Part shown: piece after piece, positions 1-64,000 of the stretch
How positions within the stretch are numbered: the first letter of the stretch is position 1
Layout of the letters: every line of letters starts with the position of its first letter
Assembly: GCA_017303395.1 (NCBI GenBank)
Contig: JAFLBN010000005.1
Span: 62,001-126,000, forward strand
DNA: 64,000 nt
Source: Chitinophagales bacterium
GTDB lineage: Bacteria; Bacteroidota; Bacteroidia; Chitinophagales; Chitinophagaceae
Reading direction: 5' to 3'
Notes under the pieces: model-generated
Database searches by the model: none
What the model was told of the DNA's origin: nothing
The model's input: the letters and a program-made list of their open reading frames with translations, nothing else
Position numbers and translations under genes: made by a program

Positions 1-1327
1 ACGGATATTCGACCGGATGTACTGTACCTGCTATAGCACCGGCATTACGATAGGCAATAATATCCCGCAGTGTATCAGTTATCACTTTATCAAATACATG
101 ATTACTGATATTGCTGATAAACTTGTATAACCTTTCCTGATCTATAGCCTTTGCAACCCCACTCTGCGCTTCTTCCGTTTTCTGCAAGTGCAGCGCTTCT
201 ATAATAAGGCTCATTACCTGTGCGCATACATCTCGGTGATGACTATTGATGCTTACATCAGGATTTACAATCTGTATAGGCGAACCATCTTTCAGTTTAT
301 CCTGCGGTACTATAATGTGCTGTCCGGGATTGCGGCTTATCTGTCCGCTTCCGTGACAGCTACCACAAGACACCAGTTCCACGCCGTTAGGGCAACTGTC
401 ACAATCCTGCTGCACCTGTCCAAGCCCACGGCAATCGGGGCAGTCTGTACTTGCCTCTACAATAAAAGGGTGAGATGCTTCTTTATCTACCAACTGTGCG
501 GCACTGTATGCACTTATAAAATCATCGGCAGCGGCTTTTGCTTTACTATAATAGCTATCGTAATAGCCTTGTGTATTCCAGACGCCACCTGCGATGCTAA
601 TAGGCAAGCGGCCAAGCATGTGTGCATAGTAGCCGTGCGCATCTTCCTGCGAGAGATAATATTTCTTCTCTTCAGGTTTGTAACTGAATCGCCAGATGGT
701 CTGCTTATCTACCCACCATGCATAGCCATTGCGAAGAAATACAAAGTCGTCCTGCGTCAGCAGTATGATATCTTTAGTATTTACAAACCATATATCTACC
801 TGCAGTTTATCATCTGCCTGTGCATAGCTTGGCAATGCAGGTATGCGCAACAGTATCCCGTTCGGGTCTTCAACCATATTCCGAAAAGCTACATTGCAGA
901 AATACCCTACTATATCGTGCCCACCGAAATGATTACCCCAGATATATTGTTCATCTTGTGCGTCTTGCAGGTTCAGGTCGTAGTTAGAATCCTGAAAGAT
1001 GGCACCGGTTATTATTTCTGTTATCTGAGCAAAAGGAGCTTTCGTCAGCGGACGATATTGGCTAAAACGCCAGTTGCGGGTTGCATCGTTCTCTCTCGGG
1101 TGGCGGCTCAGCAAATGTTTATCAAACAAGCGTTGATACTCCGGGCCATAATAGCCCTGTGGGTATATAGTACCCCCACCCGACAAATCTCTGAATGCAG
1201 GGCAAGCACCTGTAGTATGCAGGCTGATGCCATAATATACATCGCGTTTCCGTTGCAGGGATTCTGTCATTTCACGGCTCAGTTTCACCGTTTTGTTCAG
1301 TATGGCTAATACTTCGTTTGGTTGCAT
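1..1327 (-). CDS. Portal-like phage protein with three CxxC knuckles (3' end outside window)
   Basis: An open frame of 442 codons starts at an ATG (1325-1327) and is still open at the window edge, so the C-terminus is missing. Residues 389-400 read SGVAKAIDQERL, followed by a helical stretch. This resembles the SGIAKxYDxExL region of tailed-phage portal proteins, which form the dodecameric DNA gate of the capsid. Residues 296-324 carry three CxxC pairs (CPDC, CDSC, CGSC) in glycine-rich turns like a DnaJ-type zinc-binding domain, which is unusual for a portal. It is the last visible gene of the minus-strand phage block, 132 bp after the 217-aa gene. The portal call rests on one motif and context; another phage structural protein is possible. 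Confidence 0.5.
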   Translation of the reverse strand, partial: MQPNEVLAILNKTVKLSREMTESLQRKRDVYYGISLHTTGACPAFRDLSGGGTIYPQGYYGPEYQRLFDKHLLSRHPRENDATRNWRFSQYRPLTKAPFAQITEIITGAIFQDSNYDLNLQDAQDEQYIWGNHFGGHDIVGYFCNVAFRNMVEDPNGILLRIPALPSYAQADDKLQVDIWFVNTKDIILLTQDDFVFLRNGYAWWVDKQTIWRFSYKPEEKKYYLSQEDAHGYYAHMLGRLPISIAGGVWNTQGYYDSYYSKAKAAADDFISAYSAAQLVDKEASHPFIVEASTDCPDCRGLGQVQQDCDSCPNGVELVSCGSCHGSGQISRNPGQHIIVPQDKLKDGSPIQIVNPDVSINSHHRDVCAQVMSLIIEALHLQKTEEAQSGVAKAIDQERLYKFISNISNHVFDKVITDTLRDIIAYRNAGAIAGTVHPVEYP

Positions 1328-1459
1328 GGTAGCTTATTAGGTTTGGTTATTTGTATCTGGTAAAACAAGCAGAGCAGGCACTTACGGGGCGCAGTAATAT
1401 AGGTTCGGGTGCGATGCACCATAGCTGCCCGCAATAAATGCCTGCCCTTATGTTACTTG

Positions 1460-2113
1460 TTATAAAATGCCCGGGCAATCTGTCAGATAGAACACTTCAT
1501 TGCCGGTTGTAAACTCGGGCTTGTTGAAATCAAGCGGATCGCCTTTGAATTCCAACTGGCCTTTTTTGATTTCGAGGATGTAAGAATTACCACCGCTGCC
1601 CTGCCTTTCGTAGCTCAGGAATACATCCAGGCCTGCAGCCATAGGTTTGCCATTCTCATCTTTAGGCACTACTACACTACCATCGCAGAAGACAAACATA
1701 TAGCGCAGCATAGCGCGTTTGGTTTTCTTATCCTTCCAAAAGTCGTAGTCGAAGAACAAATTAGCAGGAACCGCTGTAGGTGTAGTAATAGCTGCTGTCT
1801 CAATGGCAATCCTATCCTGGAATGTAATGAGGCGGCTGGTAGCCATGCGTTCGCTCGGGCGGCAGTCTGCAATTTGCAGTTCTTCAAAATTCGGGTCCTG
1901 CACTTCAATATTAGCCAACGGGCTGCTGAATGTGAGGGTGTTGGCATCTATCAGTGCCTGCAAGCCTGCACAGGTAAATGGTGCCGGCAGGTCTACACTG
2001 CAGGGAAAGAAGCCGATACGGTCTATATTACGTTTGCGAACCTTCAGGTCGCAACCACCGGGCTGATTGGTGGTAATGGTGATGTTGGCACAATCTGCCG
2101 GACAAAAAGCCAT
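1460..2113 (-). CDS. Putative major phage structural protein (tail-tube candidate), 217 aa
   Basis: I do not recognise the family. The protein is soluble, has no signal peptide or membrane segment, and is cysteine-rich at the N-terminus (MAFCPADCANITI). Its predicted content is mostly beta. It lies between fibre-like genes and the portal-like gene on the same strand. Unlike its neighbours it has a 143-bp upstream gap with its own near-consensus promoter and a leader of about 100 nt. Separate strong expression suits a high-copy subunit, so a major tail-tube or decoration protein is my best guess; this is inference from size, order and promoter only. Confidence 0.45.
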   Translation of the reverse strand: MAFCPADCANITITTNQPGGCDLKVRKRNIDRIGFFPCSVDLPAPFTCAGLQALIDANTLTFSSPLANIEVQDPNFEELQIADCRPSERMATSRLITFQDRIAIETAAITTPTAVPANLFFDYDFWKDKKTKRAMLRYMFVFCDGSVVVPKDENGKPMAAGLDVFLSYERQGSGGNSYILEIKKGQLEFKGDPLDFNKPEFTTGNEVFYLTDCPGIL

Positions 2114-2223
2114 TTGATTAAAAGTTTAAAGGTTAAAAACAAACTATCCTAATAAAGGCAGGATAAAACCTGAACGTATGTTTTGAATAGCATACCGGCT
2201 ATGTGGCAGGAAAATTATAAAAA

Positions 2224-2255
2224 CAAAATTACAACATAATAAACAATAAAACAAA
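2224..2255 (-). promoter_or_regulatory. Bacteroidota-type promoter for the 217-aa gene
   Basis: On the minus strand a -33 TTTG (2255-2252) and a perfect -7 TAATTTTG (2231-2224) are separated by 20 bp. Transcription would start near 2217, leaving about 100 nt of leader before the ATG at 2113. Confidence 0.65.
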
Positions 2256-2256
2256 A

Positions 2257-3108
2257 TTAAAAACGATTACAACTTACATTGTAGTAAAAAATATTACCAC
2301 AAGCATCCCGCAAATAACCAGTATACAGATACACTTCTGAATTCACATTATTATTGGGGTTCACCTTAAACACTAGTGTTGTCGCAGTAGTTGAAATGGT
2401 AGGACTGAAGAGCAATTCATCTGCCTTACCTGTATTTACAGCATTAGTTTGCTTGTAGTAAACCATCGGTGCTGTAGTAGGCGGCGTAGACTGTGTGACA
2501 TTAAGCGTAATGTAAAATGTGTTGGTTGACACATTCTTTGTCATTACAGCATTCACCAACGTCATTCCTGTACATGGCTCTGTGGGTTTTGCTACATCTG
2601 ATTCGTAGCACATTTTTATCTTATCGCTGCACATATCCGAATATACGCGTACCAGTACACCATTGTTATTCAGTAACGGAATCTTGAAGCTACCCGTAGA
2701 ACCTGACAGCGATGCTACAGTATAGGTATTAGTAGTACTGTTTTGTGTGTACACAATACGCCAACCGCAAGGCGGGTCTGTATAGCCTGCGTTCTTTGTG
2801 TACTGAACAACGAGATTGTACACACTACCAACCTTTACCATTTGCGCGGTAAAGCTCACTTTAGCGCAATCATATTCGCCAGTAATGGTAAACGTCTTAT
2901 AAACAGGCGGGCATTCCGTACCATCGGGTTTTACCAATACTATTTCAAGCTCGTATTGATTAGCACTCAATCCCGTCAGGGTAAAAGGGTTATTATTTCT
3001 GTTAGTATATCCGCTCCAGCTTCCGAAAGGCACTTGTCTGTAACGGACCTTAAAAAACTGCCCTGAAGTAAGCATGGGCTGTGGTATGGTGATAACTGCA
3101 TTTGGCAT
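2257..3108 (-). CDS. FN3-like tail fibre/adhesion protein, 283 aa
   Basis: Residues 1-90 look like a fibronectin type III or Ig-like beta-sandwich (a pattern of FxVRYRQ, then YELEIVLVKPDG), followed by two more Thr/Asn-rich beta repeats of about 90 residues each. There is no signal peptide, which argues for assembly on a virion rather than export. It follows the 79-aa FN3-like gene by 12 bp and lies downstream of the baseplate-type genes, the usual place for distal tail or fibre proteins. The receptor-contact role is inferred from position and fold. Confidence 0.5.
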   Translation of the reverse strand: MPNAVITIPQPMLTSGQFFKVRYRQVPFGSWSGYTNRNNNPFTLTGLSANQYELEIVLVKPDGTECPPVYKTFTITGEYDCAKVSFTAQMVKVGSVYNLVVQYTKNAGYTDPPCGWRIVYTQNSTTNTYTVASLSGSTGSFKIPLLNNNGVLVRVYSDMCSDKIKMCYESDVAKPTEPCTGMTLVNAVMTKNVSTNTFYITLNVTQSTPPTTAPMVYYKQTNAVNTGKADELLFSPTISTTATTLVFKVNPNNNVNSEVYLYTGYLRDACGNIFYYNVSCNRF

Positions 3109-3120
3109 GGGTTAAAGGTT

Positions 3121-3360
3121 TTAGGTATTAACATCAAGTAATAGTGGCGTACTCTCCAGTCCATCACAGCAATGGCGCACAATGCGCACATTGTAAGTAA
3201 CACCCGGCAAAAGGTTGGTTATTTCAATATCGGGCAGGTAAAAGGGCGAGAGCGTTGTGTAATTTGTTTCTCCGCTCAGACGGTAGCCTACGGTGTAGTA
3301 AGAAGTACATATTCCTGATGTACTGTGATTGGTGATAGGTATGGTTACTTTTTTTGTCAT
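3121..3360 (-). CDS. Single FN3-like domain protein, 79 aa
   Basis: A short protein that is one beta-sandwich: YYTVGYRLSG, then LPGVTYNVRIVRHCCDG, the typical F/G-strand pattern of fibronectin type III domains. It shares this pattern with the neighbouring 283-aa protein, 12 bp downstream, and follows the 563-aa gene by 12 bp, so the three are surely co-transcribed. It is probably an accessory fibre or baseplate-tip subunit. It could have split from one of its neighbours. Confidence 0.55.
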   Translation of the reverse strand: MTKKVTIPITNHSTSGICTSYYTVGYRLSGETNYTTLSPFYLPDIEITNLLPGVTYNVRIVRHCCDGLESTPLLLDVNT

Positions 3361-3372
3361 GGTGAAATTGTA

Positions 3373-5064
3373 TTAAATATTATAAACTAGGTTTTCCAAG
3401 TGGACGGTTGTACCGCTTTCATCAGCTGATGTTGGCGAACCCGAATAGCGTATCAATCCCTTATTATCAATACTCACATAAACGCCGATAGGTATTGTAT
3501 CATTATTAGCATTTGTCAGAACAGCCATAATTGGCGGTCTTGCAGCAGCATCTACTATTCCAATTGTCTCATAATCCACAAGTACATCTTCGTCAGGTGC
3601 CTGTACTATTGTATTGGTAAATGAATGAATGGTAAGTGTTACCTGACTCTTAGACACAAACGCTTTACTTACGTCAGGCCATACTGTCCACACACCTGTA
3701 GAGCGAACCAAGACTTCAATAGCATCATCATTTTCAATATCAACAATACCATTTACAGGTGCACTACACTCAATATCTTCCTGTGTTATTATACCTGCAA
3801 CAGGCACAACGCATAGTACAGGATTTACCAATTCATCTATACTATTCACAACCCTTCCATACACCCTGTTTCTGGCAATAGGTGCATCGTAGTAAAAAAA
3901 TGATGGTAACACGCCTTCTGCAAACACACTGACAACATTATAGTAACCATCAAACTCATCCGTATCACTTACTGCTGTCACGCCATTTTGTGCACGCAAA
4001 TAGTCTAGCAATGCAGAATAATCGTTTGCAACCAATTGCTTACCTTCTCCGTAGAATGCTCCTCCCGAATATAATGCAGGTATAGCATACATTTTAGCAG
4101 CACCGTTATAGCTTACCGCGTTGGTACAATCCCCGCAACCAAACACTTGCCTTTGTGTACAGTCTTGCAATGAGGTCTCGAGTTTAAACAATTCGGCGCA
4201 TTTATGAATCTGCTTGAAGGCAGTACCGCCTGCATAATGGTACTCCTTATAGTTTACATAGTCATCTACCCATATATGGTTTGCATGCAGTTGGTTTTCT
4301 ATTTCCGCCATCTTCCATGCGGGGAAGTATTCATATCCTTCCAGCAAATACTGTATAGTACTTTCAGACTGCTGCAGGCGGCAGTTGTAGCTTATCTCTC
4401 GTTTTATCTCTCTGGGTCTTCGCACTATTCTTCCCTTCATGCTGGTAATCTTCAGAAAAGGCACAAACGAACCAGTGAGTATATGTGTTGGCCGGCCATA
4501 ATAATCTCCTGTAAATGCATCGTAACAATCAAACTGCGAAATCAACCGTATCATCGGCTCCCCACAATCATTCAACTTTGCCTTGCCCGCAGGCACTATG
4601 GTGCCAACACCTCCATCTGTCGGATTGGTTAATACCCCATCCTGAGAAACTATGACCCCTCTTGCAGTATCGCAACATTCGCTGATGCACCAACGCTCTG
4701 TCCAGTTGGCAAACAGATAGTTATTGGGCTCGCCGACATTGGTAACACCAACACGTATCAGGAAACATTTATGTGCACACATTGCGGGACTAAAGCTCTT
4801 GAGCCGGGCAGAGAAGTAATGTAGCTGGTTTACCGGATTGGTAAAGAAGTAATAATCGAAATAAGATGTTGCTACTTCATAGATGGTATTGCCATCCGTA
4901 CTCCATACCTCGAAACCTATGTTATAGTTTCCTGTGCCTTTACCACCGGGTATGCTGCCTTGCAGCATCATATCACCGGGATAAATCAGCTCCTCGCAAT
5001 AACAGGGCACACCGGGAGACTGATTGTAATACTGTAACTCTTTTTTATCGCTGAACCAAAGCAT
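3373..5064 (-). CDS. Putative phage distal tail/baseplate protein, 563 aa
   Basis: No signal peptide or membrane segment. The N-terminal half is aromatic- and cysteine-rich (for example SPGVPCYCEEL, RWCISECCD); the last 150 residues are Ig-like beta-structure. It sits between the 758-aa hub candidate and the FN3-type proteins, with gaps of 29 and 12 bp. In lambda-like gene order this is where baseplate and receptor-binding proteins lie. I recognise no enzymatic motif. The assignment comes from position and composition; a tail-fibre role is equally possible. Confidence 0.5.
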   Translation of the reverse strand: MLWFSDKKELQYYNQSPGVPCYCEELIYPGDMMLQGSIPGGKGTGNYNIGFEVWSTDGNTIYEVATSYFDYYFFTNPVNQLHYFSARLKSFSPAMCAHKCFLIRVGVTNVGEPNNYLFANWTERWCISECCDTARGVIVSQDGVLTNPTDGGVGTIVPAGKAKLNDCGEPMIRLISQFDCYDAFTGDYYGRPTHILTGSFVPFLKITSMKGRIVRRPREIKREISYNCRLQQSESTIQYLLEGYEYFPAWKMAEIENQLHANHIWVDDYVNYKEYHYAGGTAFKQIHKCAELFKLETSLQDCTQRQVFGCGDCTNAVSYNGAAKMYAIPALYSGGAFYGEGKQLVANDYSALLDYLRAQNGVTAVSDTDEFDGYYNVVSVFAEGVLPSFFYYDAPIARNRVYGRVVNSIDELVNPVLCVVPVAGIITQEDIECSAPVNGIVDIENDDAIEVLVRSTGVWTVWPDVSKAFVSKSQVTLTIHSFTNTIVQAPDEDVLVDYETIGIVDAAARPPIMAVLTNANNDTIPIGVYVSIDNKGLIRYSGSPTSADESGTTVHLENLVYNI

Positions 5065-5093
5065 GGTTAATAGGGTTTACTGGTTTAGATATT

Positions 5094-7370
5094 TTATACT
5101 GTTCCTTTTAGCTGTATGTACTGGCCCAGATTGTCTGTGGGGTCGTAGCTTACTTCTATTTCTGTTATTACACCTTCTCCATAATATGGAATCGGTAGTT
5201 TTACCTTTTCGCTGAGTACTATTGCCGAGGCATCATCAAACACTTGTAGTTTTTTCAGATCATCGCAACACAAATCCATTTTCAGGCTCCAGTTCTGGTT
5301 TAGTACCGGTTTTCTCTTAGGGTCGTCTATCCAGTGAAACCAATCCCAAAGCGTGTCTTTATATCCTGGCTCAAAATACATTGGGTAGTTGACCAGCATT
5401 GCCGGCCTGTCTGCTACTTTAATATGAAATATATCCTGCACAAGATACCTGCCTACAGGATGCCCGCTGAATGTCAGAGAACTGCCTATTACAAATGTAT
5501 TTGGCTTATGTTTCAGCAAATCGCTCCACGGCAATGGCACTCCGGTTATTGATGTATTGTATCTTGAATTTATATCAGGCTCGGCACCAAAATCGTGGTG
5601 GGCATACTTAGGCCTTACACACATTGCATTATCCACACCACTTGATGGATCCCATATCAGCACTTTGGGCAATGTGCAGGTTTCATCTCTGAGCAACAAT
5701 GCATAGTCTGCATAATCTCTGATGGGAGGGTAGATTATATCTTTTGTAAATCCGAGCATGAAGCCCGTAAGCAGTTGGCTATTGAGCATTACCTGCAACG
5801 CATCAAAAATATAATCAGTACTCGCACCATCCAACCTGAACTTAGTAGCACCGAATGGCGCTATTTTATCCATCTTACCATCGAACGTAGGATTGGCAAC
5901 CACATCGCCAAAGCTGGCATAACCATTCATCTGAGATCGCGCCTCATTACCACAACCATCTGCTGCATCAGAATTGTATATCCCTTCTACAAATGCAGGT
6001 GTTTTTCTTTCACTCCATTCATAACACACTCCGTCTATCAATTTATTGCGGTCTGCCGCACCTATACCAAAGTCGAATATGTAGCCCCCCTTATTTTCCA
6101 CAAAGAAGTCCTTTCGCTGAAAGAACAGATATGGTTCTGTTACCCCATTCTTAGTAATAGTTTTTAGTTTCCACTCTGCATTGTACAACAACTTCAGCTC
6201 TTCCAGAAAACTGTCTAATGTGTGTAATGGTCTGTTATCTTGCAGATAGTAATCATCCATGTTCAATTCGGAGTAACCAAGAAGTACACCAATACCTAAA
6301 TTCCTATAGCGTCTAATTCCTCTTTTAACAGGTGCATTCAGATAGCAAGCATTATAATGCGGATTTTCCTTCCACTCCAGGCTATCATCAGATGCGTGTA
6401 CCAGCATCTTTTCTGCATAGAAAATAGGTGCTGTTTCTGCATCCACCTTTACACCACACTTTTCACAAACATTATCTATGTAAGAGCGTATGAGTGGTGC
6501 GGGGTGCATGCGACCGCAACCTGCAGCCTCCAGAAACATCTGTGCTATTGCATCTTTAATATCCGCCGGATCCATGAGTTTTAAATCAGGTCTTATATCA
6601 AAGCTCACATTCACCCCGGGTATTGAGTTCAATGCACTTTCAATCTTCCTTAGTATAAACAAAATACTATTAACAGTAGGTACTATGACTGTATTGTATA
6701 TACCTATCAGTGGTATCAACAATGTAAGTAGCATCATAGTAGTGACTGCCATATTAAACCATTGCACCACCAAACTACCGTTTGGCCTTATTTCGTTGCA
6801 ATAATTAAACCTGGGATGCTTTACTGATATCCCTGCACCATCTTCAAAACGGTGCATCCAGTTATCTGCTATTGCTGTGCTTCTGATGCAGTTGAGTATT
6901 TCATCTTTCTGCTTCAGTGTCACATCGAAAGTACAAACACTCCCCTCACACCATTGCAGGTCTGTACAATTGATAGTATATCCGTAGTAAGTACCACAAC
7001 CTTCATGTTCTATTTTCACATCCACACTATTCAGCGGAGCACTTACATCATCTATCAGCCAGCGTTTCATATATTTGTAGGCCTCCCCTTCAAACTTCAG
7101 CGTACCACTGGCGCTTTTCTTTTGCTGGATAGTACCAGGCACTACACTACCATTCTTATCTCGCTCACTTGTCCATGTCAGTTTCAGCCTGTAAAGATCA
7201 CCCGCATCTTCAGTTACATCAATATAGCTACCATAATTGGGCCATTGCCTTGCACTGGGTAACTGACCTGTGTACAGATTTAAAGATGATGGATTAGCTC
7301 CATGATAATATATTTGTATGCCCGATGTATTGAACGTGTCGGTTTGTTTTATATAGAGTTTAAGTTTCAA
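5094..7370 (-). CDS. Putative baseplate hub / tail-tip protein, 758 aa
   Basis: First gene after the tape measure (30-bp gap), the position of distal-tail and hub proteins in siphophages. The first 160 residues form a beta-rich domain with paired cysteines, comparable in place to Dit-like proteins. Residues 207-240 are strongly hydrophobic (MAVTTMMLLTLLIPL and following), which is odd for a tail protein and could be a membrane-penetrating segment. The C-terminal 450 residues are mixed alpha/beta with no recognised catalytic motif. The function is inferred from gene order. Confidence 0.5.
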   Translation of the reverse strand: MKLKLYIKQTDTFNTSGIQIYYHGANPSSLNLYTGQLPSARQWPNYGSYIDVTEDAGDLYRLKLTWTSERDKNGSVVPGTIQQKKSASGTLKFEGEAYKYMKRWLIDDVSAPLNSVDVKIEHEGCGTYYGYTINCTDLQWCEGSVCTFDVTLKQKDEILNCIRSTAIADNWMHRFEDGAGISVKHPRFNYCNEIRPNGSLVVQWFNMAVTTMMLLTLLIPLIGIYNTVIVPTVNSILFILRKIESALNSIPGVNVSFDIRPDLKLMDPADIKDAIAQMFLEAAGCGRMHPAPLIRSYIDNVCEKCGVKVDAETAPIFYAEKMLVHASDDSLEWKENPHYNACYLNAPVKRGIRRYRNLGIGVLLGYSELNMDDYYLQDNRPLHTLDSFLEELKLLYNAEWKLKTITKNGVTEPYLFFQRKDFFVENKGGYIFDFGIGAADRNKLIDGVCYEWSERKTPAFVEGIYNSDAADGCGNEARSQMNGYASFGDVVANPTFDGKMDKIAPFGATKFRLDGASTDYIFDALQVMLNSQLLTGFMLGFTKDIIYPPIRDYADYALLLRDETCTLPKVLIWDPSSGVDNAMCVRPKYAHHDFGAEPDINSRYNTSITGVPLPWSDLLKHKPNTFVIGSSLTFSGHPVGRYLVQDIFHIKVADRPAMLVNYPMYFEPGYKDTLWDWFHWIDDPKRKPVLNQNWSLKMDLCCDDLKKLQVFDDASAIVLSEKVKLPIPYYGEGVITEIEVSYDPTDNLGQYIQLKGTV

Positions 7371-7400
7371 GGTATAAGGTTTTATTGTAAAAAAATATCG

Positions 7401-9662
7401 CTACATCCAGCGTTGCTTGGTTTTACGTACAGCTCGTTCAGTCATAATACCTACCCCATGTTCATTGAAGTAAATATTTTGTTTCATTCTATTGTCTTCA
7501 ATTGCATTTATTACACCATCCAGTTTTGTTTCAACAGTTTTCAGGTCATAACGAGAAGCAAACCGCTGTACTGAAGAATCCGGGCTGGCAAATGCGGGCA
7601 TGGTAAAAGCCAAGGCAGGATTCATAAACTGTAGTTTAGCGCCACTATTAATTGCCTCCAGCAACTGTCTGTTATTGCGGGTACCTTCTGCAGTAATAAC
7701 ACTTTCACCACTACTTATCCTTACCCAGTTTGCATCATCCCTTGGCCCGCCTTTACCTTTAAAATCTACCACACCGTCTGCATATGCATGTGCGTTGCTG
7801 AAAGCACCGGTCAAAGATGCAATACCTGCCACAAGTGCTGCAACTGCAGCAGCTACACGCAATGCAATGGTATAAGGATCGCCCTTTGCAGCGGCAGAAA
7901 CAATGGCACCAATTGCCTCAGAAAGTGCAACTGCCTGGTTAGAGGCTTGTATCAACGCATTGAGTTGCAATTGTTGTTTAGCTTTCTTTTCACGTTCTGC
8001 TTGTGCCTTTTCGAGCTGCTCTTTCTCCATACGCAGTATTTCAGTATTGCCACGCTCTGCCAGCTCCTCTGCTTTAGACACACGCTCTTTGCGCATTTCT
8101 ATTTCCTTATCAAGCATTTTCAACTGGGCTTCATAAACAGCATTGATGGCTTTAATAGCTTCGCTGGCAAAGTTTTTATAATCATCAATCATTTGCTGTG
8201 TATGTACTTTTCTTGCAACCAAAGCTTCCTCTTGCCTTTTCTTTTCCTCAGCTTCAAGTCTATCCTTTTCTTTTGCAGCAGCAGTGTCCGCTTTTAGCTT
8301 CCTGCTTTCCTCGGTTTCCACATCAAGATTACTCTTCTTTGTCGTGTTAAACTCGTCCGGTATATTTTCTTCGTCGGGATTGGTTGGAATAGGTATAGTA
8401 AGCTTTGGTCTAACTTCAGCACCACGCTTATCACTACTTGTATTTGCACTGCCGACGGATGCCAACTTAGGCTTAGGTAAATTCTTGTCATTGTCGCTGA
8501 TATTTGCCAGAACAGATTTTATCTGATATAACAGCCCAGTCATTGTTATTAAATCACCTGACACTTTATTTGTATCCAGCTTGGGCGAGTTATCAACCGG
8601 TTGTAGAGGAACATTTCTTGAGGCTTGTCTTGGCTGATCAGTTGGTTGTACATAATTAGTCCCTAAAGAATTTTTGCTACCTGGTTCATATATATTGTAA
8701 ACCGGCAAACCTGTTTTAGAATCTATAGTTTTGTGCAACTTGGTATTGGTCCTGTCTTCTTCTTTTCTAACACTATCTTCAAGCTCTGTATATCTAGAAA
8801 CTAACGATTCCAGTTGGGCCTGATATACTTTATTCTTAGCAACAGCAATTATCGATTGACTAACCCTGTCATAAGCATCTGCAACTTTGCCCGCCATTAT
8901 TTCTTCTTTGCTAAGATTCCCGAAATATTCAGGGTATAGCTGTTGCAAATCTTTCGCAGCCTGTAGCCTCTTATCGTAAGAGAGGGTAATATCTTCCACT
9001 TTTGATTTCAGAGAAATAAGTTTTGCAATTTCACTACCTGCAGCTTGCCCTAACTCTCTGCTAAACTTTGCAGACTCTTCCAAAGCGACATTCAGTTTTT
9101 CTGTTTTATCACCGGCACTCAGCATTTCTTCGCCAAAAGTCAACAACAGATTAACCCCCAAGCCTAGCAACCCTGTAGTAGATACCAAACTCTTTCCCAG
9201 ATTCAGCAACGATGAAGCAGTTTTGCCTGCAGCACCGGCAGTAGCGGTAGATGTAGCAGACCACATACCAGAGATGCTCTTAGATGTTTCTGCGCTGGCC
9301 TTAGTAAGGCTTGAAAATTTACTTTTAACATCTTCTACATATTTAGCAACAGAGCCCTGCAATGTATCCTTTAGCCCCATCCCATCTTTAAATCCCTTAA
9401 ATACAGAAGACAATACGCTCTGCGTTTTGCTTGCACTCGCAATTAGCTGACCATTAAGGACATCTACCTTTTTACCTAGCCTATCCATACCGTCAGACTG
9501 AGTTTGCATCAATGCATTGAATTGCTTCGTATAATCATTCAATTGCGCATTTAGTCGTGCAAGTTCATCAATCTGGCTACGTATAGCTTTGGCAGCATTT
9601 TGCAGGGATGCATCATTAACATCATAGTTAATACGGTGGGTAACTTCAATAATATCCGACAT
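7401..9662 (-). CDS. Phage tail tape measure protein, 753 aa
   Basis: Tape measure proteins set tail length and are packed in the tube lumen. Seen here: N-terminal coiled coil (residues about 20-75), an alanine/serine-rich middle, a charged helical stretch (about 490-575), then hydrophobic alpha-helices (AAAVAALVAGIASLTGAFS). The C-terminal module holds GKGGPRDDANWVRISSGES and VITAEGTRNNRQLLEAIN, the Gly-rich plus GE-V-I pattern common at the end of tape measures. At about 0.15 nm per residue the tail would be near 110 nm. In lambda-type order it should follow the G/GT chaperones directly; here a reversed two-gene cassette lies between. Confidence 0.85.
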   Translation of the reverse strand: MSDIIEVTHRINYDVNDASLQNAAKAIRSQIDELARLNAQLNDYTKQFNALMQTQSDGMDRLGKKVDVLNGQLIASASKTQSVLSSVFKGFKDGMGLKDTLQGSVAKYVEDVKSKFSSLTKASAETSKSISGMWSATSTATAGAAGKTASSLLNLGKSLVSTTGLLGLGVNLLLTFGEEMLSAGDKTEKLNVALEESAKFSRELGQAAGSEIAKLISLKSKVEDITLSYDKRLQAAKDLQQLYPEYFGNLSKEEIMAGKVADAYDRVSQSIIAVAKNKVYQAQLESLVSRYTELEDSVRKEEDRTNTKLHKTIDSKTGLPVYNIYEPGSKNSLGTNYVQPTDQPRQASRNVPLQPVDNSPKLDTNKVSGDLITMTGLLYQIKSVLANISDNDKNLPKPKLASVGSANTSSDKRGAEVRPKLTIPIPTNPDEENIPDEFNTTKKSNLDVETEESRKLKADTAAAKEKDRLEAEEKKRQEEALVARKVHTQQMIDDYKNFASEAIKAINAVYEAQLKMLDKEIEMRKERVSKAEELAERGNTEILRMEKEQLEKAQAEREKKAKQQLQLNALIQASNQAVALSEAIGAIVSAAAKGDPYTIALRVAAAVAALVAGIASLTGAFSNAHAYADGVVDFKGKGGPRDDANWVRISSGESVITAEGTRNNRQLLEAINSGAKLQFMNPALAFTMPAFASPDSSVQRFASRYDLKTVETKLDGVINAIEDNRMKQNIYFNEHGVGIMTERAVRKTKQRWM

Positions 9663-9856
9663 AGCGTGCGGGTAAATCTAAAAAAACATTATAGTGGTGC
9701 ACTTGCAGGCGGCGCAGTTGCCTGATGACGTATTATAGAACGGCACGTCTGCCATTAAAAAAAGGACAATTTCACAACAAAAATACTATTTTATTAAAAT
9801 TGACAAAATTTTTTTTCAGAAAAACATATAGTACATTTACGAAAACCGTTAGACGC

Positions 9857-10612
9857 ATGAAAAAAGTATTTATAGGTATACTTATACTGGCAACAGCTTG
9901 TACCAATAATAATCAAGAAAAAAACACACCGAATACAGACAACGAAAAAAGTATTATTCTATGTCGCGATTCAGTATTTTCTCATAGCACTTCAAAAGGA
10001 AAAGTGAAACACCTCAGAGTAGAAATAATAGCTTATAATAGAACTAATAATTCATGGGGGCCTTTAGATGGTTGGGGCGACAAACCATTCAAAACCTCAG
10101 ATCAATTTTACCACAACAACGGCCTGATAGATAGCGTATATGAATGGGAACTTTTATCCCCATATGAATCAAAATCAAAATCTAAAACACTGAAATACAG
10201 ATATTTTGGAGACACCATGAGTGTTTCTGTAACCATTGCTCCCGATGGATCTCTTATAGACACCACTAAAATAATTAATAACAACACAGTTCTGCAGGTA
10301 TCATACCTTGTAAATACAAAAAGAGATACTATGCTCACAGACAAGCTGATAACCATTTATAAAAACTGTAAAATGCATAGCATAATCAGAGAATTTTACA
10401 AAATGATGGATGGCACACCAACTCTTTCTTATAAAGACACCCTAAACAAAGAACAGATAGAAAAACTATTTGCAAGAGAAAAAGAAAATAATGAAATAAA
10501 TACATCTTATGACGACAAAGGCAATATTTTACAGTCTTACACATTATCAGGTTACGAAAATGGTGATTCAACCAAAATCATAAATAATTATTTATACCAC
10601 TATTATAATTAA
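9857..10612 (+). CDS. Lipoprotein of unknown function, cassette gene 1
   Basis: The start is set at ATG 9857, because MKKVFIGILILATAC is a signal peptide with a lipobox ending at Cys; an upstream in-frame ATG would add 44 non-conserved residues. The mature 251-aa precursor is beta-rich and ends in a YDDKGNxLxSYTLxGYE motif also found at the end of the next gene, so the two are distant paralogues. It runs opposite to the tail operon, between the chaperone pair and the tape measure, and is AT-rich. A promoter-like TTGACA and TACATTTA lie at about 9799-9838. Possibly a moron (cargo) gene. Confidence 0.65.
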   Translation: MKKVFIGILILATACTNNNQEKNTPNTDNEKSIILCRDSVFSHSTSKGKVKHLRVEIIAYNRTNNSWGPLDGWGDKPFKTSDQFYHNNGLIDSVYEWELLSPYESKSKSKTLKYRYFGDTMSVSVTIAPDGSLIDTTKIINNNTVLQVSYLVNTKRDTMLTDKLITIYKNCKMHSIIREFYKMMDGTPTLSYKDTLNKEQIEKLFAREKENNEINTSYDDKGNILQSYTLSGYENGDSTKIINNYLYHYYN

Positions 10613-10632
10613 TTCACAAATACATAGTACGA

Positions 10633-11370
10633 TTGAAAAATTTTTTCTGTATCACATTGTTGTTAACTGCCACTTATTGCCCGAAAATAGCAATGGCACA
10701 ACCTGGTTTATATACCCATGCGACAGAACTTGGCATCGCAGGTAGCCCCAAAACTATCATTACCCAATCTTATGAGGCTCGGGTTGGCAAAGACAACAAG
10801 TACGAAAAAGCTGCACGGTATCCGTATGGCAAAGAGATAACCCGTTTCATGCCAAATGGCAACATTGCAAATAGCATCAGCTATTGGTTCGATAATATAC
10901 ACGCACCATATACAGACACGGTTGAAATGACAAGAACTGAGTACACTTACAATGGCAATAAGTGTACGGGGCTTATCATATATTCTAACGATGTGAAATA
11001 CCTGAAAAGTAAACGAACCTGGCAAAACAACTTGCAATATACCGACAGCACCTATGTATATACTTCCCGCGCAGACTCAACAGGCAAGCTGATAGGCATT
11101 ACAGAAACAACACTAAACAATACCTTCTACCCGGTTACAACCAAACGCACTGAGTTTTACAAAGTAATGCGCAGCTACGGCGAAGGAAGCAGCGCTAATG
11201 TAAACCTGCGCGAAAATCAACCACCGATAGTCATTACCGATACGGTAAAAGAAACAGCAGTATATACTACCAAAGACGACAAAGGCAACAAGCTGACAAG
11301 CATCTACGAAACTGGTTTTTCTGCCTACAAAGAATATATGATGGAAGAATATAGCTACGAATATTACTAA
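10633..11370 (+). CDS. Secreted protein of unknown function, cassette gene 2
   Basis: A TTG start gives a normal signal peptide (KNFFCITLLLTATYC then AMAQ), which supports this uncommon start. The 245-aa precursor is tyrosine-rich beta-structure resembling tandem text-like repeats, with the C-terminal KDDKGNKLTSIYETG related to cassette gene 1, 20 bp upstream. The stop codon overlaps that of the convergent chaperone frame by two bases. The location inside a phage tail operon but in reverse suggests an inserted cargo pair. No function can be assigned. Confidence 0.6.
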   Translation: MKNFFCITLLLTATYCPKIAMAQPGLYTHATELGIAGSPKTIITQSYEARVGKDNKYEKAARYPYGKEITRFMPNGNIANSISYWFDNIHAPYTDTVEMTRTEYTYNGNKCTGLIIYSNDVKYLKSKRTWQNNLQYTDSTYVYTSRADSTGKLIGITETTLNNTFYPVTTKRTEFYKVMRSYGEGSSANVNLRENQPPIVITDTVKETAVYTTKDDKGNKLTSIYETGFSAYKEYMMEEYSYEYY

Positions 11371-12118
11371 GCGCTCTTCTTTATATCCTGCATTTGCTCA
11401 TTATGCCATTTAGCATAATGAGCTTTTTGTTTTATACGATAATAGAACATAAACACACTGGTATCCATCATGTGCTCCGCAGCCTGCAGGTCTCCATCGC
11501 AATACTTCATGGCAATATCCCAGAAGCCATCATACCATTCGTCAACCTGTGCATCTATGCTGCGGATTGTGGCATCAGGCCGTTGAGCAACTCCCTTCTT
11601 TGATTGAAATAATTCGTATCGGTCAAAATATCCAACTGTTCGCTCCATGCCGGTGTGTACGGTATTCCTATGCTCAAAAAAAAAGCATACAGAGAAGGGT
11701 CAGGCGCTATGCCTTGCGTAGCGTCACCTTTTGCCAGAGCTACTTTCTTATTGGTCCAGAAGTCTTCTGTAATATCAGGATTTTCACCTTCTACAAAAGT
11801 ATAGATGGCACCCATGCGCAGCGCACAATCTTCATCTACAGGATAGCGAAGGCGATATTTGATGTTATTGGCTAGTGTGGCAATATCAGAGCGCAGTGTC
11901 TTCAGACTTTTTTCGTCATTGCATATCTCCAGCATCTTATCCATCATAGCACCGAGCAACTCTTTTGTGGCACCACCAGCAGCATATATATTTTGTGCGC
12001 CTGCGGCTACGTAACGACTCATATGGTAGCCATTAGCTACATCTTGTGGCATGTAAAAACGGAGATTGTGAACGATGGAATGGAATACTTCTTTGTACTG
12101 AGGGTTTTCAGAGAACAT
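11367..12118 (-). CDS. Predicted frameshifted tail assembly chaperone GT (about 250 aa)
   Basis: If the ribosome slips back one base on the T run (11676-11684), translation leaves the 187-aa frame after residue 147 and enters the -1 frame. That frame is open from the slip site to a TAG at 11369-11367 and adds 103 residues, including VDEWYDGFWDIAMKYC. It has no stop between the slip site and its first internal ATG (11648), so it need not start on its own. This is the geometry of lambda G/GT. An independent 93-aa gene from ATG 11648, or a homopolymer sequencing error, are the alternatives. Confidence 0.6.
11555..12118 (-). CDS. Tail assembly chaperone, G-like product, 187 aa
   Basis: Tail assembly chaperones bind the tape measure during tail building and are usually made as a short product (G) and a frameshifted longer one (GT). 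This soluble helical protein has a consensus promoter of its own and ends inside an overlap with another open frame. Codons 145-148 read GCT TTT TTT TTG, a classic slippery run. I recognise no sequence family; the call rests on position before the tape measure and on the frameshift architecture. Confidence 0.6.
   Translation of the reverse strand: MFSENPQYKEVFHSIVHNLRFYMPQDVANGYHMSRYVAAGAQNIYAAGGATKELLGAMMDKMLEICNDEKSLKTLRSDIATLANNIKYRLRYPVDEDCALRMGAIYTFVEGENPDITEDFWTNKKVALAKGDATQGIAPDPSLYAFFLSIGIPYTPAWSEQLDILTDTNYFNQRRELLNGLMPQSAA
11676..11684 (-). other. Slippery T9 run for programmed -1 frameshifting
   Basis: On the minus strand the run reads in frame as GCT TTT TTT TTG, which contains the heptamer T TTT TTT with both P- and A-site codons able to re-pair after a -1 slip. 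It lies exactly where the 187-aa frame and the downstream frame overlap, and the shift needed is -1. Confidence 0.6.
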
Positions 12119-12143
12119 GATAATCAGGGTAGTTTAGTGACCA

Positions 12144-12174
12144 CAAAATTACACAATATAACCAAAATAACAAA
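12144..12174 (-). promoter_or_regulatory. Consensus promoter for the tail chaperone pair
   Basis: TTTG at 12174-12171 and TAATTTTG at 12151-12144 on the minus strand, with exactly 19 bp between: a perfect match to the Bacteroidota vegetative promoter. The start would be near 12138, about 20 nt before the ATG at 12118. Confidence 0.75.
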
Positions 12175-12179
12175 CTAAA

Positions 12180-12599
12180 TTATTTTCGTTGACTGTTCAT
12201 TTGCTGAGACCTTAGCTCTCTTTCCATACGCACGGCATCGTTCACCTCTTCAGATGTTGCACTCACCATAACCATACGCAACCCTTCTTCTGTACGCACA
12301 TAAGCAGGGTGCCTGCGTCTGCGTAGTATTATTTTATGTAGCAACTCTCTTTTTTCGCTAAGCGATACAGGTTCCATTTCAGCCTTCAGTGTACCGGACA
12401 CCAACCCTTTGTAGAAATACAGTATTCCTGCATCTATCCTGTGCCTTATTTCGGGGTTTTCCATCATGTACTCTATTGCTGCTGGAATAAATTCGGGCAC
12501 CATACGGGGAAAAGCAGCCCTAATTGCACGCTCTTTATTACCGTGCACTATCATCTCTCTTACAAATATGTCTTCCGTAGAAGAAGGTAGATTATTCAT
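12180..12599 (-). CDS. Terminase small subunit-like protein, 139 aa
   Basis: The small terminase recognises phage DNA and loads the large subunit. The N-terminal part (FVREMIVHGNKERAIRAAFP, then NPEIRHRIDAGI) has the pattern of small-terminase N-terminal domains, in which a helix-turn-helix over an A-A-I-R-A-like segment is followed by N-P-x-V/I-x-x-x-I. The C-terminal half is basic and helical (residues about 80-139). It opens the minus-strand phage operon with its own promoter, but its partner is 5 kb away on the other strand. It could instead be another small helical packaging factor. Confidence 0.45.
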   Translation of the reverse strand: MNNLPSSTEDIFVREMIVHGNKERAIRAAFPRMVPEFIPAAIEYMMENPEIRHRIDAGILYFYKGLVSGTLKAEMEPVSLSEKRELLHKIILRRRRHPAYVRTEEGLRMVMVSATSEEVNDAVRMERELRSQQMNSQRK

Positions 12600-12620
12600 C
12601 GATTGCTACGCTGAACATAG

Positions 12621-12652
12621 CAAATATACACATTAAAGACCCATAAAAGCAA
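12621..12652 (-). promoter_or_regulatory. Promoter of the minus-strand phage operon
   Basis: Minus strand: TTG (12652-12650), 21 bp, then a perfect TATATTTG (12628-12621), 22 bp before the ATG at 12599. It separates the phage operon from the upstream J-domain gene. Confidence 0.65.
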
Positions 12653-12701
12653 GTCGTAATATAAAGCAACAAAAAATTAATAATCCGAAGGGGCAACAGG
12701 G

Positions 12702-13349
12702 CTAATAGAGCACCATCAACAGACACAGCAGCAAGGCCACAACTATTATCAGAAGCGGCATGTATTTCTCCCACAAAGCCATCAGGTGGCTACGTTGTGT
12801 TTGCTTGTATATGGCCGTCAGCAGGATGTTATCTGCCGGCACCAGCAAGGCTACCCTATCGGCTATGGGCTGCAGGTATTGGTATTTCAGATGCCGGGTA
12901 CTGTTAAGTATGGCTTGCACTATAGCCTGATTATCATTGGTGTCCTTTTTAAGCATGGCCATATGCCCGTCTTCCAGCAGCAGCATTATATAATCGTACA
13001 AAGCACTGTGGCTCATGCGGTAGGTATCTACGGTAGCCATGTGCTTTTGCAGTTTCAAAGCCTCTGCCAATATCCATGCGGAAGATATAATGACTTGTTC
13101 TTTGGCCCTGTTGGCCATACCATTCAGCCAGCGCTCTTCATCATACTTACGGCGCTTATGCTCATGGCTTAGTACACCATACGCCTCTTGTATCTCCAGA
13201 AAATGATTATGAGCAAAAACATCGTCAGGGTTTGTGTCAGGATGATATTTGAATGCCAACGCACGATATGCCTTCTTCACCTCTTCCAAAGTAGCAGAGG
13301 GCAATAGCTCCAGTGTTTTATAATAATCTTTCAATACCGTGGCAGGCAT
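12702..13349 (-). CDS. Membrane-anchored J-domain protein, 215 aa
   Basis: J domains stimulate the ATPase of DnaK-type Hsp70s. Residues 7-75 form the J domain, with the invariant HPD at 36-38 (KYHPDTNPD) and the helix IV pattern KRRKYDEERW. The middle is a helical region without the Gly/Phe or zinc-finger parts of DnaJ. The last 20 residues are a single membrane helix (PLLIIVVALLLCLLMVLY), so the J domain would face the cytoplasm from a tail anchor. It lies just upstream of the phage operon but has no visible functional link to it. Confidence 0.85.
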   Translation of the reverse strand: MPATVLKDYYKTLELLPSATLEEVKKAYRALAFKYHPDTNPDDVFAHNHFLEIQEAYGVLSHEHKRRKYDEERWLNGMANRAKEQVIISSAWILAEALKLQKHMATVDTYRMSHSALYDYIMLLLEDGHMAMLKKDTNDNQAIVQAILNSTRHLKYQYLQPIADRVALLVPADNILLTAIYKQTQRSHLMALWEKYMPLLIIVVALLLCLLMVLY

Positions 13350-13468
13350 GTGGCAAATGTAGGGTGTAATATGCTTATTCGGAAACCATCAGTGTATTGT
13401 CATTTTTGAATACAATAAAATGAAATAACTATTAACAAATTTATCTTTATAATACCAAACCGATATTT

Positions 13469-14944
13469 ATGAAAAAACTACTTACCCTACTAGCTATTTT
13501 CATTTCTGCAAGCTCAATAGCACAAAACACATTTCAGACATTCGATATTGTACCTGGCCAACAAGGATCTTCACCTTTATGTCTCACACCGTTTAACGGA
13601 CGGCTATATTTTTATGCTACGGACGAAAATTATAACCAACAAATATGGAGTACTGATGGCAACAGTGCCCCTGTAAAGACAATGGCACTTGGTAAAACCA
13701 GCGGTTCTGCAAGACATATATACACTAACCCCAAAAGATGCATGGCCGTAATTGGCAATAAACTTTATTTTGCCGGGCGCGACGCTAAAGACACCGTCAA
13801 TATATACTATACAGACGGCACAAATACATCAGGTATTAAATTAAATGCAACCTTCCCTAATCCACACCTGTTCACTATTTTTAAAAATCAATTGTATTTC
13901 GCTTACATATCAGCAACTGGCAGTGGTTGGGAAATATATCGCTTAAACCCTACTGACAATAACATAACAAGAGTAACAGGACTATCTCAAACAAACAACG
14001 TACGATTTAACGATATCGTCGAGTTGAATGGGAAACTGATGATAAGTGGATATGACAATAACGCATACAATTATAAGCTATGGGAATACAATCCTACAAC
14101 CAATACTACTGTTGTAATAGATTCTACTTTTTCAGGCAGTTTTTGGACTACAAGTAACACTCTGGCAAAGCTTGTTGTAGAAAACAACACATTATACTAC
14201 AGACTCGATCAGTACTTCAAATTATACACAGGCTCAGGTAATCCTCTAATGATTACACGTATGGATGTTACGCCCGAAGATGGAGCGTTTACGGTAGACA
14301 AGGGCACTATATTCTATACAGGCACAGCTGCTATTACCGGCAATAAAAGCCTCGCATGGAAAAACACGATAAACCAACTAAACAAACAATTAAAAGACAT
14401 TAACGGCAGTAATATAGATGGCATAAAGATGTTCGGCAAGTATTTGGCAAGCACTGTATTTATCACAAACGACATTTACCTTTACAACAACACCAACATC
14501 TGGTTGCTGAATGGCACAGATACCCCATTAAGTCTGGCAAACAGCGCAGATATGAGCGTAAACACAACAGAGTTAGTAGAGTTTAATGGCAGTTTATATT
14601 TTATATCGAGTGATGCGCAAAACGGCGTAGAGCTGACAAGGTATACTAATACATCGCTCAACACAGAAAACCTAACCAATACTACAAAAGCTTCTTTTGC
14701 ATATCCCAATCCTGCCAAAGACTATATAAATCTGGATTTTAACACAAAAGAGCCACAGGAAATTACTATATCAATAACAGATATGTCTGGACGTATTGTT
14801 TACACCATGCCAGCAGCTACTTACCATGCACCAAAACACACCATTCAAATCCCGATACAAAGTTTATCATCAGGGATATACAACTACGCCATCAACAATG
14901 GCAATGCAGTGCTGATGGCGAGTGGTCAATTTGTAAAAGAATAA
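13469..14944 (+). CDS. T9SS-secreted protein with degenerate ELW-DGT type repeats, 491 aa
   Basis: Signal peptide MKKLLTLLAIFISASSIAQ. The body has repeats of about 45-50 residues of the type LYFxxxDxNxxxxIWSTDGNS, a weak version of the ELWxSDGTxxGT repeats seen strongly in the three genes at 38.7-43.8 kb. The last 85 residues are a type A T9SS sorting domain (AYPNPAKDYINLDF, then LSSGIYNYAI), so the protein should cross the outer membrane through T9SS and be attached or released. It is host-type and sits within the dispersed phage region. Confidence 0.75.
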   Translation: MKKLLTLLAIFISASSIAQNTFQTFDIVPGQQGSSPLCLTPFNGRLYFYATDENYNQQIWSTDGNSAPVKTMALGKTSGSARHIYTNPKRCMAVIGNKLYFAGRDAKDTVNIYYTDGTNTSGIKLNATFPNPHLFTIFKNQLYFAYISATGSGWEIYRLNPTDNNITRVTGLSQTNNVRFNDIVELNGKLMISGYDNNAYNYKLWEYNPTTNTTVVIDSTFSGSFWTTSNTLAKLVVENNTLYYRLDQYFKLYTGSGNPLMITRMDVTPEDGAFTVDKGTIFYTGTAAITGNKSLAWKNTINQLNKQLKDINGSNIDGIKMFGKYLASTVFITNDIYLYNNTNIWLLNGTDTPLSLANSADMSVNTTELVEFNGSLYFISSDAQNGVELTRYTNTSLNTENLTNTTKASFAYPNPAKDYINLDFNTKEPQEITISITDMSGRIVYTMPAATYHAPKHTIQIPIQSLSSGIYNYAINNGNAVLMASGQFVKE

Positions 14945-14947
14945 TAT

Positions 14948-15229
14948 TTAATTACTGAACGAAAGATATCTCACATTGTTTTCTATCAACCATTGGCGAA
15001 ATTTTTCTTCGTCTTTAGGTTCATGATGTACTATCTGACCATTCTTTAATGAGATGATGAATGTGCCGAATGTTACAGCAAATGCACTCAGATCTTCTGC
15101 TTTGTACGGGAAATTAGTGTTAGGCATAGATGATGTTTTGTATTGTTTGGTAAAAGGCGATGCGAAGCTAAATAAAACACCTGCAATTATCCATTGACCA
15201 CAATCAATTTCTGCATCACTATATGGCAT
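14948..15229 (-). CDS. Small conserved-type protein of unknown function
   Basis: The frame runs from ATG 15229 (93 aa). An internal ATG at 15127 gives a 59-aa protein beginning MPNTNFPYKAEDLSAFAV that looks more protein-like, so the start is uncertain. The C-terminal part (GTFIISLKNGQIVHHEPKD, then FRQWLIENN) is a compact alpha/beta fold with no known motif. It is convergent with the T9SS gene (3-bp gap) and divergent from repeat array A. Confidence 0.5.
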   Translation of the reverse strand: MPYSDAEIDCGQWIIAGVLFSFASPFTKQYKTSSMPNTNFPYKAEDLSAFAVTFGTFIISLKNGQIVHHEPKDEEKFRQWLIENNVRYLSFSN

Positions 15230-15237
15230 TTTAATTT

Positions 15238-15321
15238 GTTAATCGCTCGTTAACCGATTGCAAATCCCGTGTTAACCACGGGTAAATATTTCGCATAAGC
15301 TATTGTTACAGACCATCTTTG
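15238..15321 (+). promoter_or_regulatory. 11-bp-phased direct-repeat array A with orphan promoter
   Basis: Boxes GTTAAT (15238), GTTAAC (15249), GCAAAT (15260), GTTAAC (15271), GTAAAT (15282) and a weak GCATAA (15293) start exactly 11 bp apart. A -7-like CATCTTTG follows at 15314-15321, 32 bp after the GTAAAT box. The layout matches arrays B and C, which drive secreted-protein genes. Here no gene follows; the transcript would read the hairpin array. Confidence 0.7.
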
Positions 15322-15383
15322 TATCATCAAACAGACAAACAAAACAAACCACACTACAAACCATATTCAAACCGAAAACAAAA

Positions 15384-15764
15384 GACCGGCTCCGTAAAGC
15401 AGGCAAACATAAAAGACCAACTCCGTAAGGCTGGCAAAAAAAGAAACAAAAGACCGGCTCCGTAAAGCAGGCAAACATAAAAGACCAACTCCGTAAGGCT
15501 GGCAAAAAAAGAAACAAAAGACCGGCTCCGTAAAGCAGGTACATACAAAAGACCAACCCCGTAAGGTTGGCAAACAAAAAAAGACCCGCCCCGTAAGGCA
15601 GGCAGCAACAAGAAAGGACATGGGCGGTACCGTAATACCACCATTTTAGCCGAGGATACAGCGCAGCCCCTGTAGGGTTGTGAAAAGAAGAGAAAACTCC
15701 CAAAGCATTGAAAACAGCCCTGTAAGGCTGAGAATGAATAAAAGCAACCCCGTAAGGTTGCTTT
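15384..15764 (+). repeat. Array of about 11 hairpins with a near-constant CCGTAA loop and varying stems
   Basis: Units near 15386, 15418, 15454, 15486, 15522, 15553, 15585, 15622, 15664, 15714 and 15741. Examples are CCAACC-CCGTAA-GGTTGG, CAGCC-CTGTAA-GGCTG and AAAGCAACC-CCGTAA-GGTTGCTTT. Stems differ but pair within each unit; several show one mismatch or a G-T pair. The first four units form two identical 68-bp direct repeats (15384-15451, 15452-15519). Minus-strand open frames here are by-products of the repeats. Confidence 0.8.
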
Positions 15765-15768
15765 TATT
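15741..15768 (+). terminator. Terminator-like last hairpin of the array
   Basis: Nine perfect pairs (AAAGCAACC with GGTTGCTTT) around CCGTAA, followed by TATTTA. Confidence 0.5.
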
Positions 15769-15918
15769 TAACTAAAACAGACAAACACCAACAATATGCT
15801 GACTAGCTTTATTATCATATCATTTATCAGGAAGATAAAACAACTGATGCCGCCTGAACAACACAGCCGCAGGCACAGTTTATATCCGTAAACACACTTC
15901 TGCCATGCACCAACATTA

Positions 15919-15943
15919 CCACAGCAACTGCTGTGGTTTTTTT
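15919..15943 (+). terminator. Rho-independent terminator
   Basis: CCACAGC, loop AACT, GCTGTGG, then seven T. It ends any transcript from array A before array B. The bases between 15770 and 15919 hold only a doubtful 31-codon frame. Confidence 0.75.
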
Positions 15944-15988
15944 ATTTTCCATACTACTGCTGACAATCAAACAATTACGCTATAGTTA

Positions 15989-16072
15989 GTTAATACATCG
16001 TTAACCGGATGTAAAACGGGCGTTAACCCGCCCTGTTTTTAGTGTTAACCACTAATTGTAGTGATATTTTTG
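15989..16072 (+). promoter_or_regulatory. 11-bp-phased direct-repeat array B and promoter
   Basis: Boxes GTTAAT (15989), GTTAAC (16000), GTAAAA (16011), GTTAAC (16022) and, two turns on, GTTAAC (16044): spacings 11, 11, 11 and 22. A perfect -7 TATTTTTG follows at 16065-16072. No good -33 TTTG exists; the last GTTAAC occupies that position, so the promoter probably needs an activator bound to the array. Several boxes are centres of inverted repeats (TTAGTG-TTAAC-CACTAA). Confidence 0.7.
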
Positions 16073-16107
16073 TATCACAAGCCAAAACAAACAACGAACT
16101 AAAACAA

Positions 16108-16656
16108 ATGAAAAAGATAACCGCCATATTCATAACACTCATCTGCAGCGCTACTGCATTTGCACAAAACGCCGGTAGTTCAGCTTCGCAAACAACCAAC
16201 CTACAGCTAACCAATGCTATAGAAATTAGCTTTGTAGCTACAGGAAACAATACAGGGTCTGTGGTAAACCTGGCATTTAATACCGTAAACGATTATGCGA
16301 ATGGCGTACAAAGCGGCGATTATCAGATACGTATAAGAAGCAACAGGAAATTTGACGTAGAAATGGAAGCATCTGATGACTATTTCGATTATACAGGGAC
16401 AACCTCTCCTGCCCCGCAGATGCGTGTAAAAGACGTACTGGACATGATGATATCATCAAACAACACAGGTGGTCAGATAAATGGCGGCTACCATCAATTC
16501 AAACACATAGAAGGCGATAACGACAAGCGTATCCTTAACGATTGTGATAACGGCGCCAACCAAACCTTTTCTGTAAAATACCGCGCAACACCCGGCTTTA
16601 GCTATCCCGCAGGCACATATACAACAACTATTACATATACAGCAACGCAAGACTAA
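16108..16656 (+). CDS. Secreted beta-sandwich protein, paralogue 1 (WxL/DUF4402-like)
   Basis: The start is ATG 16108, which gives the signal peptide MKKITAIFITLICSATAFAQ; the upstream in-frame ATG is inside array B's promoter region. The mature protein is Asn/Thr-rich beta-structure: an N-terminal LQLTNAIEISF strand, and a C-terminal FSYPAGTYTTTITYTATQ, the ending typical of WxL/DUF4402-like and coat-type sandwich domains. The 182-aa precursor is clearly paralogous to the next gene (shared NGANQTF-V-YxATPG). It is probably exported to the periplasm or surface; the role is unknown. It is regulated by array B. Confidence 0.7.
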   Translation: MKKITAIFITLICSATAFAQNAGSSASQTTNLQLTNAIEISFVATGNNTGSVVNLAFNTVNDYANGVQSGDYQIRIRSNRKFDVEMEASDDYFDYTGTTSPAPQMRVKDVLDMMISSNNTGGQINGGYHQFKHIEGDNDKRILNDCDNGANQTFSVKYRATPGFSYPAGTYTTTITYTATQD

Positions 16657-16691
16657 GATTTTCATATAGCACTAATTAATGGGTAAACAAG

Positions 16692-16716
16692 GAGCGCTTT
16701 CGTTGCGCTCTTTTTT
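16692..16716 (+). terminator. Terminator after paralogue 1
   Basis: GAGCGC, loop TTTCGTT, GCGCTC, then six T. A near-identical hairpin follows paralogue 2, so the whole transcription unit was duplicated. Confidence 0.8.
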
Positions 16717-16734
16717 GTTTTTTTATCGTATTTT

Positions 16735-16819
16735 GTTAATGGCTCGTTAATGACTTGTAAACTGGTTGTTAACGACTGGTAAATAATTTGCTAATGGCCG
16801 GTATATGAATGCATATTTG
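16735..16819 (+). promoter_or_regulatory. 11-bp-phased direct-repeat array C and promoter
   Basis: Boxes GTTAAT (16735), GTTAAT (16746), GTAAAC (16757), GTTAAC (16768), GTAAAT (16779), GCTAAT (16790) and a weak GTATAT (16801) start exactly 11 bp apart. The -7-like CATATTTG is at 16812-16819, 33 bp after GTAAAT, matching array A to within one base. The ATG of paralogue 2 is 20 bp further on. Confidence 0.7.
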
Positions 16820-16839
16820 TAGCACCAACACCACATTAC

Positions 16840-17400
16840 ATGAACAAAAACATCATCGCTTTATTTATCATCCTCACCGCTACCCTCCTGAAAACAACTA
16901 CAATATTTGCCCAAACAGCCTCTGCAGGTGGTTCTCAAAAAGTATCGCTGGCATTGGCAAACGTGGTGCAGATATCGCAGTTCAACGGACAGGGAAGTAA
17001 CGGAACGGTATCAATGCCAATGACAACGGCAGCGACAATGAACCAAGGTGTAGAGAGCCCGCTTTATACGGTATCCATCAATAGTACAGATGGGTTTGAC
17101 GTAAAAGCACAAGCAGTGGACGAATATTTTACCTACAGTGGTACGGCCGCAACAACGCCTGCCATGAAGGTAGCAGATGTACTGGAGTTGAAAGTGGTAC
17201 AGAACAATACTACAGGCAACATTGCCGGTGGACACACCCAATATCAGCCTGTACAGGGTACTAACCAATCTCCTATCATCCAAAATGGCAATCGCGGTGC
17301 AAACCAGACGTTTGCTGTGCAGTACAAAGCCACACCGGGCTACAACTATCCCGGAGGTTTATATACAGCAGCAATAATGTATACAGTGACACAGTTTTAA
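16840..17400 (+). CDS. Secreted beta-sandwich protein, paralogue 2 (WxL/DUF4402-like)
   Basis: Signal peptide MNKNIIALFIILTATLLKTT then IFAQ; 186-aa precursor. It aligns along its whole length with paralogue 1: LALANVVQISQ at the start, GFDVKAQAVDEYFTYSG in the middle, GANQTFAVQYKATPGYNYPG near the end. The family type is the same: exported Asn/Thr/Gly-rich sandwich of unknown role, perhaps a surface or fibre subunit. It has its own array (C) and terminator, so each copy is a separate transcript. Confidence 0.7.
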   Translation: MNKNIIALFIILTATLLKTTTIFAQTASAGGSQKVSLALANVVQISQFNGQGSNGTVSMPMTTAATMNQGVESPLYTVSINSTDGFDVKAQAVDEYFTYSGTAATTPAMKVADVLELKVVQNNTTGNIAGGHTQYQPVQGTNQSPIIQNGNRGANQTFAVQYKATPGYNYPGGLYTAAIMYTVTQF

Positions 17401-17430
17401 AATTCGTTACATATAGAGTAGAAGGATAAG

Positions 17431-17454
17431 GAGCGCTTTCGTGCGCTCTTTTGA
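17431..17454 (+). terminator. Terminator after paralogue 2
   Basis: GAGCGC, loop TTTCGT, GCGCTC, then TTTTG; a copy of the hairpin at 16692. Confidence 0.75.
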
Positions 17455-17466
17455 CATTTATATACT

Positions 17467-17497
17467 TTTGTAAAAACTACATTTTGTTGTATTTTTG
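17467..17497 (+). promoter_or_regulatory. Consensus promoter of the large terminase gene
   Basis: TTTG at 17467-17470, exactly 19 bp, then TATTTTTG at 17490-17497: a perfect Bacteroidota vegetative promoter, 20 bp before the ATG at 17517. Confidence 0.75.
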
Positions 17498-17516
17498 CAA
17501 ACAAGTATTTATCACC

Positions 17517-18797
17517 ATGACCTACACTACCCTATATGACCGCCTGATGGCAGCAGACAAACGTTTCATTCTCAGTTATGGCGGCACAGCCAGTGGCAAA
17601 AGCTTCAGTGCCATACAAAAAGAAGTTTCCATTGCAGATACCCGCAAAGTAAAAACACTGGTAATACGAAAAGTAGCCAACACCTTGCGAGACAGTGTTA
17701 TTCCCGGATTCCGTTCGCGTATTGAAGAAATGGGACTAACAGAAAAATTTTCAGAAAACAAGAGTGACCGTACACTGAAGCACGAAAATGGCTCTCAAAT
17801 CATCTTCCGCGGGCTGGACGACCCCGATAAACTGAAAAGTTTTGAAGGACTGGAACGCATATTGGTTGAAGAAGCTGCCGAGCTGGAATTTGAAGACTTT
17901 CTGGAGCTGAACCGCCGCGCACGCGGCAGGGAAAACATACAAATAACTCTTGTCTTCAACCCAATGCACGAAGAGCATTGGCTGAAAAAACATTTTTTCG
18001 ACCGTAAGGATATGGATGAAGACTGCATAAAAATCCACAGCACCTACAAAGACAATCCGCACCTTACAGATGCTGACCGTAAGCAGATAGAACTACTGAA
18101 ACAATACAACGAAAACCAGTATCGCATCTACGCACTGGGCGAATGGGGCATACGAGAAAATAATGCCCCATGGCTGTTCGCATTCGATAAGCAACGCCAT
18201 GTAAAGAAAGAGATAGACATTATGCCCTCGTTCCCCATCTACCTGTCTTTCGACTTTAACCGAAACCCGCTTACGTGCCTTGTTGCGCAAATGAGCCCTA
18301 ACAAGGGGCAGGCAAACAGCTTTATTCATTTCATTGATGAATTCAGTGTAAAAGATCAACTACCTGAGCTATGCAGGCAGATACATGCTAAATACAAGGG
18401 CCATACCATATACATAACGGGCGATGCCAGCGGTAACCATGGCGATGTGGGCTTTGAAGGAAAGAACGACAGCTACTATACCATGATACGCAGTATGCTG
18501 AACCTAAACAGCAGGCAAGCCATCCTTAACAGCCGCAACCTGACACACAACGACAGCCGTGCGCTTATTAACACCTTATTGTTTCAGTACCCGAATATCT
18601 GTATATCAGAAACTAGCTGCCCATTGCTGATACGCGACTGCACCATGGCAATGGTAGATGAAGACAGCGAAGTGCCCGGGGCTTTAAAGAAAGACAGAAA
18701 CATCTATAAGATGGACCTGTTCGACTGTTTCAGGTATTTCTTCCAGACGTTTTTCAAAGACTATGCAACCAGAATAACGCTAGGCAAGGCAGCATGA
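17517..18797 (+). CDS. terL: Phage terminase large subunit
   Basis: This is the packaging motor: the ATPase drives DNA through the portal and the nuclease cuts concatemers. ATG 17517 is chosen because it follows the promoter and gives a normal 426-aa length; the longer frame would start inside the promoter. Walker A GGTASGKS is at residues 22-29, Walker B ILVEEAAE near 115-122. The RNase H-like nuclease shows LSFDFNRNP near 240, TGDASGN near 300 and a C-terminal MDLFDCFRYFF. The PBSX-type family is complete with no frameshift, so probably functional. It is separated from the other phage genes by 4 kb of host-type genes and lies on the opposite strand. Confidence 0.92.
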   Translation: MTYTTLYDRLMAADKRFILSYGGTASGKSFSAIQKEVSIADTRKVKTLVIRKVANTLRDSVIPGFRSRIEEMGLTEKFSENKSDRTLKHENGSQIIFRGLDDPDKLKSFEGLERILVEEAAELEFEDFLELNRRARGRENIQITLVFNPMHEEHWLKKHFFDRKDMDEDCIKIHSTYKDNPHLTDADRKQIELLKQYNENQYRIYALGEWGIRENNAPWLFAFDKQRHVKKEIDIMPSFPIYLSFDFNRNPLTCLVAQMSPNKGQANSFIHFIDEFSVKDQLPELCRQIHAKYKGHTIYITGDASGNHGDVGFEGKNDSYYTMIRSMLNLNSRQAILNSRNLTHNDSRALINTLLFQYPNICISETSCPLLIRDCTMAMVDEDSEVPGALKKDRNIYKMDLFDCFRYFFQTFFKDYATRITLGKAA

Positions 18798-18802
18798 TGT
18801 AA

Positions 18803-19537
18803 CTATTTTTCATTCATCATCTTATTCAGTTCATCTTTATTTTGCCTGGAAACGGGTATTGCAACACCATTTGACATATGTAGTGTACCGGGATGTTCGT
18901 ATCTCTTTACATGCTTCAGGTTTACAATAAACGAGCGATGCACCTGACAGAAAGAAAAGCCATCAAGCATTGGCCTGTATTTACCAATACTGTAAGAGCT
19001 CAGTAATTTGTCATCAGCTAGCACTACGCTTGTGTACCTGTTGATAGACTCGAGATACAAAATATCGTTAACATCAATATAGTCTACACCTTTTTGCGAT
19101 GGTATGCCTATCTTATTATTATGAGTTGGCTGTATAGTAACGCCGGAAACTGCTGCCCTTTTATGATTAATGCGCTCAATAGCTTTATTGATTGTCTTGT
19201 ATAGCAATGTATCATTAATGGGCTTCAACACATAACCTGTTGCACCAAAATTGAACGCGTCGATTGCATGTTCTGAATGTGCAGTAACAAATATCACTTC
19301 ACTTTTCAGTTCTGGCACCAGTGCCAGTAAATCCATGCCGTTTTTTTGTGGCATAGATATATCCAGAAAGACGATGTCGTAATCCTGTGTTTTCATCGCC
19401 TGCAGTGCTGGCTTCCAGTTATTATATGATGCAACTACTTCAACATTACCGTATAGCTCTGTTATGCTATCCTGCAATAGTTCTACGGCTTTAGGCTCAT
19501 CGTCTACAATTATGCATTTGTATGTGCTATTTATCAT
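18803..19537 (-). CDS. LytTR-family response regulator, 244 aa
   Basis: N-terminal receiver (acid pocket VDDE at 11-14, phospho-acceptor Asp59 in FLDISMP) and a C-terminal LytTR DNA-binding domain (LYLESINRYTSVVL, then FCQVHRSFIVNLKHVKRYE). LytTR domains bind pairs of short direct repeats. The gene starts inside the 3' end of the upstream kinase (11-bp overlap), so it is the cognate partner. It ends 5 bp from the terminase gene, convergently. It is the nearest transcription factor to the phased arrays at 15.2-16.8 kb, but a link is only a guess. Confidence 0.92.
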   Translation of the reverse strand: MINSTYKCIIVDDEPKAVELLQDSITELYGNVEVVASYNNWKPALQAMKTQDYDIVFLDISMPQKNGMDLLALVPELKSEVIFVTAHSEHAIDAFNFGATGYVLKPINDTLLYKTINKAIERINHKRAAVSGVTIQPTHNNKIGIPSQKGVDYIDVNDILYLESINRYTSVVLADDKLLSSYSIGKYRPMLDGFSFCQVHRSFIVNLKHVKRYEHPGTLHMSNGVAIPVSRQNKDELNKMMNEK

Positions 19538-22500
19538 CTTTCACTTCTTTGATAGTGAGTACAACAGTAGTGCCGCTTAGGGGTGGTTGTTTATCTATGT
19601 ACTCTATGGTTATATTTACAGGTTCGTATTTATTAAATGCTTCAATCAGCTCTCTTACCAGGTCGGTACCATAAGACTGTGTTTTATGTCTTGTTTCTGC
19701 ATTAATAGCTTTCGATTTCTCTCTACCCACACCATCATCATCAATAATACAAATCAGGTCGCCACTTGCATTTTTTTCAAATCTCAACAAAAGACGCCCA
19801 GGTGTTGGTTTGTGAAACAGCCCGTGATTAATAGCATTCTCCACAAGTGGCTGCAGCAACAATGCCGGTATTTTTTCTATAAACACATTCACACCTTCTG
19901 CTATCTCCACATCAAATTCGTGCAGATTTTCGAACCTAGACTGCTGCAGGCTTACATAACGTTTCAGATTGTCAATCTCTTCATTCAGCACTATGTATTT
20001 ATCTCTGGAAGACTTTATATAATTACGCAACAGTTCAGAAAATGCCGCGATGTGATCGTATGCATCTTCCATCTTGTTTTTCTTAATGAAGTAAAGCCCT
20101 GTACTGAGTGTATTGAATATAAAATGCGGATTTATCTGCGCATGTATAGACTTCAACTCCATAGATGTACGCAAGCTCTTCAATTCAGCTTCCAGGTTTT
20201 TGCGCGCATTCACCCTATTAATACGGCTGCGTGTAATGCGCATTACTCCGAATGCAACACCACCTATCAATACCAGCAAGCAAAGACCTATTATAACCTT
20301 ACCAGACAATGTTTGCCACCAATAAGGACTAACATAAACATAAAATGCACGTGGAGTTGACACCCAACCTTCATCAAGTACTTTTATATATACTTTATTG
20401 TAGCTTTCCGGTTTCAAACCCAAAGCAAACCATTCAGCTCCGTTCAACTGCTGCCAAATATCAGACACTCCGGGTACATAATAATAAAACCTGGGAGTAC
20501 CAACACCCATAGGGTTTATTATATCAAACAAATAAATGGGGTTCCGCTGGTCCATCAGCAGTGTATCACCTGCATTCAGTTGCCTCAATTGTCCATTGTA
20601 TGTGACTGTCAGTTTGAATGCAGGGCTCGAAGTATTATACTTGAATAAACTATCATCAGGTATTGGGACGGACATAAGGCCATTGTCTGTATTAAATAGC
20701 ACAGTACTGTCACCAACAAAAAAATCGCTACCATACAGATACTTATAATGACTGTACTTATAGTTAACAACATAATATGGCTTGGAGACCTCTCCTGTAG
20801 CAAATAGCTTATAAAAAACAAGACCATATGATGAATTAAGTACAAGATTATCATTGTACAGTTGCATATTACACTCTGTAGTATTCAGGCACAAGGGCAG
20901 CTTTTTCAGCCAAAACTTACGGGTATTAAATACAAACAAGCCCGTTTTAGCCAGTATGAATAAACTCGATGTCTTATTATCTACGGCCAGCATTGTAATA
21001 CCATCTATACCAAGCTTCTTAAGTATTGAAGCGCTAACAGAATCGCGTCTTCCGGTAAATAAATTATCGGTCAAAAACCAATCAGGAAGCGATATATACA
21101 TTATTTTACTAACGGAGTCAACAACGTTTATCTTGCCTACAATTCTGTTACCTGCAAATGCTTTGAAAGTATCGTTATGTTTATAATTTTTATACAACAA
21201 ATTACCTGAACCACTGCGTGCATAAAGCGTATCCTTATACATGTACACGTCTTGTATTTGTAGTATACTCAGATAATGATACCTACCGTTTATTGGAACT
21301 GCATCTTTAAAATATTCAGGATTATAATACCATTTGAATTGATCCATGAATGATTTCATTTCTCCGGTATGCTCATCTATTTTGCTAAACTTATATTTAG
21401 AATACATAAAACTCCCCATTCCCGGAAATGACTTCACGCCTATAATATCAAATATATCTGCATGCACCTTTCTGTTCACCCATCCATTTTGATTTATGCA
21501 AATAAGTTCATGTGTAGCATTATTCCACCAAAAGCTGGTAGACGCATTAAGCGTCTTTCCCACATACTTTACCCCACTCATTCGTTCTATTGGAAGCTTC
21601 TTTCCGGGAAACTTCGTAAAATGCTGATACATACCCATATTGGCAGTGGTAGTAAAGCCACACCAAAACGCATTCTTTATGTGCCAAACAAAAGATGCCT
21701 CAGCAGTATCTTCAACAGGCATCATTTCATTGAGGTGATAAGTATATCGATGGTTCAATAATTCATCTAATACTATAGCCCTTTTGTTTGATACTAAATG
21801 AAAGAACTTATTACTTGGGTGTATTGCTAGCCAGCTTTCAGATGGATTTAGCTTATCATAATACGGCGTTACCAATCCTGTCTTAATTTCAATAAAGTAG
21901 AAACTGTTACGGGCAGGTACATACCTAATAAAATACTTGAATGAATTCCAATTTACACCTTGTGTTGTATCCAAAAAGTCGGTAGGAATACTGGTTTTGC
22001 ACACTTTTTCGTTAACCACTTTTCCTTCTGCATTTACTCTTCGGGTAATAACACCATTTCTGAGTTCATACAAAGCACCTTCAGCGTCAAAAGTCAGATT
22101 ACGACTAGGTATATCTTTTGAATCAATAACAAATTTTCTGACTTTCCCATTCTGTATCCTGTAGCCTACATCTACCCTTATTGATAATAACCTTGCTACT
22201 GAATCCGGGAAAAATGTGATTCCGTTATTAATTTTCTGCAACTGATGCGGATATACCGGTATTACAGAATTCTTAACTACCGGCACAAAGGTATTATTCT
22301 GTATATATCCAAAACTGTTAGTTATTGAACCTAACCATACTTTGTTGCTATCATCTTCTACCAAGCACCACACATCCTCTTTAGCCAACCCTTCTTCAAA
22401 TCCAAATTTTTTGAAGGTATATCCATTGTACTTCAATACACCTTTGGTAGTAGCTATCCAAGCATATCCGAATGTATCTATTATTACCTGATATACATGA

Positions 22501-22625
22501 TTGGATGGTATGCCATTATAGATATTGTAATTGTAATAGCCGCGCTGTATTTTTTGTGCAGCAGCACTCTGTGCCATAATACAGCACACTAGCATTATGA
22601 TATACCTATAAAAAACGGCCCTCAA
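19527..22625 (-). CDS. LytS-type sensor histidine kinase with periplasmic propeller, 1032 aa
   Basis: Signal peptide (residues 1-24), then about 650 residues of two-component-regulator-propeller-like repeats (YNIYNGIPSNHVYQVIIDT, GYAWIATTKGV), a Y_Y_Y-like module (about 690-765), one membrane helix (775-795), and the His_kinase domain with phospho-acceptor His834 in NPHFIFNTL. The ATPase domain shows VENAINHG and DDDGVG. The periplasmic part should sense an extracellular ligand and signal to the overlapping LytTR regulator. The architecture is common in Bacteroidota, often near polysaccharide or surface genes; the ligand here is unknown. Confidence 0.9.
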   Translation of the reverse strand: MRAVFYRYIIMLVCCIMAQSAAAQKIQRGYYNYNIYNGIPSNHVYQVIIDTFGYAWIATTKGVLKYNGYTFKKFGFEEGLAKEDVWCLVEDDSNKVWLGSITNSFGYIQNNTFVPVVKNSVIPVYPHQLQKINNGITFFPDSVARLLSIRVDVGYRIQNGKVRKFVIDSKDIPSRNLTFDAEGALYELRNGVITRRVNAEGKVVNEKVCKTSIPTDFLDTTQGVNWNSFKYFIRYVPARNSFYFIEIKTGLVTPYYDKLNPSESWLAIHPSNKFFHLVSNKRAIVLDELLNHRYTYHLNEMMPVEDTAEASFVWHIKNAFWCGFTTTANMGMYQHFTKFPGKKLPIERMSGVKYVGKTLNASTSFWWNNATHELICINQNGWVNRKVHADIFDIIGVKSFPGMGSFMYSKYKFSKIDEHTGEMKSFMDQFKWYYNPEYFKDAVPINGRYHYLSILQIQDVYMYKDTLYARSGSGNLLYKNYKHNDTFKAFAGNRIVGKINVVDSVSKIMYISLPDWFLTDNLFTGRRDSVSASILKKLGIDGITMLAVDNKTSSLFILAKTGLFVFNTRKFWLKKLPLCLNTTECNMQLYNDNLVLNSSYGLVFYKLFATGEVSKPYYVVNYKYSHYKYLYGSDFFVGDSTVLFNTDNGLMSVPIPDDSLFKYNTSSPAFKLTVTYNGQLRQLNAGDTLLMDQRNPIYLFDIINPMGVGTPRFYYYVPGVSDIWQQLNGAEWFALGLKPESYNKVYIKVLDEGWVSTPRAFYVYVSPYWWQTLSGKVIIGLCLLVLIGGVAFGVMRITRSRINRVNARKNLEAELKSLRTSMELKSIHAQINPHFIFNTLSTGLYFIKKNKMEDAYDHIAAFSELLRNYIKSSRDKYIVLNEEIDNLKRYVSLQQSRFENLHEFDVEIAEGVNVFIEKIPALLLQPLVENAINHGLFHKPTPGRLLLRFEKNASGDLICIIDDDGVGREKSKAINAETRHKTQSYGTDLVRELIEAFNKYEPVNITIEYIDKQPPLSGTTVVLTIKEVKDDK

Positions 22626-22661
22626 AACAGGTGATTATTCAGGCCCTCAAGATAATAAATG

Positions 22662-22682
22662 ATGGGGGCATATAGCCCCCAT
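22662..22682. terminator. Hairpin terminator upstream of the kinase gene
   Basis: ATGGGGGC, loop ATATA, GCCCCCAT. It stands just after the minus-strand barrel gene ending at 22750 and before the kinase ATG at 22625. Confidence 0.65.
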
Positions 22683-22749
22683 CTGTATTTTCATTATACG
22701 AGTGGTAGGTTTCATCCTACGAATGGATACCGAACTACCATATAATCGC

Positions 22750-23394
22750 TTATTTCCTGATGCGGAAACGCAAATCGGCCTGCACGTTCGATACGCCATA
22801 CTGATTGCGCACCTGCGGTAATGGCTCATCAGCCTCATAAGGCTCGACGTAGTAAGTGTATCGCACACCTGCATATATACGATTGGCGAAACGAGCACCT
22901 ACGTGCACCTCGCCTGTTGTCTGGAACCTCGCCGCACCTCTGAACCTGCCCACTTCTATCGAAGGCACAACCCCACCACCAATGCACATATCCACCTTCT
23001 TACCCATCACAGGCATAAATGTGAAGCCAAGCCCTGTACCAAGCGATGCTGCAGTGATACTATAGGAACGGTAGTAATTGTACGGGTAGTAACCCGGATA
23101 AGTTGTCATAGGGTATATATTACCGTAAGGATAAGATTCATTGACGTGAAAATAATTAGTATGCAGCCTTACGGGTATAGAAGCGAAGAACCTGCGGCCG
23201 CCACGGTCGAAGTTAAAATCTGCTGTGAATGAAACTGCAGGCACATCGCTGTTAATTTCTGTAATAGTAGCTATGGAATTGGTAATACGCGCACCCGAAA
23301 GCCCCCAAAGCACACCAATATCTACACTATTTTTACGAGCTTCTGCAGTAAATACGCTACTGGCAAGCAGCAATGCAAGGGCTATTTTTTTCAT
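22750..23394 (-). CDS. Small outer-membrane beta-barrel-like protein, 214 aa
   Basis: Signal peptide MKKIALALLLASSVFTAEA. Alternating hydrophobic/polar strands follow, with a Tyr/Pro-rich insertion (YPYGNIYPM, TYPGYYPYNYY) that probably forms an extracellular loop. It ends in a charged strand, DLRFRIRK, rather than an aromatic residue. The pattern GEVHVGARFANRIYAGVRY is typical of small porin-like barrels in this phylum. It is a single gene with its own terminator. No function is assigned. Confidence 0.55.
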   Translation of the reverse strand: MKKIALALLLASSVFTAEARKNSVDIGVLWGLSGARITNSIATITEINSDVPAVSFTADFNFDRGGRRFFASIPVRLHTNYFHVNESYPYGNIYPMTTYPGYYPYNYYRSYSITAASLGTGLGFTFMPVMGKKVDMCIGGGVVPSIEVGRFRGAARFQTTGEVHVGARFANRIYAGVRYTYYVEPYEADEPLPQVRNQYGVSNVQADLRFRIRK

Positions 23395-23507
23395 AATCTA
23401 CGGTATTGTGGTTGGTTTGTATTAAGAAAGTTAATGTACTGATAAATTTACTACCAACTAACGTGCCAAACTATAATTTTAGTATCTGACACTTGTTGGT
23501 TGCCGTT

Positions 23508-24332
23508 TTAAATACTTACGCCTAAAAACGCTATCAGGTTGATTCCTTTGTCAGAAACCCAATCTCTCGCCACAATATTCCTGTTCTTATCCATATATAA
23601 CATGGTAGTTTGAGACACTCTATTGCCAGCAGCAGTTTTTCCATATTCTACACCTAAACGTAATATCCTCTTACCCATAAAACGAGGATTGATTCTGTAA
23701 CTTAAGGAACCATAATACATGATATTGAATCCTACATTCCTCGACCCTGGCAAATTCAATGGATTCGCGTTGCTTCCATGCCCGGTAAACCTGAAGGTCG
23801 CTAATTGATTATAACCCGTTTTACTATCCTGCACATACAATCCTTCTTCTGTGTATTGCTTGTTGGCATTTACAGCTGCATCAAACATAAAGCCTGCAGA
23901 GATATCCAGATTGCTACTTGCAGATAATTTAATTGTATAAACAGGCGCTATTCTCAACGCCACAGAATGTACAACAAAATTTATAGCTGTATTTACATCT
24001 GTACCAAGACCAGATATGCTGTTGCTATATTGCAGATTGTACCGATGAGGCACATGTCTGTATTCCCATCCTACATTCAGCAACACGGGCACTTTCCGAC
24101 GGGGGATTAACAACATTTCCAGCCCTGCTTTGTAGCCGGCAGTATTTTCTATCTTCAAAAAACCGGTAGCAGGCTGCACCTTATCTGCAGCATTCATGTT
24201 CATCAAAACACCACCGGTAGCAACAAAGTACAAACTTGTTTTTTTATTCTTTGCCTCGGGCAAGCTGAGCGGCTGCGACTGTGTTATGATTGGCAATACC
24301 GCTAAAAGAATTATTACGAAAATGCTGCGCAT
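23508..24332 (-). CDS. Outer-membrane barrel-like protein, 274 aa
   Basis: Signal peptide MRSIFVIILLAVLPIITQSQ. The rest is amphipathic beta-strands (LNVGWEYRHVPHRYNLQY, YGSLSYRINPRFMGKRILR) consistent with a barrel of 10-12 strands. The start follows the stop of the upstream lipoprotein gene by 6 bp, so the two form an operon and may work together at the outer membrane. I recognise no specific family. Confidence 0.55.
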   Translation of the reverse strand: MRSIFVIILLAVLPIITQSQPLSLPEAKNKKTSLYFVATGGVLMNMNAADKVQPATGFLKIENTAGYKAGLEMLLIPRRKVPVLLNVGWEYRHVPHRYNLQYSNSISGLGTDVNTAINFVVHSVALRIAPVYTIKLSASSNLDISAGFMFDAAVNANKQYTEEGLYVQDSKTGYNQLATFRFTGHGSNANPLNLPGSRNVGFNIMYYGSLSYRINPRFMGKRILRLGVEYGKTAAGNRVSQTTMLYMDKNRNIVARDWVSDKGINLIAFLGVSI

Positions 24333-24338
24333 GGGTTG

Positions 24339-24962
24339 TCAGGGTTTGATGTTTATGGTTACTGTAGTATCGGCGAGTGCAGTGTACTTGTCTGTTATTA
24401 ACACAATAGCAAAACGTTGTGCTGTGTTTGTATATGCTTTTGCCTTTATCCTGAAAGCAAAGCGCTGCACAATGTTATTGTAACTGTAAAAGCCTACAAA
24501 AGACGAGTTGATTGCATCTATTGCCGCCTGCTTGGTTCTTGCTGTGCTATCTACAAAGGCAATATATCTATCGTCAGTGACATGGGAATTTTCGGTGTCG
24601 TAATACGTACACACATCTGCAATATTATCACCTGCTTTATAGGTGTCACTAAAGTCATTCAGCGCTACCACTTTGATATCGGCAATCTTTTCAGCCAGCT
24701 TGGTTGTAGGTTCGGGTACCGAAGTAGCATACGCACTACTACCCCATTTAAAATTTGATGCCAATCTTGTAACCGGAATAATAGCCGTAAAAAAAACATC
24801 GTCTTGTTTGAATTTTGCGCCGTTTTGCACAGTGTAACCATTGGTAGTGTAAACTCTGGCTATTAACTTTTGGTAAATATAATTGTGCTCTTCGGGCTCA
24901 CAGGCTACTAACAGGAAGAGAGATATAAGCGCAATGCGCAAAAGGTTTGTCGGCGATTTCAT
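24339..24962 (-). CDS. Lipoprotein of unknown function, 207 aa
   Basis: A lipobox follows a short hydrophobic segment: ISLFLLVAC, with Cys at about residue 21. The mature part starts EPEEHNY and is a mixed alpha/beta protein without recognised motifs. It is the first gene of a two-gene operon with the barrel protein downstream. The mature protein probably sits on the periplasmic face of the outer membrane. Confidence 0.6.
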   Translation of the reverse strand: MKSPTNLLRIALISLFLLVACEPEEHNYIYQKLIARVYTTNGYTVQNGAKFKQDDVFFTAIIPVTRLASNFKWGSSAYATSVPEPTTKLAEKIADIKVVALNDFSDTYKAGDNIADVCTYYDTENSHVTDDRYIAFVDSTARTKQAAIDAINSSFVGFYSYNNIVQRFAFRIKAKAYTNTAQRFAIVLITDKYTALADTTVTINIKP

Positions 24963-25003
24963 ATTTTTTGATTAGCAAATATGTTGCCAAGTTTCAGCTT
25001 GTA

Positions 25004-25723
25004 TTATATATGTGCGCCAGACATTTGTTTTATCTTTTCACGTAGCCAATGTGCAGTTGCTGCATCAGGCTTTACTTCTGAGCTTACAAAATAGGTATGC
25101 AGATTACTAAATGCATATCTTCCATAGGGGCCTTTCACATCTACTACAACATTACTATACCACATTTGTATGGAATAGTTTGTAACACCTTGTTTTCGCA
25201 GGCACTCGTTTATATCCCGCCTTATTCGGTAATGCCACCGTGTACGTTTCCACCAAACAGGGTGTGCAGTCGTCTTAAAAATAACCTGCTGCTCTACTCG
25301 CCTTATTGCAACAAGGTCTGTATTGATAAACTGCCTGTAAACATCGGCATCGCTTATTGGGGTGTCATTCTTCTTCCAATAGCATGTTTCTTTCCCGGCG
25401 GATAATCTACAATAATAGCTGTATTGCTCTCTGCGATAAGCAAGAACAGTGCCATCCGAAAACTCATACTCTACATGACCATATATAGGACTGCCGCAAA
25501 CCAGTGTCGTTGGTTTAGAGGTATCTTTTGCCCAAGCCCAAATCATTATGCTACCCTCTTGCGGAGAAACGTCTATTCTTTGCATTACAGAGGAGCCATT
25601 ATTGTAAAACTCTCGTGTACAATACTGCACACTATCTTTCATATTGTAGCGATACGTTGTTCTACAATCCTGTGCCATACAAACAGCACTCCACAGCATA
25701 AATATGAGGGCTAGGATCTTCAT
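25004..25723 (-). CDS. Secreted protein of unknown function, 239 aa
   Basis: Signal peptide MKILALIFMLWSAVCMAQ, then a cysteine-containing beta-rich domain and a C-terminal helical part (AATAHWLREKIKQMSG). No lipobox, no T9SS tail and no family that I recognise. It is transcribed alone or from the region after the terminator at 25736-25762. Confidence 0.5.
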   Translation of the reverse strand: MKILALIFMLWSAVCMAQDCRTTYRYNMKDSVQYCTREFYNNGSSVMQRIDVSPQEGSIMIWAWAKDTSKPTTLVCGSPIYGHVEYEFSDGTVLAYRREQYSYYCRLSAGKETCYWKKNDTPISDADVYRQFINTDLVAIRRVEQQVIFKTTAHPVWWKRTRWHYRIRRDINECLRKQGVTNYSIQMWYSNVVVDVKGPYGRYAFSNLHTYFVSSEVKPDAATAHWLREKIKQMSGAHI

Positions 25724-25735
25724 ACGATAAAATTA

Positions 25736-25762
25736 AAACAAAAATGCCGGTAGAAACCGGCA
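25736..25762 (-). terminator. Terminator after the BIG2-domain gene
   Basis: On the minus strand TGCCGGT, a TTCT loop and ACCGGCA are followed by TTTTTG; it lies 26 bp past the stop at 25788. Confidence 0.75.
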
Positions 25763-25787
25763 CTTCTAAACACATGGACAGTTTTTA

Positions 25788-26873
25788 TCAATCCTTAATT
25801 ATGCAGACCACGTGTTTACCCTTTTGCTTGTTAACTAACACCATCGTATAAGTTCCGCTTGAAAGCATACTTATATCAATTACTGTCTTAACGGCATCCA
25901 GCGAAAAACTCATCAGCACACGCCCGTCTATCGCCACTATGCTTGCATTTGAATAAGTACCTGCTGTTTCCTGCGCTATCGTCAGGGCGCCGCGGGACGG
26001 TATGGGATACACCGCTACCCCATCGCCCGCAGCTGTCATCGCCCCGATGCTTGTTTTGAATGCGTAAATATTTATTGTAGTGTCGTCAGTCTTGCCGGAA
26101 CATGTATCTGTAACTGTCACTACCACCTTGCCCGTATCTTTTGCCGTCAGCAAACCTGTATTGCTGATGCTTGCTTTTGTTGTGTCGCTTACCTTCCAAC
26201 GCAGGCCGTTGTTTGTGTTTGCACTTGGAGTGTAAGCAGTTTCCATTTGCAATGTGCTCGCCTTCAGCAGTTTTGTAACACCACCTTTACCATAGGCTGT
26301 TATGTTTTGCAGCAATGCGCCGGTGTCACCTGCCTTTATTGGTACGTCCATAGCATATTCCAGCGCGAAAGCTTTTACGGTAATGCCTTTGGTTGCTGCG
26401 GATGTATCTGCATTTACTAATATCCACCCATATTTATACCCACCTGTCACTTTCATTCTTACGCCAATGTACCTGTCCCCTAAACCTGCAAAGCCAAGCT
26501 CTGTACTGTCTGCCAAAGGCTTACCCATCATACTGATGATGCTCCATTCAGAAGCCGGGCCTATAAGTGAGTCTTTTACCATAGGCATAGCCAATGTATC
26601 ACCAAACTGTGTACTGCCACTTCCTTGTACAACTGCATTGGTAGTGTCGTTGGAACTTACATACATTGTCCAACCGAAACCCGGGAACTGCAACCACATA
26701 AAAGAAAAATCAGGCTTACCGTCTCCGTTCATATCAATATCGGCACCTGTACCATACTGGCTGGTATCATCCATCCGCAGCACACTGTCTGGCACAATAT
26801 CTTTAAACCTTATACAAGCATTTGCGCCATAATTAAACAACAACAAGAAAACAATGAATAATCCTTTTTTCAT
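25788..26873 (-). CDS. T9SS-secreted protein with Ig-like (BIG2) domain, 361 aa
   Basis: Signal peptide (MKKGLFIVFLLLFNYGANA). A calcium-loop-like DMNGDGKPD lies near residue 48; a lectin/LamG-like beta domain covers about 50-190. A BIG2 bacterial Ig domain follows at about 205-275 (LRWKVSDTTKASISNTG, GKVVVTVTD). The last 75 residues are a T9SS sorting domain (VYPIPSRGALTIAQ, LSSGTYTMVL). It should be a cell-surface or released protein. The cargo function is unknown. Confidence 0.75.
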   Translation of the reverse strand: MKKGLFIVFLLLFNYGANACIRFKDIVPDSVLRMDDTSQYGTGADIDMNGDGKPDFSFMWLQFPGFGWTMYVSSNDTTNAVVQGSGSTQFGDTLAMPMVKDSLIGPASEWSIISMMGKPLADSTELGFAGLGDRYIGVRMKVTGGYKYGWILVNADTSAATKGITVKAFALEYAMDVPIKAGDTGALLQNITAYGKGGVTKLLKASTLQMETAYTPSANTNNGLRWKVSDTTKASISNTGLLTAKDTGKVVVTVTDTCSGKTDDTTINIYAFKTSIGAMTAAGDGVAVYPIPSRGALTIAQETAGTYSNASIVAIDGRVLMSFSLDAVKTVIDISMLSSGTYTMVLVNKQKGKHVVCIIKD

Positions 26874-26975
26874 ACCCGTGATTTTACGTTTAATAATTTA
26901 GTTTGATAACAAGCAACGGGTTAACATCTATACTAAACGCAACAGTTTGTAAGAGTGTTAGAAAAGAACAGTAAA

Positions 26976-28295
26976 TTATTTTTTGCTACCGAAAGTATAG
27001 CCTAAAGAAAAACGGAAGTATGGCAATGCATACATTTTGCGCACATCAGGATTAGGTATATTACTGAGCGATGTGGCGTTTTGCTGCAGGCTAATACCTA
27101 GTTCTATATTATTGAGCGGACGATATTGTGCACCCAACATATAACCTGTACGGATGGTATTGTATGCGGGATTTTGATAATCGGCTGTATTATCAGACAC
27201 GCAATTACATCTTTTATCAAACAAACCAACAGCAGCCTCTTCATCTATGAAATAATTGAAATCTCGCAGTGTATCTGTATACATCGGTGTGTATCGGGAT
27301 GAAGTGGCATTGATTTTTGCAACGCTTCCGTATATGAACTTGATGCCTGCACTTAAAGAAAAGCGTTTACTGAGGTCGTATTGCACAAACACAGGAAGCT
27401 CAACATCAAAAAACTGTTTATCAACATCGTACCTGATAACAGTTGAATCTACTTTTTCTCTGTAGTTGTATGTGTATTGTCCTGCCCTTTTACCTTGTGT
27501 TATAATAACATAACGCTGATAATTATCGAACAATACTTGTTGTTGAGGCACATATATATCGGGCGTTGTGGCGTAGCGCAAATTAGCACCTGCACCTATA
27601 TGCAGATTGTTGGCAATTTTGGTTTTCACCTGCACACCCAGCACACCCGCATTGTAGGTAGCTTTCGACAACCCACTTTCAAAACCGAGATGCACAGATA
27701 CCTGTGCACGCCTGCGTGCCGATGCATTAGCATTATCAGAAGGTACAGGCAATGCAGGTAGTGCCGGTATATTATATTTTCTTTCAACTGCTGCCGAAGG
27801 ATATTTTTTCTGAACAGATGCAAGCATCTGCTTATTCAGCGGCATCATAGTTTTCAGTAGCTCGTACCTGTACTGTGCACTGTTCATAACAGGTGCTACC
27901 GCAGGCAGGCTGTATAGTTTGGGGGTGATGGCTGCAGGTTGCTGCACTGCAAGTTGCTTATTGCCTGTTGCAGTAAGCTGCGTATCGGCCACAACCGGCA
28001 ATGGTGCAGTTGGCACTTGTTTGGTACGGGTATTTATTATTGGAGATGCCTGCACCACTTCAGGCTTTTTCTCTGCACGGTACACCACACCATAATAACT
28101 GATGGCTGCAGCAGCAGAAAGAGCAGACATATACGGCAGCCATTTTACAATGCGCTTCAGCACAGAGGCTCCTGCTGTACTACCTCCCGCAATGCTTTTC
28201 TCAAAAAGCATACGGTCGTCGGCAGAGAGCGGTTCAAGATGGGCATCCATCTTGTCTCTGAAAAACTGGTCGATATGTTTGTCCTTGTTTCCCAT
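26976..28295 (-). CDS. Anti-sigma-like N-terminus fused to a PorT-type barrel domain, 439 aa
   Basis: Starts 5 bp after the ECF sigma gene, the place of an anti-sigma factor. Residues 1-48 are cytoplasmic-type helical (DQFFRDKMDAHLEPLSADDR), followed by a membrane helix (about 49-70) and a Pro/Ala/Gln-rich linker (75-185). The C-terminal 250 residues resemble an outer-membrane beta-barrel (HLGFESGLSKATYNAGVLG, AGIKFIYGSVAKI, FRFSLGYTFGSKK). One chain seems to join an inner-membrane anchor to an outer-membrane-type domain. Similar fusions follow ECF genes in other Bacteroidota. The function as anti-sigma is inferred. Confidence 0.65.
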   Translation of the reverse strand: MGNKDKHIDQFFRDKMDAHLEPLSADDRMLFEKSIAGGSTAGASVLKRIVKWLPYMSALSAAAAISYYGVVYRAEKKPEVVQASPIINTRTKQVPTAPLPVVADTQLTATGNKQLAVQQPAAITPKLYSLPAVAPVMNSAQYRYELLKTMMPLNKQMLASVQKKYPSAAVERKYNIPALPALPVPSDNANASARRRAQVSVHLGFESGLSKATYNAGVLGVQVKTKIANNLHIGAGANLRYATTPDIYVPQQQVLFDNYQRYVIITQGKRAGQYTYNYREKVDSTVIRYDVDKQFFDVELPVFVQYDLSKRFSLSAGIKFIYGSVAKINATSSRYTPMYTDTLRDFNYFIDEEAAVGLFDKRCNCVSDNTADYQNPAYNTIRTGYMLGAQYRPLNNIELGISLQQNATSLSNIPNPDVRKMYALPYFRFSLGYTFGSKK

Positions 28296-28300
28296 TCTTC

Positions 28301-28864
28301 TTACATGCCTGCAGCCAGGATTTTCTCCTTCAGTCTGCGGCGGGCATCATTCAGATACCACCTACTGTTCATTTCAGTTAATGACAATAACGTGGCAATT
28401 TCTCTATGTGTTAGGTTTTCAAATACAAATAAATTAAAAACTGTGCGTTGTGTATCGGGGATGGTTTGTATAATGGCCAACAGCTCTTTATAGCCCAAAC
28501 CCGCACCCGCATCTTCAGGTATAGATATATCCTTATCGGCAAAGTCGGTATTGTAGGTGGTGGCGAATTTCTGTGTCTTGCGCTTGTGGTCTATGATGGT
28601 ATTAACAGCTATTCGCCTCAGCCAGCCTTCAAACGGGCCGGTTGGGGCATAGAGGTGCAGCTTTTCGAAGACTTTGCAAAAAATATCGTTCAGCAGGTCT
28701 TTAGCAAGTTCCGTATCATATATATAGCGCATGATGACGCCCTTTACTAACGGACCATATTGCTCAAAAAGGGCACGCTGCGCCTGTGCCTTACCATCCA
28801 TGCACTGCTGTAGAAGCTGCATGAGTGGTGTGGCATCAGGTTTATCGGCTTTGTTTGCCTGCAT
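28301..28864 (-). CDS. ECF RNA polymerase sigma factor, 187 aa
   Basis: The start is set at ATG 28864 (MQANKADKPDATP), giving normal ECF length; the open frame extends 67 codons upstream into non-protein-like sequence. Region 2 shows AKDLLNDIFCKVFEKLHLY and FEGWLRRIAVNTIIDHKRK; region 4 shows IIQTIPDTQRTVFNLFVFE, then LTHREIATLLSLTEMNSRW, with the order typical of sigma-70-like ECFs of Bacteroidota. It is translated just ahead of the probable anti-sigma. It should direct RNA polymerase to surface-stress or nutrient genes, often including its own promoter. Confidence 0.88.
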   Translation of the reverse strand: MQANKADKPDATPLMQLLQQCMDGKAQAQRALFEQYGPLVKGVIMRYIYDTELAKDLLNDIFCKVFEKLHLYAPTGPFEGWLRRIAVNTIIDHKRKTQKFATTYNTDFADKDISIPEDAGAGLGYKELLAIIQTIPDTQRTVFNLFVFENLTHREIATLLSLTEMNSRWYLNDARRRLKEKILAAGM

Positions 28865-28992
28865 GATTATTTCTGAGTTGCCCGCCAAGAACATTATGAT
28901 ATTTTGGTCTGTACTTAAGTAGATGTCCCTGCCATACGGCAGATATAACGGATAACGCAAGACGGGTGTGAGACCACTACACATAAAAATAT

Positions 28993-29013
28993 AATTGTCA
29001 TGTTTTGACAATT
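28993..29013. promoter_or_regulatory. Palindrome upstream of the ECF operon
   Basis: AATTGTCA and TGACAATT are separated by 5 bp (TGTTT), about 130 bp before the sigma gene start. It could be an operator or a weak hairpin; the nearby terminator at 29024-29051 belongs to the gene to its right. Confidence 0.35.
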
Positions 29014-29023
29014 CCATTACAAA

Positions 29024-29051
29024 CAAAAACCCCGCTCTTGACAGAGCGGGG
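29024..29051 (-). terminator. Terminator after the 105-aa secreted protein gene
   Basis: On the minus strand CCCCGCTCT, a short loop, AGAGCGGGG and TTTTTG. It lies about 50 bp past the stop at 29100. Confidence 0.85.
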
Positions 29052-29099
29052 GCAGGGATATACACGTATGTATGAGAAGATTCTTTCGGGGGAAATGCC

Positions 29100-29417
29100 T
29101 TATAGCACCTCCAGCTTCAGGTATTCGTTTTTGAACGGTGTTTTCAGCTTGATGGTGTATCTGCCCTGGCGAAGCTCTTTTGTAGAGATAGATTTTGAGC
29201 CTTTATCTACAGTTGTTTTTATTTCCTCGCCCAGCTTGCCGGTAATAATTACATCCAGCGGTTGTGCAGATTTGTTTTCTATCACCAGTGCATCGCCGGT
29301 AGATTGTACGCCCCATGTTTTTTCAGCTGTTACCACAGTTGTTGGTTTTGCTGCAAATGTATTTGTGTTGGTTGCCATAGCTGCTATCATCAGCAGTGTT
29401 GCGAATATTGCTTTCAT
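29100..29417 (-). CDS. Small secreted protein, DUF3244-like fold, 105 aa
   Basis: Signal peptide MKAIFATLLMIAAMATNTNT. The remaining 80 residues form one beta-sandwich (ALVIENKSAQPLDVIITG, ISTKELRQGRYTIKLKTP) like the small DUF3244/T9SS-tail-type domains of this phylum, but here as a free-standing protein. It has its own terminator. It may be surface-exposed; the role is unknown. Confidence 0.55.
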   Translation of the reverse strand: MKAIFATLLMIAAMATNTNTFAAKPTTVVTAEKTWGVQSTGDALVIENKSAQPLDVIITGKLGEEIKTTVDKGSKSISTKELRQGRYTIKLKTPFKNEYLKLEVL

Positions 29418-29544
29418 AAATTATGTTTTTAGTAGTTGATTGATTTAGTTTTCAAATGCTGTTTTCTGAACCGGTTACATCTATTAGTCGTGCAACGGGA
29501 AAAAAGGTTACAGATTTTTTCGTGTTTTTATTTTCTTTAACAAA

Positions 29545-31113
29545 TCAGCGTAATACCACGCTTGTGTGCTGCACACTACCACCCTGCTGCAAGCGCAGTA
29601 TATAGCTGCCTTTCGCCAATTGGGCAACGGGTATTGCGGCATTGCCTGTACAAGTGGCTGTATAGACAACCGTCCCTGTGATGCTTACCAACTGTATGGT
29701 ATAGCTATCGGTATTCACAGCACCTATATACAGTTTATCTGTTGCAGGATTAGGGTACACAGTCCATTGTTCTGTAGTAGCCACATTGTTTACAGACAGC
29801 CTTGCATTGGTAAGTGCGCGCCATGCATTCACCCTGCCATTGCCATAATACTTATCGAAACCTGCCACGTCTTTGCTTTCGCCTACCATATCTTCTGCAT
29901 TGCTTTCCAGCAGATTTTTTATCTGTGCAGGTGTGCGTGTGCTGTCTTGTGCCAGCAGCAGAGCTGCCACACCCACCACACATGGTGTAGCCATAGATGT
30001 GCCTGACATCATAACATAGGCCGTATCGTACAGGTGAGAGAGGCTGTAGATTTGATGCCCCGGTGCACATACAGATATATGATTGCCGAATGTGCTGAAC
30101 GATGCGCGCTTATCTTCCGCATCTGTAGCGCCTACAGCTATGACACCTGTGCAAGCCGCAGGATACATCTTCAGTTCTGAGCCTGTATTCATCATAGCGG
30201 CTACTATTGTTACTTTATGGCTCGTAGCATAGTCTATCGCATCCTGCAATATGCTGATAGTACTTGTACCCCCTGCAGATATATTAATAATACGCGCACC
30301 GTTATCTACCGCGTAGTAGATAGCTTCAATCATCCAGCTATAGGCTACAAAACCCGTCTTGTCAATACCTTTTAATATCATCAGCTTGCAGTGCTGATCT
30401 ACCCCCGTCATACCGGTTACATTATTTACACTGGCACCTATTATACCTGCTACATGGCTGCCGTGCCCGTGGTCGTCTTCTATGTTATTGGTATCTGACG
30501 GCATGTTCCAGCCCAGAGTATCATCTATATAATCGTTGCCGTCATCGTCTATACCATTGCCAGGTATCTCCAGCCTGTTGTGCCATAGCCTGCCCTGTAT
30601 ATCGGGGTGATTGCTCTTGATGCCCGCATCTATCACGGCTACTACAATATTGCTATCCCCCGTTTCCACATCCCACGCACGCAGCAGGTCTATATCTGCA
30701 CCTGTTTTTGCAGTGCCTCCGCTAAATGTGCCAGTATTGTGCAGCCCCCATTGCTGATAAAACAAAGTATCTGTAGGTGCAGCGGCAGTTGTTTTCCATT
30801 CACCTATGGTTGCGGCTGCATCTGCTTCGGCATATTTACACAGCCCTGTTGCCAGCATAGCGTTGGCTGCTTCCTTCATATTAGGATTGTCTGCCAGTGT
30901 CAGCACATATACCTTTCCTTTTTTGATGGCGTGTATCTTGGTGCAGCCAAACTGCTGTGCTACGGCATCTATGGCAGGCACGCCCAGTATATTGTTTTGC
31001 AAATTTGGCTTAGCCTCGCTGTGCAGGCTTATCAACAGGCGGTTGTTGCCTGCTGCCCAAGAGATGATGCTGCAAAGCAGCGCAATGATGGTGGTTACAA
31101 ATTTTGTTTTCAT
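29545..31113 (-). CDS. T9SS-secreted subtilisin-like serine protease (S8), 522 aa
   Basis: Signal peptide (about 1-21), an N-terminal prodomain (about 22-110), then the S8 catalytic domain. Catalytic Asp162 is in VVAVIDAGI, His217 in DDHGHGSHVAGI, oxyanion Asn309, and Ser373 in GTSMATP. A calcium-type DDDGNDYIDD lies at 189-198. The last 80 residues (VYPNPATDKLYIGAV, LAKGSYILRLQ) are a T9SS type A sorting domain. All catalytic residues are present, so an active extracellular protease is expected. Substrate unknown. Confidence 0.92.
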   Translation of the reverse strand: MKTKFVTTIIALLCSIISWAAGNNRLLISLHSEAKPNLQNNILGVPAIDAVAQQFGCTKIHAIKKGKVYVLTLADNPNMKEAANAMLATGLCKYAEADAAATIGEWKTTAAAPTDTLFYQQWGLHNTGTFSGGTAKTGADIDLLRAWDVETGDSNIVVAVIDAGIKSNHPDIQGRLWHNRLEIPGNGIDDDGNDYIDDTLGWNMPSDTNNIEDDHGHGSHVAGIIGASVNNVTGMTGVDQHCKLMILKGIDKTGFVAYSWMIEAIYYAVDNGARIINISAGGTSTISILQDAIDYATSHKVTIVAAMMNTGSELKMYPAACTGVIAVGATDAEDKRASFSTFGNHISVCAPGHQIYSLSHLYDTAYVMMSGTSMATPCVVGVAALLLAQDSTRTPAQIKNLLESNAEDMVGESKDVAGFDKYYGNGRVNAWRALTNARLSVNNVATTEQWTVYPNPATDKLYIGAVNTDSYTIQLVSITGTVVYTATCTGNAAIPVAQLAKGSYILRLQQGGSVQHTSVVLR

Positions 31114-31252
31114 AACTATTCGTTTTTTGTAATTGCTTAAATGATTTTTCTTTTGTTATTGCGTTTTAGTTTTCGTTCAGCAAGGGCATGAGAGGGGCTG
31201 TATGCCTTTCGGCAGTTACGTTTCGGGGTACAATATGTATCGGGATTGTTCT

Positions 31253-31453
31253 TTAGTCGGTCTCTTCCAGTTCGAAGATGTCTTCCACTTTTGCCTTAAA
31301 GAAGCGCGCAATCTTTAAAGACAAGACGGTTGACGGTACGAACCTGCCTGTTTCTATAGAGTGTATGGTTTGTTTGCTCACTCCCACCTGCTCTGCCAGT
31401 TCTGTCTGCGATATATTCAGCCTGGCTCTTTCTACTTTGATGGTATTTTTCAT
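31253..31453 (-). CDS. XRE-family small DNA-binding regulator, 66 aa
   Basis: A minimal helix-turn-helix protein: ARLNISQTELAEQVGVSKQT then IHSIETGRFVPSTVLSLKIA, typical of YozG-type XRE repressors. It is the last gene of a three-gene operon (gap of 6 bp to the upstream membrane protein) and would act as an autoregulator. Repeated AGTAAA sites at the operon's promoter are good candidates for its operator. Confidence 0.85.
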   Translation of the reverse strand: MKNTIKVERARLNISQTELAEQVGVSKQTIHSIETGRFVPSTVLSLKIARFFKAKVEDIFELEETD

Positions 31454-31459
31454 CCGCCG

Positions 31460-31990
31460 CTAAGATAAGAGTAATAGAATAAGTAACAGAATGGCCCAGG
31501 TAATGAGTTGGAATATGATGATAGGTTTTTTGTTTTTCTTCAGGTTTTGTACAAAGCTCAGTTTCTTATCGTCATAGTCCCACAAGAAATCGAAATACAA
31601 ACCCATGTGAAATATTGCCAGATACATAGCCAGATAAATAAGCGGAAACAGCAACAGTATTGTAACATCAAACTCGCCCATATCTTGCGTGATGGCCGTG
31701 AGCGAGAATGCAACAAATGTAGCACTCATCAGCATCATTACCATTTGCAGGGCACGAGCGCGAATGGTTTGCACACGTTCGTCTTCTACTTTTTCCTGAC
31801 TGAAGGCGGTGAGGTACATACCCACCAGCATAATCCACATACAGGCAGCAAGGTGCTTATCTGCATTCATCTTCGGGATAACCGTAAACGGGTGAATTTT
31901 GTAAACAATAGAAACAAGCACACCAACAGAGAGTACTACCAAGCCTATTATCTTGGTATTGTGCTTTGCAAGTTTTTGAAATCCTTTCAT
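31460..31990 (-). CDS. Multi-pass membrane protein, paralogue 2, 176 aa
   Basis: Four to five membrane helices, with a cytoplasmic EKVEDERVQTIRARALQ between helices 2 and 3. That DERVxxIRAxAxQ motif is shared with the next upstream gene and resembles DUF2178-type proteins, which commonly pair with small XRE regulators. It is co-transcribed with the regulator. Biochemical role unknown. Confidence 0.7.
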   Translation of the reverse strand: MKGFQKLAKHNTKIIGLVVLSVGVLVSIVYKIHPFTVIPKMNADKHLAACMWIMLVGMYLTAFSQEKVEDERVQTIRARALQMVMMLMSATFVAFSLTAITQDMGEFDVTILLLFPLIYLAMYLAIFHMGLYFDFLWDYDDKKLSFVQNLKKNKKPIIIFQLITWAILLLILLLLS

Positions 31991-32027
31991 TGCGTATCAG
32001 TTTTATTAGTGAATTGATAGTTGTTCG

Positions 32028-32561
32028 TTATTCTAATACTATAAGCAGCACCAGTGCCAGCAGGAAAAAAGCGATGGCAAATACGGAGAGCCATTTATTT
32101 TTAAACCATGCATCCTTCAGGCTGATGTCGTCTGACTGGTAGTTCCAGTAATTATCGCGGTACAAGCCTATACGAAAGAATATGTGATATACTGTCAGGT
32201 TCATGATCAGGTTTAGTATAATCCACTTGTTTCCAATAGCAGAACTATCCGCAGGGCTCAGCAAATTCATGAATACAGTGGTAAGTTGGGTAATAACAAA
32301 CATCAATACCGTAAACTGCATTGCCTGTGCGCGGATGGCTTTTACACGTTCGTCTTCTACTTTCTCTTTTGTAATGGCCAGTAGCATCATGCCATATATG
32401 GTAATGCAAAGGGCAAGGCCAATGTGTTGGTTTCTGGTATGGTTGGGCAATATGGTAAACGGGTGAATCTTTTCTGCAACCGCTATCACCAAGCCACCTG
32501 CTATCAGCCCCAATGCCAGTGGCTTGTTCTGATGCCCCATCATAGACCTGTAACCTTTCAT
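32028..32561 (-). CDS. Multi-pass membrane protein, paralogue 1, 177 aa
   Basis: Same architecture as paralogue 2: helix pair, then EKVEDERVKAIRAQAMQF, then two or three further helices. The N-terminal MKGYRSMMGHQNKPLALGL matches MKGFQKLAKHNTKIIGLVV of its neighbour, so they are tandem duplicates. It is the first gene of the operon, with the promoter/operator region at 32644-32713. Function unknown; stress or peptide resistance has been suggested for such pairs elsewhere, but nothing here shows that. Confidence 0.7.
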   Translation of the reverse strand: MKGYRSMMGHQNKPLALGLIAGGLVIAVAEKIHPFTILPNHTRNQHIGLALCITIYGMMLLAITKEKVEDERVKAIRAQAMQFTVLMFVITQLTTVFMNLLSPADSSAIGNKWIILNLIMNLTVYHIFFRIGLYRDNYWNYQSDDISLKDAWFKNKWLSVFAIAFFLLALVLLIVLE

Positions 32562-32643
32562 AGTTATTGCGTTTTTAATTGTTTTTAGTGATTGTTGATA
32601 GTACGTCGGTTTTTACCCCATTCTATCAATTTGCTACACAAAG

Positions 32644-32713
32644 ATAAAAGAATACTTTCCAAAAATACAAGTAAACTTTACTTTTTTACAAGTAAAATTT
32701 AATAAAAGTAAAG
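32644..32713 (-). promoter_or_regulatory. Operon promoter with AGTAAA-type operator repeats
   Basis: Minus strand: -7 TATCTTTG with a TTG about 21 bp upstream. Overlapping and upstream lie a perfect 15-bp palindrome AAGTAAACTTTACTT (32669-32683) and further AGTAAA copies near 32690 and 32706. The sites cover the promoter, as expected for self-repression by the XRE protein. Confidence 0.55.
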
Positions 32714-32843
32714 TCAACTGTATAATTTTAATTGACAATCAATGAGTTATAATACGGGTGATTTTTCGGGGGAATTCAAAAAAAAACCTCTTCCCCGCCA
32801 CAGCAGAGATAGAAGAGAATTGCAATCTTGAAAAGTAGAACAG

Positions 32844-33473
32844 CTACAAACGTCCCAGCTCTATGCGCATTTCGGTAATAAGCCCCGATGTACCATAGCC
32901 CAGCGTCTGCGGACTGCGGTTATCGTAGTATTGCTTGTAGATACCGGGGCTGAGGAAGAATTTAACCCCAGTCGTAAATCGGTGATTGAAACGCATGCCT
33001 ACGTGCGCCTCTCCGTAAGCACTGACTGTAGCGCCACCCGCATTGGTACTGATAATGCATATTGGCCCACCCTGTGCGCCTACTACTACGTCCATCCAAG
33101 TATTAACCAGTTTGGTACCACGCAATCCGCACAATGCGGCTATCTGCAGGTTTTGGCTCGGCGCCTCGTAAGGGTGCGGCATATAGCTGTGGTAGTGGGT
33201 TTTAATGTTTACATAACCCACACGCAAACCTGCTACATAGCCAGTAAGCCTACCGATTTTATTGAAGTGAACCTCGCCCCCAAGCTGCACCATACTGCTA
33301 TTGCCCTGTTGCAATCCGAAAGACTGGCCGTAACGTACATAGGGGCTGATGCCACCGGCATCGGCCACGATACACCAACGCTTGTAGCGCAGGCGCGCAT
33401 TGCTGCTGTCTGCATCTGCGGCACGCGCAGGCAGCATATTCAACATCATAAGGGTAGCTAACAGGTATCTCAT
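32844..33473 (-). CDS. Small outer-membrane barrel-like protein, 209 aa
   Basis: Signal peptide MRYLLATLMMLNMLPARA. Beta-strand pattern throughout (SMVQLGGEVHFNKIGRL, YVAGLRVGYVNIKTHYH, AYGEAHVGMRFNHRFTTGV), consistent with an eight-strand barrel. It resembles the 214-aa protein at 22750 in layout (AHVGMRFNHRF against VHVGARFANRI), so the two may be distant relatives. No function can be given. Confidence 0.55.
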   Translation of the reverse strand: MRYLLATLMMLNMLPARAADADSSNARLRYKRWCIVADAGGISPYVRYGQSFGLQQGNSSMVQLGGEVHFNKIGRLTGYVAGLRVGYVNIKTHYHSYMPHPYEAPSQNLQIAALCGLRGTKLVNTWMDVVVGAQGGPICIISTNAGGATVSAYGEAHVGMRFNHRFTTGVKFFLSPGIYKQYYDNRSPQTLGYGTSGLITEMRIELGRL

Positions 33474-33581
33474 AGCACTTGGGGTGTATGTTTATAACGT
33501 ACAATTAATGTACCAAGTATAAATATAGACAGCTTTCTGCAATGAAAAGTTTGGAGAATGTAAAAATGTGGAGATGGTATA

Positions 33582-34109
33582 TTATTCAATACGCACCTGC
33601 ATGGCAAGCAACAGGCGATGTACATTGAAAGGATAAGGCCCATCGTAGGGGAAATAACTGCGGCAATACTTAGCACCAACAAATACTGCATTCCACATAT
33701 ACATGCCTGTTGTTAGTTCAGACATCAGATTGGAACGCACACCAACATACTCTGTATAGCCTTCAAACTGAACAGAAGGGCCTGCTGTTAATGACGTCCT
33801 GAAAGACAATTGTCTCTTTAATGGCAGTGCATATAGCGCACCACCCTGCAATACAAAACCAAGCAAGCTTTCGGTTGATTTATCTGCCATGAAACGAAAA
33901 CCTCCGGTAAAACTTATACCCTGCTGCTTATGATGATACACTACATCCCCCATCAGCATACCTGAGTACTGTGGCTTTTCAGGTACACCTGTACCGGTTC
34001 TTATGCCACCTCCGAAAGAGGCACCTATTTCTGCGTGAGATTTACTACCGTCCCCCTGCGCAAGGCACACAACAGGGAGTAAAAACAAAAGGGCTATGAG
34101 GTATTTCAT
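33582..34109 (-). CDS. Small outer-membrane barrel-like protein, 175 aa
   Basis: The start is ATG 34109 because it gives the signal peptide MKYLIALLFLLPVVCLAQ; the longer frame to 34187 adds no signal-like sequence. The mature part is strand-rich (SHAEIGASFGGGIRTGTG, GISFTGGFRFMADKS, YPFNVHRLLLAMQVRIE) and ends in a terminal beta-strand. It follows a small lipoprotein gene by about 80 bp and may be co-transcribed with it. Unknown role. Confidence 0.55.
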   Translation of the reverse strand: MKYLIALLFLLPVVCLAQGDGSKSHAEIGASFGGGIRTGTGVPEKPQYSGMLMGDVVYHHKQQGISFTGGFRFMADKSTESLLGFVLQGGALYALPLKRQLSFRTSLTAGPSVQFEGYTEYVGVRSNLMSELTTGMYMWNAVFVGAKYCRSYFPYDGPYPFNVHRLLLAMQVRIE

Positions 34110-34190
34110 AAAGTCTATTAGGGTTGCAATATTATAGCATTGCCAAGAAACATGCCAGAGATTATCATGGCTGTGTAAAAGTACCAAGTG

Positions 34191-34565
34191 TCACCTTCTT
34201 GGCATTTTCACAATACCAGCATTTATTTCCAAATCCTTCCCTGCGCCCCAGCTGCGGTATATGGTGTTATCGCCCGTCTTCTCGGATAGGCGTATTTGAA
34301 TGCTCGCTTTTTTCTTTGCCTTAAATGTAACACTAAATGATCCATTAGTGTCTGTATTAAACTTGTACGGCTGGTCATCAATAAAACCATTACCGGCACC
34401 AATTCTTGTAGTTGTGGTACTAACAACAATAAGAAATTCTTTATTGGCTATCGGCACGTTTACACTATCTACTATCTGCCCGTAGATGATTCTGTCTTTA
34501 TCTTCAATCTTGGTGCAGCTGACTGCAAGAAAAAAGGTGCAAAGTATTATTGAGAAGTATTTCAT
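34191..34565 (-). CDS. Small lipoprotein with carboxypeptidase-regulatory-like fold, 124 aa
   Basis: Lipobox FFLAVSC at the end of the signal (Cys about residue 17). The mature part reads YGQIVDSVNVPIANKEFLI, with NGSFSVTFKAKKKASIQIRL after it, the pattern of CarboxypepD_reg/transthyretin-like sandwiches common in Bacteroidota surface lipoproteins. Role unknown. Confidence 0.6.
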   Translation of the reverse strand: MKYFSIILCTFFLAVSCTKIEDKDRIIYGQIVDSVNVPIANKEFLIVVSTTTTRIGAGNGFIDDQPYKFNTDTNGSFSVTFKAKKKASIQIRLSEKTGDNTIYRSWGAGKDLEINAGIVKMPRR

Positions 34566-34611
34566 AGGAGGTGATTTCTATAAAGTTATTAAAAACTCAT
34601 GCTCTTTGCTG

Positions 34612-34710
34612 TTCAAGATGTTCTGCAAAGCATCTTGAATAAAAGATAAAGTGCCGTTTTGAGAATGGAGTAATATTTCAGTTTCCAAATGCCCTGCGGA
34701 ACATTTGGAA
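34612..34710. repeat. Two perfect hairpins with related CTGC loops and different stems
   Basis: Hairpin 1 (34612-34639): TTCAAGATG, loop TTCTGCAAAG, CATCTTGAA. Hairpin 2 (34683-34710): TTCCAAATG, loop CCCTGCGGAA, CATTTGGAA. Both have nine perfect pairs and end TTC...GAA with ATG/CAT next to the loop; the middle of the stems differs. They fill the 170-bp gap between the lipoprotein gene and the 159-aa gene. Confidence 0.7.
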
Positions 34711-34735
34711 CAGCACAGAAAATTTAAGAATCAAT

Positions 34736-35215
34736 TTACCGACGAATATTCCTGCGAATATTTAGTATGTCTAATAAATACCTTTCAACATCTATCCTTT
34801 GTTCTTGGGTCAATTTTCTATCAGGCAAGCTATTGCGACGAAAAACACGACTAATATATCTCTTCGCTATTTGCATGAGATTAAATTTCCAATCTGGAAA
34901 TCTGGAATTAAGCGCAACATGATTAACAAATTCCTTTGTCAAAAAACGGTAGTCCCCATTTTTTATATAGTAGGAAAAATGACTGGGCCATATCCATTCA
35001 CCATCGCTACGAATGTGGTATGCCCCTATACTTTTGTCTCCATCTCTTAGCCCCAAAGTCATTGATAATATAGAGTCCCCATTGTCAAGATATTTAACAA
35101 GCATATCCACTTCTTTTGCATCAGGAAATACTTCAGGAGGATTATGAGGCTCGCATAAATAATCCTTCAGAATTTTATCTCCATCATGCTCCTGCCAAAA
35201 ACCTATGAGCTTCAT
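34736..35215 (-). CDS. Hypothetical protein, 159 aa
   Basis: No signal peptide or membrane segment. The first half is acidic and alpha/beta (MKLIGFWQEHDG, DAKEVDMLVKYLDNGDS); it contains a tryptophan-rich GEWIWPSHFSYYIKNGDY. The C-terminus is basic (LLDILNIRRNIRR). Size and style recall immunity-type proteins of polymorphic toxin systems, but no toxin partner is visible, so I leave the function open. Confidence 0.5.
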   Translation of the reverse strand: MKLIGFWQEHDGDKILKDYLCEPHNPPEVFPDAKEVDMLVKYLDNGDSILSMTLGLRDGDKSIGAYHIRSDGEWIWPSHFSYYIKNGDYRFLTKEFVNHVALNSRFPDWKFNLMQIAKRYISRVFRRNSLPDRKLTQEQRIDVERYLLDILNIRRNIRR

Positions 35216-35268
35216 ATTTCATTTCACTCTGTTTAAACAATTTAAGGATAATTCGTCGATATCACCCC

Positions 35269-36204
35269 TTATATCATCACCATCTCTTTATTCTTCGTGC
35301 TCTTCATATCGGCGGGTATGTTATCGAGGATTTCCTGTTTCAGTGCGTCTATCAGTTTCTCTTTTACAAAGTGGCGGAAGGTGACGATGCTTATCTCGCG
35401 CACAGGTGCGGGAGATTTGAATTGCCTGACCCTGTCGCGCTGCGATGCATGCAGGTCGTTTAGTGCCAGCTCGGGCAGTATGGTAATGCCCTGATTCAGG
35501 TCAACAATTTTCTTCAGCGTTTCTATACTGCCAGATTCAAAGTCCAGCTGGTGCAGTTCTTTTTCTCTATGCTTCAGCTCGCAGAGGTTCATCACCTGGC
35601 TGCGCAGGCAGTGCCCTTCTTCCAGCAGCCACAGTCGGTTGATGTCTATATCCTGTGCCAACAGGTATTTCTTCTTCAATAGTTTTTCCTGTGCGCTGGC
35701 ATATACCACAAACTGCTCGTAGAAAAGTGGCTGTTCTATCAACGCGGCATTGTTCAGCGGCGTAGCCATGATGCCCACATCCAGCGAGTATTGTTCCAGC
35801 TTTTCGGTGATGGCCTCTGTTGTCAGTTCGCTTATCTGCAGTTTCACATCGGGGTATTTTTTCAGAAAGCTATTGATGAACATGGGTATGATGTAGGGCG
35901 CCAGTGTGGGTATAATGCCCACCTTCAGTTCGCCACGTACCAGCCCGCGCTCTTCGTTCACTATCTCTTTGATGCGTGCAGTGTCTTGCAGGGCTTTCTT
36001 TGCCTGTGCTATTATCAGCTTGCCTATCTCTGTAGGTACTACGGGCTGCTTGCTGCGGTCAAAGATTTTCACCTCCAGTTCGTCTTCCAGTTTCTTTATC
36101 ATCATGCTCAGTGTGGCCTGTGTTACAAAACACCTTTCGGCCGCCGTCACAAAATGGCGGTGCACATCTACCGCCACTATATACTCCAGTTGTTGCAGGT
36201 TCAT
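35269..36204 (-). CDS. oxyR: OxyR-type LysR peroxide sensor/activator, 311 aa
   Basis: LysR-type regulator: winged HTH at residues 1-60, substrate-binding-like domain 90-300. The redox pair is conserved: Cys199 and Cys208 in EGHCLRSQVMNLC, matching E. coli OxyR even in number. H2O2 should form the disulfide and switch on target genes. It is divergent from katG across a 172-bp intergenic region, the usual arrangement for direct control of catalase-peroxidase. Confidence 0.92.
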   Translation of the reverse strand: MNLQQLEYIVAVDVHRHFVTAAERCFVTQATLSMMIKKLEDELEVKIFDRSKQPVVPTEIGKLIIAQAKKALQDTARIKEIVNEERGLVRGELKVGIIPTLAPYIIPMFINSFLKKYPDVKLQISELTTEAITEKLEQYSLDVGIMATPLNNAALIEQPLFYEQFVVYASAQEKLLKKKYLLAQDIDINRLWLLEEGHCLRSQVMNLCELKHREKELHQLDFESGSIETLKKIVDLNQGITILPELALNDLHASQRDRVRQFKSPAPVREISIVTFRHFVKEKLIDALKQEILDNIPADMKSTKNKEMVMI

Positions 36205-38590
<2,386 letters not shown>

Positions 38591-38631
38591 TAAGAAGAGA
38601 GTGCATAGGGGTATGCATGTGGGTGTGAGTG

Positions 38632-38659
38632 AACAGCCCTGCCGATTGGCAGGGCTGTT
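38632..38659 (+). terminator. Terminator after katG
   Basis: AACAGCCCTGCC, loop GATT, GGCAGGGCTGTT: 12 perfect pairs. The same hairpin recurs at 42093 and 43836. Confidence 0.8.
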
Positions 38660-38727
38660 GTTATGTACATTTGTCTGTCAATGTGTTTTGTAGTAATTTT
38701 AAAACTATATAATATCATTTCACCCTT

Positions 38728-40392
38728 ATGAAGCAATTAATACTCAGTAGTTTGCTACTTGCCACATTCACGGCGAATGCACAAACACCTGTTTTCAAAT
38801 CTGTAGATATTTATACCGGTGCTACGAATAGCGACCCGTGGATAAAAGGTCCGTTGAATGGGAAAATGGTGATGAGTGCAAAAACAGCCGCTACCGGCAA
38901 CGAACTATACCTGTCTGACGGTACACAAGCAGGCACTGCATTGCTGAAAGAAATAACAGCAGGTGCATCAAGCACACAATATTTTAACAGAGGAGAAGGT
39001 TTCGCTAACGGAAAATTCTTTTTCTCTGCAAAATCCGCTATAGCAGGTTATGAATTATGGATTTCGGATGGTACGACTGCTGGGACAGATCTGCTGAAAG
39101 ACATAAACCCCGGAGTAAATGACGGTCTGCCGGGAGTTGCAGATTTTACAGCTTTCAACAACAAAATATATTTTGTTGCTACAGACGGTGTGAAGGGTAA
39201 CGAATTATGGGTATCGGACGGTACAACTGCAGGCACACAAATGCTCAAAGATATCAACCCGGGTGCAAACAACAGCTCCCCACATTATTTTCATGAATAT
39301 AATGGCAAACTGTACTTCAAAGCCGACGATGGCACAAACGGAACTGAATTATGGTCAACAGATGGTACCAGCCCCGGCACACAAATGGTAAAAGACATTA
39401 ATCCTGGTGCAGTAGGCTCTTTGGGCAACATAAGGCAATTTTTCAATTTTAATAACAAAATGTTTTTCGTTGCAGAAACAGCCACAGAGGGTTATGAAAT
39501 GTGGTACACAGATGGCACTGCAAGCGGCACAAAAATGCTTAAAGACAACAACCTCGGAACAGCTAACGGCGCATGGGACGGTGCAGGATTTGTTGAGTTG
39601 AACAACATGCTATACTTCTATGGCATTGACGGTGCTACAGGGGCGGAGCTATTTGTAACGGATGGTACGGCAGCGGGCACTACTGTTGTATCAGATATCA
39701 TTCCCGGAAGCGGAAGCAGCTCACCCACAAACCTAACGTTATTCAAGAATAAAGTAGCCTTTATAGCAAACAATACCACGAACGGAAGAGAAGTATGGAT
39801 GAGTGACGGTACTGCAACAGGTACCTATATGCTGAAAGATATTTTTCCCGGTGCCACAACATCAGACCCCGGTTATTTTGCTACATACAAAGGCAAGCTT
39901 TACTTTGTAGCAGAGCAGGTAGCAAACGACAGACAACTATGGCAAACTGACGGCACGGAAGCAAATACAAAAATTGTAGGGCCGCCTGTATCTCCAAATG
40001 CCAATCCTCTGAACGACCCGATTGGCTATGGTTTGGTATATAATCCGGTAGATACAAGCATGTATTTTGCTGCAAATTATGATGCGACAGGCAACGAACT
40101 TTGGGTAATGACAGACACATCTGCACCAACGGGCATCAATAATGCTAATGCTATATCATTCAGCATCTACCCCAACCCTAGCGATGGTATCTTTACATTG
40201 CAACTGGAAAATACCAACTTTCAACATGGGAGCATAACAGTGTATGATGTAACAGGTAAACTGGTGTATATGCAAAAAGAAATACCACACTCAGCCACAC
40301 ACAAACTATACATAGATGCCCCAAAAGGAAACTACATATTGAAGCTGAGACTGGATGATGCTTTGATGACAAAGCAAATAGCAATAGAATAG
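38728..40392 (+). CDS. T9SS-secreted ELW-DGT repeat protein 1, 554 aa
   Basis: Signal peptide MKQLILSSLLLATFTANA. The body has about eight repeats of 48-50 residues with the core ELWxSDGTTAGTxxLKDINPG, each including an FNNKIYFxAxDG strand; the number and length suggest a beta-propeller. The last 85 residues are a T9SS type A sorting domain (IYPNPSDGIFTLQLENTN). First of three tandem relatives, and distantly similar to the gene at 13469. Secreted surface protein of unknown ligand. Confidence 0.85.
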   Translation: MKQLILSSLLLATFTANAQTPVFKSVDIYTGATNSDPWIKGPLNGKMVMSAKTAATGNELYLSDGTQAGTALLKEITAGASSTQYFNRGEGFANGKFFFSAKSAIAGYELWISDGTTAGTDLLKDINPGVNDGLPGVADFTAFNNKIYFVATDGVKGNELWVSDGTTAGTQMLKDINPGANNSSPHYFHEYNGKLYFKADDGTNGTELWSTDGTSPGTQMVKDINPGAVGSLGNIRQFFNFNNKMFFVAETATEGYEMWYTDGTASGTKMLKDNNLGTANGAWDGAGFVELNNMLYFYGIDGATGAELFVTDGTAAGTTVVSDIIPGSGSSSPTNLTLFKNKVAFIANNTTNGREVWMSDGTATGTYMLKDIFPGATTSDPGYFATYKGKLYFVAEQVANDRQLWQTDGTEANTKIVGPPVSPNANPLNDPIGYGLVYNPVDTSMYFAANYDATGNELWVMTDTSAPTGINNANAISFSIYPNPSDGIFTLQLENTNFQHGSITVYDVTGKLVYMQKEIPHSATHKLYIDAPKGNYILKLRLDDALMTKQIAIE

Positions 40393-40420
40393 ATTATTAA
40401 AAATAACACCCCAATATTAT

Positions 40421-42067
40421 ATGAAACAGTTCTTTACATTACTATGTTGTTTGGCTGCTGCCTATATACAAGCACAGCCTGTACCTGTATTTACAGGCTA
40501 CGACCTTAATACCGGACCCACACAAAGCTCTGGGCCTTCAAGCTTTGTCAAGCTTGGCAACAAGTTTGTCTTTTCAGCATTTACAGATGTTGCGGGCCGC
40601 GAATTATGGATAAGTGACGGCACAACAGCAGGCACTATGCAGTTAGCAGATGTGTGGCCGGGGAGCAACAGCTCTATACCTGTTCCATTCGCCGCATTGG
40701 GCACCAAAGTCATCTTTGCTGCAGAAACAGCAAATGGTATAGAGCCTTGGGTAACGGATGGCACAACCGCAGGTACACAAATACTCAAAGACATTAACCC
40801 CGGTGCGGGGTCTTCGCTCAACAGCTATAGTTTCGCGGTATTTAACGGCAAGATATATTTTACAGCTTCTGATGGTACTAATGGTGTAGAGCTATGGGCT
40901 ACAGACGGCACTACTGCTGGTACGCAGATGGTAAAGGATATATTGCCGGGTGCAACAGGGTCTATGGCTGCATACCCTACTGTATGCAACGGCGCACTAT
41001 TTTTTATTGCAGATGATGGCATCAACGGCAGTGAGCTTTGGGTAACAGACGGTACGCAATCTGGCACTACCATGGTAAAAAACATTGCCCCTGGCTCTGC
41101 AAGCAGCACACCGGTCAGCCTAACAGCTATTGGCAATACCCTATACTTCAGCGCAACCACTGCCGCTACCGGCTACGAGCTATGGACATCAGATGGCACA
41201 ACTGCCGGCACACAAATGATAAAAGACATCATCCCCGGTGCAATAGGCAGCGTTAGTTATCCAATGTTTGCCCCATACAGTGGCAAAACATATTTTAGAG
41301 CCTCAGACGGTTTTAATGGTTTAGAACTTTGGACTACAGACGGGACGGAAGCAGGCACACAAATGGTAAAAGATATCAATGTAGGTGCAGGCAATAGCTA
41401 TCCGGGGCCATATTGCGTATATAACAACAAACTGTATTTTCTTGCAAATGATGGCATAAACGGTTATGAACTGTGGGTAAGCGATGGCACGACTGCCGGC
41501 ACACAAATATTCAAAGACCTGAACCCGGGTGCAAACGATGGTTTACCTGATGAAATGTTCGTTTACAAAAAGCACATGTATTTCACGGCTATACAAAATC
41601 CTTTAGGCAGGCAGTTCTGGATATCGGACGGTACAGCCACAGGCACCAAAATAATAGCTCCTCCAATAGCCCCCATCAGCCAACCGGCAAATGGTAGCGA
41701 ATTCTTTCTGTTCGATCAAGATTCAGCATTATACGTATCAGCGTATTTTACATCTGCCGGACGTGAACTCTGGAGCATCAAAGACACTACAAGCTACCCC
41801 AATAGCATAAGCAGTATTACATCTCAAAATACCTTCACCATCTACCCCAACCCAAGCGAAGGCATCTTCACACTACAACTGCCAAATACCAACTTTCAGC
41901 ATGGGAGCATAACAGTGTATGATGTAACAGGTAAACTGGTGTATATGCTAGAAGAAATACCTCAGACACCAATACACAAAGTAAAAGTTGATGCACCTAA
42001 AGGCATCTACCTGTTGAAACTGCAACTGGATGATGCGATACAGACCAAACAAATAGCAATCGAGTAA
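40421..42067 (+). CDS. T9SS-secreted ELW-DGT repeat protein 2, 548 aa
   Basis: Signal peptide MKQFFTLLCCLAAAYIQA. Nine or so repeats, ELWVSDGTTAGTQIFKDLNPG-like, with strong conservation of DGT-x2-GT. The T9SS tail is almost identical to protein 1 (NTNFQHGSITVYDVTGKLVY). It starts 28 bp after protein 1's stop, so probably co-transcribed; a terminator hairpin follows at 42093. Likely beta-propeller at the cell surface. Confidence 0.85.
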   Translation: MKQFFTLLCCLAAAYIQAQPVPVFTGYDLNTGPTQSSGPSSFVKLGNKFVFSAFTDVAGRELWISDGTTAGTMQLADVWPGSNSSIPVPFAALGTKVIFAAETANGIEPWVTDGTTAGTQILKDINPGAGSSLNSYSFAVFNGKIYFTASDGTNGVELWATDGTTAGTQMVKDILPGATGSMAAYPTVCNGALFFIADDGINGSELWVTDGTQSGTTMVKNIAPGSASSTPVSLTAIGNTLYFSATTAATGYELWTSDGTTAGTQMIKDIIPGAIGSVSYPMFAPYSGKTYFRASDGFNGLELWTTDGTEAGTQMVKDINVGAGNSYPGPYCVYNNKLYFLANDGINGYELWVSDGTTAGTQIFKDLNPGANDGLPDEMFVYKKHMYFTAIQNPLGRQFWISDGTATGTKIIAPPIAPISQPANGSEFFLFDQDSALYVSAYFTSAGRELWSIKDTTSYPNSISSITSQNTFTIYPNPSEGIFTLQLPNTNFQHGSITVYDVTGKLVYMLEEIPQTPIHKVKVDAPKGIYLLKLQLDDAIQTKQIAIE

Positions 42068-42092
42068 TCAATCTAAAACAACATAAGCTAAC

Positions 42093-42117
42093 AGCCCTGC
42101 CGATTGGCAGGGTTTTT
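42093..42117 (+). terminator. Terminator after ELW-DGT protein 2
   Basis: AGCCCTGCC, loop GATT, GGCAGGG then TTTTTG; a shorter copy of the hairpin after katG. Confidence 0.8.
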
Positions 42118-42172
42118 GCTTAGAAAACATTAAGACATTTTCATATTTTACAATAAAACCAACTAATTTCTC

Positions 42173-43813
42173 ATGAAAAACCTACTGATACTACCCTTAT
42201 TGTTAATCTCCCTTCATGCTGCTGCACAAGCACCATACGTTATAGATTCTGTATACAGACCTGGAGATTCCGCAGCATTACCGCAGTATTTATGCAGCGC
42301 AAATGGCAAAGTATTCTTTAGCGGTGGCAATCACTATGGACGCAAACAGCTATTTGCTTCAGATGGCACCATTGCGGGTACTGCAAAGGTGAAAGATATT
42401 TACCCAAACAGCTACTGTCTCCCATCACTTCTTACAGAGCTGAATGGCAAAGTTTTATTCAGCGCCATAACTGACTCTCCATACAATTATGAACTTTGGA
42501 TTACAGATGGAACCTCTGCCGGCACCAATATGGTAAAAGATATCGTTCCCGGCGCAAAAGGTTCATACCCAAAAGATTTAATAAAAGTTGGTAGTAAAAT
42601 ATATTTCACTGCTAACGACGGAATAAACGGGACGGAATTATGGATAACGGACGGAACGAATGCAGGTACCAAAATGGTGAAAGACATAACGCCGGGCGGC
42701 GCATCTACAACATTTTCAGGGTTTAAATCCTTTGGTGGCAAGCTGTACTTCTCTACAGGAGATTTTTGGGTAAGTGATGGTACAACTGCAGGAACACAGA
42801 AAATACGATCGAATTTCACATCGGTTACAAATCATGCTGAATATAAAGGCAAAATGTACTTTGTAGCTAATGACGGAACACATGGAAATGAACTATGGTG
42901 CAGCGATGGTACTACAGCCGGCACTACTATTGTAAAAGACATATTCCCGGACACTAATTTTGGGGCCAAACCTTGCGTACCTGTTGTTTTCAAGAATGAA
43001 CTCTATTTTGCAGCAGATGATAGTGTACATGGCAGCGAAATGTGGAAAACCGATGGCACAGCAGCAGGTACTACAATGCTCAAAGACATAGTACCCGGCA
43101 TAAATAGCGGAATATTGGTGCTTCCTAATACTGCTACATTACATATGACTGAAATAGCTGTGGTAAACAACAAACTGATATTTGCCTCACGAAACATTGC
43201 AAATAACTATGAATTATGGAGCAGCGATGGCACCACTGCAGGCACAAACCAGATAGTAACCATGAACCCTACAGGATATTTTTCGCCGAGAAATTTCTTT
43301 GTATATAAAAACAGGATGTTATTTCTTGGCAATGTAGGTGGCAATGTCGATGTCTACAGTACAGATGGTACGGCTCCAGGCACTTTTAAACTAAGCCCTC
43401 CGGGGCTGACCACGTTCCCTACCTTGGGCAACATGAACTTGTTTGGCGGATATGTTTTGCATTCTGACGGTGCCGTATATCTGAACGCATCGTTTACCTC
43501 TAATTATGATGAGCTATGGCGCATTAAAGACACATCAGCAGCACTTTCGGTAAACAAGACGGAAACTAATACTAACTCATCAACCATCTACCCCAACCCT
43601 AGCGATGGCATTTTTACATTGCAACTGGAAAATACCAATTTTCAGCATGGCTGTATTACAGTGTATGATGTAACAGGCAAGCTGGTATATCTGCAAAAAG
43701 AAATACCACAGACACCGATACACAACGTAAAAATTGACGCACCTAAAGGCATCTACCTGTTGAAACTGCAACTGGATGATACTATACAAACCAAACAGAT
43801 AGTAATAGAATAA
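42173..43813 (+). CDS. T9SS-secreted ELW-DGT repeat protein 3, 546 aa
   Basis: Signal peptide MKNLLILPLLLISLHAAAQ. Repeats are more worn than in proteins 1 and 2 (one reads only FWVSDGTTAGTQKIR), with a longer spacer near residue 320. The T9SS tail (FTLQLENTNFQHGCITVYDV) again matches its neighbours at near-identity. It is separated from protein 2 by a terminator, so transcribed alone. Same expected fold and location. Confidence 0.85.
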   Translation: MKNLLILPLLLISLHAAAQAPYVIDSVYRPGDSAALPQYLCSANGKVFFSGGNHYGRKQLFASDGTIAGTAKVKDIYPNSYCLPSLLTELNGKVLFSAITDSPYNYELWITDGTSAGTNMVKDIVPGAKGSYPKDLIKVGSKIYFTANDGINGTELWITDGTNAGTKMVKDITPGGASTTFSGFKSFGGKLYFSTGDFWVSDGTTAGTQKIRSNFTSVTNHAEYKGKMYFVANDGTHGNELWCSDGTTAGTTIVKDIFPDTNFGAKPCVPVVFKNELYFAADDSVHGSEMWKTDGTAAGTTMLKDIVPGINSGILVLPNTATLHMTEIAVVNNKLIFASRNIANNYELWSSDGTTAGTNQIVTMNPTGYFSPRNFFVYKNRMLFLGNVGGNVDVYSTDGTAPGTFKLSPPGLTTFPTLGNMNLFGGYVLHSDGAVYLNASFTSNYDELWRIKDTSAALSVNKTETNTNSSTIYPNPSDGIFTLQLENTNFQHGCITVYDVTGKLVYLQKEIPQTPIHNVKIDAPKGIYLLKLQLDDTIQTKQIVIE

Positions 43814-43835
43814 TCCGTCTCATACAACATAAACT

Positions 43836-43863
43836 AACAGCCCTGCCGATTGGCAGGGCTGTT
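43836..43863. terminator. Bidirectional terminator between ELW-DGT protein 3 and a convergent lipoprotein gene
   Basis: AACAGCCCTGCC, GATT, GGCAGGGCTGTT; identical to the katG terminator. It ends 5 bp before the stop of the minus-strand lipoprotein gene. Confidence 0.75.
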
Positions 43864-43868
43864 GTTAT

Positions 43869-44690
43869 TTACGGTTTGCGATATAGCTTGTAGTAAGGCG
43901 GTGCACCGTTTATAGTCATAAACATAGTATCGAGTGCTGTAGTAGATATTGGTGTTGTGGTAGGCAGCGCATCTGTCAATTTGAATGAAGTAATTTTTGA
44001 TGACGTGTACATATTACTCTTCATTTCTACAGAAAACGCAGGTGGGGCTGCAAGTGCAGGATAACTGAAGTCTGCGCTGTCCGGTGAGCCAGCACAAGTA
44101 CCCGTAAACCGAATACCTCCATAAAACCGGGTAATAACTTTCTGATTTTTATCGGCTCCACTCAGTGTACTCCAAACAGAAGCTCCGGCTGCATTGTATG
44201 CATCAACAGCAACCCATTCGCGCGTATCTGTAAACCAACTACCCAATAGCCTTGTAACATAAGGACTAGTGTTAGGGTTTATTGTAATTACTATCTTCGA
44301 ACCCGCATTGCCTGCAAAAGCCGTTCTATGGTAGGGATGATTATACCTTTCATACCAGTTGTTGATTGTATAGTCATCGCTATAATAGCCATAGCCGCAT
44401 GTAAAATAACCCTGAAAACGAGACGTAGGAATCTTCACCGTATCATTTGGCGCTATTCTGATACTATCAATATATTTATAGCCCGGAGCTTTGCCTGTGT
44501 GCGATGTATCTACCCACCCGAAAGTGATATACTTATCTGTAGGATTAATGATATTCACGGCACTGTCTGCTATTACTTTGGCGGTAGATGTGCCTGATGT
44601 ATTGTTGGCTATGTTTTGCACATCCTTGTCTTTGCGGCAAGCAGTCAATAAAAGAAATGCGAAAAAAGAAAGAGTGGTTAGCTTCTTCAT
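43869..44690 (-). CDS. Lipoprotein of unknown function, 273 aa
   Basis: Lipobox FLLLTAC with Cys at about 18, then RKDKD. The mature protein is beta-rich (SRFQGYFTCGYGYYSDDYT, IVITINPNTSPYVTRLLG) and has no recognised catalytic motif. It is a single gene, convergent with ELW-DGT protein 3. Probably outer-membrane-anchored. Confidence 0.6.
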   Translation of the reverse strand: MKKLTTLSFFAFLLLTACRKDKDVQNIANNTSGTSTAKVIADSAVNIINPTDKYITFGWVDTSHTGKAPGYKYIDSIRIAPNDTVKIPTSRFQGYFTCGYGYYSDDYTINNWYERYNHPYHRTAFAGNAGSKIVITINPNTSPYVTRLLGSWFTDTREWVAVDAYNAAGASVWSTLSGADKNQKVITRFYGGIRFTGTCAGSPDSADFSYPALAAPPAFSVEMKSNMYTSSKITSFKLTDALPTTTPISTTALDTMFMTINGAPPYYKLYRKP

Positions 44691-44788
44691 AAGGTTAGGT
44701 TTTAATTCAATTCAAAACTATGTAAGTAAAAAATCTACCACAATAGTTGGAGAATAATATGACAGATATATGATGAAAGCCTACACTA

Positions 44789-45490
44789 CTAAACAAGTCT
44801 GTGTTTATTCAGTACAACAAACACCTGTTCTTTATAAGTATTGCCGATAGAAATGTTGTGCTCTTTGATGCGGATGGTATTACCATCTACCTCTGTAATG
44901 CATGCTATATTTACGATGTACGATTTCTGTACACGCAAGAAATTGGTATAAGGTGCCAAGACTTCTTCCAGGCTCTTCATGGTGCAGTGTATCAGCTTCT
45001 TTCCCTCTGTGGTATAGAGCTGTATATAGTCTCGCAGGCTTTCGGCATATAGCAATTGGTTCAGGTCTATACGCACCAGTTTATTATCTGCTTTAATGAA
45101 GACGACATTATCTGCAGGCTGCACTGTTGGTACAGTTTGCTGCAAAGCATCGTTTGCTTTTTGTATGGCTTTCAGAAAGCGTTCAAAAGCTATGGGTTTC
45201 AGCAGATAGTCTATTGCATTCAGCTCATAGCTTTCAATGGCATATTCGGTATAGGCGGTAGTAAAAATAACAAGTGGCGGATGCTTGAGTGAGCGTACAA
45301 AATCTACGCCCAATACTTCGGGCATATTTATATCCAGCAGCAGCAAATCTACCGGCTGTTTATTGATGGCTGTAAAAGCCTCCAATGCATTGCGGCATTT
45401 GCCTACCAATTGCAAGCCGGGTATTCGCTTAATATACGTCTCCAGTATATCCTGTGCTATCGGCTCATCATCTACTATCAGTATGCGCAT
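44789..45490 (-). CDS. LytTR-family response regulator, 233 aa
   Basis: Receiver with VDDE at 6-9 and phospho-acceptor Asp53 (LLLLDINMP), and a LytTR domain (LLYAESLRDYIQLYTTEG, FLRVQKSYIVNIACITE). It follows its kinase gene by 13 bp. LytTR proteins bind 9-bp direct repeats with a 12-bp spacer; two such pairs sit upstream of the kinase gene (46624-46698), so self-regulation and control of the divergent hydrolase gene are likely. Confidence 0.92.
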   Translation of the reverse strand: MRILIVDDEPIAQDILETYIKRIPGLQLVGKCRNALEAFTAINKQPVDLLLLDINMPEVLGVDFVRSLKHPPLVIFTTAYTEYAIESYELNAIDYLLKPIAFERFLKAIQKANDALQQTVPTVQPADNVVFIKADNKLVRIDLNQLLYAESLRDYIQLYTTEGKKLIHCTMKSLEEVLAPYTNFLRVQKSYIVNIACITEVDGNTIRIKEHNISIGNTYKEQVFVVLNKHRLV

Positions 45491-45503
45491 AGTTATCTGG
45501 TTT

Positions 45504-46583
45504 TCAGAGATTCACTTTTAGTTCTACTACAAATGCATCACCATCAGGCATAGCCGTAATGCTGTGTCTTGCAGGATACAGCAATTCCAGACGCTTGCGC
45601 AGATTGGCAAGCCCTATGCCCCCCTCTGCTGCACTATTGCCATTGGGTTTGTAATTATTGCGGGTATGTATAGTTAGCACACCATCTTTTATAGTAGCAC
45701 TGTATGCTATAAAGTACTTGTCTGTAATAACACGGGTAGCATGTTTGAATACATTTTCCAACACAGGCAACCACAGCAGCGGCGGCACCATATATTCTCT
45801 GTCCGATTCTATTACAAAACGAAAATCATTACCGGCAGGCAGGCGCAGCAATTCCAGATTGATGTATGCCTGCATTATTTCCTTTTCCTTTTCAAAAGAC
45901 ACCTGCTCTGCATCAGACTCGTAGAGCATGTATCGAAGTATAGACGACAGGCGCAATATGGCATCGGGTGTGGTATCTGCTTTCTTCAGCGAAAGGCCGT
46001 AGAGATTATTCAGTGTATTGAAAAGAAAATGCGGATTGACCTGGCTTTTCAGAAAATGCAGTTCCGTTTCTACCTGCTTGCGCTGCGCAGCCTCCAATAC
46101 TTTCTGCTGGCGGCTGTAGTCGTTCATGTACCATGCAGTGCTTATTAAAAACAACCATACCGTCAACCCCCAGAAGCAAGTGTTTATCTCATACAATATC
46201 TGCTCTGCAGTACGCGAAGTATCAACAACGGTAGAGAACACACTGATGTGATGAATACGCAACAAAGGATAGCGCATCAACAATACCTTCAGTGCAAAAA
46301 TAAAAACTGCAGCGGTGATGAGTGTAAGCAATGCTGCACGCCATGTATATGCCTTGTATTTCTTCGGTCGCATATACAATGGCATCAGCCACAGATTATT
46401 GGTATAGGTGTAGGCTATCAGTATAAATGTGGTAATGGCAATGCCCATCATATATACATCCGAAGAATAGACCTTGTTCTGTGTGTCATTATTCCAGACA
46501 ATATATACCATCGCAACCCAGAACAGGATATTTCTGACAAGGCGATTATTAATGACACTGAATATTTTTGCCGACAGTTTCAT
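45504..46583 (-). CDS. LytS-type sensor histidine kinase, 359 aa
   Basis: Four membrane helices (about 18-30, 45-62, 82-102, 133-152) with little periplasmic sequence, then a His_kinase domain: His185 in NPHFLFNTL and an ATPase domain with PVLENVFKHATR and GGIGLANLRKRLELLY. The short loops suggest sensing within the membrane. It forms an operon with the LytTR regulator downstream. Confidence 0.92.
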   Translation of the reverse strand: MKLSAKIFSVINNRLVRNILFWVAMVYIVWNNDTQNKVYSSDVYMMGIAITTFILIAYTYTNNLWLMPLYMRPKKYKAYTWRAALLTLITAAVFIFALKVLLMRYPLLRIHHISVFSTVVDTSRTAEQILYEINTCFWGLTVWLFLISTAWYMNDYSRQQKVLEAAQRKQVETELHFLKSQVNPHFLFNTLNNLYGLSLKKADTTPDAILRLSSILRYMLYESDAEQVSFEKEKEIMQAYINLELLRLPAGNDFRFVIESDREYMVPPLLWLPVLENVFKHATRVITDKYFIAYSATIKDGVLTIHTRNNYKPNGNSAAEGGIGLANLRKRLELLYPARHSITAMPDGDAFVVELKVNL

Positions 46584-46623
46584 AGCTGCAAGTAATAAAG
46601 ATAATACCTAACGGGCGCACCAT

Positions 46624-46698
46624 TTAGACAAAACAGCTTTTTTCTTCGACAAAATGGTGGCTTCATTTTTTGTCGAAAATGTGGCGGTGTTTGTCTAA
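46624..46698. promoter_or_regulatory. Probable LytTR operators: two 9-N12-9 direct repeats on opposite strands
   Basis: Pair 1: TTAGACAAA (46624-46632) and TTCGACAAA (46645-46653), starts 21 bp apart. Pair 2: TTTGTCGAA (46669-46677) and TTTGTCTAA (46690-46698), also 21 bp apart, mirror image of pair 1. A perfect -7, TAGATTTG (46699-46706), follows for the divergent hydrolase gene. On the minus strand, the pair-1 box supplies TTTG 21 bp before TATCTTTA for the kinase gene. Confidence 0.65.
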
Positions 46699-46758
46699 TA
46701 GATTTGTTGAAGGCACGGGCAGTTTGTTGTTTTGCTTCATCAAAAAACCTGTTATTGT

Positions 46759-48141
46759 ATGAAGAAACTGATACTGTCTCTCTCGCTTGCATGTTCGGCA
46801 CTGGCATCGCAGGCACAAATACCACAGGCATTTGCCAACCACCTGCAGTACCTGCTGGATAGCGCATGTGCCAAAAACAAAGTAAAAGGCGTATCTGCAG
46901 CCGTACTGATTCCCGGCATGGGTGTATGGAAGGGCAGCTACGGTGTGTCTCACGGTACGGAAAAGATAACACCTGACACGTGGTTGCCTATAGGCAGCAA
47001 TACCAAAACATTTACAGCAGCCATCTTACTACAACTGCAACAAGAAGGCAAGCTGGACCTTGATGACAGCATAGGTAAATGGATACAGAATGTACCGAAT
47101 GTAAACGGGCAGATAACCATCCGCCAGATGCTGAATCACACAAGTGGCATATACAACTTCACCAACAACCCTGCTTTCTCCGCTGCGCTGAATGCAGACT
47201 ATACCAAATTCTGGCAGCCGGAAGACGACCTTCCGTTCATCAGCACACCAAGCTTCTCTCCGGGTTCGGGATGGGAGTACAGCAATTCGGGCTACATATT
47301 GGCCGGCATGATCATCAGCAAAGTGCTGAACGAACCCTACCACGAAGCATTGAAGAAAAGAATACTTACACCTCGCAATTATCAGAAGACAGTGCTGTTT
47401 CCGCAGCAGGCATTGGGCGGTACAGTACCACACGGCTGGTCTGTAGCGGCATCGGGTGGCACAAAGCTGGAAGACATACAGGAAGAATATGCGTATGACA
47501 TCACCGCATTTCAGAGTATGGCTCACTCTGCAGGTGCTATCATATCTACCGCAGAAGACAATGTACATTTCTGGGACGACCTGATGACGGGAAAAATCAT
47601 CAACACCACATCGCTCAATGAGATGATGACAACTGTATCTATGGGTGGTGGTGCAAATACATACGGATTAGGCGTATTCAGATATGCCAACGTAAACGGA
47701 CGCGTAGGTTATGCACACGGCGGTACATGTTTTGGCTACATCAACGAAAACCTGCGAGACTCCCTGAGCGGTATCTGCATCACACTGTTATCAAACCAAG
47801 ACAGTATTGGCAACAACCTGCTTTTCCAACGCATACTGGTACCCTTGCACCGCTATGCAATCAAATTCCCTACTGCAGATGTAGCAGGCATTACAAATGC
47901 AGACGACGTAAAAATCTATCCAAATCCCGCAAAAGATATAGTGAACATATCCTTGAACAACCCATCCGGCAAAACAAACATTGCGGTGTATGATGTGACG
48001 GGCAGACTTGTATTGCATACAGCCGCTGTACGTGGCAACAATACAATCTCTGTCTCGTCTCTTTCACCGGGCATGTACACACTACGCATCACAGACAACA
48101 ACCTTATAATGCTTAACTATAAACTTGAAGTAGCACCATAA
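46759..48141 (+). CDS. Secreted serine hydrolase (beta-lactamase class C / DD-peptidase fold) with T9SS tail, 460 aa
   Basis: The start is ATG 46759, giving signal peptide MKKLILSLSLACSALASQAQ. Active-site Ser80-x-x-Lys83 in GSNTKTF, Tyr173-x-Asn175 in YSNSGY, and HGG late in the domain (GYAHGGTCFGY). These are the three motifs of penicillin-recognising serine hydrolases. The last 75 residues are a T9SS tail (IYPNPAKDIVNISL). A surface peptidase or esterase is as likely as a beta-lactamase. It lies divergent from the LytS/LytTR operon and shares its operator region. Confidence 0.88.
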   Translation: MKKLILSLSLACSALASQAQIPQAFANHLQYLLDSACAKNKVKGVSAAVLIPGMGVWKGSYGVSHGTEKITPDTWLPIGSNTKTFTAAILLQLQQEGKLDLDDSIGKWIQNVPNVNGQITIRQMLNHTSGIYNFTNNPAFSAALNADYTKFWQPEDDLPFISTPSFSPGSGWEYSNSGYILAGMIISKVLNEPYHEALKKRILTPRNYQKTVLFPQQALGGTVPHGWSVAASGGTKLEDIQEEYAYDITAFQSMAHSAGAIISTAEDNVHFWDDLMTGKIINTTSLNEMMTTVSMGGGANTYGLGVFRYANVNGRVGYAHGGTCFGYINENLRDSLSGICITLLSNQDSIGNNLLFQRILVPLHRYAIKFPTADVAGITNADDVKIYPNPAKDIVNISLNNPSGKTNIAVYDVTGRLVLHTAAVRGNNTISVSSLSPGMYTLRITDNNLIMLNYKLEVAP

Positions 48142-48162
48142 AACTCAAGTATGAGAGTCGGT

Positions 48163-48193
48163 AAAAAAGCCCCTGCATCTGCGGGGGCTTTGT
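48163..48193. terminator. Bidirectional terminator between the hydrolase and the DUF1801 gene
   Basis: AAGCCCC...GGGGCTT stem with GC-rich interior, flanked by A-run on the left and T-run on the right. Confidence 0.75.
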
Positions 48194-48208
48194 GTATTTA
48201 TACGTCAA

Positions 48209-48580
48209 CTATTTCTTTTTCGCGTCAGCACGCTCTGCTTCCTCCTGTATACGGTACTTCACTATTTTCTTTACCAGTGCGGCAGGTATCTTTTTATCCA
48301 GTGGAAACTGTATAGCGCCTTTGGATGTTTTGTATTTACGCAGCTCTTCTGCAAACACAACCATAGGCGATGCCGTAGGATAAAAGCCAACGTGTTTTGC
48401 ATAAGCAGCGAAATATACCAATGCTTTACCATTCAGCTTGTAGGCAGGCATGTTGTAGCTGATTACCTCTTCAGCCTTTGGCACTGCAGCTTTTATAGCA
48501 GCCTGCAATTCATCAATGCGTTCTATTGTTTGCGCAGGTATATCCTGCAGGTATTCTGCAACGGTGGTATATTTTTTCAC
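48209..48580 (-). CDS. DUF1801 (YdhG-like) protein, 123 aa
   Basis: Small soluble alpha/beta protein with the DUF1801 pattern: VAEYLQDIPAQTIERIDEL, then VISYNMPAYKLNGKALVYFA, then KGAIQFPLDKKIP. The family includes the Bacillus frataxin-like YdhG; a metal or general chaperone role is proposed there. The C-terminus is lysine-rich. Standalone gene. Confidence 0.85.
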   Translation of the reverse strand: MKKYTTVAEYLQDIPAQTIERIDELQAAIKAAVPKAEEVISYNMPAYKLNGKALVYFAAYAKHVGFYPTASPMVVFAEELRKYKTSKGAIQFPLDKKIPAALVKKIVKYRIQEEAERADAKKK

Positions 48581-48734
48581 AGTTCGTACATTAGCATGTA
48601 TAAATATACAAAACTTAGCTACCCGATAATTAGTAGTAATGAACTCTATAAAACGATAATAACTGTACCGTGTCCCAGCCTATAGCTTCATAAAACAAAC
48701 GAAAAACAATTATTGAACGTCTTTTGATATACCG

Positions 48735-49094
48735 ATGAACATAGATATAATTACGATAAACAATCAACAGCTTGCAGTGGCTGATACGAATGAAATTATT
48801 ATTAAGAATATTGAAGATGGCACAGACTTGCTAGGCAATGTATTTTATCAAGGCATTGATAAAGTCATTATCAATAAACAATGTATCACTCCCGCATTTT
48901 TCGATTTGAAGACAGGCATTGCAGGCGAAGTGCTGCAGAAATTTGCTACCTACCGTGTACGTCTGGTAATATTCGGAGACTGGCATGCATACAATAGCAA
49001 CAGTCTGCGAGATTTTATCTATGAAAGCAACAAGGGCAAACATGTAAACTTTGTAGCTACGAAAGAAGAAGCAATAGCAATCTTATCACAATAA
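48735..49094 (+). CDS. DUF4180 protein, 119 aa
   Basis: Matches the DUF4180 layout: DGTDLLGNVFYQGIDKVII, ITPAFFDLKTGIAGEVLQKF, RLVIFGDWHAYNSNSLRDFI and ESNKG. A STAS-like small alpha/beta fold with no known reaction. It is followed by an acetyltransferase gene 9 bp downstream, so the two are co-transcribed; such pairs occur elsewhere. Confidence 0.8.
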   Translation: MNIDIITINNQQLAVADTNEIIIKNIEDGTDLLGNVFYQGIDKVIINKQCITPAFFDLKTGIAGEVLQKFATYRVRLVIFGDWHAYNSNSLRDFIYESNKGKHVNFVATKEEAIAILSQ

Positions 49095-49103
49095 CTTTAC
49101 AAC

Positions 49104-49649
49104 ATGAACATCCGCATAGAAACACCAAGACTGATAATACGCGAGCTACTGCCTGAAGATGCTACAGAAATGTTTGCAATGGACAGCGACCCTGAGGTGC
49201 ATAAATATCTGGGCAATAAACCACTGACAGATATTGAAGAGGTGCACAAAGTAATTGCTTTTGTAAGACAGCAATATGCAGACAACGGCATAGGACGCTG
49301 GGCAGTAACGCTGAAAGACACAGGTGAGTTTATTGGCTGGACAGGTTTTAAACGCTTTACAGAGACTGTCAACAATCATATAAACCATCTTGACTTTGGC
49401 TATCGCCACATGCGCAAATTCTGGGGACAAGGCTATGCCTACGAGGCTGCAAAGGCATCCTTAGATTACGGCATTGACACACTTGGCTTTAAAGACATCT
49501 ACGCCATGACAGATGTTGACAATCTGGGCTCTCGACACCTGCTTGAGAAGCTGGGCTTTGAATACAAAAAGACGTTCGCTTACGATGGCCCATCTGCAGA
49601 GTTTAATGGCCTGCCCGTAACATGGTACGAACTGACAGAAAGAAAATAA
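49104..49649 (+). CDS. GNAT-family N-acetyltransferase (RimJ/RimL type), 181 aa
   Basis: Transfers acetyl from acetyl-CoA to an amine. Starts MNIRIETPRLIIRELLPEDA, the RimJ/RimL signature. The acetyl-CoA loop is HMRKFWGQGYAYEA; strand 5 is DIYAMTDVDNLGSRHLLEKL, with the conserved N-x-x-S/A-x-x-L-x-E/x-K-x-G-F pattern. Substrate unknown. Co-transcribed with DUF4180. Confidence 0.9.
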   Translation: MNIRIETPRLIIRELLPEDATEMFAMDSDPEVHKYLGNKPLTDIEEVHKVIAFVRQQYADNGIGRWAVTLKDTGEFIGWTGFKRFTETVNNHINHLDFGYRHMRKFWGQGYAYEAAKASLDYGIDTLGFKDIYAMTDVDNLGSRHLLEKLGFEYKKTFAYDGPSAEFNGLPVTWYELTERK

Positions 49650-49677
49650 CAGTAGCCAACCATTAATTGGCTACTGT
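49649..49677. terminator. Bidirectional terminator overlapping two stop codons
   Basis: ACAGTAGCCAA, 7-nt loop, TTGGCTACTGT: 11 perfect pairs between the convergent GNAT and DUF4386 genes; the right arm codes the end of the latter. Confidence 0.7.
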
Positions 49678-50322
49678 ATTAAAACCCTTTACGATTGCTC
49701 TTATACCCAATACAATCTCAAACAATCCACCGGGCAAAGAAAGTGCCACGCCAATGTGCTGCTGAAACAATTCTGCAATAGTGCCTGCAAAAAATATAAT
49801 GTAGCCCACTATGCCCCATATGCTAAGCCATCGTGGTACTAATTTCGTTTTATATAATACGGAAGCCAGCAGCACACCACCCACTGCCCACATAGCCATA
49901 CCCAGTTGATAACTTACGGCATTGCCCTGACGGCAAGCGGCAGCCAGTTGTTCCATGCAATCTTTATTGGCGGCAGATGCATACGCATCGCTCAGCGGCA
50001 GCAATTGCCACAGGAACACACCGCCTATCGTCAGCATAACCGTAGCCATGGTGGCAAACAGGAGATACCCGTATGCTTTTGCAGTGCTGTATTGCCTGAC
50101 AATGCTAAACATAATGGCTGCCAACCCGATATTGCCCATACTATGTAGTACAGCCAACAAGATGATGCCGACCACTACTTGTACTTTGTTATTGGTTATT
50201 TGCATCAGTGCATCGGGCGATGCCGCCGGCTCATCTACCATGCCGCTACCTATGCCATAAAATAGAAATACGAGGATGAAGAGTACCCCGAAAACCCTTG
50301 CTTTTGTCCGCAGATTGTTCAT
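49663..50322 (-). CDS. DUF4386-type membrane protein, 219 aa
   Basis: The start is set at ATG 50322 (MNNLRTKARVFGVLFILVFL); the longer frame to 50373 adds 17 residues that do not look coding. Six membrane helices, with the family's RxxGxLFxLxF start and a periplasmic loop DAYASAANKDCMEQLAAACR after helix 3. Family function is unknown. Confidence 0.75.
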   Translation of the reverse strand: MNNLRTKARVFGVLFILVFLFYGIGSGMVDEPAASPDALMQITNNKVQVVVGIILLAVLHSMGNIGLAAIMFSIVRQYSTAKAYGYLLFATMATVMLTIGGVFLWQLLPLSDAYASAANKDCMEQLAAACRQGNAVSYQLGMAMWAVGGVLLASVLYKTKLVPRWLSIWGIVGYIIFFAGTIAELFQQHIGVALSLPGGLFEIVLGIRAIVKGFNTVAN

Positions 50323-50415
50323 AAACCCTGTTTTATGTTTTGCTGTAGCAAAGCTATAGGTAGATACTGCCAATCACCTTGACAATTGTTAAGAAGTGAA
50401 AACCACTACCCCATA

Positions 50416-50442
50416 AAAAACTAAAACCGGGACGAACCCGGT
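50416..50442 (-). terminator. Terminator of the 31-aa peptide transcript
   Basis: On the minus strand ACCGGG, TTCGT, CCCGGT, then TTTTAGTTTTTT. Confidence 0.8.
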
Positions 50443-50585
50443 CTTGTCAGTTTAGCCTATCCCTTATACAAAATATATAGGCTATTGTATTGCTTACTCT
50501 TTTAAAGGGGCAATTCTAAAAAGAATCTCTCCGGCCCGATTCCTCCCTATCTGGAAAGATGAGGAGGTATATCGGCCAGCCCCTT
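50443..50585 (-). ncRNA. Strongly folded RNA segment (3' UTR or independent small RNA)
   Basis: Minus strand. AAGGGGC (50584-50578) pairs with GCCCCTT (50511-50505) to close a junction. Inside are a long hairpin built of GGCCGAT/ATCGGGCC, CCTCC/GGAGG and ATCT-TTCC-AGAT, and a shorter one, GATTC/GAATT. After the junction, AGCCTAT pairs with ATAGGCT around an inner ATA/TAT. The terminator at 50416-50442 follows. No open frame uses this stretch. I know of no named RNA family with this shape. Confidence 0.5.
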
Positions 50586-50661
50586 AGAAATACATTTGTT
50601 TTGTTTGAGAATGTGTTTGTTTGATAAAAAGAATGAGACCTGCCTTGGGTGCTTGCGTTAC

Positions 50662-50757
50662 CTATAGAGGATAGAAATACAACAGGGCGATTGCCAGCAG
50701 TACCAGTGCTACAACCATCCATGAAAGTTTTGAGTATTTATCCATTGCCCTCAGCAT
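50662..50757 (-). CDS. Small single-pass membrane peptide, 31 aa
   Basis: ATG 50757 to TAG 50662. Residues 1-12 are polar and basic (MLRAMDKYSKLS), then WMVVALVLLAIALLYFYPL is one membrane helix; an internal ATG gives 27 aa. A short amphipathic start plus one helix is typical of small regulatory or stress membrane proteins and is unlikely as random sequence here. Array D lies 60 bp upstream and the folded RNA and terminator lie downstream, so the unit is complete. Function unknown. Confidence 0.45.
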   Translation of the reverse strand: MLRAMDKYSKLSWMVVALVLLAIALLYFYPL

Positions 50758-50818
50758 GTCTTACGTTTAAATTGTAATGCGAATATGCGACAGCCTTGCC
50801 CGTATAGCAAATTTTGGG

Positions 50819-50869
50819 CGTTACAACTACATTTCACAGCCGTTACAATTGCGTTACAATGGGCGTTAC
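50819..50869 (-). promoter_or_regulatory. Phased direct-repeat array D (CGTTAC boxes)
   Basis: Plus-strand starts of CGTTAC at 50819, 50841, 50852 and 50864, spacings 22, 11 and 12. On the minus strand, which reads toward the 31-aa gene, they are GTAACG boxes, and an AAATTTG (-7-like) follows at about 50808-50814. Spacing and core resemble arrays A-C, but the sequence is not identical. The array lies 46 bp past the stop of the TPR-LuxR gene. Confidence 0.55.
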
Positions 50870-50914
50870 CCATCCGTACACATTGATTATCAATAAATTA
50901 AAAAGAAATGAAAA

Positions 50915-52594
50915 TCAGATTGTATTTACCCAATCTTCCAGTTTTGTATCCTCGGGTAGGGATATTTTCTTCAGCAAACGGTGCTTGCTTACCCTTACAG
51001 CCTCCAGGCTTACACCCAACATGGCTGCCATTTCCTTATTATTGAGCCCCAGTTTGGTGAGCAGTATAGAACGTAGCTCGGCGGTAGTCAGGTCGGGGTA
51101 CTTTTCTTTTACACGGTTGATGTACCCGGTGTGTACCTTATTAAACAGCGCTTGAAAATCGGCCCATTGCTCGTCGTTAAGTATTACAGAACGTTGTAAT
51201 AAATGGAGTGAATTTTCCTTTTCAGCCTGTTCGTTGGCATTGGGTTGTTGGGTACGGTATTTCTCCAACTCGGCACTGAATTGCTCCAGCAAATCGTTCT
51301 TTTCCTGTATGCTGCGGGTAAAATCTGCCAATTGTAGCGATGCCAGTTCTTCCCTACGGCGGGCCTCAGCTATAGCCATATCCGTTTTTTGCTTATGCTT
51401 CAGCTTTTGGCGGTTGATGAGCAGCAAACTGATGATACCTGCCAATAATACCAACCCTATGGCTGAGTTGCGTTGTATTTTTTGGGTAACTATCTCTTTG
51501 TCTTTCAGCTTATTAAGATAATTGAGAGAATCTGTTTGCCTGCGTACATAAAACTGGGCCTCTATGCGGGCAAAGTCTTTTTCCTTCTCAGCATTGTACA
51601 ATGTGTCTTTGAGGTCAGTATGTTTTTCGAGGTATTTATATGCTTTATCGTACTCCCCTTTCAGTTTGTACAGATTGGCAAAACTTTGTGCTACCTCTGA
51701 ACTTCCGTCTACCAACTGCAAGCGCTTGCTCATTTCCTCAGCCAGTGTCAGGTATTGTAAAGATTTCTCCAGATTCAGCGGGTTGTTCTTCATACTGTCG
51801 GGCAATGGCACTATGCTCATGCCTTTTGCCGCCCGCAAATACACCTCTCCCAGATTGGCATAGGCATATGTCAGATGGCTATCGTGCCCCAATGCCTTCA
51901 GCATATTAGCTGCAAGGGTATAGCTCTCTAATGCCTGTGGCAATAACCCTTTGCGTATGTATACACCACCTATATTCAGGTAAATACTGGCCAGTTCACC
52001 TTTGGTTTCTTCCGTACCGTATTGCTTTTCGTTACGCAATGCCTCTTCGTAAGCGGCCTGCGCTTCGTCAAACTTGCTCTGGCGGATATACAGAAATCCG
52101 ATGTTTATCATCAGATTGCTCATATATTTTATACCACCTGCTTCATTTACTTTCTTTGCCTGCAGGGCATAGTCCAGTGCCTTATCGTAATCGTTGTTGG
52201 ATGCATATACGGCGCTGATAGAAGACAGCATCATGCCCTCGTAGCGCGCACTTTTAATTTTGCGTGCTATTACCAATGCATTCTGAAAATACTTCAGTGC
52301 CTCGGACAGGTTATTCTGCACAGCATTACATCGACCTACCAGATTGTTACCACGCAATATCCCCCTATCCCATTGCAGCTTTGTTGATAGCTCCAGCACC
52401 TGCTTACCATATTGCTTGCTTTTTTCAGGGTCTGTCTGAAAGTAAACAGCAGACAACTCATTAAGTATGTTTGCCTTATTGGTATCTTCCTTAGCTGTTT
52501 TCAGTACACGCAACAGGGAGTCTGCATTTGCCTGCGCAAACACGGGTATTTGTGCTGATAGCACTGTGATAAAAAGGAGGATGTACCTGAACAC
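50915..52594 (-). CDS. TPR-containing LuxR-type transcriptional regulator, 559 aa
   Basis: Signal-like N-terminus (MFRYILLFITVLSAQIPVFA), about seven TPR repeats (40-330; for example AYEEALRNEKQYGTEETKGE), one membrane helix (about 378-395, SAIGLVLLAGIISLLLI), a coiled coil (405-460) and a C-terminal LuxR/GerE-type HTH (LTTAELRSILLTKLGLNNKE then MAAMLGVSLEAVRVSKHRLL). A membrane-spanning sensor with periplasmic TPRs and cytoplasmic DNA-binding part, common in this phylum. It is a candidate regulator of array D next to it. Confidence 0.88.
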   Translation of the reverse strand: MFRYILLFITVLSAQIPVFAQANADSLLRVLKTAKEDTNKANILNELSAVYFQTDPEKSKQYGKQVLELSTKLQWDRGILRGNNLVGRCNAVQNNLSEALKYFQNALVIARKIKSARYEGMMLSSISAVYASNNDYDKALDYALQAKKVNEAGGIKYMSNLMINIGFLYIRQSKFDEAQAAYEEALRNEKQYGTEETKGELASIYLNIGGVYIRKGLLPQALESYTLAANMLKALGHDSHLTYAYANLGEVYLRAAKGMSIVPLPDSMKNNPLNLEKSLQYLTLAEEMSKRLQLVDGSSEVAQSFANLYKLKGEYDKAYKYLEKHTDLKDTLYNAEKEKDFARIEAQFYVRRQTDSLNYLNKLKDKEIVTQKIQRNSAIGLVLLAGIISLLLINRQKLKHKQKTDMAIAEARRREELASLQLADFTRSIQEKNDLLEQFSAELEKYRTQQPNANEQAEKENSLHLLQRSVILNDEQWADFQALFNKVHTGYINRVKEKYPDLTTAELRSILLTKLGLNNKEMAAMLGVSLEAVRVSKHRLLKKISLPEDTKLEDWVNTI

Positions 52595-52691
52595 GACTTA
52601 AATATAAAGAAGCCTGCACCAAAAAGGCAAGTAATGTGGAGAAATTGAGTGTGTTGTTGTAGATTACAATGTTATAATGACAATTAATTAT

Positions 52692-53060
52692 ATGACTACA
52701 TTGCCGTTGCAATTCAGTGAAATCAGCATTTCATTGCTAACTACGCCTGTAATAAGGATCAACAACGGTATAAGCTACTGCACATCTGTGAGCCTTAGTG
52801 ACTTTTCATATGGCGAATTAATCATCTATCAGAATAACATACCTAAATTTTACTTTTCAGCATTTGAAAATAATGATGCAATTATATCAGAAGCAGAAAA
52901 GCAAAACATGAATATTAGTGAATATCTCGTTTACCTGCTGACACAAAATGGAATCAATAATGTTCATTCCAAAGAGTTCGGAATAACGTTATTAAGATTT
53001 CACAATAAAGCATGTACGAAAACCTACAAACTACTTTCAATTAAAATAGACACTGCATAA
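52692..53060 (+). CDS. Hypothetical protein, 122 aa
   Basis: The start is set at ATG 52692 (MTTLPLQFSEISISLLTTP), 5 codons inside the longest frame. Small, acidic, beta-rich first half (GISYCTSVSLSDFSYGELII) and helical second half (ISEYLVYLLTQNGINNV). No signal, no motif that I recognise. AT-rich. Confidence 0.5.
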   Translation: MTTLPLQFSEISISLLTTPVIRINNGISYCTSVSLSDFSYGELIIYQNNIPKFYFSAFENNDAIISEAEKQNMNISEYLVYLLTQNGINNVHSKEFGITLLRFHNKACTKTYKLLSIKIDTA

Positions 53061-53065
53061 AAGCA

Positions 53066-53095
53066 AAACAGCAGCACGTCTCCGTGCTGCTGTTT
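53066..53095. terminator. Bidirectional terminator
   Basis: AAACAGCAGCACG, TCTC, CGTGCTGCTGTTT: 13 perfect pairs between the hypothetical gene and the convergent cold-shock gene. Confidence 0.85.
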
Positions 53096-53096
53096 G

Positions 53097-53546
53097 TTAT
53101 ATAATACGTTTCACCTTGATGGCGCTGAGGCCTTTGGGGGTCTTCTCTGTTTCGAAGCTTACTTTGTGACCTTCCTGTATATTTTCGGTCACCCTGTTTT
53201 TGTGTACAAAGATGCTTTCTTTGGTAATGGCATCGTCTATAAAGCCGTAGCCTTTTGTAATATCAAAGAAGCGAACTATGCCTGTGCGGGTTTTATCTTC
53301 GGGTGGCAGGTCTTCCTTCTTAGGCACGCCTACCTGTATCAGTTCGGGTGCTATTTCGCGCATCCTTCGGGGGTCTGGCGGAGTGGGAGAAAGATTACCG
53401 TTTTCATCCAGGTACATCATCATATCTTCCAGGCCCTTGCCCTTGTTATTGTTCTCCTTTCGGTTCAGCATCTTCTCTGCCTTGTCCTGTTTCTTTCTTT
53501 GTTTTTTCTTTTCACGGTCTTTCTTACCCATTGTTTCATTAGCCAT
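53097..53546 (-). CDS. Cold-shock-domain RNA-binding protein with basic N-terminal extension, 149 aa
   Basis: The C-terminal 65 residues are a cold-shock domain: GIVRFFDITKGYGFIDDA (RNP1-like KGYGFI) and ESIFVHKNRV (RNP2-like). The first 50 residues are extremely Lys/Arg-rich (KKDREKKKQRKKQDKAEKM), giving a second RNA-binding tail; this is typical of longer CspA relatives in Bacteroidota. RNA chaperone role expected. It lies next to another RNA-binding gene. Confidence 0.9.
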   Translation of the reverse strand: MANETMGKKDREKKKQRKKQDKAEKMLNRKENNNKGKGLEDMMMYLDENGNLSPTPPDPRRMREIAPELIQVGVPKKEDLPPEDKTRTGIVRFFDITKGYGFIDDAITKESIFVHKNRVTENIQEGHKVSFETEKTPKGLSAIKVKRII

Positions 53547-53599
53547 AAATCCTGAAATGTTCGCTTGTTTTTAAACTTGTGATTAAATTATTGAAAAGA

Positions 53600-53629
53600 A
53601 AGAGCCATACCCTTTACGGCATGGCTCTT
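53600..53629 (-). terminator. Terminator after the RRM gene, CCGTAA-loop type
   Basis: On the minus strand AAGAGCCATGCC, GTAAAG, GG(T)ATGGCTCTT, followed by TTCTTTTC. The loop region reads CCGTAAAGG, the same loop as the hairpin array at 15.4 kb. Confidence 0.75.
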
Positions 53630-53682
53630 CTAAAAATGCAAATGGGGATATTTTATTAAAAAAGAGCCTGCATAGTGCGCTA

Positions 53683-53988
53683 CTAGTAGCGGTTGCTATA
53701 CTCTCTTTTTTTGTAACTATCGTTGTACCCGCCGCGACGTTCTTCCGTCCTCGGCCTTGCTTCGTTTACCACCATTACACTCTGATCCATAAAGCTGCTG
53801 TTCAGCTTATCGATAGCAGCGCTTGCTTCTGTGTTGTCCGGCATTTCTACAAAACCGAAACCACGAGACTGGTTAGAATACTTGTCAATGATTACTTTTA
53901 CGGTGTCTACAGTACCGAATGCTGCAAATGCATCGCGCAATTGATTTTCTGTGGTCTGAATGTTCAGATTACCTACAAAAATGTTCAT
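53683..53988 (-). CDS. RRM-domain RNA-binding protein, 101 aa
   Basis: One RNA recognition motif: RNP2 MNIFVGNLNIQTT and RNP1 RGFGFVEM, with a C-terminal Arg/Gly/Tyr tail (RTEERRGGYNDSYKKREYS). These short RRM proteins are abundant in Bacteroidota and act as global post-transcriptional regulators and possibly as RNA chaperones. The leader (53989-54070) is long and A-rich. Confidence 0.93.
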   Translation of the reverse strand: MNIFVGNLNIQTTENQLRDAFAAFGTVDTVKVIIDKYSNQSRGFGFVEMPDNTEASAAIDKLNSSFMDQSVMVVNEARPRTEERRGGYNDSYKKREYSNRY

Positions 53989-54189
53989 AAAAAACTAATT
54001 GAAATAAAATAAAAAATATGGCCGCGGGCGAAATGTAGACTGAAGAGAAGAATTTAACTAACGCAAATCAGAAACTGCAAAAAGACTCAAAAACCATTGT
54101 CTTAACCCAAAGATACATTAAATAAATCTAATCTGCCAAATTTATTTATTTTCTTATAATTTTTGAAAAGGACGAGTAATACAAAATTT

Positions 54190-54417
54190 ATGATCAGCAA
54201 GAAGTACTTCAAATACATCAACACCCTTTTCGTTGTCTTCCCAATGACGCTTATTATGGCCTTCGTGGGGCTGATGCGCAACTACGGATTTGGCGAAGAC
54301 TGGTTTCTGAAATTTCTGAAAGCATGGAGCGTGATGCTGCCAGTTGCCTATGTGGCGGCATTCATCATCATACCACGCGCACGCAAGCTGGCAGAGCGTG
54401 TGGCGGGGAGGGAGTAA
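54190..54417 (+). CDS. DUF2798 membrane protein, 75 aa
   Basis: The start is ATG 54190 (MISKKYFKYINTLFVVFPM). Two membrane helices, with the pattern FPMTLIMAFVGLMRNYGFGE and FLKAWSVMLPVAYVAAF then IIPRARKLAE typical of DUF2798. No reaction is known. Single gene. Confidence 0.8.
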   Translation: MISKKYFKYINTLFVVFPMTLIMAFVGLMRNYGFGEDWFLKFLKAWSVMLPVAYVAAFIIIPRARKLAERVAGRE

Positions 54418-54499
54418 TCAACTTTATCCCCCAGAGCTAAAACACACATTAAAGAGAATCCTACTAATAATTAGGGGTACATTAATACGATACATATAT

Positions 54500-54593
54500 C
54501 ATCTTTGTTTTCGATAATAGTTTTTTTGTTTGTTTGATAACCACGTGCGTAGCTAACAGGTGGTGAAGTGTGTTTTTTAACACACTTTTTATT
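54500..54593 (+). ncRNA. Possible small RNA of about 85 nt
   Basis: CATCTTTG (54500-54507) resembles the -7 element of array A; no good -33 is visible. About 55 nt later a weak hairpin (ACCAC with GTGGT, 54540-54564) is followed by AAGTGTGTT, TTTT, AACACACTT and TTTATT, a clear terminator (54566-54593). No gene explains that terminator, since the preceding gene ends at 54417 some 150 bp away. Confidence 0.3.
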
Positions 54594-54623
54594 ATGGTTA
54601 GGTTAATGGAACCCTTATCCCTG

Positions 54624-54660
54624 AAATGCTTCAATGATGCAATGCGTCATTGAAGCATTT
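54624..54660. repeat. Perfect 14-bp-arm inverted repeat
   Basis: AAATGCTTCAATGA, loop TGCAATGCG, TCATTGAAGCATTT. It lies in the 279-bp gap before the 87-aa gene, after the candidate small RNA. It could be an operator or a terminator without a clear T run. Confidence 0.6.
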
Positions 54661-54696
54661 TGATAGTCGAAGCAAATTGATTGTATATAAATTGTT

Positions 54697-54960
54697 ATGA
54701 AACTAATGCCTATACTACTGATAGCAACCTTTGCTATACAGATGCTGTTGAGAATGTACTACCTCATTTACCTGCGCGTTGGTGAAAGCTATGGTAAACT
54801 GTTCCTCAACACCTTTCTTATAATAGATAAGGCTGTTATCAACAATATTTTTCACGATGGCATACAGTCGTACTACAGAAAATGTAACCTTATCAATAAA
54901 ATCTTTTACTTCTTCCTTTTGTCAGAGCTATTAATACTGTTATTCTTAAATTCTATTTAG
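54697..54960 (+). CDS. Small membrane protein of unknown function, 87 aa
   Basis: Two hydrophobic segments (residues 3-25, LMPILLIATFAIQMLL; 66-87, IFYFFLLSELLILLFLNSI) around a 40-residue soluble part (NIFHDGIQSYYRKCNLINK). AT-rich, no homologue that I recognise. It lies upstream of the phosphorelay operon, with an intervening hairpin-rich gap, and is likely independent. Confidence 0.45.
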   Translation: MKLMPILLIATFAIQMLLRMYYLIYLRVGESYGKLFLNTFLIIDKAVINNIFHDGIQSYYRKCNLINKIFYFFLLSELLILLFLNSI

Positions 54961-55071
54961 CTCCATACCTATTGGTAATCAACGGCATAAAATGCAAACA
55001 ATGTTTGCATCCCTAATGGTAGGGATTAGAGAGAGAGACTAATACCAGACATTTGCCAAAGTTACATATAT

Positions 55072-55731
55072 ATGAATAAGGATTTGAAATACGTGGGTGT
55101 GATAGAGGACAATCCCCATCTTTTAAAAAACGTAGAAAGTTTTCTGAATGTCAGCAGCGAGTACTTTGTAGTATTTAGTGAATCTTCGATAGAAACACTG
55201 GACATAAAATCCATAGAAACTGAACCTGACTTTATTCTACTAGACATTTATCTGAACGGCACAAACAGCATCGTAAAAATAAGGGAGCTGAAAAAACGCT
55301 TCCCTGCTGCCATGATTATTATGATGACGGGCGACAAGGATGATGCCAATATACTGCGCGCCATTCAGCAAGGTGCAGTAGGCTATCTGCATAAGCCATT
55401 CTTGCTTACAGACCTCATTACGGTGCTAAAACAAACTGCAGAAAAACACAGCTATCTGGAAGGTGAAACCCTCATCAGGCTAATGAAAGTACTGAGTGGT
55501 GAAGACACCAAAAACAAGCTGCAAAGCAACTCACAGCTTACACAACGGGAAAGAGACATCATCAATTTGCTGGGCCTTGGCTATTCTTATAAAATGATAA
55601 GTGATGAGCTACGCCTTTCGTACCACACTGTCAACTTCCACATTAAAAACATTTACATCAAGCTCGATGTAAATTCCAAATCAGAACTAATTGCCAAACA
55701 CCTTTTAAATACACAGAATTCCCTCAAATGA
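55072..55731 (+). CDS. NarL/LuxR-type response regulator, 219 aa
   Basis: Receiver with phospho-acceptor Asp58 (ILLDIYLNG) and Lys in GYLHKPF, then a LuxR HTH (QLTQRERDIINLLGLGYSYK then MISDELRLSYHTVNFHIKNI). First gene of a tight operon of four signalling genes; its ATG-A overlaps the next start by 4 bp. Likely output regulator of the phosphorelay. Confidence 0.93.
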   Translation: MNKDLKYVGVIEDNPHLLKNVESFLNVSSEYFVVFSESSIETLDIKSIETEPDFILLDIYLNGTNSIVKIRELKKRFPAAMIIMMTGDKDDANILRAIQQGAVGYLHKPFLLTDLITVLKQTAEKHSYLEGETLIRLMKVLSGEDTKNKLQSNSQLTQRERDIINLLGLGYSYKMISDELRLSYHTVNFHIKNIYIKLDVNSKSELIAKHLLNTQNSLK

Positions 55732-56144
55732 GTTTACACGAAGTATTAGTAGTAGATGATGAAGCAGTGAATAGGTTTGTATTATGCAAATATCTGGAGC
55801 AGTTTGAATTCTTACCCATAGAAGCCGCAAACGGAGAAGAAGCCATAAACACACTGAAAGAAAGGCCCATGTGCAATATCGTATTGCTTGACCTGAATAT
55901 GCCTGTAATGGATGGCTACGAGTTTTTGCAAGAGCTGAATAACAACAACATATTACCCGACAGGGAAATAGTTATAATAATAAACAGCGCATCAGACGAG
56001 GAAACATTTCAGAAAATGTGCAGTACTCACAAGATAAACACACACAATGTGGTGGCTTATGTACAAAAACCGGTAAGCATGCCTTTTGTAATAGAAAAAT
56101 TGAGAGCACAAACACAGAAAAGATTGCAGAATAACAATGCCTAA
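55728..56144 (+). CDS. Single-domain response regulator (CheY-like), 138 aa
   Basis: Receiver only: VVDDE at 8-12, Asp55 in VLLDLNMP, Thr/Ser switch at NSASDE, Lys in VAYVQKPVS. No output domain, so it probably relays phosphate or interacts with a protein partner. Overlaps upstream and downstream genes by 4 and 8 bp. Confidence 0.92.
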   Translation: MSLHEVLVVDDEAVNRFVLCKYLEQFEFLPIEAANGEEAINTLKERPMCNIVLLDLNMPVMDGYEFLQELNNNNILPDREIVIIINSASDEETFQKMCSTHKINTHNVVAYVQKPVSMPFVIEKLRAQTQKRLQNNNA

Positions 56145-58035
56145 CAGCATAGATAAGAACCTGCGACGCATACTGGATGCATTTGCTATTGGTGTATTGC
56201 TGGAAAACGGCAATAGAAAAGTGGCATATACCAACAAGCAATTCCTTTCAATATTCAATATGAATATAGAACCCGAAATGCTATTGGGGGCAGACTGTAA
56301 TGAAATGGCAGAACAGGCAAAGTTTTTCTTTAAAGACCCTGAGAAATTCGAAAAGGACATTACCCGAATCCTGGCCCAGAAGGCAGAAAACAAAGAGGTT
56401 GTAGAAACGGCAGACGGCAGATATTTACAAAGACGGTATGTGCCGATAATGCAATCGGACGAAGTAGAATTTCACCTATGGACTTATGAAGACGTAACAG
56501 ACATTGCCAGCCTGAAGCAAAAGTACGATAAACAAAGGCTGCTGTATGATAAGATACTGAATGAAATGCCGGCAGACATTGCCGTGTTTGATAACAAGCA
56601 CAGGTATGTTTTCGTAAACAAATCAGGGATAAAAGATGAAACCATCCGCAAGTGGCTGATAGGTAAAGATGATTATGAATATGCCGACTACAAAGGATTG
56701 AGCCATGAAGCATTTCATACAAGGCGTGCATTATTCAACAAAGCACTGGAGACTAAAACCCCCGTCAACTGGACTGATGAATATACCCTGAAGGATGGGG
56801 TTAAAAAATATGTGCTGCGCATCTTCTACCCGGTTGTGGAAGACGACGGAACGATAGACCTGGTAATAGGCTATGGTGTAGATACCACAGAGCAGACATT
56901 GAGTGCATTAATGATTGAGAAACAACGCGAGCGATACTTTACACTGGTAAACTCTTTGAGAGACGGTGTGTTTCAGGTAAATGAGGACAGGAAAATTGTT
57001 TATTATAACCAATCATTTGCAGAACTCCTCAATGTTACACCTGAGGATATTGAGCAAGGCACTTTACTGACATCTAAAAATATGCACCCTGAAGACATTG
57101 AAACCATTCGCCCTATTGTGCAGCAAATGTTTCAGCAAGATGCACAGCCACACATGGGCACATTCAGGGTGTGTCATGGAGACGAAATAAAACACTTAGA
57201 ATACCGGGTATGGCCTGTATTCTCTCCCGCAGATGGCTCATCTATGGTTGGGAGGTTTTCAGACATCACACCACAGGTAGAACGCGAACAAAACCTGCAG
57301 GCAATACTGTATAAAGAAAAAGAGTTGAGTGCCATGAAGTCAAACTTCATACACATCACATCTCACGAGCTGCGCACACCACTATCCGTAATACTTTCCT
57401 CGGCAGAAATTGTGGATTATATAGTTGATGCATGGAGTAAAGGACAGCAACCTGGGCTAGACCACAAATCATTTACAAGCAGCATCATAACAGAAGCACT
57501 GCATATAACAGACATATTAAATGACCTGCTGATAGTGGGCAGAATAGAAAACGGCAAGCTGAAATTTGAGCCGGAATACATTCACATCAACAACTACATA
57601 CACAAACTGGCAGCAGAACAGTATTCGCCATTCAAAGACGGACGAATGCTGAAAATAACCTGCGACTGTGATATTGAAAGTACCCGAATGGACATATCAC
57701 TAATGAGGCATGCACTTACCAATCTCATCAACAATGCATTCAAATATTCAGAATACAGGCAAGCACCTGAACTGTGCGTGTATAATGATGAGCACAATCT
57801 TTACTTCAGGGTAAAAGACTATGGCATAGGCATACCGGAGAATGAAATAAAAAACTTGTTCCAATCATTTTATCGGGCATCCAACGTAGGCAATATATCG
57901 GGCACAGGCATAGGGCTGATGGTGGTAGAGCATGTAGCAAAAGTGCATAACGGACACTTAGACGTAAGCAGCGAATTGAACAAAGGAAGCATTTTCACAT
58001 TATCCATATCATTAAACAATGAGCCAGAGAACTAA
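56137..58035 (+). CDS. Soluble PAS-domain sensor histidine kinase, 632 aa
   Basis: No membrane segments. Three PAS domains (about 10-125, 135-255, 265-385), then HisKA with His410 in ITSHELRTPLSV, and HATPase with N-box LTNLINNAFKYSE, G1 VKDYGIGIP and G2 GTGIGLMVVEH. A complete cytoplasmic kinase. Followed by a receiver-kinase gene (17-bp overlap). Probably the phosphate source of the operon. Confidence 0.94.
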   Translation: MPNSIDKNLRRILDAFAIGVLLENGNRKVAYTNKQFLSIFNMNIEPEMLLGADCNEMAEQAKFFFKDPEKFEKDITRILAQKAENKEVVETADGRYLQRRYVPIMQSDEVEFHLWTYEDVTDIASLKQKYDKQRLLYDKILNEMPADIAVFDNKHRYVFVNKSGIKDETIRKWLIGKDDYEYADYKGLSHEAFHTRRALFNKALETKTPVNWTDEYTLKDGVKKYVLRIFYPVVEDDGTIDLVIGYGVDTTEQTLSALMIEKQRERYFTLVNSLRDGVFQVNEDRKIVYYNQSFAELLNVTPEDIEQGTLLTSKNMHPEDIETIRPIVQQMFQQDAQPHMGTFRVCHGDEIKHLEYRVWPVFSPADGSSMVGRFSDITPQVEREQNLQAILYKEKELSAMKSNFIHITSHELRTPLSVILSSAEIVDYIVDAWSKGQQPGLDHKSFTSSIITEALHITDILNDLLIVGRIENGKLKFEPEYIHINNYIHKLAAEQYSPFKDGRMLKITCDCDIESTRMDISLMRHALTNLINNAFKYSEYRQAPELCVYNDEHNLYFRVKDYGIGIPENEIKNLFQSFYRASNVGNISGTGIGLMVVEHVAKVHNGHLDVSSELNKGSIFTLSISLNNEPEN

Positions 58036-59098
58036 GCTATTGGTGGTTGAAGACGATAAAGGCATCAGCAAGGTGATGCAAGCCATATTTCACATCAATG
58101 AAATAGATGCTACTTTCATCGACAATGGGAAGGGGGCTATTGAGGCATTGCAAACACTTAGTCCAGACCTGATACTGTGCGACATAATGCTGCCCGATAT
58201 TGAAGGTTATGAAATACTGAAAGCCGCAAAAAGCAATGTGCGTACCTACACTACCCCATTCATTTTTCTATCTGCCTTTGCAGACCCCAAGGATGTACGC
58301 AAAGGCATGGATCTGGGGGCAGACGATTATATCACAAAGCCTTTCAAATCTCACGAACTGGTAAATGCCATAAAAGCACGTGTACAAATAAAAAAAGAAA
58401 GAGACGAACTGAGCAATCAGCAAATAAACGAGAGCTGGCTGGAAGTAATATCAACCAACTTCAATCACGAATTCCTCACACCGCTCAACAACATACTCAA
58501 TTCCATACAGCTGATATCTGCTACCAAACAAAACATCGATGCCCATCAGTTCGACCATATCATCAAAGACATATCGAATGCGGGAACCAGAATGATGAGA
58601 AACACCCGAAAACTGATATACTACTCTATCATAAAAACAAACGGACTGGCACTGAATACCAGCAAAACCGAAATGAGCCTTAGCAGCCTGATAAATGAAA
58701 CGACTGCTACCATACAAATGCTAAACCCACACAACCTGATATCGGCCCAAATTGCAGACAATATTACCTGCACTACCAATTACGAACACCTGCGTTTCAT
58801 CATCTGCGAATTGTCTGAAAATGCTGCATTGCACAGCAAAAAAGGTGGTGCAGTAAACATTAACCTGAAGAAAGAAGACAACTACACAATCTTTGACATA
58901 AGTAACGAACCGCAGCTTGTACCCAGGATAGATATGCATAACATTCAACCATTTCGTAAATACCACGAAGACAAATCGATGCGCGGGCTGGGGTTGGGGC
59001 TATATATCTGTTGCCAGCTAGCACAGAAAAACGGCTATGAAATAACCACCAAAAGCACAGATACAAGCATTACATTTTCTATGAAGATACCGTGTTGA
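58019..59098 (+). CDS. Receiver-histidine kinase hybrid, 359 aa
   Basis: Reversed hybrid order: N-terminal receiver (EDD at 11-13, Asp55 in LILCDIMLPD, Lys in DYITKPF), then HisKA with His150 in NHEFLTPLNN, then an HATPase domain (about 240-359). The N-box (ICELSENAALHSK) and G2 (RGLGLGLYI) remain, but the G1 Asp-x-Gly-x-Gly is replaced by DISNEPQ, so ATP binding may be weak. It may act as a phosphate acceptor or a tuned kinase. Confidence 0.9.
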   Translation: MSQRTKLLVVEDDKGISKVMQAIFHINEIDATFIDNGKGAIEALQTLSPDLILCDIMLPDIEGYEILKAAKSNVRTYTTPFIFLSAFADPKDVRKGMDLGADDYITKPFKSHELVNAIKARVQIKKERDELSNQQINESWLEVISTNFNHEFLTPLNNILNSIQLISATKQNIDAHQFDHIIKDISNAGTRMMRNTRKLIYYSIIKTNGLALNTSKTEMSLSSLINETTATIQMLNPHNLISAQIADNITCTTNYEHLRFIICELSENAALHSKKGGAVNINLKKEDNYTIFDISNEPQLVPRIDMHNIQPFRKYHEDKSMRGLGLGLYICCQLAQKNGYEITTKSTDTSITFSMKIPC

Positions 59099-59218
59099 TT
59101 GCAGCATATCGCTAAACATCCTATCTTGCATTGAAACGGAAAGCGACCGACTATTTTTGCCGTTCATACTTTTGCTCACAATCTCGTCTAACGGCCCGGC
59201 ATCAATAAAAAATAAGAC

Positions 59219-59668
59219 ATGGAAACATCGACAGGCATCAGAATACACACAAACGACCCAGACGTATTGCTAACAGTGCTGGAACTGCTACCCGACCCAG
59301 CTAGTCTGCGTTGGTTTATATTTGAGGTAGATGGCGTAAGCATAGACCATCCGGACCTTCCTACTATCACAGAAATGATATCGGAGGTAGAAAACACGAA
59401 GTATGGATATGAGCTATCTGCTTATCAATTAAATGAACTGCCTGGTTATTTTGCAGATATATGGTGGCTGACGATTATAGGCCAGAAGGAGCTAATAGTA
59501 AGCAAACACACAGATGAGCAAACTACCTATACACAGGCCGATGTTGTGATTGATATGTTTGACAGCACTTACTGGGATGTTTATAGCAAAGATCACGCAT
59601 ACATTGCCGCCCTCAAAGATGCGCTCGGGCAAGAATACAATATTTCTCAACTGCCACAAGCACATTAA
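59219..59668 (+). CDS. Hypothetical acidic protein, 149 aa
   Basis: Soluble, rich in Asp, Glu and Leu, no signal. Alpha/beta with an aromatic core (GYFADIWWLTIIGQKELIV). It lies between the phosphorelay operon and the DUF4268 gene; a TATTTTTG (59152-59159) could be its -7. No family known to me. Confidence 0.5.
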   Translation: METSTGIRIHTNDPDVLLTVLELLPDPASLRWFIFEVDGVSIDHPDLPTITEMISEVENTKYGYELSAYQLNELPGYFADIWWLTIIGQKELIVSKHTDEQTTYTQADVVIDMFDSTYWDVYSKDHAYIAALKDALGQEYNISQLPQAH

Positions 59669-59696
59669 AAAACAACCAATCCACTATCTTGCAGCC

Positions 59697-60152
59697 ATGT
59701 ACAGCAGGCATGAAGTAGCAAAGCTGAAGGAGACATTCTGGACTACATTTGGCAGGTATATGCAACCCGTAGTACCCGCCGATGGCGAGCGTGTGAATTG
59801 GGTGAACTATAAAACGGGTATTCAGGGCATCAACTTCCGCATGGATGCGGACAGTAAACAAGCGAGCATAGCCATTGTGCTATCGCACAAAGATGCGGGC
59901 ATGCGTGCACAACACTATGCACAACTGCTGCAATTGCAAACCCTGCTGCATAACGAACTGGGCGAGACATGGACGTGGGAAGAAAACACCACCGATGAAT
60001 TTGGCAAGCCCATCAGCCTTGCAGGCACTACAATAAGCGGCATCAACATACTAAAACAGGAAGACTGGCCTGCACTGATATCTTTCCTGAAACCGCGCAT
60101 CATAGCACTGGATGCTTTCTGGAGCAACGTGAAATACGGGTTCGAACTATAG
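59697..60152 (+). CDS. DUF4268 protein, 151 aa
   Basis: The start is ATG 59697 (MYSRHEVAKLKETFWTTFGR); the longer frame overlaps the previous gene out of frame and is not protein-like. Typical family features: FWTTFGRYM start, NYKTGIQGINFRMDAD, then ARLE-like helices and a C-terminal FLKPRIIALDAFWSNVKY. The family is related to restriction-type endonuclease folds but no catalytic set is complete here. Function unknown. Confidence 0.75.
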   Translation: MYSRHEVAKLKETFWTTFGRYMQPVVPADGERVNWVNYKTGIQGINFRMDADSKQASIAIVLSHKDAGMRAQHYAQLLQLQTLLHNELGETWTWEENTTDEFGKPISLAGTTISGINILKQEDWPALISFLKPRIIALDAFWSNVKYGFEL

Positions 60153-60246
60153 ATGACAGCTCGCCGTAGCCAATTGGTTGGTACACCCGAATGGGGGATT
60201 TTTAAATGAACGAAGCATCCTACATTCGGTACATAAAACCCAATTG

Positions 60247-60984
60247 ATGATAAAATACGTATTCGCCACATTGCTTGCGGTTACCATAGCACATACTGCC
60301 AATGCGCAAAACATTATAGTACGCGATAGTAACGGAACGATAGTGAACGGTGATACAATTGAGGTATCTCCCACACTGACACAGAAACCGCCATATACCA
60401 ACATACAAACCAAACTATATGCACAAAACAATACAGGCAGCACTATAGATTTAGGCGCGAAAAAAGCAGAGATAACGCCCGACCCTGATGCAGACCACGG
60501 CATTTGCTTTTACCAATACTGCTACCCTACCAGTGTGTATGTGGCGCCTGATGTGGTGCAACTATTTCCCGCTGCTATAGACAGCAGCTTTAAAGGTACA
60601 TACCTATATCTGGAGAGCAACCACACAGCGGGTAAATATCTGGTAGCCTACACCTTCTTCAACAACAGCAATCCTGCAGACAGTGCTATTGTGTATGTAT
60701 TGTACAACACCAATCCATTAGCAACAGGCATTGCGGCTACTACACTGCAAAACAACATCAGCATCTACCCCAACCCTGCAAATGATGTAATACACTTATC
60801 TGCTGCAACTGACATAAACGGTACACTGACCATCACCAATAGCACAGGCGTGGCGGTATACAAACAAACACTTGCTAACAAACGCACTGCATCAATAGCC
60901 ATCAGCAATTGGGCTGCGGGTGTGTATCATTACAATCTGGAAAGCAAGGGCGAACGTGTAGCAGGCAGCTTTACAAAACTATAG
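60247..60984 (+). CDS. T9SS-secreted protein, 245 aa
   Basis: The start is ATG 60247, giving signal peptide MIKYVFATLLAVTIAHTANA. A single Ig-like domain (about 22-160, EVSPTLTQKPPYTNIQTK, YLESNHTAGKYLVAYTFF), then a T9SS tail (IYPNPANDVIHLSAA, WAAGVYHYNLESKG). Small cell-surface protein. Function unknown. Confidence 0.75.
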   Translation: MIKYVFATLLAVTIAHTANAQNIIVRDSNGTIVNGDTIEVSPTLTQKPPYTNIQTKLYAQNNTGSTIDLGAKKAEITPDPDADHGICFYQYCYPTSVYVAPDVVQLFPAAIDSSFKGTYLYLESNHTAGKYLVAYTFFNNSNPADSAIVYVLYNTNPLATGIAATTLQNNISIYPNPANDVIHLSAATDINGTLTITNSTGVAVYKQTLANKRTASIAISNWAAGVYHYNLESKGERVAGSFTKL

Positions 60985-61000
60985 GGGGCATATACAACAG

Positions 61001-61046
61001 AAAACATCATTGCGTATAAAAACATTTTATATTGCAGTGATGTTTT
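61001..61046. terminator. Long hairpin between convergent genes
   Basis: AAAACATCA..GC paired with GC..TGATGTTTT, continuing inward as TATAAAA, ACA, TTTTATA with two mismatches; followed by TT. It serves the T9SS gene to the left and the DinB-like gene to the right. Confidence 0.55.
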
Positions 61047-61084
61047 TGGTATTTATAGTGCTAGCTAAACTTTGATGCAACCAA

Positions 61085-61558
61085 TTACTTTTCCTCTGCC
61101 TTCAGTAGTTTTTTGATGATGACTATCTGCCCCATGTGGTAGTGGGTATGTTCTATCAACCCGTGCAGATTGCGGTAGTAGATACCATATTTTTCCTGTG
61201 TAAAATATTCTTCCAGTTTTTCATCAGGCAATTGCTCTATGGCAACGACCAGTGCCTGCCAGTTGTCGCTGATAGTATTGCACATGGCTTGCCAGTCGGC
61301 CTCGCTATTGATGGGCGGATGATTGAAGCTGAGTTCGTCTTTAGAATCCAGCGGATTGCCGCGCAGCACATTCAGTATAGCAGCTACATAATACCCCATG
61401 TGAAAGGTAATTACGGCTATCGTATTCATGTCCTGCACTTTGGTGGTAGCCTGTTGCCACGTTACATCTTTCAGTGTATCGTGCAGGTTTACCCATGTCC
61501 AGTTGCCACCATTATATACTTCGTTCAGGTGTTTGGCTATTTGCTTGGTGTATTGCAT
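61085..61558 (-). CDS. DinB-like protein, 157 aa
   Basis: Four-helix-bundle DinB/YfiT-type. Metal-binding histidines: HM in ITFHMGYYV and two in LIEHTHYHMGQIV near the C-terminus. Such proteins often act as thiol-dependent transferases or damage-induced proteins; the exact role is unknown. Single gene. Confidence 0.8.
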   Translation of the reverse strand: MQYTKQIAKHLNEVYNGGNWTWVNLHDTLKDVTWQQATTKVQDMNTIAVITFHMGYYVAAILNVLRGNPLDSKDELSFNHPPINSEADWQAMCNTISDNWQALVVAIEQLPDEKLEEYFTQEKYGIYYRNLHGLIEHTHYHMGQIVIIKKLLKAEEK

Positions 61559-61591
61559 TCCGGCAGTGTTTTTTTTCTATACCGAATATAC

Positions 61592-61999
61592 TTATTCTTC
61601 AGGTTTGAAATCTTCCAGAACATCGTAGAGCGATTTTTCTGAAACTGGTTTTACAATATAGTTCGCCACATCTCCATAGGCCTTGGCACGTTCTACATCT
61701 TCGGGGTTTATGGACGATGTAACGATGTAGATGGTAATCTTGTGCGGTGGTTGTATCTGTGTAAACTCATCCAGAAACTGCCAGCCATCCATCACGGGCA
61801 TGTTCAGATCCAGCAATATCACCTCGGGCATTTTAGAGCCCTCCAGCACAATGGCACTGAGGCTTTCCAATGCTTCCTTCCCGTTTTTGAAAACGAGAAA
61901 CGATTCGCAGAAGCCTGCCATACGCATCACCTTCTTGGTGGCGAATACATATATCGGGTCATCATCCACGATACAAGCAATATCAATCTTTTTGCGCAT
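61592..61999 (-). CDS. Single-domain response regulator (CheY-like), 135 aa
   Basis: Receiver only: VDDD at 11-14, Asp64 in ILLDLNMPVMDG, Lys in NYIVKPVS. The start lies within the 3' end of the upstream kinase gene (17-bp overlap), so it is a partner of that kinase, or a relay. Confidence 0.92.
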   Translation of the reverse strand: MRKKIDIACIVDDDPIYVFATKKVMRMAGFCESFLVFKNGKEALESLSAIVLEGSKMPEVILLDLNMPVMDGWQFLDEFTQIQPPHKITIYIVTSSINPEDVERAKAYGDVANYIVKPVSEKSLYDVLEDFKPEE

Positions 62000-64000
62000 G
62001 CCTCAGATATACTTTAAAACTCGTTCCTTTATTTTCTTCGCTTTCTACATCTATCCTGCCACCCATAGCCTCTACCTGGTTTTTTGTGATGAACAAACCT
62101 ATACCACGCGCATCGCTATTGCCATGGAAAGTTTTGTACATACCAAACAGCTTGTGCTTGATGCGCTTCAGATCCATGCCGATACCATTGTCTGCAAACT
62201 CCAGTTCTGCGTAGCCATCTTTCACTACTGCCTGTACGTGCACATAGGCATCGCGTTCTGCAGATTTATACTTTATACCATTAGTCAGGAAATTGAGCAC
62301 AATGCTATCCATATATGCATCTACGCCCTCTACGTACAAAGCTGCATCTACATAGTTTTCTATGCGTACATTTTTATCATGTGCGATGGCTCTTACATTT
62401 TGTATAGCTGCATCTACCACACTGCGCAGGTGTATGGGCTTCAGGTTTTCGCCAACGGTATTGTTCATCACTACAACCTCATTCAGATGCACAATGGTAT
62501 CGCGCAGGTTATTGGCCGATTGCAGCAGATTTTTCAGCAATTCATCTTCTGCCTTTTCTTCGTTTTCTTGCAGGAACAGGTCTAAGAGTATAGATATATT
62601 GCCTGAATGTGAACGCAGATTGTGCGACACGATGTGGGCAAAATTGCGCAGCCTTTCATTCTGTGCATTCGTTACATCCAGCAGCGATTTTATTTCACGT
62701 TCCACACGTTTTATCTCGCTGATGTCTGCGGCTATACCCAGATAGCCCACTATCTCATCTTTTTCTCGCACGGCAGTAACAGTAAGCTGCACCGGAAACT
62801 GTGTGCCGTCTTTGCGCACATAGGTCCATTCGCGGGTTTCGTATTGCTGCACTTTTGCCAGTTCTGTAAACACATCAAAGTGCTGCACGGTTTTGCCCAG
62901 CTTTTCCGACAACTCCTTGCCACGCGCCTCCATTTCTTCGGCAAGGTGTATTATTTGCGGTGTTTTCAGATGCACCATTTCCTCTCTGCTATAGCCAAGC
63001 AGATTTTCTGCACCTACGTTGAAGCTGGTTATCACTCCCTTAGCATCTGTGCTGATGATACTCACCTGTGTGCTTGCGTTCAATATGCCTTCCAGCCTGT
63101 CGAGCGTTTGTGCCAGTTTGTTTTGGGTGATGCGTTGTGTATTAATATCCGTTATCTGCGATACAAAATGTTTCGGGTTGCCCTCCGCATCGCGCACAAG
63201 CGATACAGATAGTATTGCCCAGATGTATTCACCGTTTTTGTGCAGGTAGCGTTTTTCCAGTTGGTAGTGCTTGCGCTTGCCTTCCAGCAATTCATTTACC
63301 AAAGCAACATCGGGGGCAACATCATCAGGATGGGTTATATCCTGAAACGTAAGCCGTAACAATTCTTCCTCTGTATAGCCAAGTATATTGCTGATGGCAG
63401 CATTCACCGTCACCCATTTACCCGCCAGTGATACAATGGCAATACCCGTAGGCGATGCCTCGAACGCACCACGAAACTGCGATTCGCTCAGCACCAATTG
63501 TTGCGCTGTTTTCTTGCGTGCGGTAATATCTTCTGTGTACATGATGATACCACCTACCTGCCCTTCTGATGCATACCAGGGGCGCACATCCCACGCCAGC
63601 CACTGCTCGCTGCCATCTTCGCGCAGAAAATAAGCATCGTCGTTTTTGTTGATGGCACCTGCCAGACATTCGCGGTGTATCTGTTTCCAGTCTTCACCTA
63701 TTTCAGGAAAAATATCGTAGTGAGATTTACCAATGATATCCATACCCTGCAGCCCGTAGTCGCTAATCCATTTTTGCGATGCAGCAACATAACACATATT
63801 CGCATCGAACATGGCAATGGCAGTAGGCGCTTCATTTACAAATATCTGATTGCGCACATTGCTCTTCTTCAGTTCGCGCGTGCGTATCTCTACTTCTTCT
63901 TCCAGCATGGCATTCAGGTTGCGCAATTCTATCTCTGCTTTCTTTCTTTTTGCATCAATGGCATTCAACCTGTTGGCAGTATTGCGTATCAACAAGAGGC
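61983..64000 (-). CDS. PAS-domain sensor histidine kinase (5' end outside window)
   Basis: The frame is still open at the right edge, so the N-terminus is missing; the visible 672 codons start with a coiled coil (AEIELRNLNAMLEEEVEIRT) of the type found after a membrane/HAMP part. Then three or four PAS domains (FDANMCYVAASQKWISDYG, SLAGKWVTVNAAISNILGY, TDAKGVITSFNVGAENLLGY) and a kinase core with His in FAHIVSHNLRSHSG and ATPase motifs FLTNGIKYKSAE, ADNGIGM, RGIGLFITK. All motifs present. Pairs with the receiver gene downstream. Confidence 0.93.
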   Translation of the reverse strand, partial: LLLIRNTANRLNAIDAKRKKAEIELRNLNAMLEEEVEIRTRELKKSNVRNQIFVNEAPTAIAMFDANMCYVAASQKWISDYGLQGMDIIGKSHYDIFPEIGEDWKQIHRECLAGAINKNDDAYFLREDGSEQWLAWDVRPWYASEGQVGGIIMYTEDITARKKTAQQLVLSESQFRGAFEASPTGIAIVSLAGKWVTVNAAISNILGYTEEELLRLTFQDITHPDDVAPDVALVNELLEGKRKHYQLEKRYLHKNGEYIWAILSVSLVRDAEGNPKHFVSQITDINTQRITQNKLAQTLDRLEGILNASTQVSIISTDAKGVITSFNVGAENLLGYSREEMVHLKTPQIIHLAEEMEARGKELSEKLGKTVQHFDVFTELAKVQQYETREWTYVRKDGTQFPVQLTVTAVREKDEIVGYLGIAADISEIKRVEREIKSLLDVTNAQNERLRNFAHIVSHNLRSHSGNISILLDLFLQENEEKAEDELLKNLLQSANNLRDTIVHLNEVVVMNNTVGENLKPIHLRSVVDAAIQNVRAIAHDKNVRIENYVDAALYVEGVDAYMDSIVLNFLTNGIKYKSAERDAYVHVQAVVKDGYAELEFADNGIGMDLKRIKHKLFGMYKTFHGNSDARGIGLFITKNQVEAMGGRIDVESEENKGTSFKVYLRHAQKD

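Follow-up and report, generated by a model that had tools for sequence, protein, structure and literature searches.

Three arrays of GTTAAY-type boxes at 11-bp pitch, each preceding a promoter in the 64,000-nucleotide stretch of a Chitinophagales bacterium genome analysed here (the window), belong to a regulon whose promoters number in the dozens across a set of environmental Bacteroidota. Comparison of genomes suggests that the arrays probably serve as tandem sites to which a response regulator from the OmpR/PhoB family binds as dimers; the most likely candidate is a protein that we call RR-A. The regulon is new; in E. coli, ArcA and PhoB already exemplify the principle behind it.

The boxes of arrays A, B and C and their exact 11-bp pitch (Table 1), first seen in the initial annotation, are real and well above chance. 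The window holds 12 matches to three boxes at this pitch (at most 2 mismatches) against 0.30 expected (sd 0.58), a number reached by none of 100 shuffled controls, and at up to 1 mismatch the three-box pattern occurs 26 times in the genome versus once for the reversed pattern. A PWM trained on 24 of 30 loci of this genome (L073, L081-L084 and L086 were left out because their matches begin inside the model) scores at most 2.4 at positions other than the arrays and their shifted-register or reverse copies. Array B indeed consists of five boxes with one position skipped. The count of five to seven boxes given for A and C was too high, because the fifth step coincides with the -33 region; comparison gives a conserved core of four boxes, GTTAAY-N5-GTTAAC-N5-GYAAA-N6-GTTAAC-N5.

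Table 1. Arrays, promoter elements and genes in the window (positions counted from its first letter).
Feature	Position	Strand	Remarks
Array A	15238..15298	+	PWM score 58.0; boxes read from sequence
Array A, conserved core boxes	15238, 15249, 15260 (GCAAAT), 15271	+	11-bp pitch
Array A, further boxes	15282 (GTAAAT), 15293 (weak)	+	11-bp pitch
-7 region, promoter A (ATCTTTGTATC)	15315..15325	+	77 bp after box 1; TTTG at 15318-15321
Predicted non-coding hairpin-repeat transcript of promoter A	15326..15775	+	
Array B	15989..16049	+	PWM score 48.3
Array B, boxes	15989, 16000, 16011 (GTAAAA), 16022, 16044	+	one step skipped before 16044
-7 region, promoter B (ATTTTTGTATC)	16066..16076	+	77 bp after box 1
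Gene B	16108..16656	+	182 aa, signal-peptide-like, paralog family member
Array C	16735..16795	+	PWM score 43.2
Array C, conserved core boxes	16735, 16746, 16757, 16768	+	11-bp pitch
Array C, further boxes	16779, 16790 (GCTAAT), 16801 (weak)	+	11-bp pitch
-33 TTTG, promoter C	16787..16790	+	displaced 1 bp along with the -7 element
-7 region, promoter C (ATATTTGTAGC)	16813..16823	+	78 bp after box 1; TTTG at 16816-16819
Gene C	16840..17400	+	186-aa secreted protein, same family as gene B
LytTR response regulator	18803..19537	-	unlikely regulator of the arrays

Of 88 distinct arrays (PWM score above 20 within the retrieved loci, with training promoters included and several arrays near-copies of one another), 79 have a -7 TTTG that begins 79-81 bp downstream of box 1. 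The distances of 32 and 33 bp reported earlier for A and C hold when counted between the first bases of the fifth box and of the -7 element. In 40 of the 88 arrays a TTTG occurs at offset 51 or 52, which places it 27-29 bp ahead of the usual -7 TTTG; the spacer to the -7 element is then 19-21 bp, and a spacer of 19 bp is listed for two Bacteroides promoters (PMC6193735). The statement that these promoters lack a good -33 TTTG holds for promoter A, with TTTC at that place, and for promoter B, with no TTTG there, and fails for promoter C and for the many arrays that carry this element.

A search with R1, a model built from 20 array promoters, identified 35 sites (E<1e-3) in the genome of the window. 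Among 147 genomes of the same family, 12 (the array-rich genomes) have at least five R1 matches at E<=0.01 and the remainder have 0-3, these counts being lower bounds with at most 28 candidates scored per genome. Across the order, R1 matches at E<=1e-4 occur in 6 of 298 genomes, all in the window's family; the number of the 298 that fall outside the family is not given, and we claim nothing on other families. Boxes, pitch and promoter distance are conserved in related genomes, and recurring gene families sit 3' of the arrays in other genera too. The placement of the boxes on one helix face, the fixed promoter distance and the conservation before the same kind of gene fit a cooperative activator, as proposed in the initial annotation, and one that acts close to the promoter.

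Genes B and C are 43% identical. A search of Pfam and NCBIfam with their secreted family gave nothing significant, the best matches being NF058581 (Pam pilin, E=0.0027, below cut-off) and PapG_N (0.017, in 4 of 16 members); with a DUF4402 match absent from these results, the label "WxL/DUF4402-like" found no confirmation. The model predicted for gene B (from two window sequences) is beta-rich and of low confidence (pLDDT 58.7), and it had no match in the PDB at E<=0.001; no fold is claimed. Just 3' of array A the longest ORF is 48 aa, and the transcript region contains seven 23-bp units within 15382-15603 and a terminator-like hairpin near 15738-15773. Nothing in the window matched Rfam. The leaders of some genes of the regulon contain single hairpins related in sequence.

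PhoP/PhoB-type sites usually have fewer repeats, and their boxes share the 11-bp unit of the arrays but differ in core sequence. Examples of such units are the GTTCACC repeats of Streptomyces PhoP, TCACAGC-N4 of M. tuberculosis PhoP and TGTTTA-N5 of E. coli PhoP (PMC9019756). The initial annotation named no described system with such an array, yet E. coli ArcA has 11-bp GTTAA repeats (PMC7303359, PMC3798270). Its consensus is TGTTAA-N5-TGTTAA (PMC7303359), and 92 of its sites comprise three to five repeats that are mostly spaced by 11 bp (PMC3798270). The arrays have in common with ArcA boxes the GTTAA core and the direct repeats at 11 bp; however, ArcA sites vary in number, position and orientation (PMC3798270), whereas the arrays keep four boxes in one fixed promoter phase. 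The OmpR/PhoB family was absent from the earlier interpretation; 11-bp direct repeats typify such regulators.

RR-A is encoded outside the window, on contig C16 of the same genome (C16:42181-42873). The protein has a receiver domain and a winged-helix Trans_reg_C domain (PF00486, 62.6 bits, cut-off 26.2), and it matches solved OmpR/PhoB regulators over most of its length; all 23 aligned RR-A proteins share one and the same recognition segment, GRSMDVF. It is not the ArcA equivalog (PRK11173, 123.8 bits versus a cut-off of 334). The closest NCBIfam family is RprY of Porphyromonas and Bacteroides (NF051850, 236.8 bits, below the cut-off of 370). In P. gingivalis RprY is an orphan too, after loss of the kinase RprX (PMC6032018, PMC3646045); a term search within these two papers found no RprY binding motif. 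Unlike the RprXY two-component system, RR-A has no adjacent sensor kinase in six array-rich neighbourhoods of about 9 kb each, where no ORF of at least 150 residues has a kinase motif, and the best full-length kinase matches in array-rich genomes (30-33%) are on other contigs or distant, with none in G033. Relatives do carry a sensor kinase beside RR-A.

In a phylogenetic tree from which one of 84 loci dropped out, RR-A is present in 11 of the 12 array-rich genomes and missing only in one that is 69% complete (G144); the 11 array-rich genomes other than that of the window yielded 78 Trans_reg_C matches, all retrieved except three fragments. The RR-A gene of array-rich G136 has an internal TAG, with a shortened open frame remaining. 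When orthologs are defined by E<=1e-65, a threshold chosen after the list was seen, RR-A occurs in 17 of 18 genomes with an R1 match at E<=1e-4, compared with 69 of all 147 genomes (Fisher p=1.3e-5). RR-A is not sufficient for arrays: five genomes (G092, G026, G011, G105 and G097) encode it at 70-76% identity, yet their best R1 match has E>=0.0057.

In array-poor relatives GTTAA repeats, mainly at 11-bp pitch, also gather ahead of the operon that encodes the kinase and RR-A. The single best R1 match lies upstream of RR-A, 1.7-1.8 kb away and on the same strand, in 4 of 40 array-poor genomes with RR-A (G091, G086, G048 and G038; E 7e-7 to 6e-5), and six more (G039, G028, G071, G085, G109 and G009) have a weaker match (E 1.4e-4 to 0.31) no more than about 1.5 kb from the gene. 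Ten loci chosen for a nearby R1 match (L275-L284; 32 matches at 18 places) are biased and were excluded from the enrichment, and four retrieved with them (L291-L294) had no matches. We retrieved 40 further RR-A loci without regard to boxes near the gene, leaving out G040, G081, G034 and G129. These gave 24 matches to GTTAAB-N4-5-GTTAAB at 20 distinct places in 12 of the 40 genomes, and no such pair in the other 28 neighbourhoods. The pitch of 11 bp accounted for 19 of the 24 matches, and the pitch spectrum also contained 21 bp (8), 10 bp (5) and 32 bp (4); repeats beside RR-A in array-poor genomes mix 10- and 11-bp steps, whereas the window's arrays are strictly 11. A match at about -1.3 to -1.4 kb recurs in 10 genomes, and in 8 of them a kinase frame begins at that place (motif scan). 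The RR-A neighbourhoods of G026, G097, G001 and G031 had no GTTAA pair and six array-rich ones no repeat near RR-A. Upstream of the nine OmpR/PhoB regulators of the genome itself, the best four-box score within 400 bp was 14-18 of 24, and no array was found there.

Named genomes were picked by likeness to the RR-A protein alone, and among the best 80 of 587 matches only that of Niastella (57%) clearly resembles RR-A, with all others at or below 50%. At 29 named Bacteroidota loci, 7 of 10 matches lie at -2000 to -1000, in four loci including Niastella and Draconibacterium. The 51 more distant named loci, at least four of them from Bacteroidota (L342, L349, L352 and L357), had 0 matches.

Another OmpR/PhoB regulator of the same genome (L033-type, the RprY-like L034, or the PhoB-like L028 or L030) might bind the arrays in place of RR-A, which we regard as unlikely: in favour of this reading, an 11-bp direct repeat suits any member of the family, the L034-type segment GRSMDVY is nearly the same as that of RR-A, and the array-rich genomes also hold the L034-type (11/12), L028-type (11/12) and L030-type (10/12) orthogroups. 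However, around other regulators of the array-rich genomes, 73 loci spanning 194 kb gave a single match, and 20 loci of next-closest regulators in array-poor genomes gave none at 11-bp pitch. L034-type loci of array-poor genomes had a pair in 0 of 9 cases. The GTTAA core alone does not single out RR-A, because L033-type loci also carry GTTAA pairs (one each in 9 of 11 loci of array-poor genomes), and pairs counted regardless of pitch are about as frequent around RR-A (20 places in 260 kb) as in this L033-type control (9 in 132 kb). All nine L033-type pairs, however, have a 10-bp pitch, and in the tree no more than 8 of the 12 array-rich genomes have a member in the L033 clade or its sister, with none in G020, G117, G136 or G094. 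That the GTTAAY repeats are read by a repressor, or by a regulator from an unknown family, we regard as distinctly unlikely; ArcA does repress by occlusion of RNA polymerase (PMC3798270), but the fixed phase and the end of the array upstream of the -33 region in 79 of the 88 arrays point to the geometry of a promoter-proximal activator.

The initial annotation had raised the LytTR protein of the window, binding alternate boxes at 22-bp pitch, as a candidate, which now appears very improbable. Its gene and gene C are separated by 1.4 kb, and in G050 the distance between a 53% homolog and an array is 1.8 kb; nevertheless, only 4 of 82 LytTR matches, the window's own and that of G050 included, are within 2.5 kb of a listed array, with about 1.6 expected if evenly placed. 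LytTR repeats are likewise direct, upstream of the promoter and on one helix face, mostly with a 12-bp gap between them and in a minority of cases one of 11 or 13 bp, and Bacteroides LytTR-like operons with 11-bp repeats and an 11-bp gap fit alternate boxes 22 bp apart (PMC6193735). Yet nearly each 11-bp step of the arrays is filled, LytTR sites are pairs separated by 11-13 bp rather than four boxes at 11-bp pitch, and the Bacteroides repeats as listed are without GTTAA (PMC6193735). Some LytTR match at E<=1e-20 exists in 12 of 12 array-rich genomes, and the genome of the window has a second copy (48%). The best homologs are, however, at 29-30% in array-rich G020 and G117 and at 43-44% in same-genus G094; best identities are 43-54% in the nine array-rich genomes besides G020, G117 and that of the window, where paralogs are not separable from orthologs.

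Under the reading that RR-A binds the boxes and activates, the four core boxes would take two head-to-tail dimers on one face of the helix. The site would end right next to the -33 region on its upstream side, and the protein would recruit RNA polymerase from this place. RR-A in the window's clade would have lost its neighbouring kinase and its self-regulation, while the regulon would have spread to the secreted-protein paralogs and, through array A, to the hairpin-repeat RNA. A more speculative proposal, which we hold to be quite improbable, makes the orphaned RprY-like regulator a master switch of dozens of secreted paralogs and of a co-regulated, non-coding hairpin RNA of about 450 nt from array A; in view of the related single hairpins in some leaders of the regulon, this RNA may feed back on those genes, for example by titrating a hairpin-binding factor.

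The regulon is unusually rigid but of a known kind, and its arrays offer a cis-code, concrete enough to be tested, for the RprY-like response regulators of Bacteroidota. It may be that related regulators have the GTTAA core in common and are told apart by pitch, 11 bp in the case of RR-A and 10 bp in that of the L033-type; such a spacing code is simple and directly testable. Strict phase and an expanded paralog regulon make this a clean system in which to study how OmpR/PhoB activators act at Bacteroidota promoters, and one equally suited to asking what activates a regulator without a neighbouring kinase.

The initial annotation had described the boxes of arrays A, B and C as lying exactly 11 bp apart, and reading of the window sequence confirmed this pitch. 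Matches to three boxes at 11-bp pitch with at most two mismatches numbered 12 in the window against 0.30 expected, and a 44-bp weight matrix scored 58 at A, 48 at B and 43 at C, compared with 2.4 for the best match elsewhere in the window when shifted-register and reverse copies of the arrays were excluded. When the bacterium's own genome (3.76 Mb, 44 contigs) was searched, the three-box pattern with at most one mismatch was found 26 times and the reversed pattern once.

Positions of the arrays (box starts, read from the sequence) and neighboring features in the window
Feature	Position	Description
Array A	15238, 15249, 15260, 15271, 15282	11-bp pitch
Hairpin-repeat region	15326-15775	downstream of array A
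Array B	15989, 16000, 16011, 16022, 16044	11-bp pitch, one step skipped before the last box
Gene B	16108..16656 (+)	secreted protein
Array C	16735, 16746, 16757, 16768, 16779, 16790	11-bp pitch
Gene C	16840..17400 (+)	secreted protein
Terminase gene	17451-18797	phage terminase large subunit (Terminase_3, E=2.4e-50), flanked by gene C and the LytTR gene
LytTR regulator gene	18803-19537	response-regulator and LytTR domains, kinase neighbor

The promoters share a rigid architecture. In 24 promoters, boxes 1, 2 and 4 began invariably with GTTA, followed by A as the fifth base in 23 or 24; box 3 was mostly G-C/T-AAA. In 79 of 88 distinct arrays (22/26 in the own genome, 57/62 in other genomes) the offset from box 1 to the start of the -7 TTTG was 79, 80 or 81, and an upstream TTTG stood at offset 51 or 52 in 40 of the 88, 27-29 bp before the -7 TTTG. 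In promoter C the two elements were displaced jointly by 1 bp. From this spacing and joint shift it follows that the array end directly abuts the -33 region on its upstream side.

Genes B and C encode secreted proteins 43% identical to each other, and their family has 23 matches in the own genome. By inspection, a four-box array lies upstream of 15 of these, with box 1 placed 112-148 bp before the start codon, and no array precedes paralogs L052, L056 and L057. Five others (L047-L051, contigs C18, C40 and C10) carry a shorter array whose distance from the -7 element is 21-22 bp greater, with two clear GTAAAC/GTTAAC boxes in four and degenerate boxes in L047; they have in common a ACTACTAA-GTTAGTGATG-like element and, in the leader, a CCCCGTAAGGC sequence. 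The family had no significant match in the libraries searched, and the structure model of gene B is beta-rich at low confidence; a surface or fiber function is a guess. A promoter model derived from 20 promoters (R1) gave 35 sites in the own genome at E<1e-3; among those outside the paralogs are array A and the sites at L079 (a lipoprotein-like gene), L086 (a small membrane-protein gene) and L074 (a further gene). We found no credible gene downstream of array A. The region there holds seven hairpin units (AAGACC..CCGTAA..GGC) and three 68-bp repeats, followed by a terminator-like hairpin, and as a whole folds only mildly better than shuffled sequences (z -1.6). In the own genome the unit matched only this region, bar one looser match (3 mismatches) just 3' of the L078 array.

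Conservation of boxes and spacing in related genomes, proposed as a check in the initial annotation, was borne out. At E<=0.01, R1 had hits in 38 of 147 same-family genomes and five or more in 12 (hereafter array-rich). Per-genome counts are lower bounds, with 28 candidates scored in each: at least 28 in G000, 26 in G050 and in G136, 22 in G117 and in G079, 21 in G132, 18 in G020, 17 in G042, 12 in G033, 9 in G094, 8 in G062 and 5 in G144. A search of the order added 13 hits in a second same-genus genome (G356). In fetched genomes, arrays stand ahead of homologs of the paralog family and of several other shared small families. One named relative is a Niastella species (L312), which makes Chitinophagaceae the probable family. 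Judged by comparative signs, the arrays are genuine features that are conserved and have a function.

The LytTR regulator, put forward earlier as a candidate for binding the arrays, is unlikely in this role. Its best matches in the array-rich genomes G020 and G117 were 29-30% identical, and the best in same-genus G094 was 43-44%. LytTR matches within 2.5 kb of an array numbered 4 of 82 versus about 1.6 expected (148 arrays listed, array-rich genomes); the best point in its favor is one of 53% identity in G050, within that distance. An 11-bp pitch of direct repeats is typical for response regulators of the OmpR/PhoB family. Published accounts give TGTTAA-N5-TGTTAA as ArcA consensus (PMC7303359), describe ArcA sites of three to five repeats spaced mainly 11 bp (PMC3798270), and offer as 11-bp direct-repeat examples the boxes bound by PhoP in Streptomyces, M. 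tuberculosis and E. coli (PMC9019756). The own genome encodes nine Trans_reg_C regulators. In a tree of 83 sequences from this and the other 11 array-rich genomes (three fragments unfetched, one locus lost), the orthogroups of RR-A (L031, an RprY-like regulator), L034 and L028 were each present in 11 of 12 genomes and L030 in 10.

RR-A matches were surveyed across 147 genomes. RR-A was present in 17 of 18 genomes with an R1 hit at E<=1e-4 versus 69 of 147 overall, with a p-value (1.3e-5) that is indicative only, because the ortholog cut was set after the list was seen and the genomes are related. The segment GRSMDVF, presumably its recognition segment, was identical in 23/23 RR-A proteins. R1 hits adjoin RR-A in 10 of 40 array-poor genomes having it: the genome's best hit lies on RR-A's own strand, 1.7-1.8 kb upstream of it, in G091, G086, G048 and G038, and a weaker hit within about 1.5 kb in G039, G028, G071, G085, G109 and G009. 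In G029 the hits are nearly 6 kb away. GTTAAY repeats at 10-11 bp precede the kinase-RR-A genes in these array-poor genomes. An approximately 85-codon gene for a secreted, Lys/Thr/His-rich peptide lies between repeats and kinase-RR-A genes in the first four (L275-L278). In G028, G109 and G009 (L280, L283, L284), GTTAAC repeats also occur between RR-A and a downstream operon, which starts with what we take to be efflux-component-like genes.

Because these genomes had stood out by their R1 hits, 40 further RR-A neighborhoods (260 kb) were taken. They held 24 GTTAAB-N4-5-GTTAAB matches, which occupy 20 distinct places and come from 12 genomes, ten with a match around -1.3 to -1.4 kb from RR-A; by motif scan a kinase frame begins near it in eight, and none was found there in G019 and G108. 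The pitch was 11 bp in 19 of 24 matches, and the box-distance spectrum, peaking at 11 bp and then at 21, 10 and 32 bp, reflects the helical repeat. Among 29 Bacteroidota loci chosen by protein similarity, seven of ten matches fell 1-2 kb upstream of the regulator, at four loci. No pair match was found in the 51 loci of more distant, mostly non-Bacteroidota origin.

The arrays could instead serve an L033-type or another OmpR/PhoB regulator, which we consider less likely. In array-rich genomes, the 194 kb around 73 other-regulator loci contained one match. The array-poor control comprised 20 loci of next-closest regulators: a GTTAA pair occurred in none of nine L034-type loci and in nine of 11 L033-type loci (within L441-L460), each once and at 10-bp pitch, mostly as GTTAAT-N4-GTTAAT. 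These pairs lie about 1.3-1.8 kb from the L033-type regulator and are probably its own control site. The pair alone is therefore unspecific for RR-A: with pitch disregarded, it is about as dense near RR-A (20 places in 260 kb) as in this control (nine in 132 kb). It is the 11-bp pitch that separates the two, with 19 matches near RR-A and none in the 20-locus control. The L033 clade plus its sister reaches at most eight of 12 array-rich genomes and is absent from G020, G117, G136 and G094.

Several observations count against RR-A. Five genomes have it at 70-76% identity without good R1 hits; no pair was seen in 28 of the 40 further neighborhoods, nor in four other loci; and six array-rich neighborhoods examined had neither repeat nor kinase-motif ORF beside RR-A. 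The L034 type carries nearly RR-A's presumed recognition segment. In array-rich G136 (L289), RR-A contains an internal TAG and a shorter open frame remains; if real, the break would count against the RR-A model. As a side observation, in array-rich genomes (L285, L287-L290), RR-A lies near a very large repeat protein gene and a gene whose product (..AQDIHFSQFYEN) we label PorP/SprF-like, and a link of this neighborhood to type IX secretion is possible.

The contrast in pitch suggests that related regulators share a GTTAA core and differ in spacing. Most likely, on this comparative evidence, the arrays would serve RR-A, an uncharacterized OmpR/PhoB candidate, and the putative RR-A-array system would operate in an ArcA-like manner.
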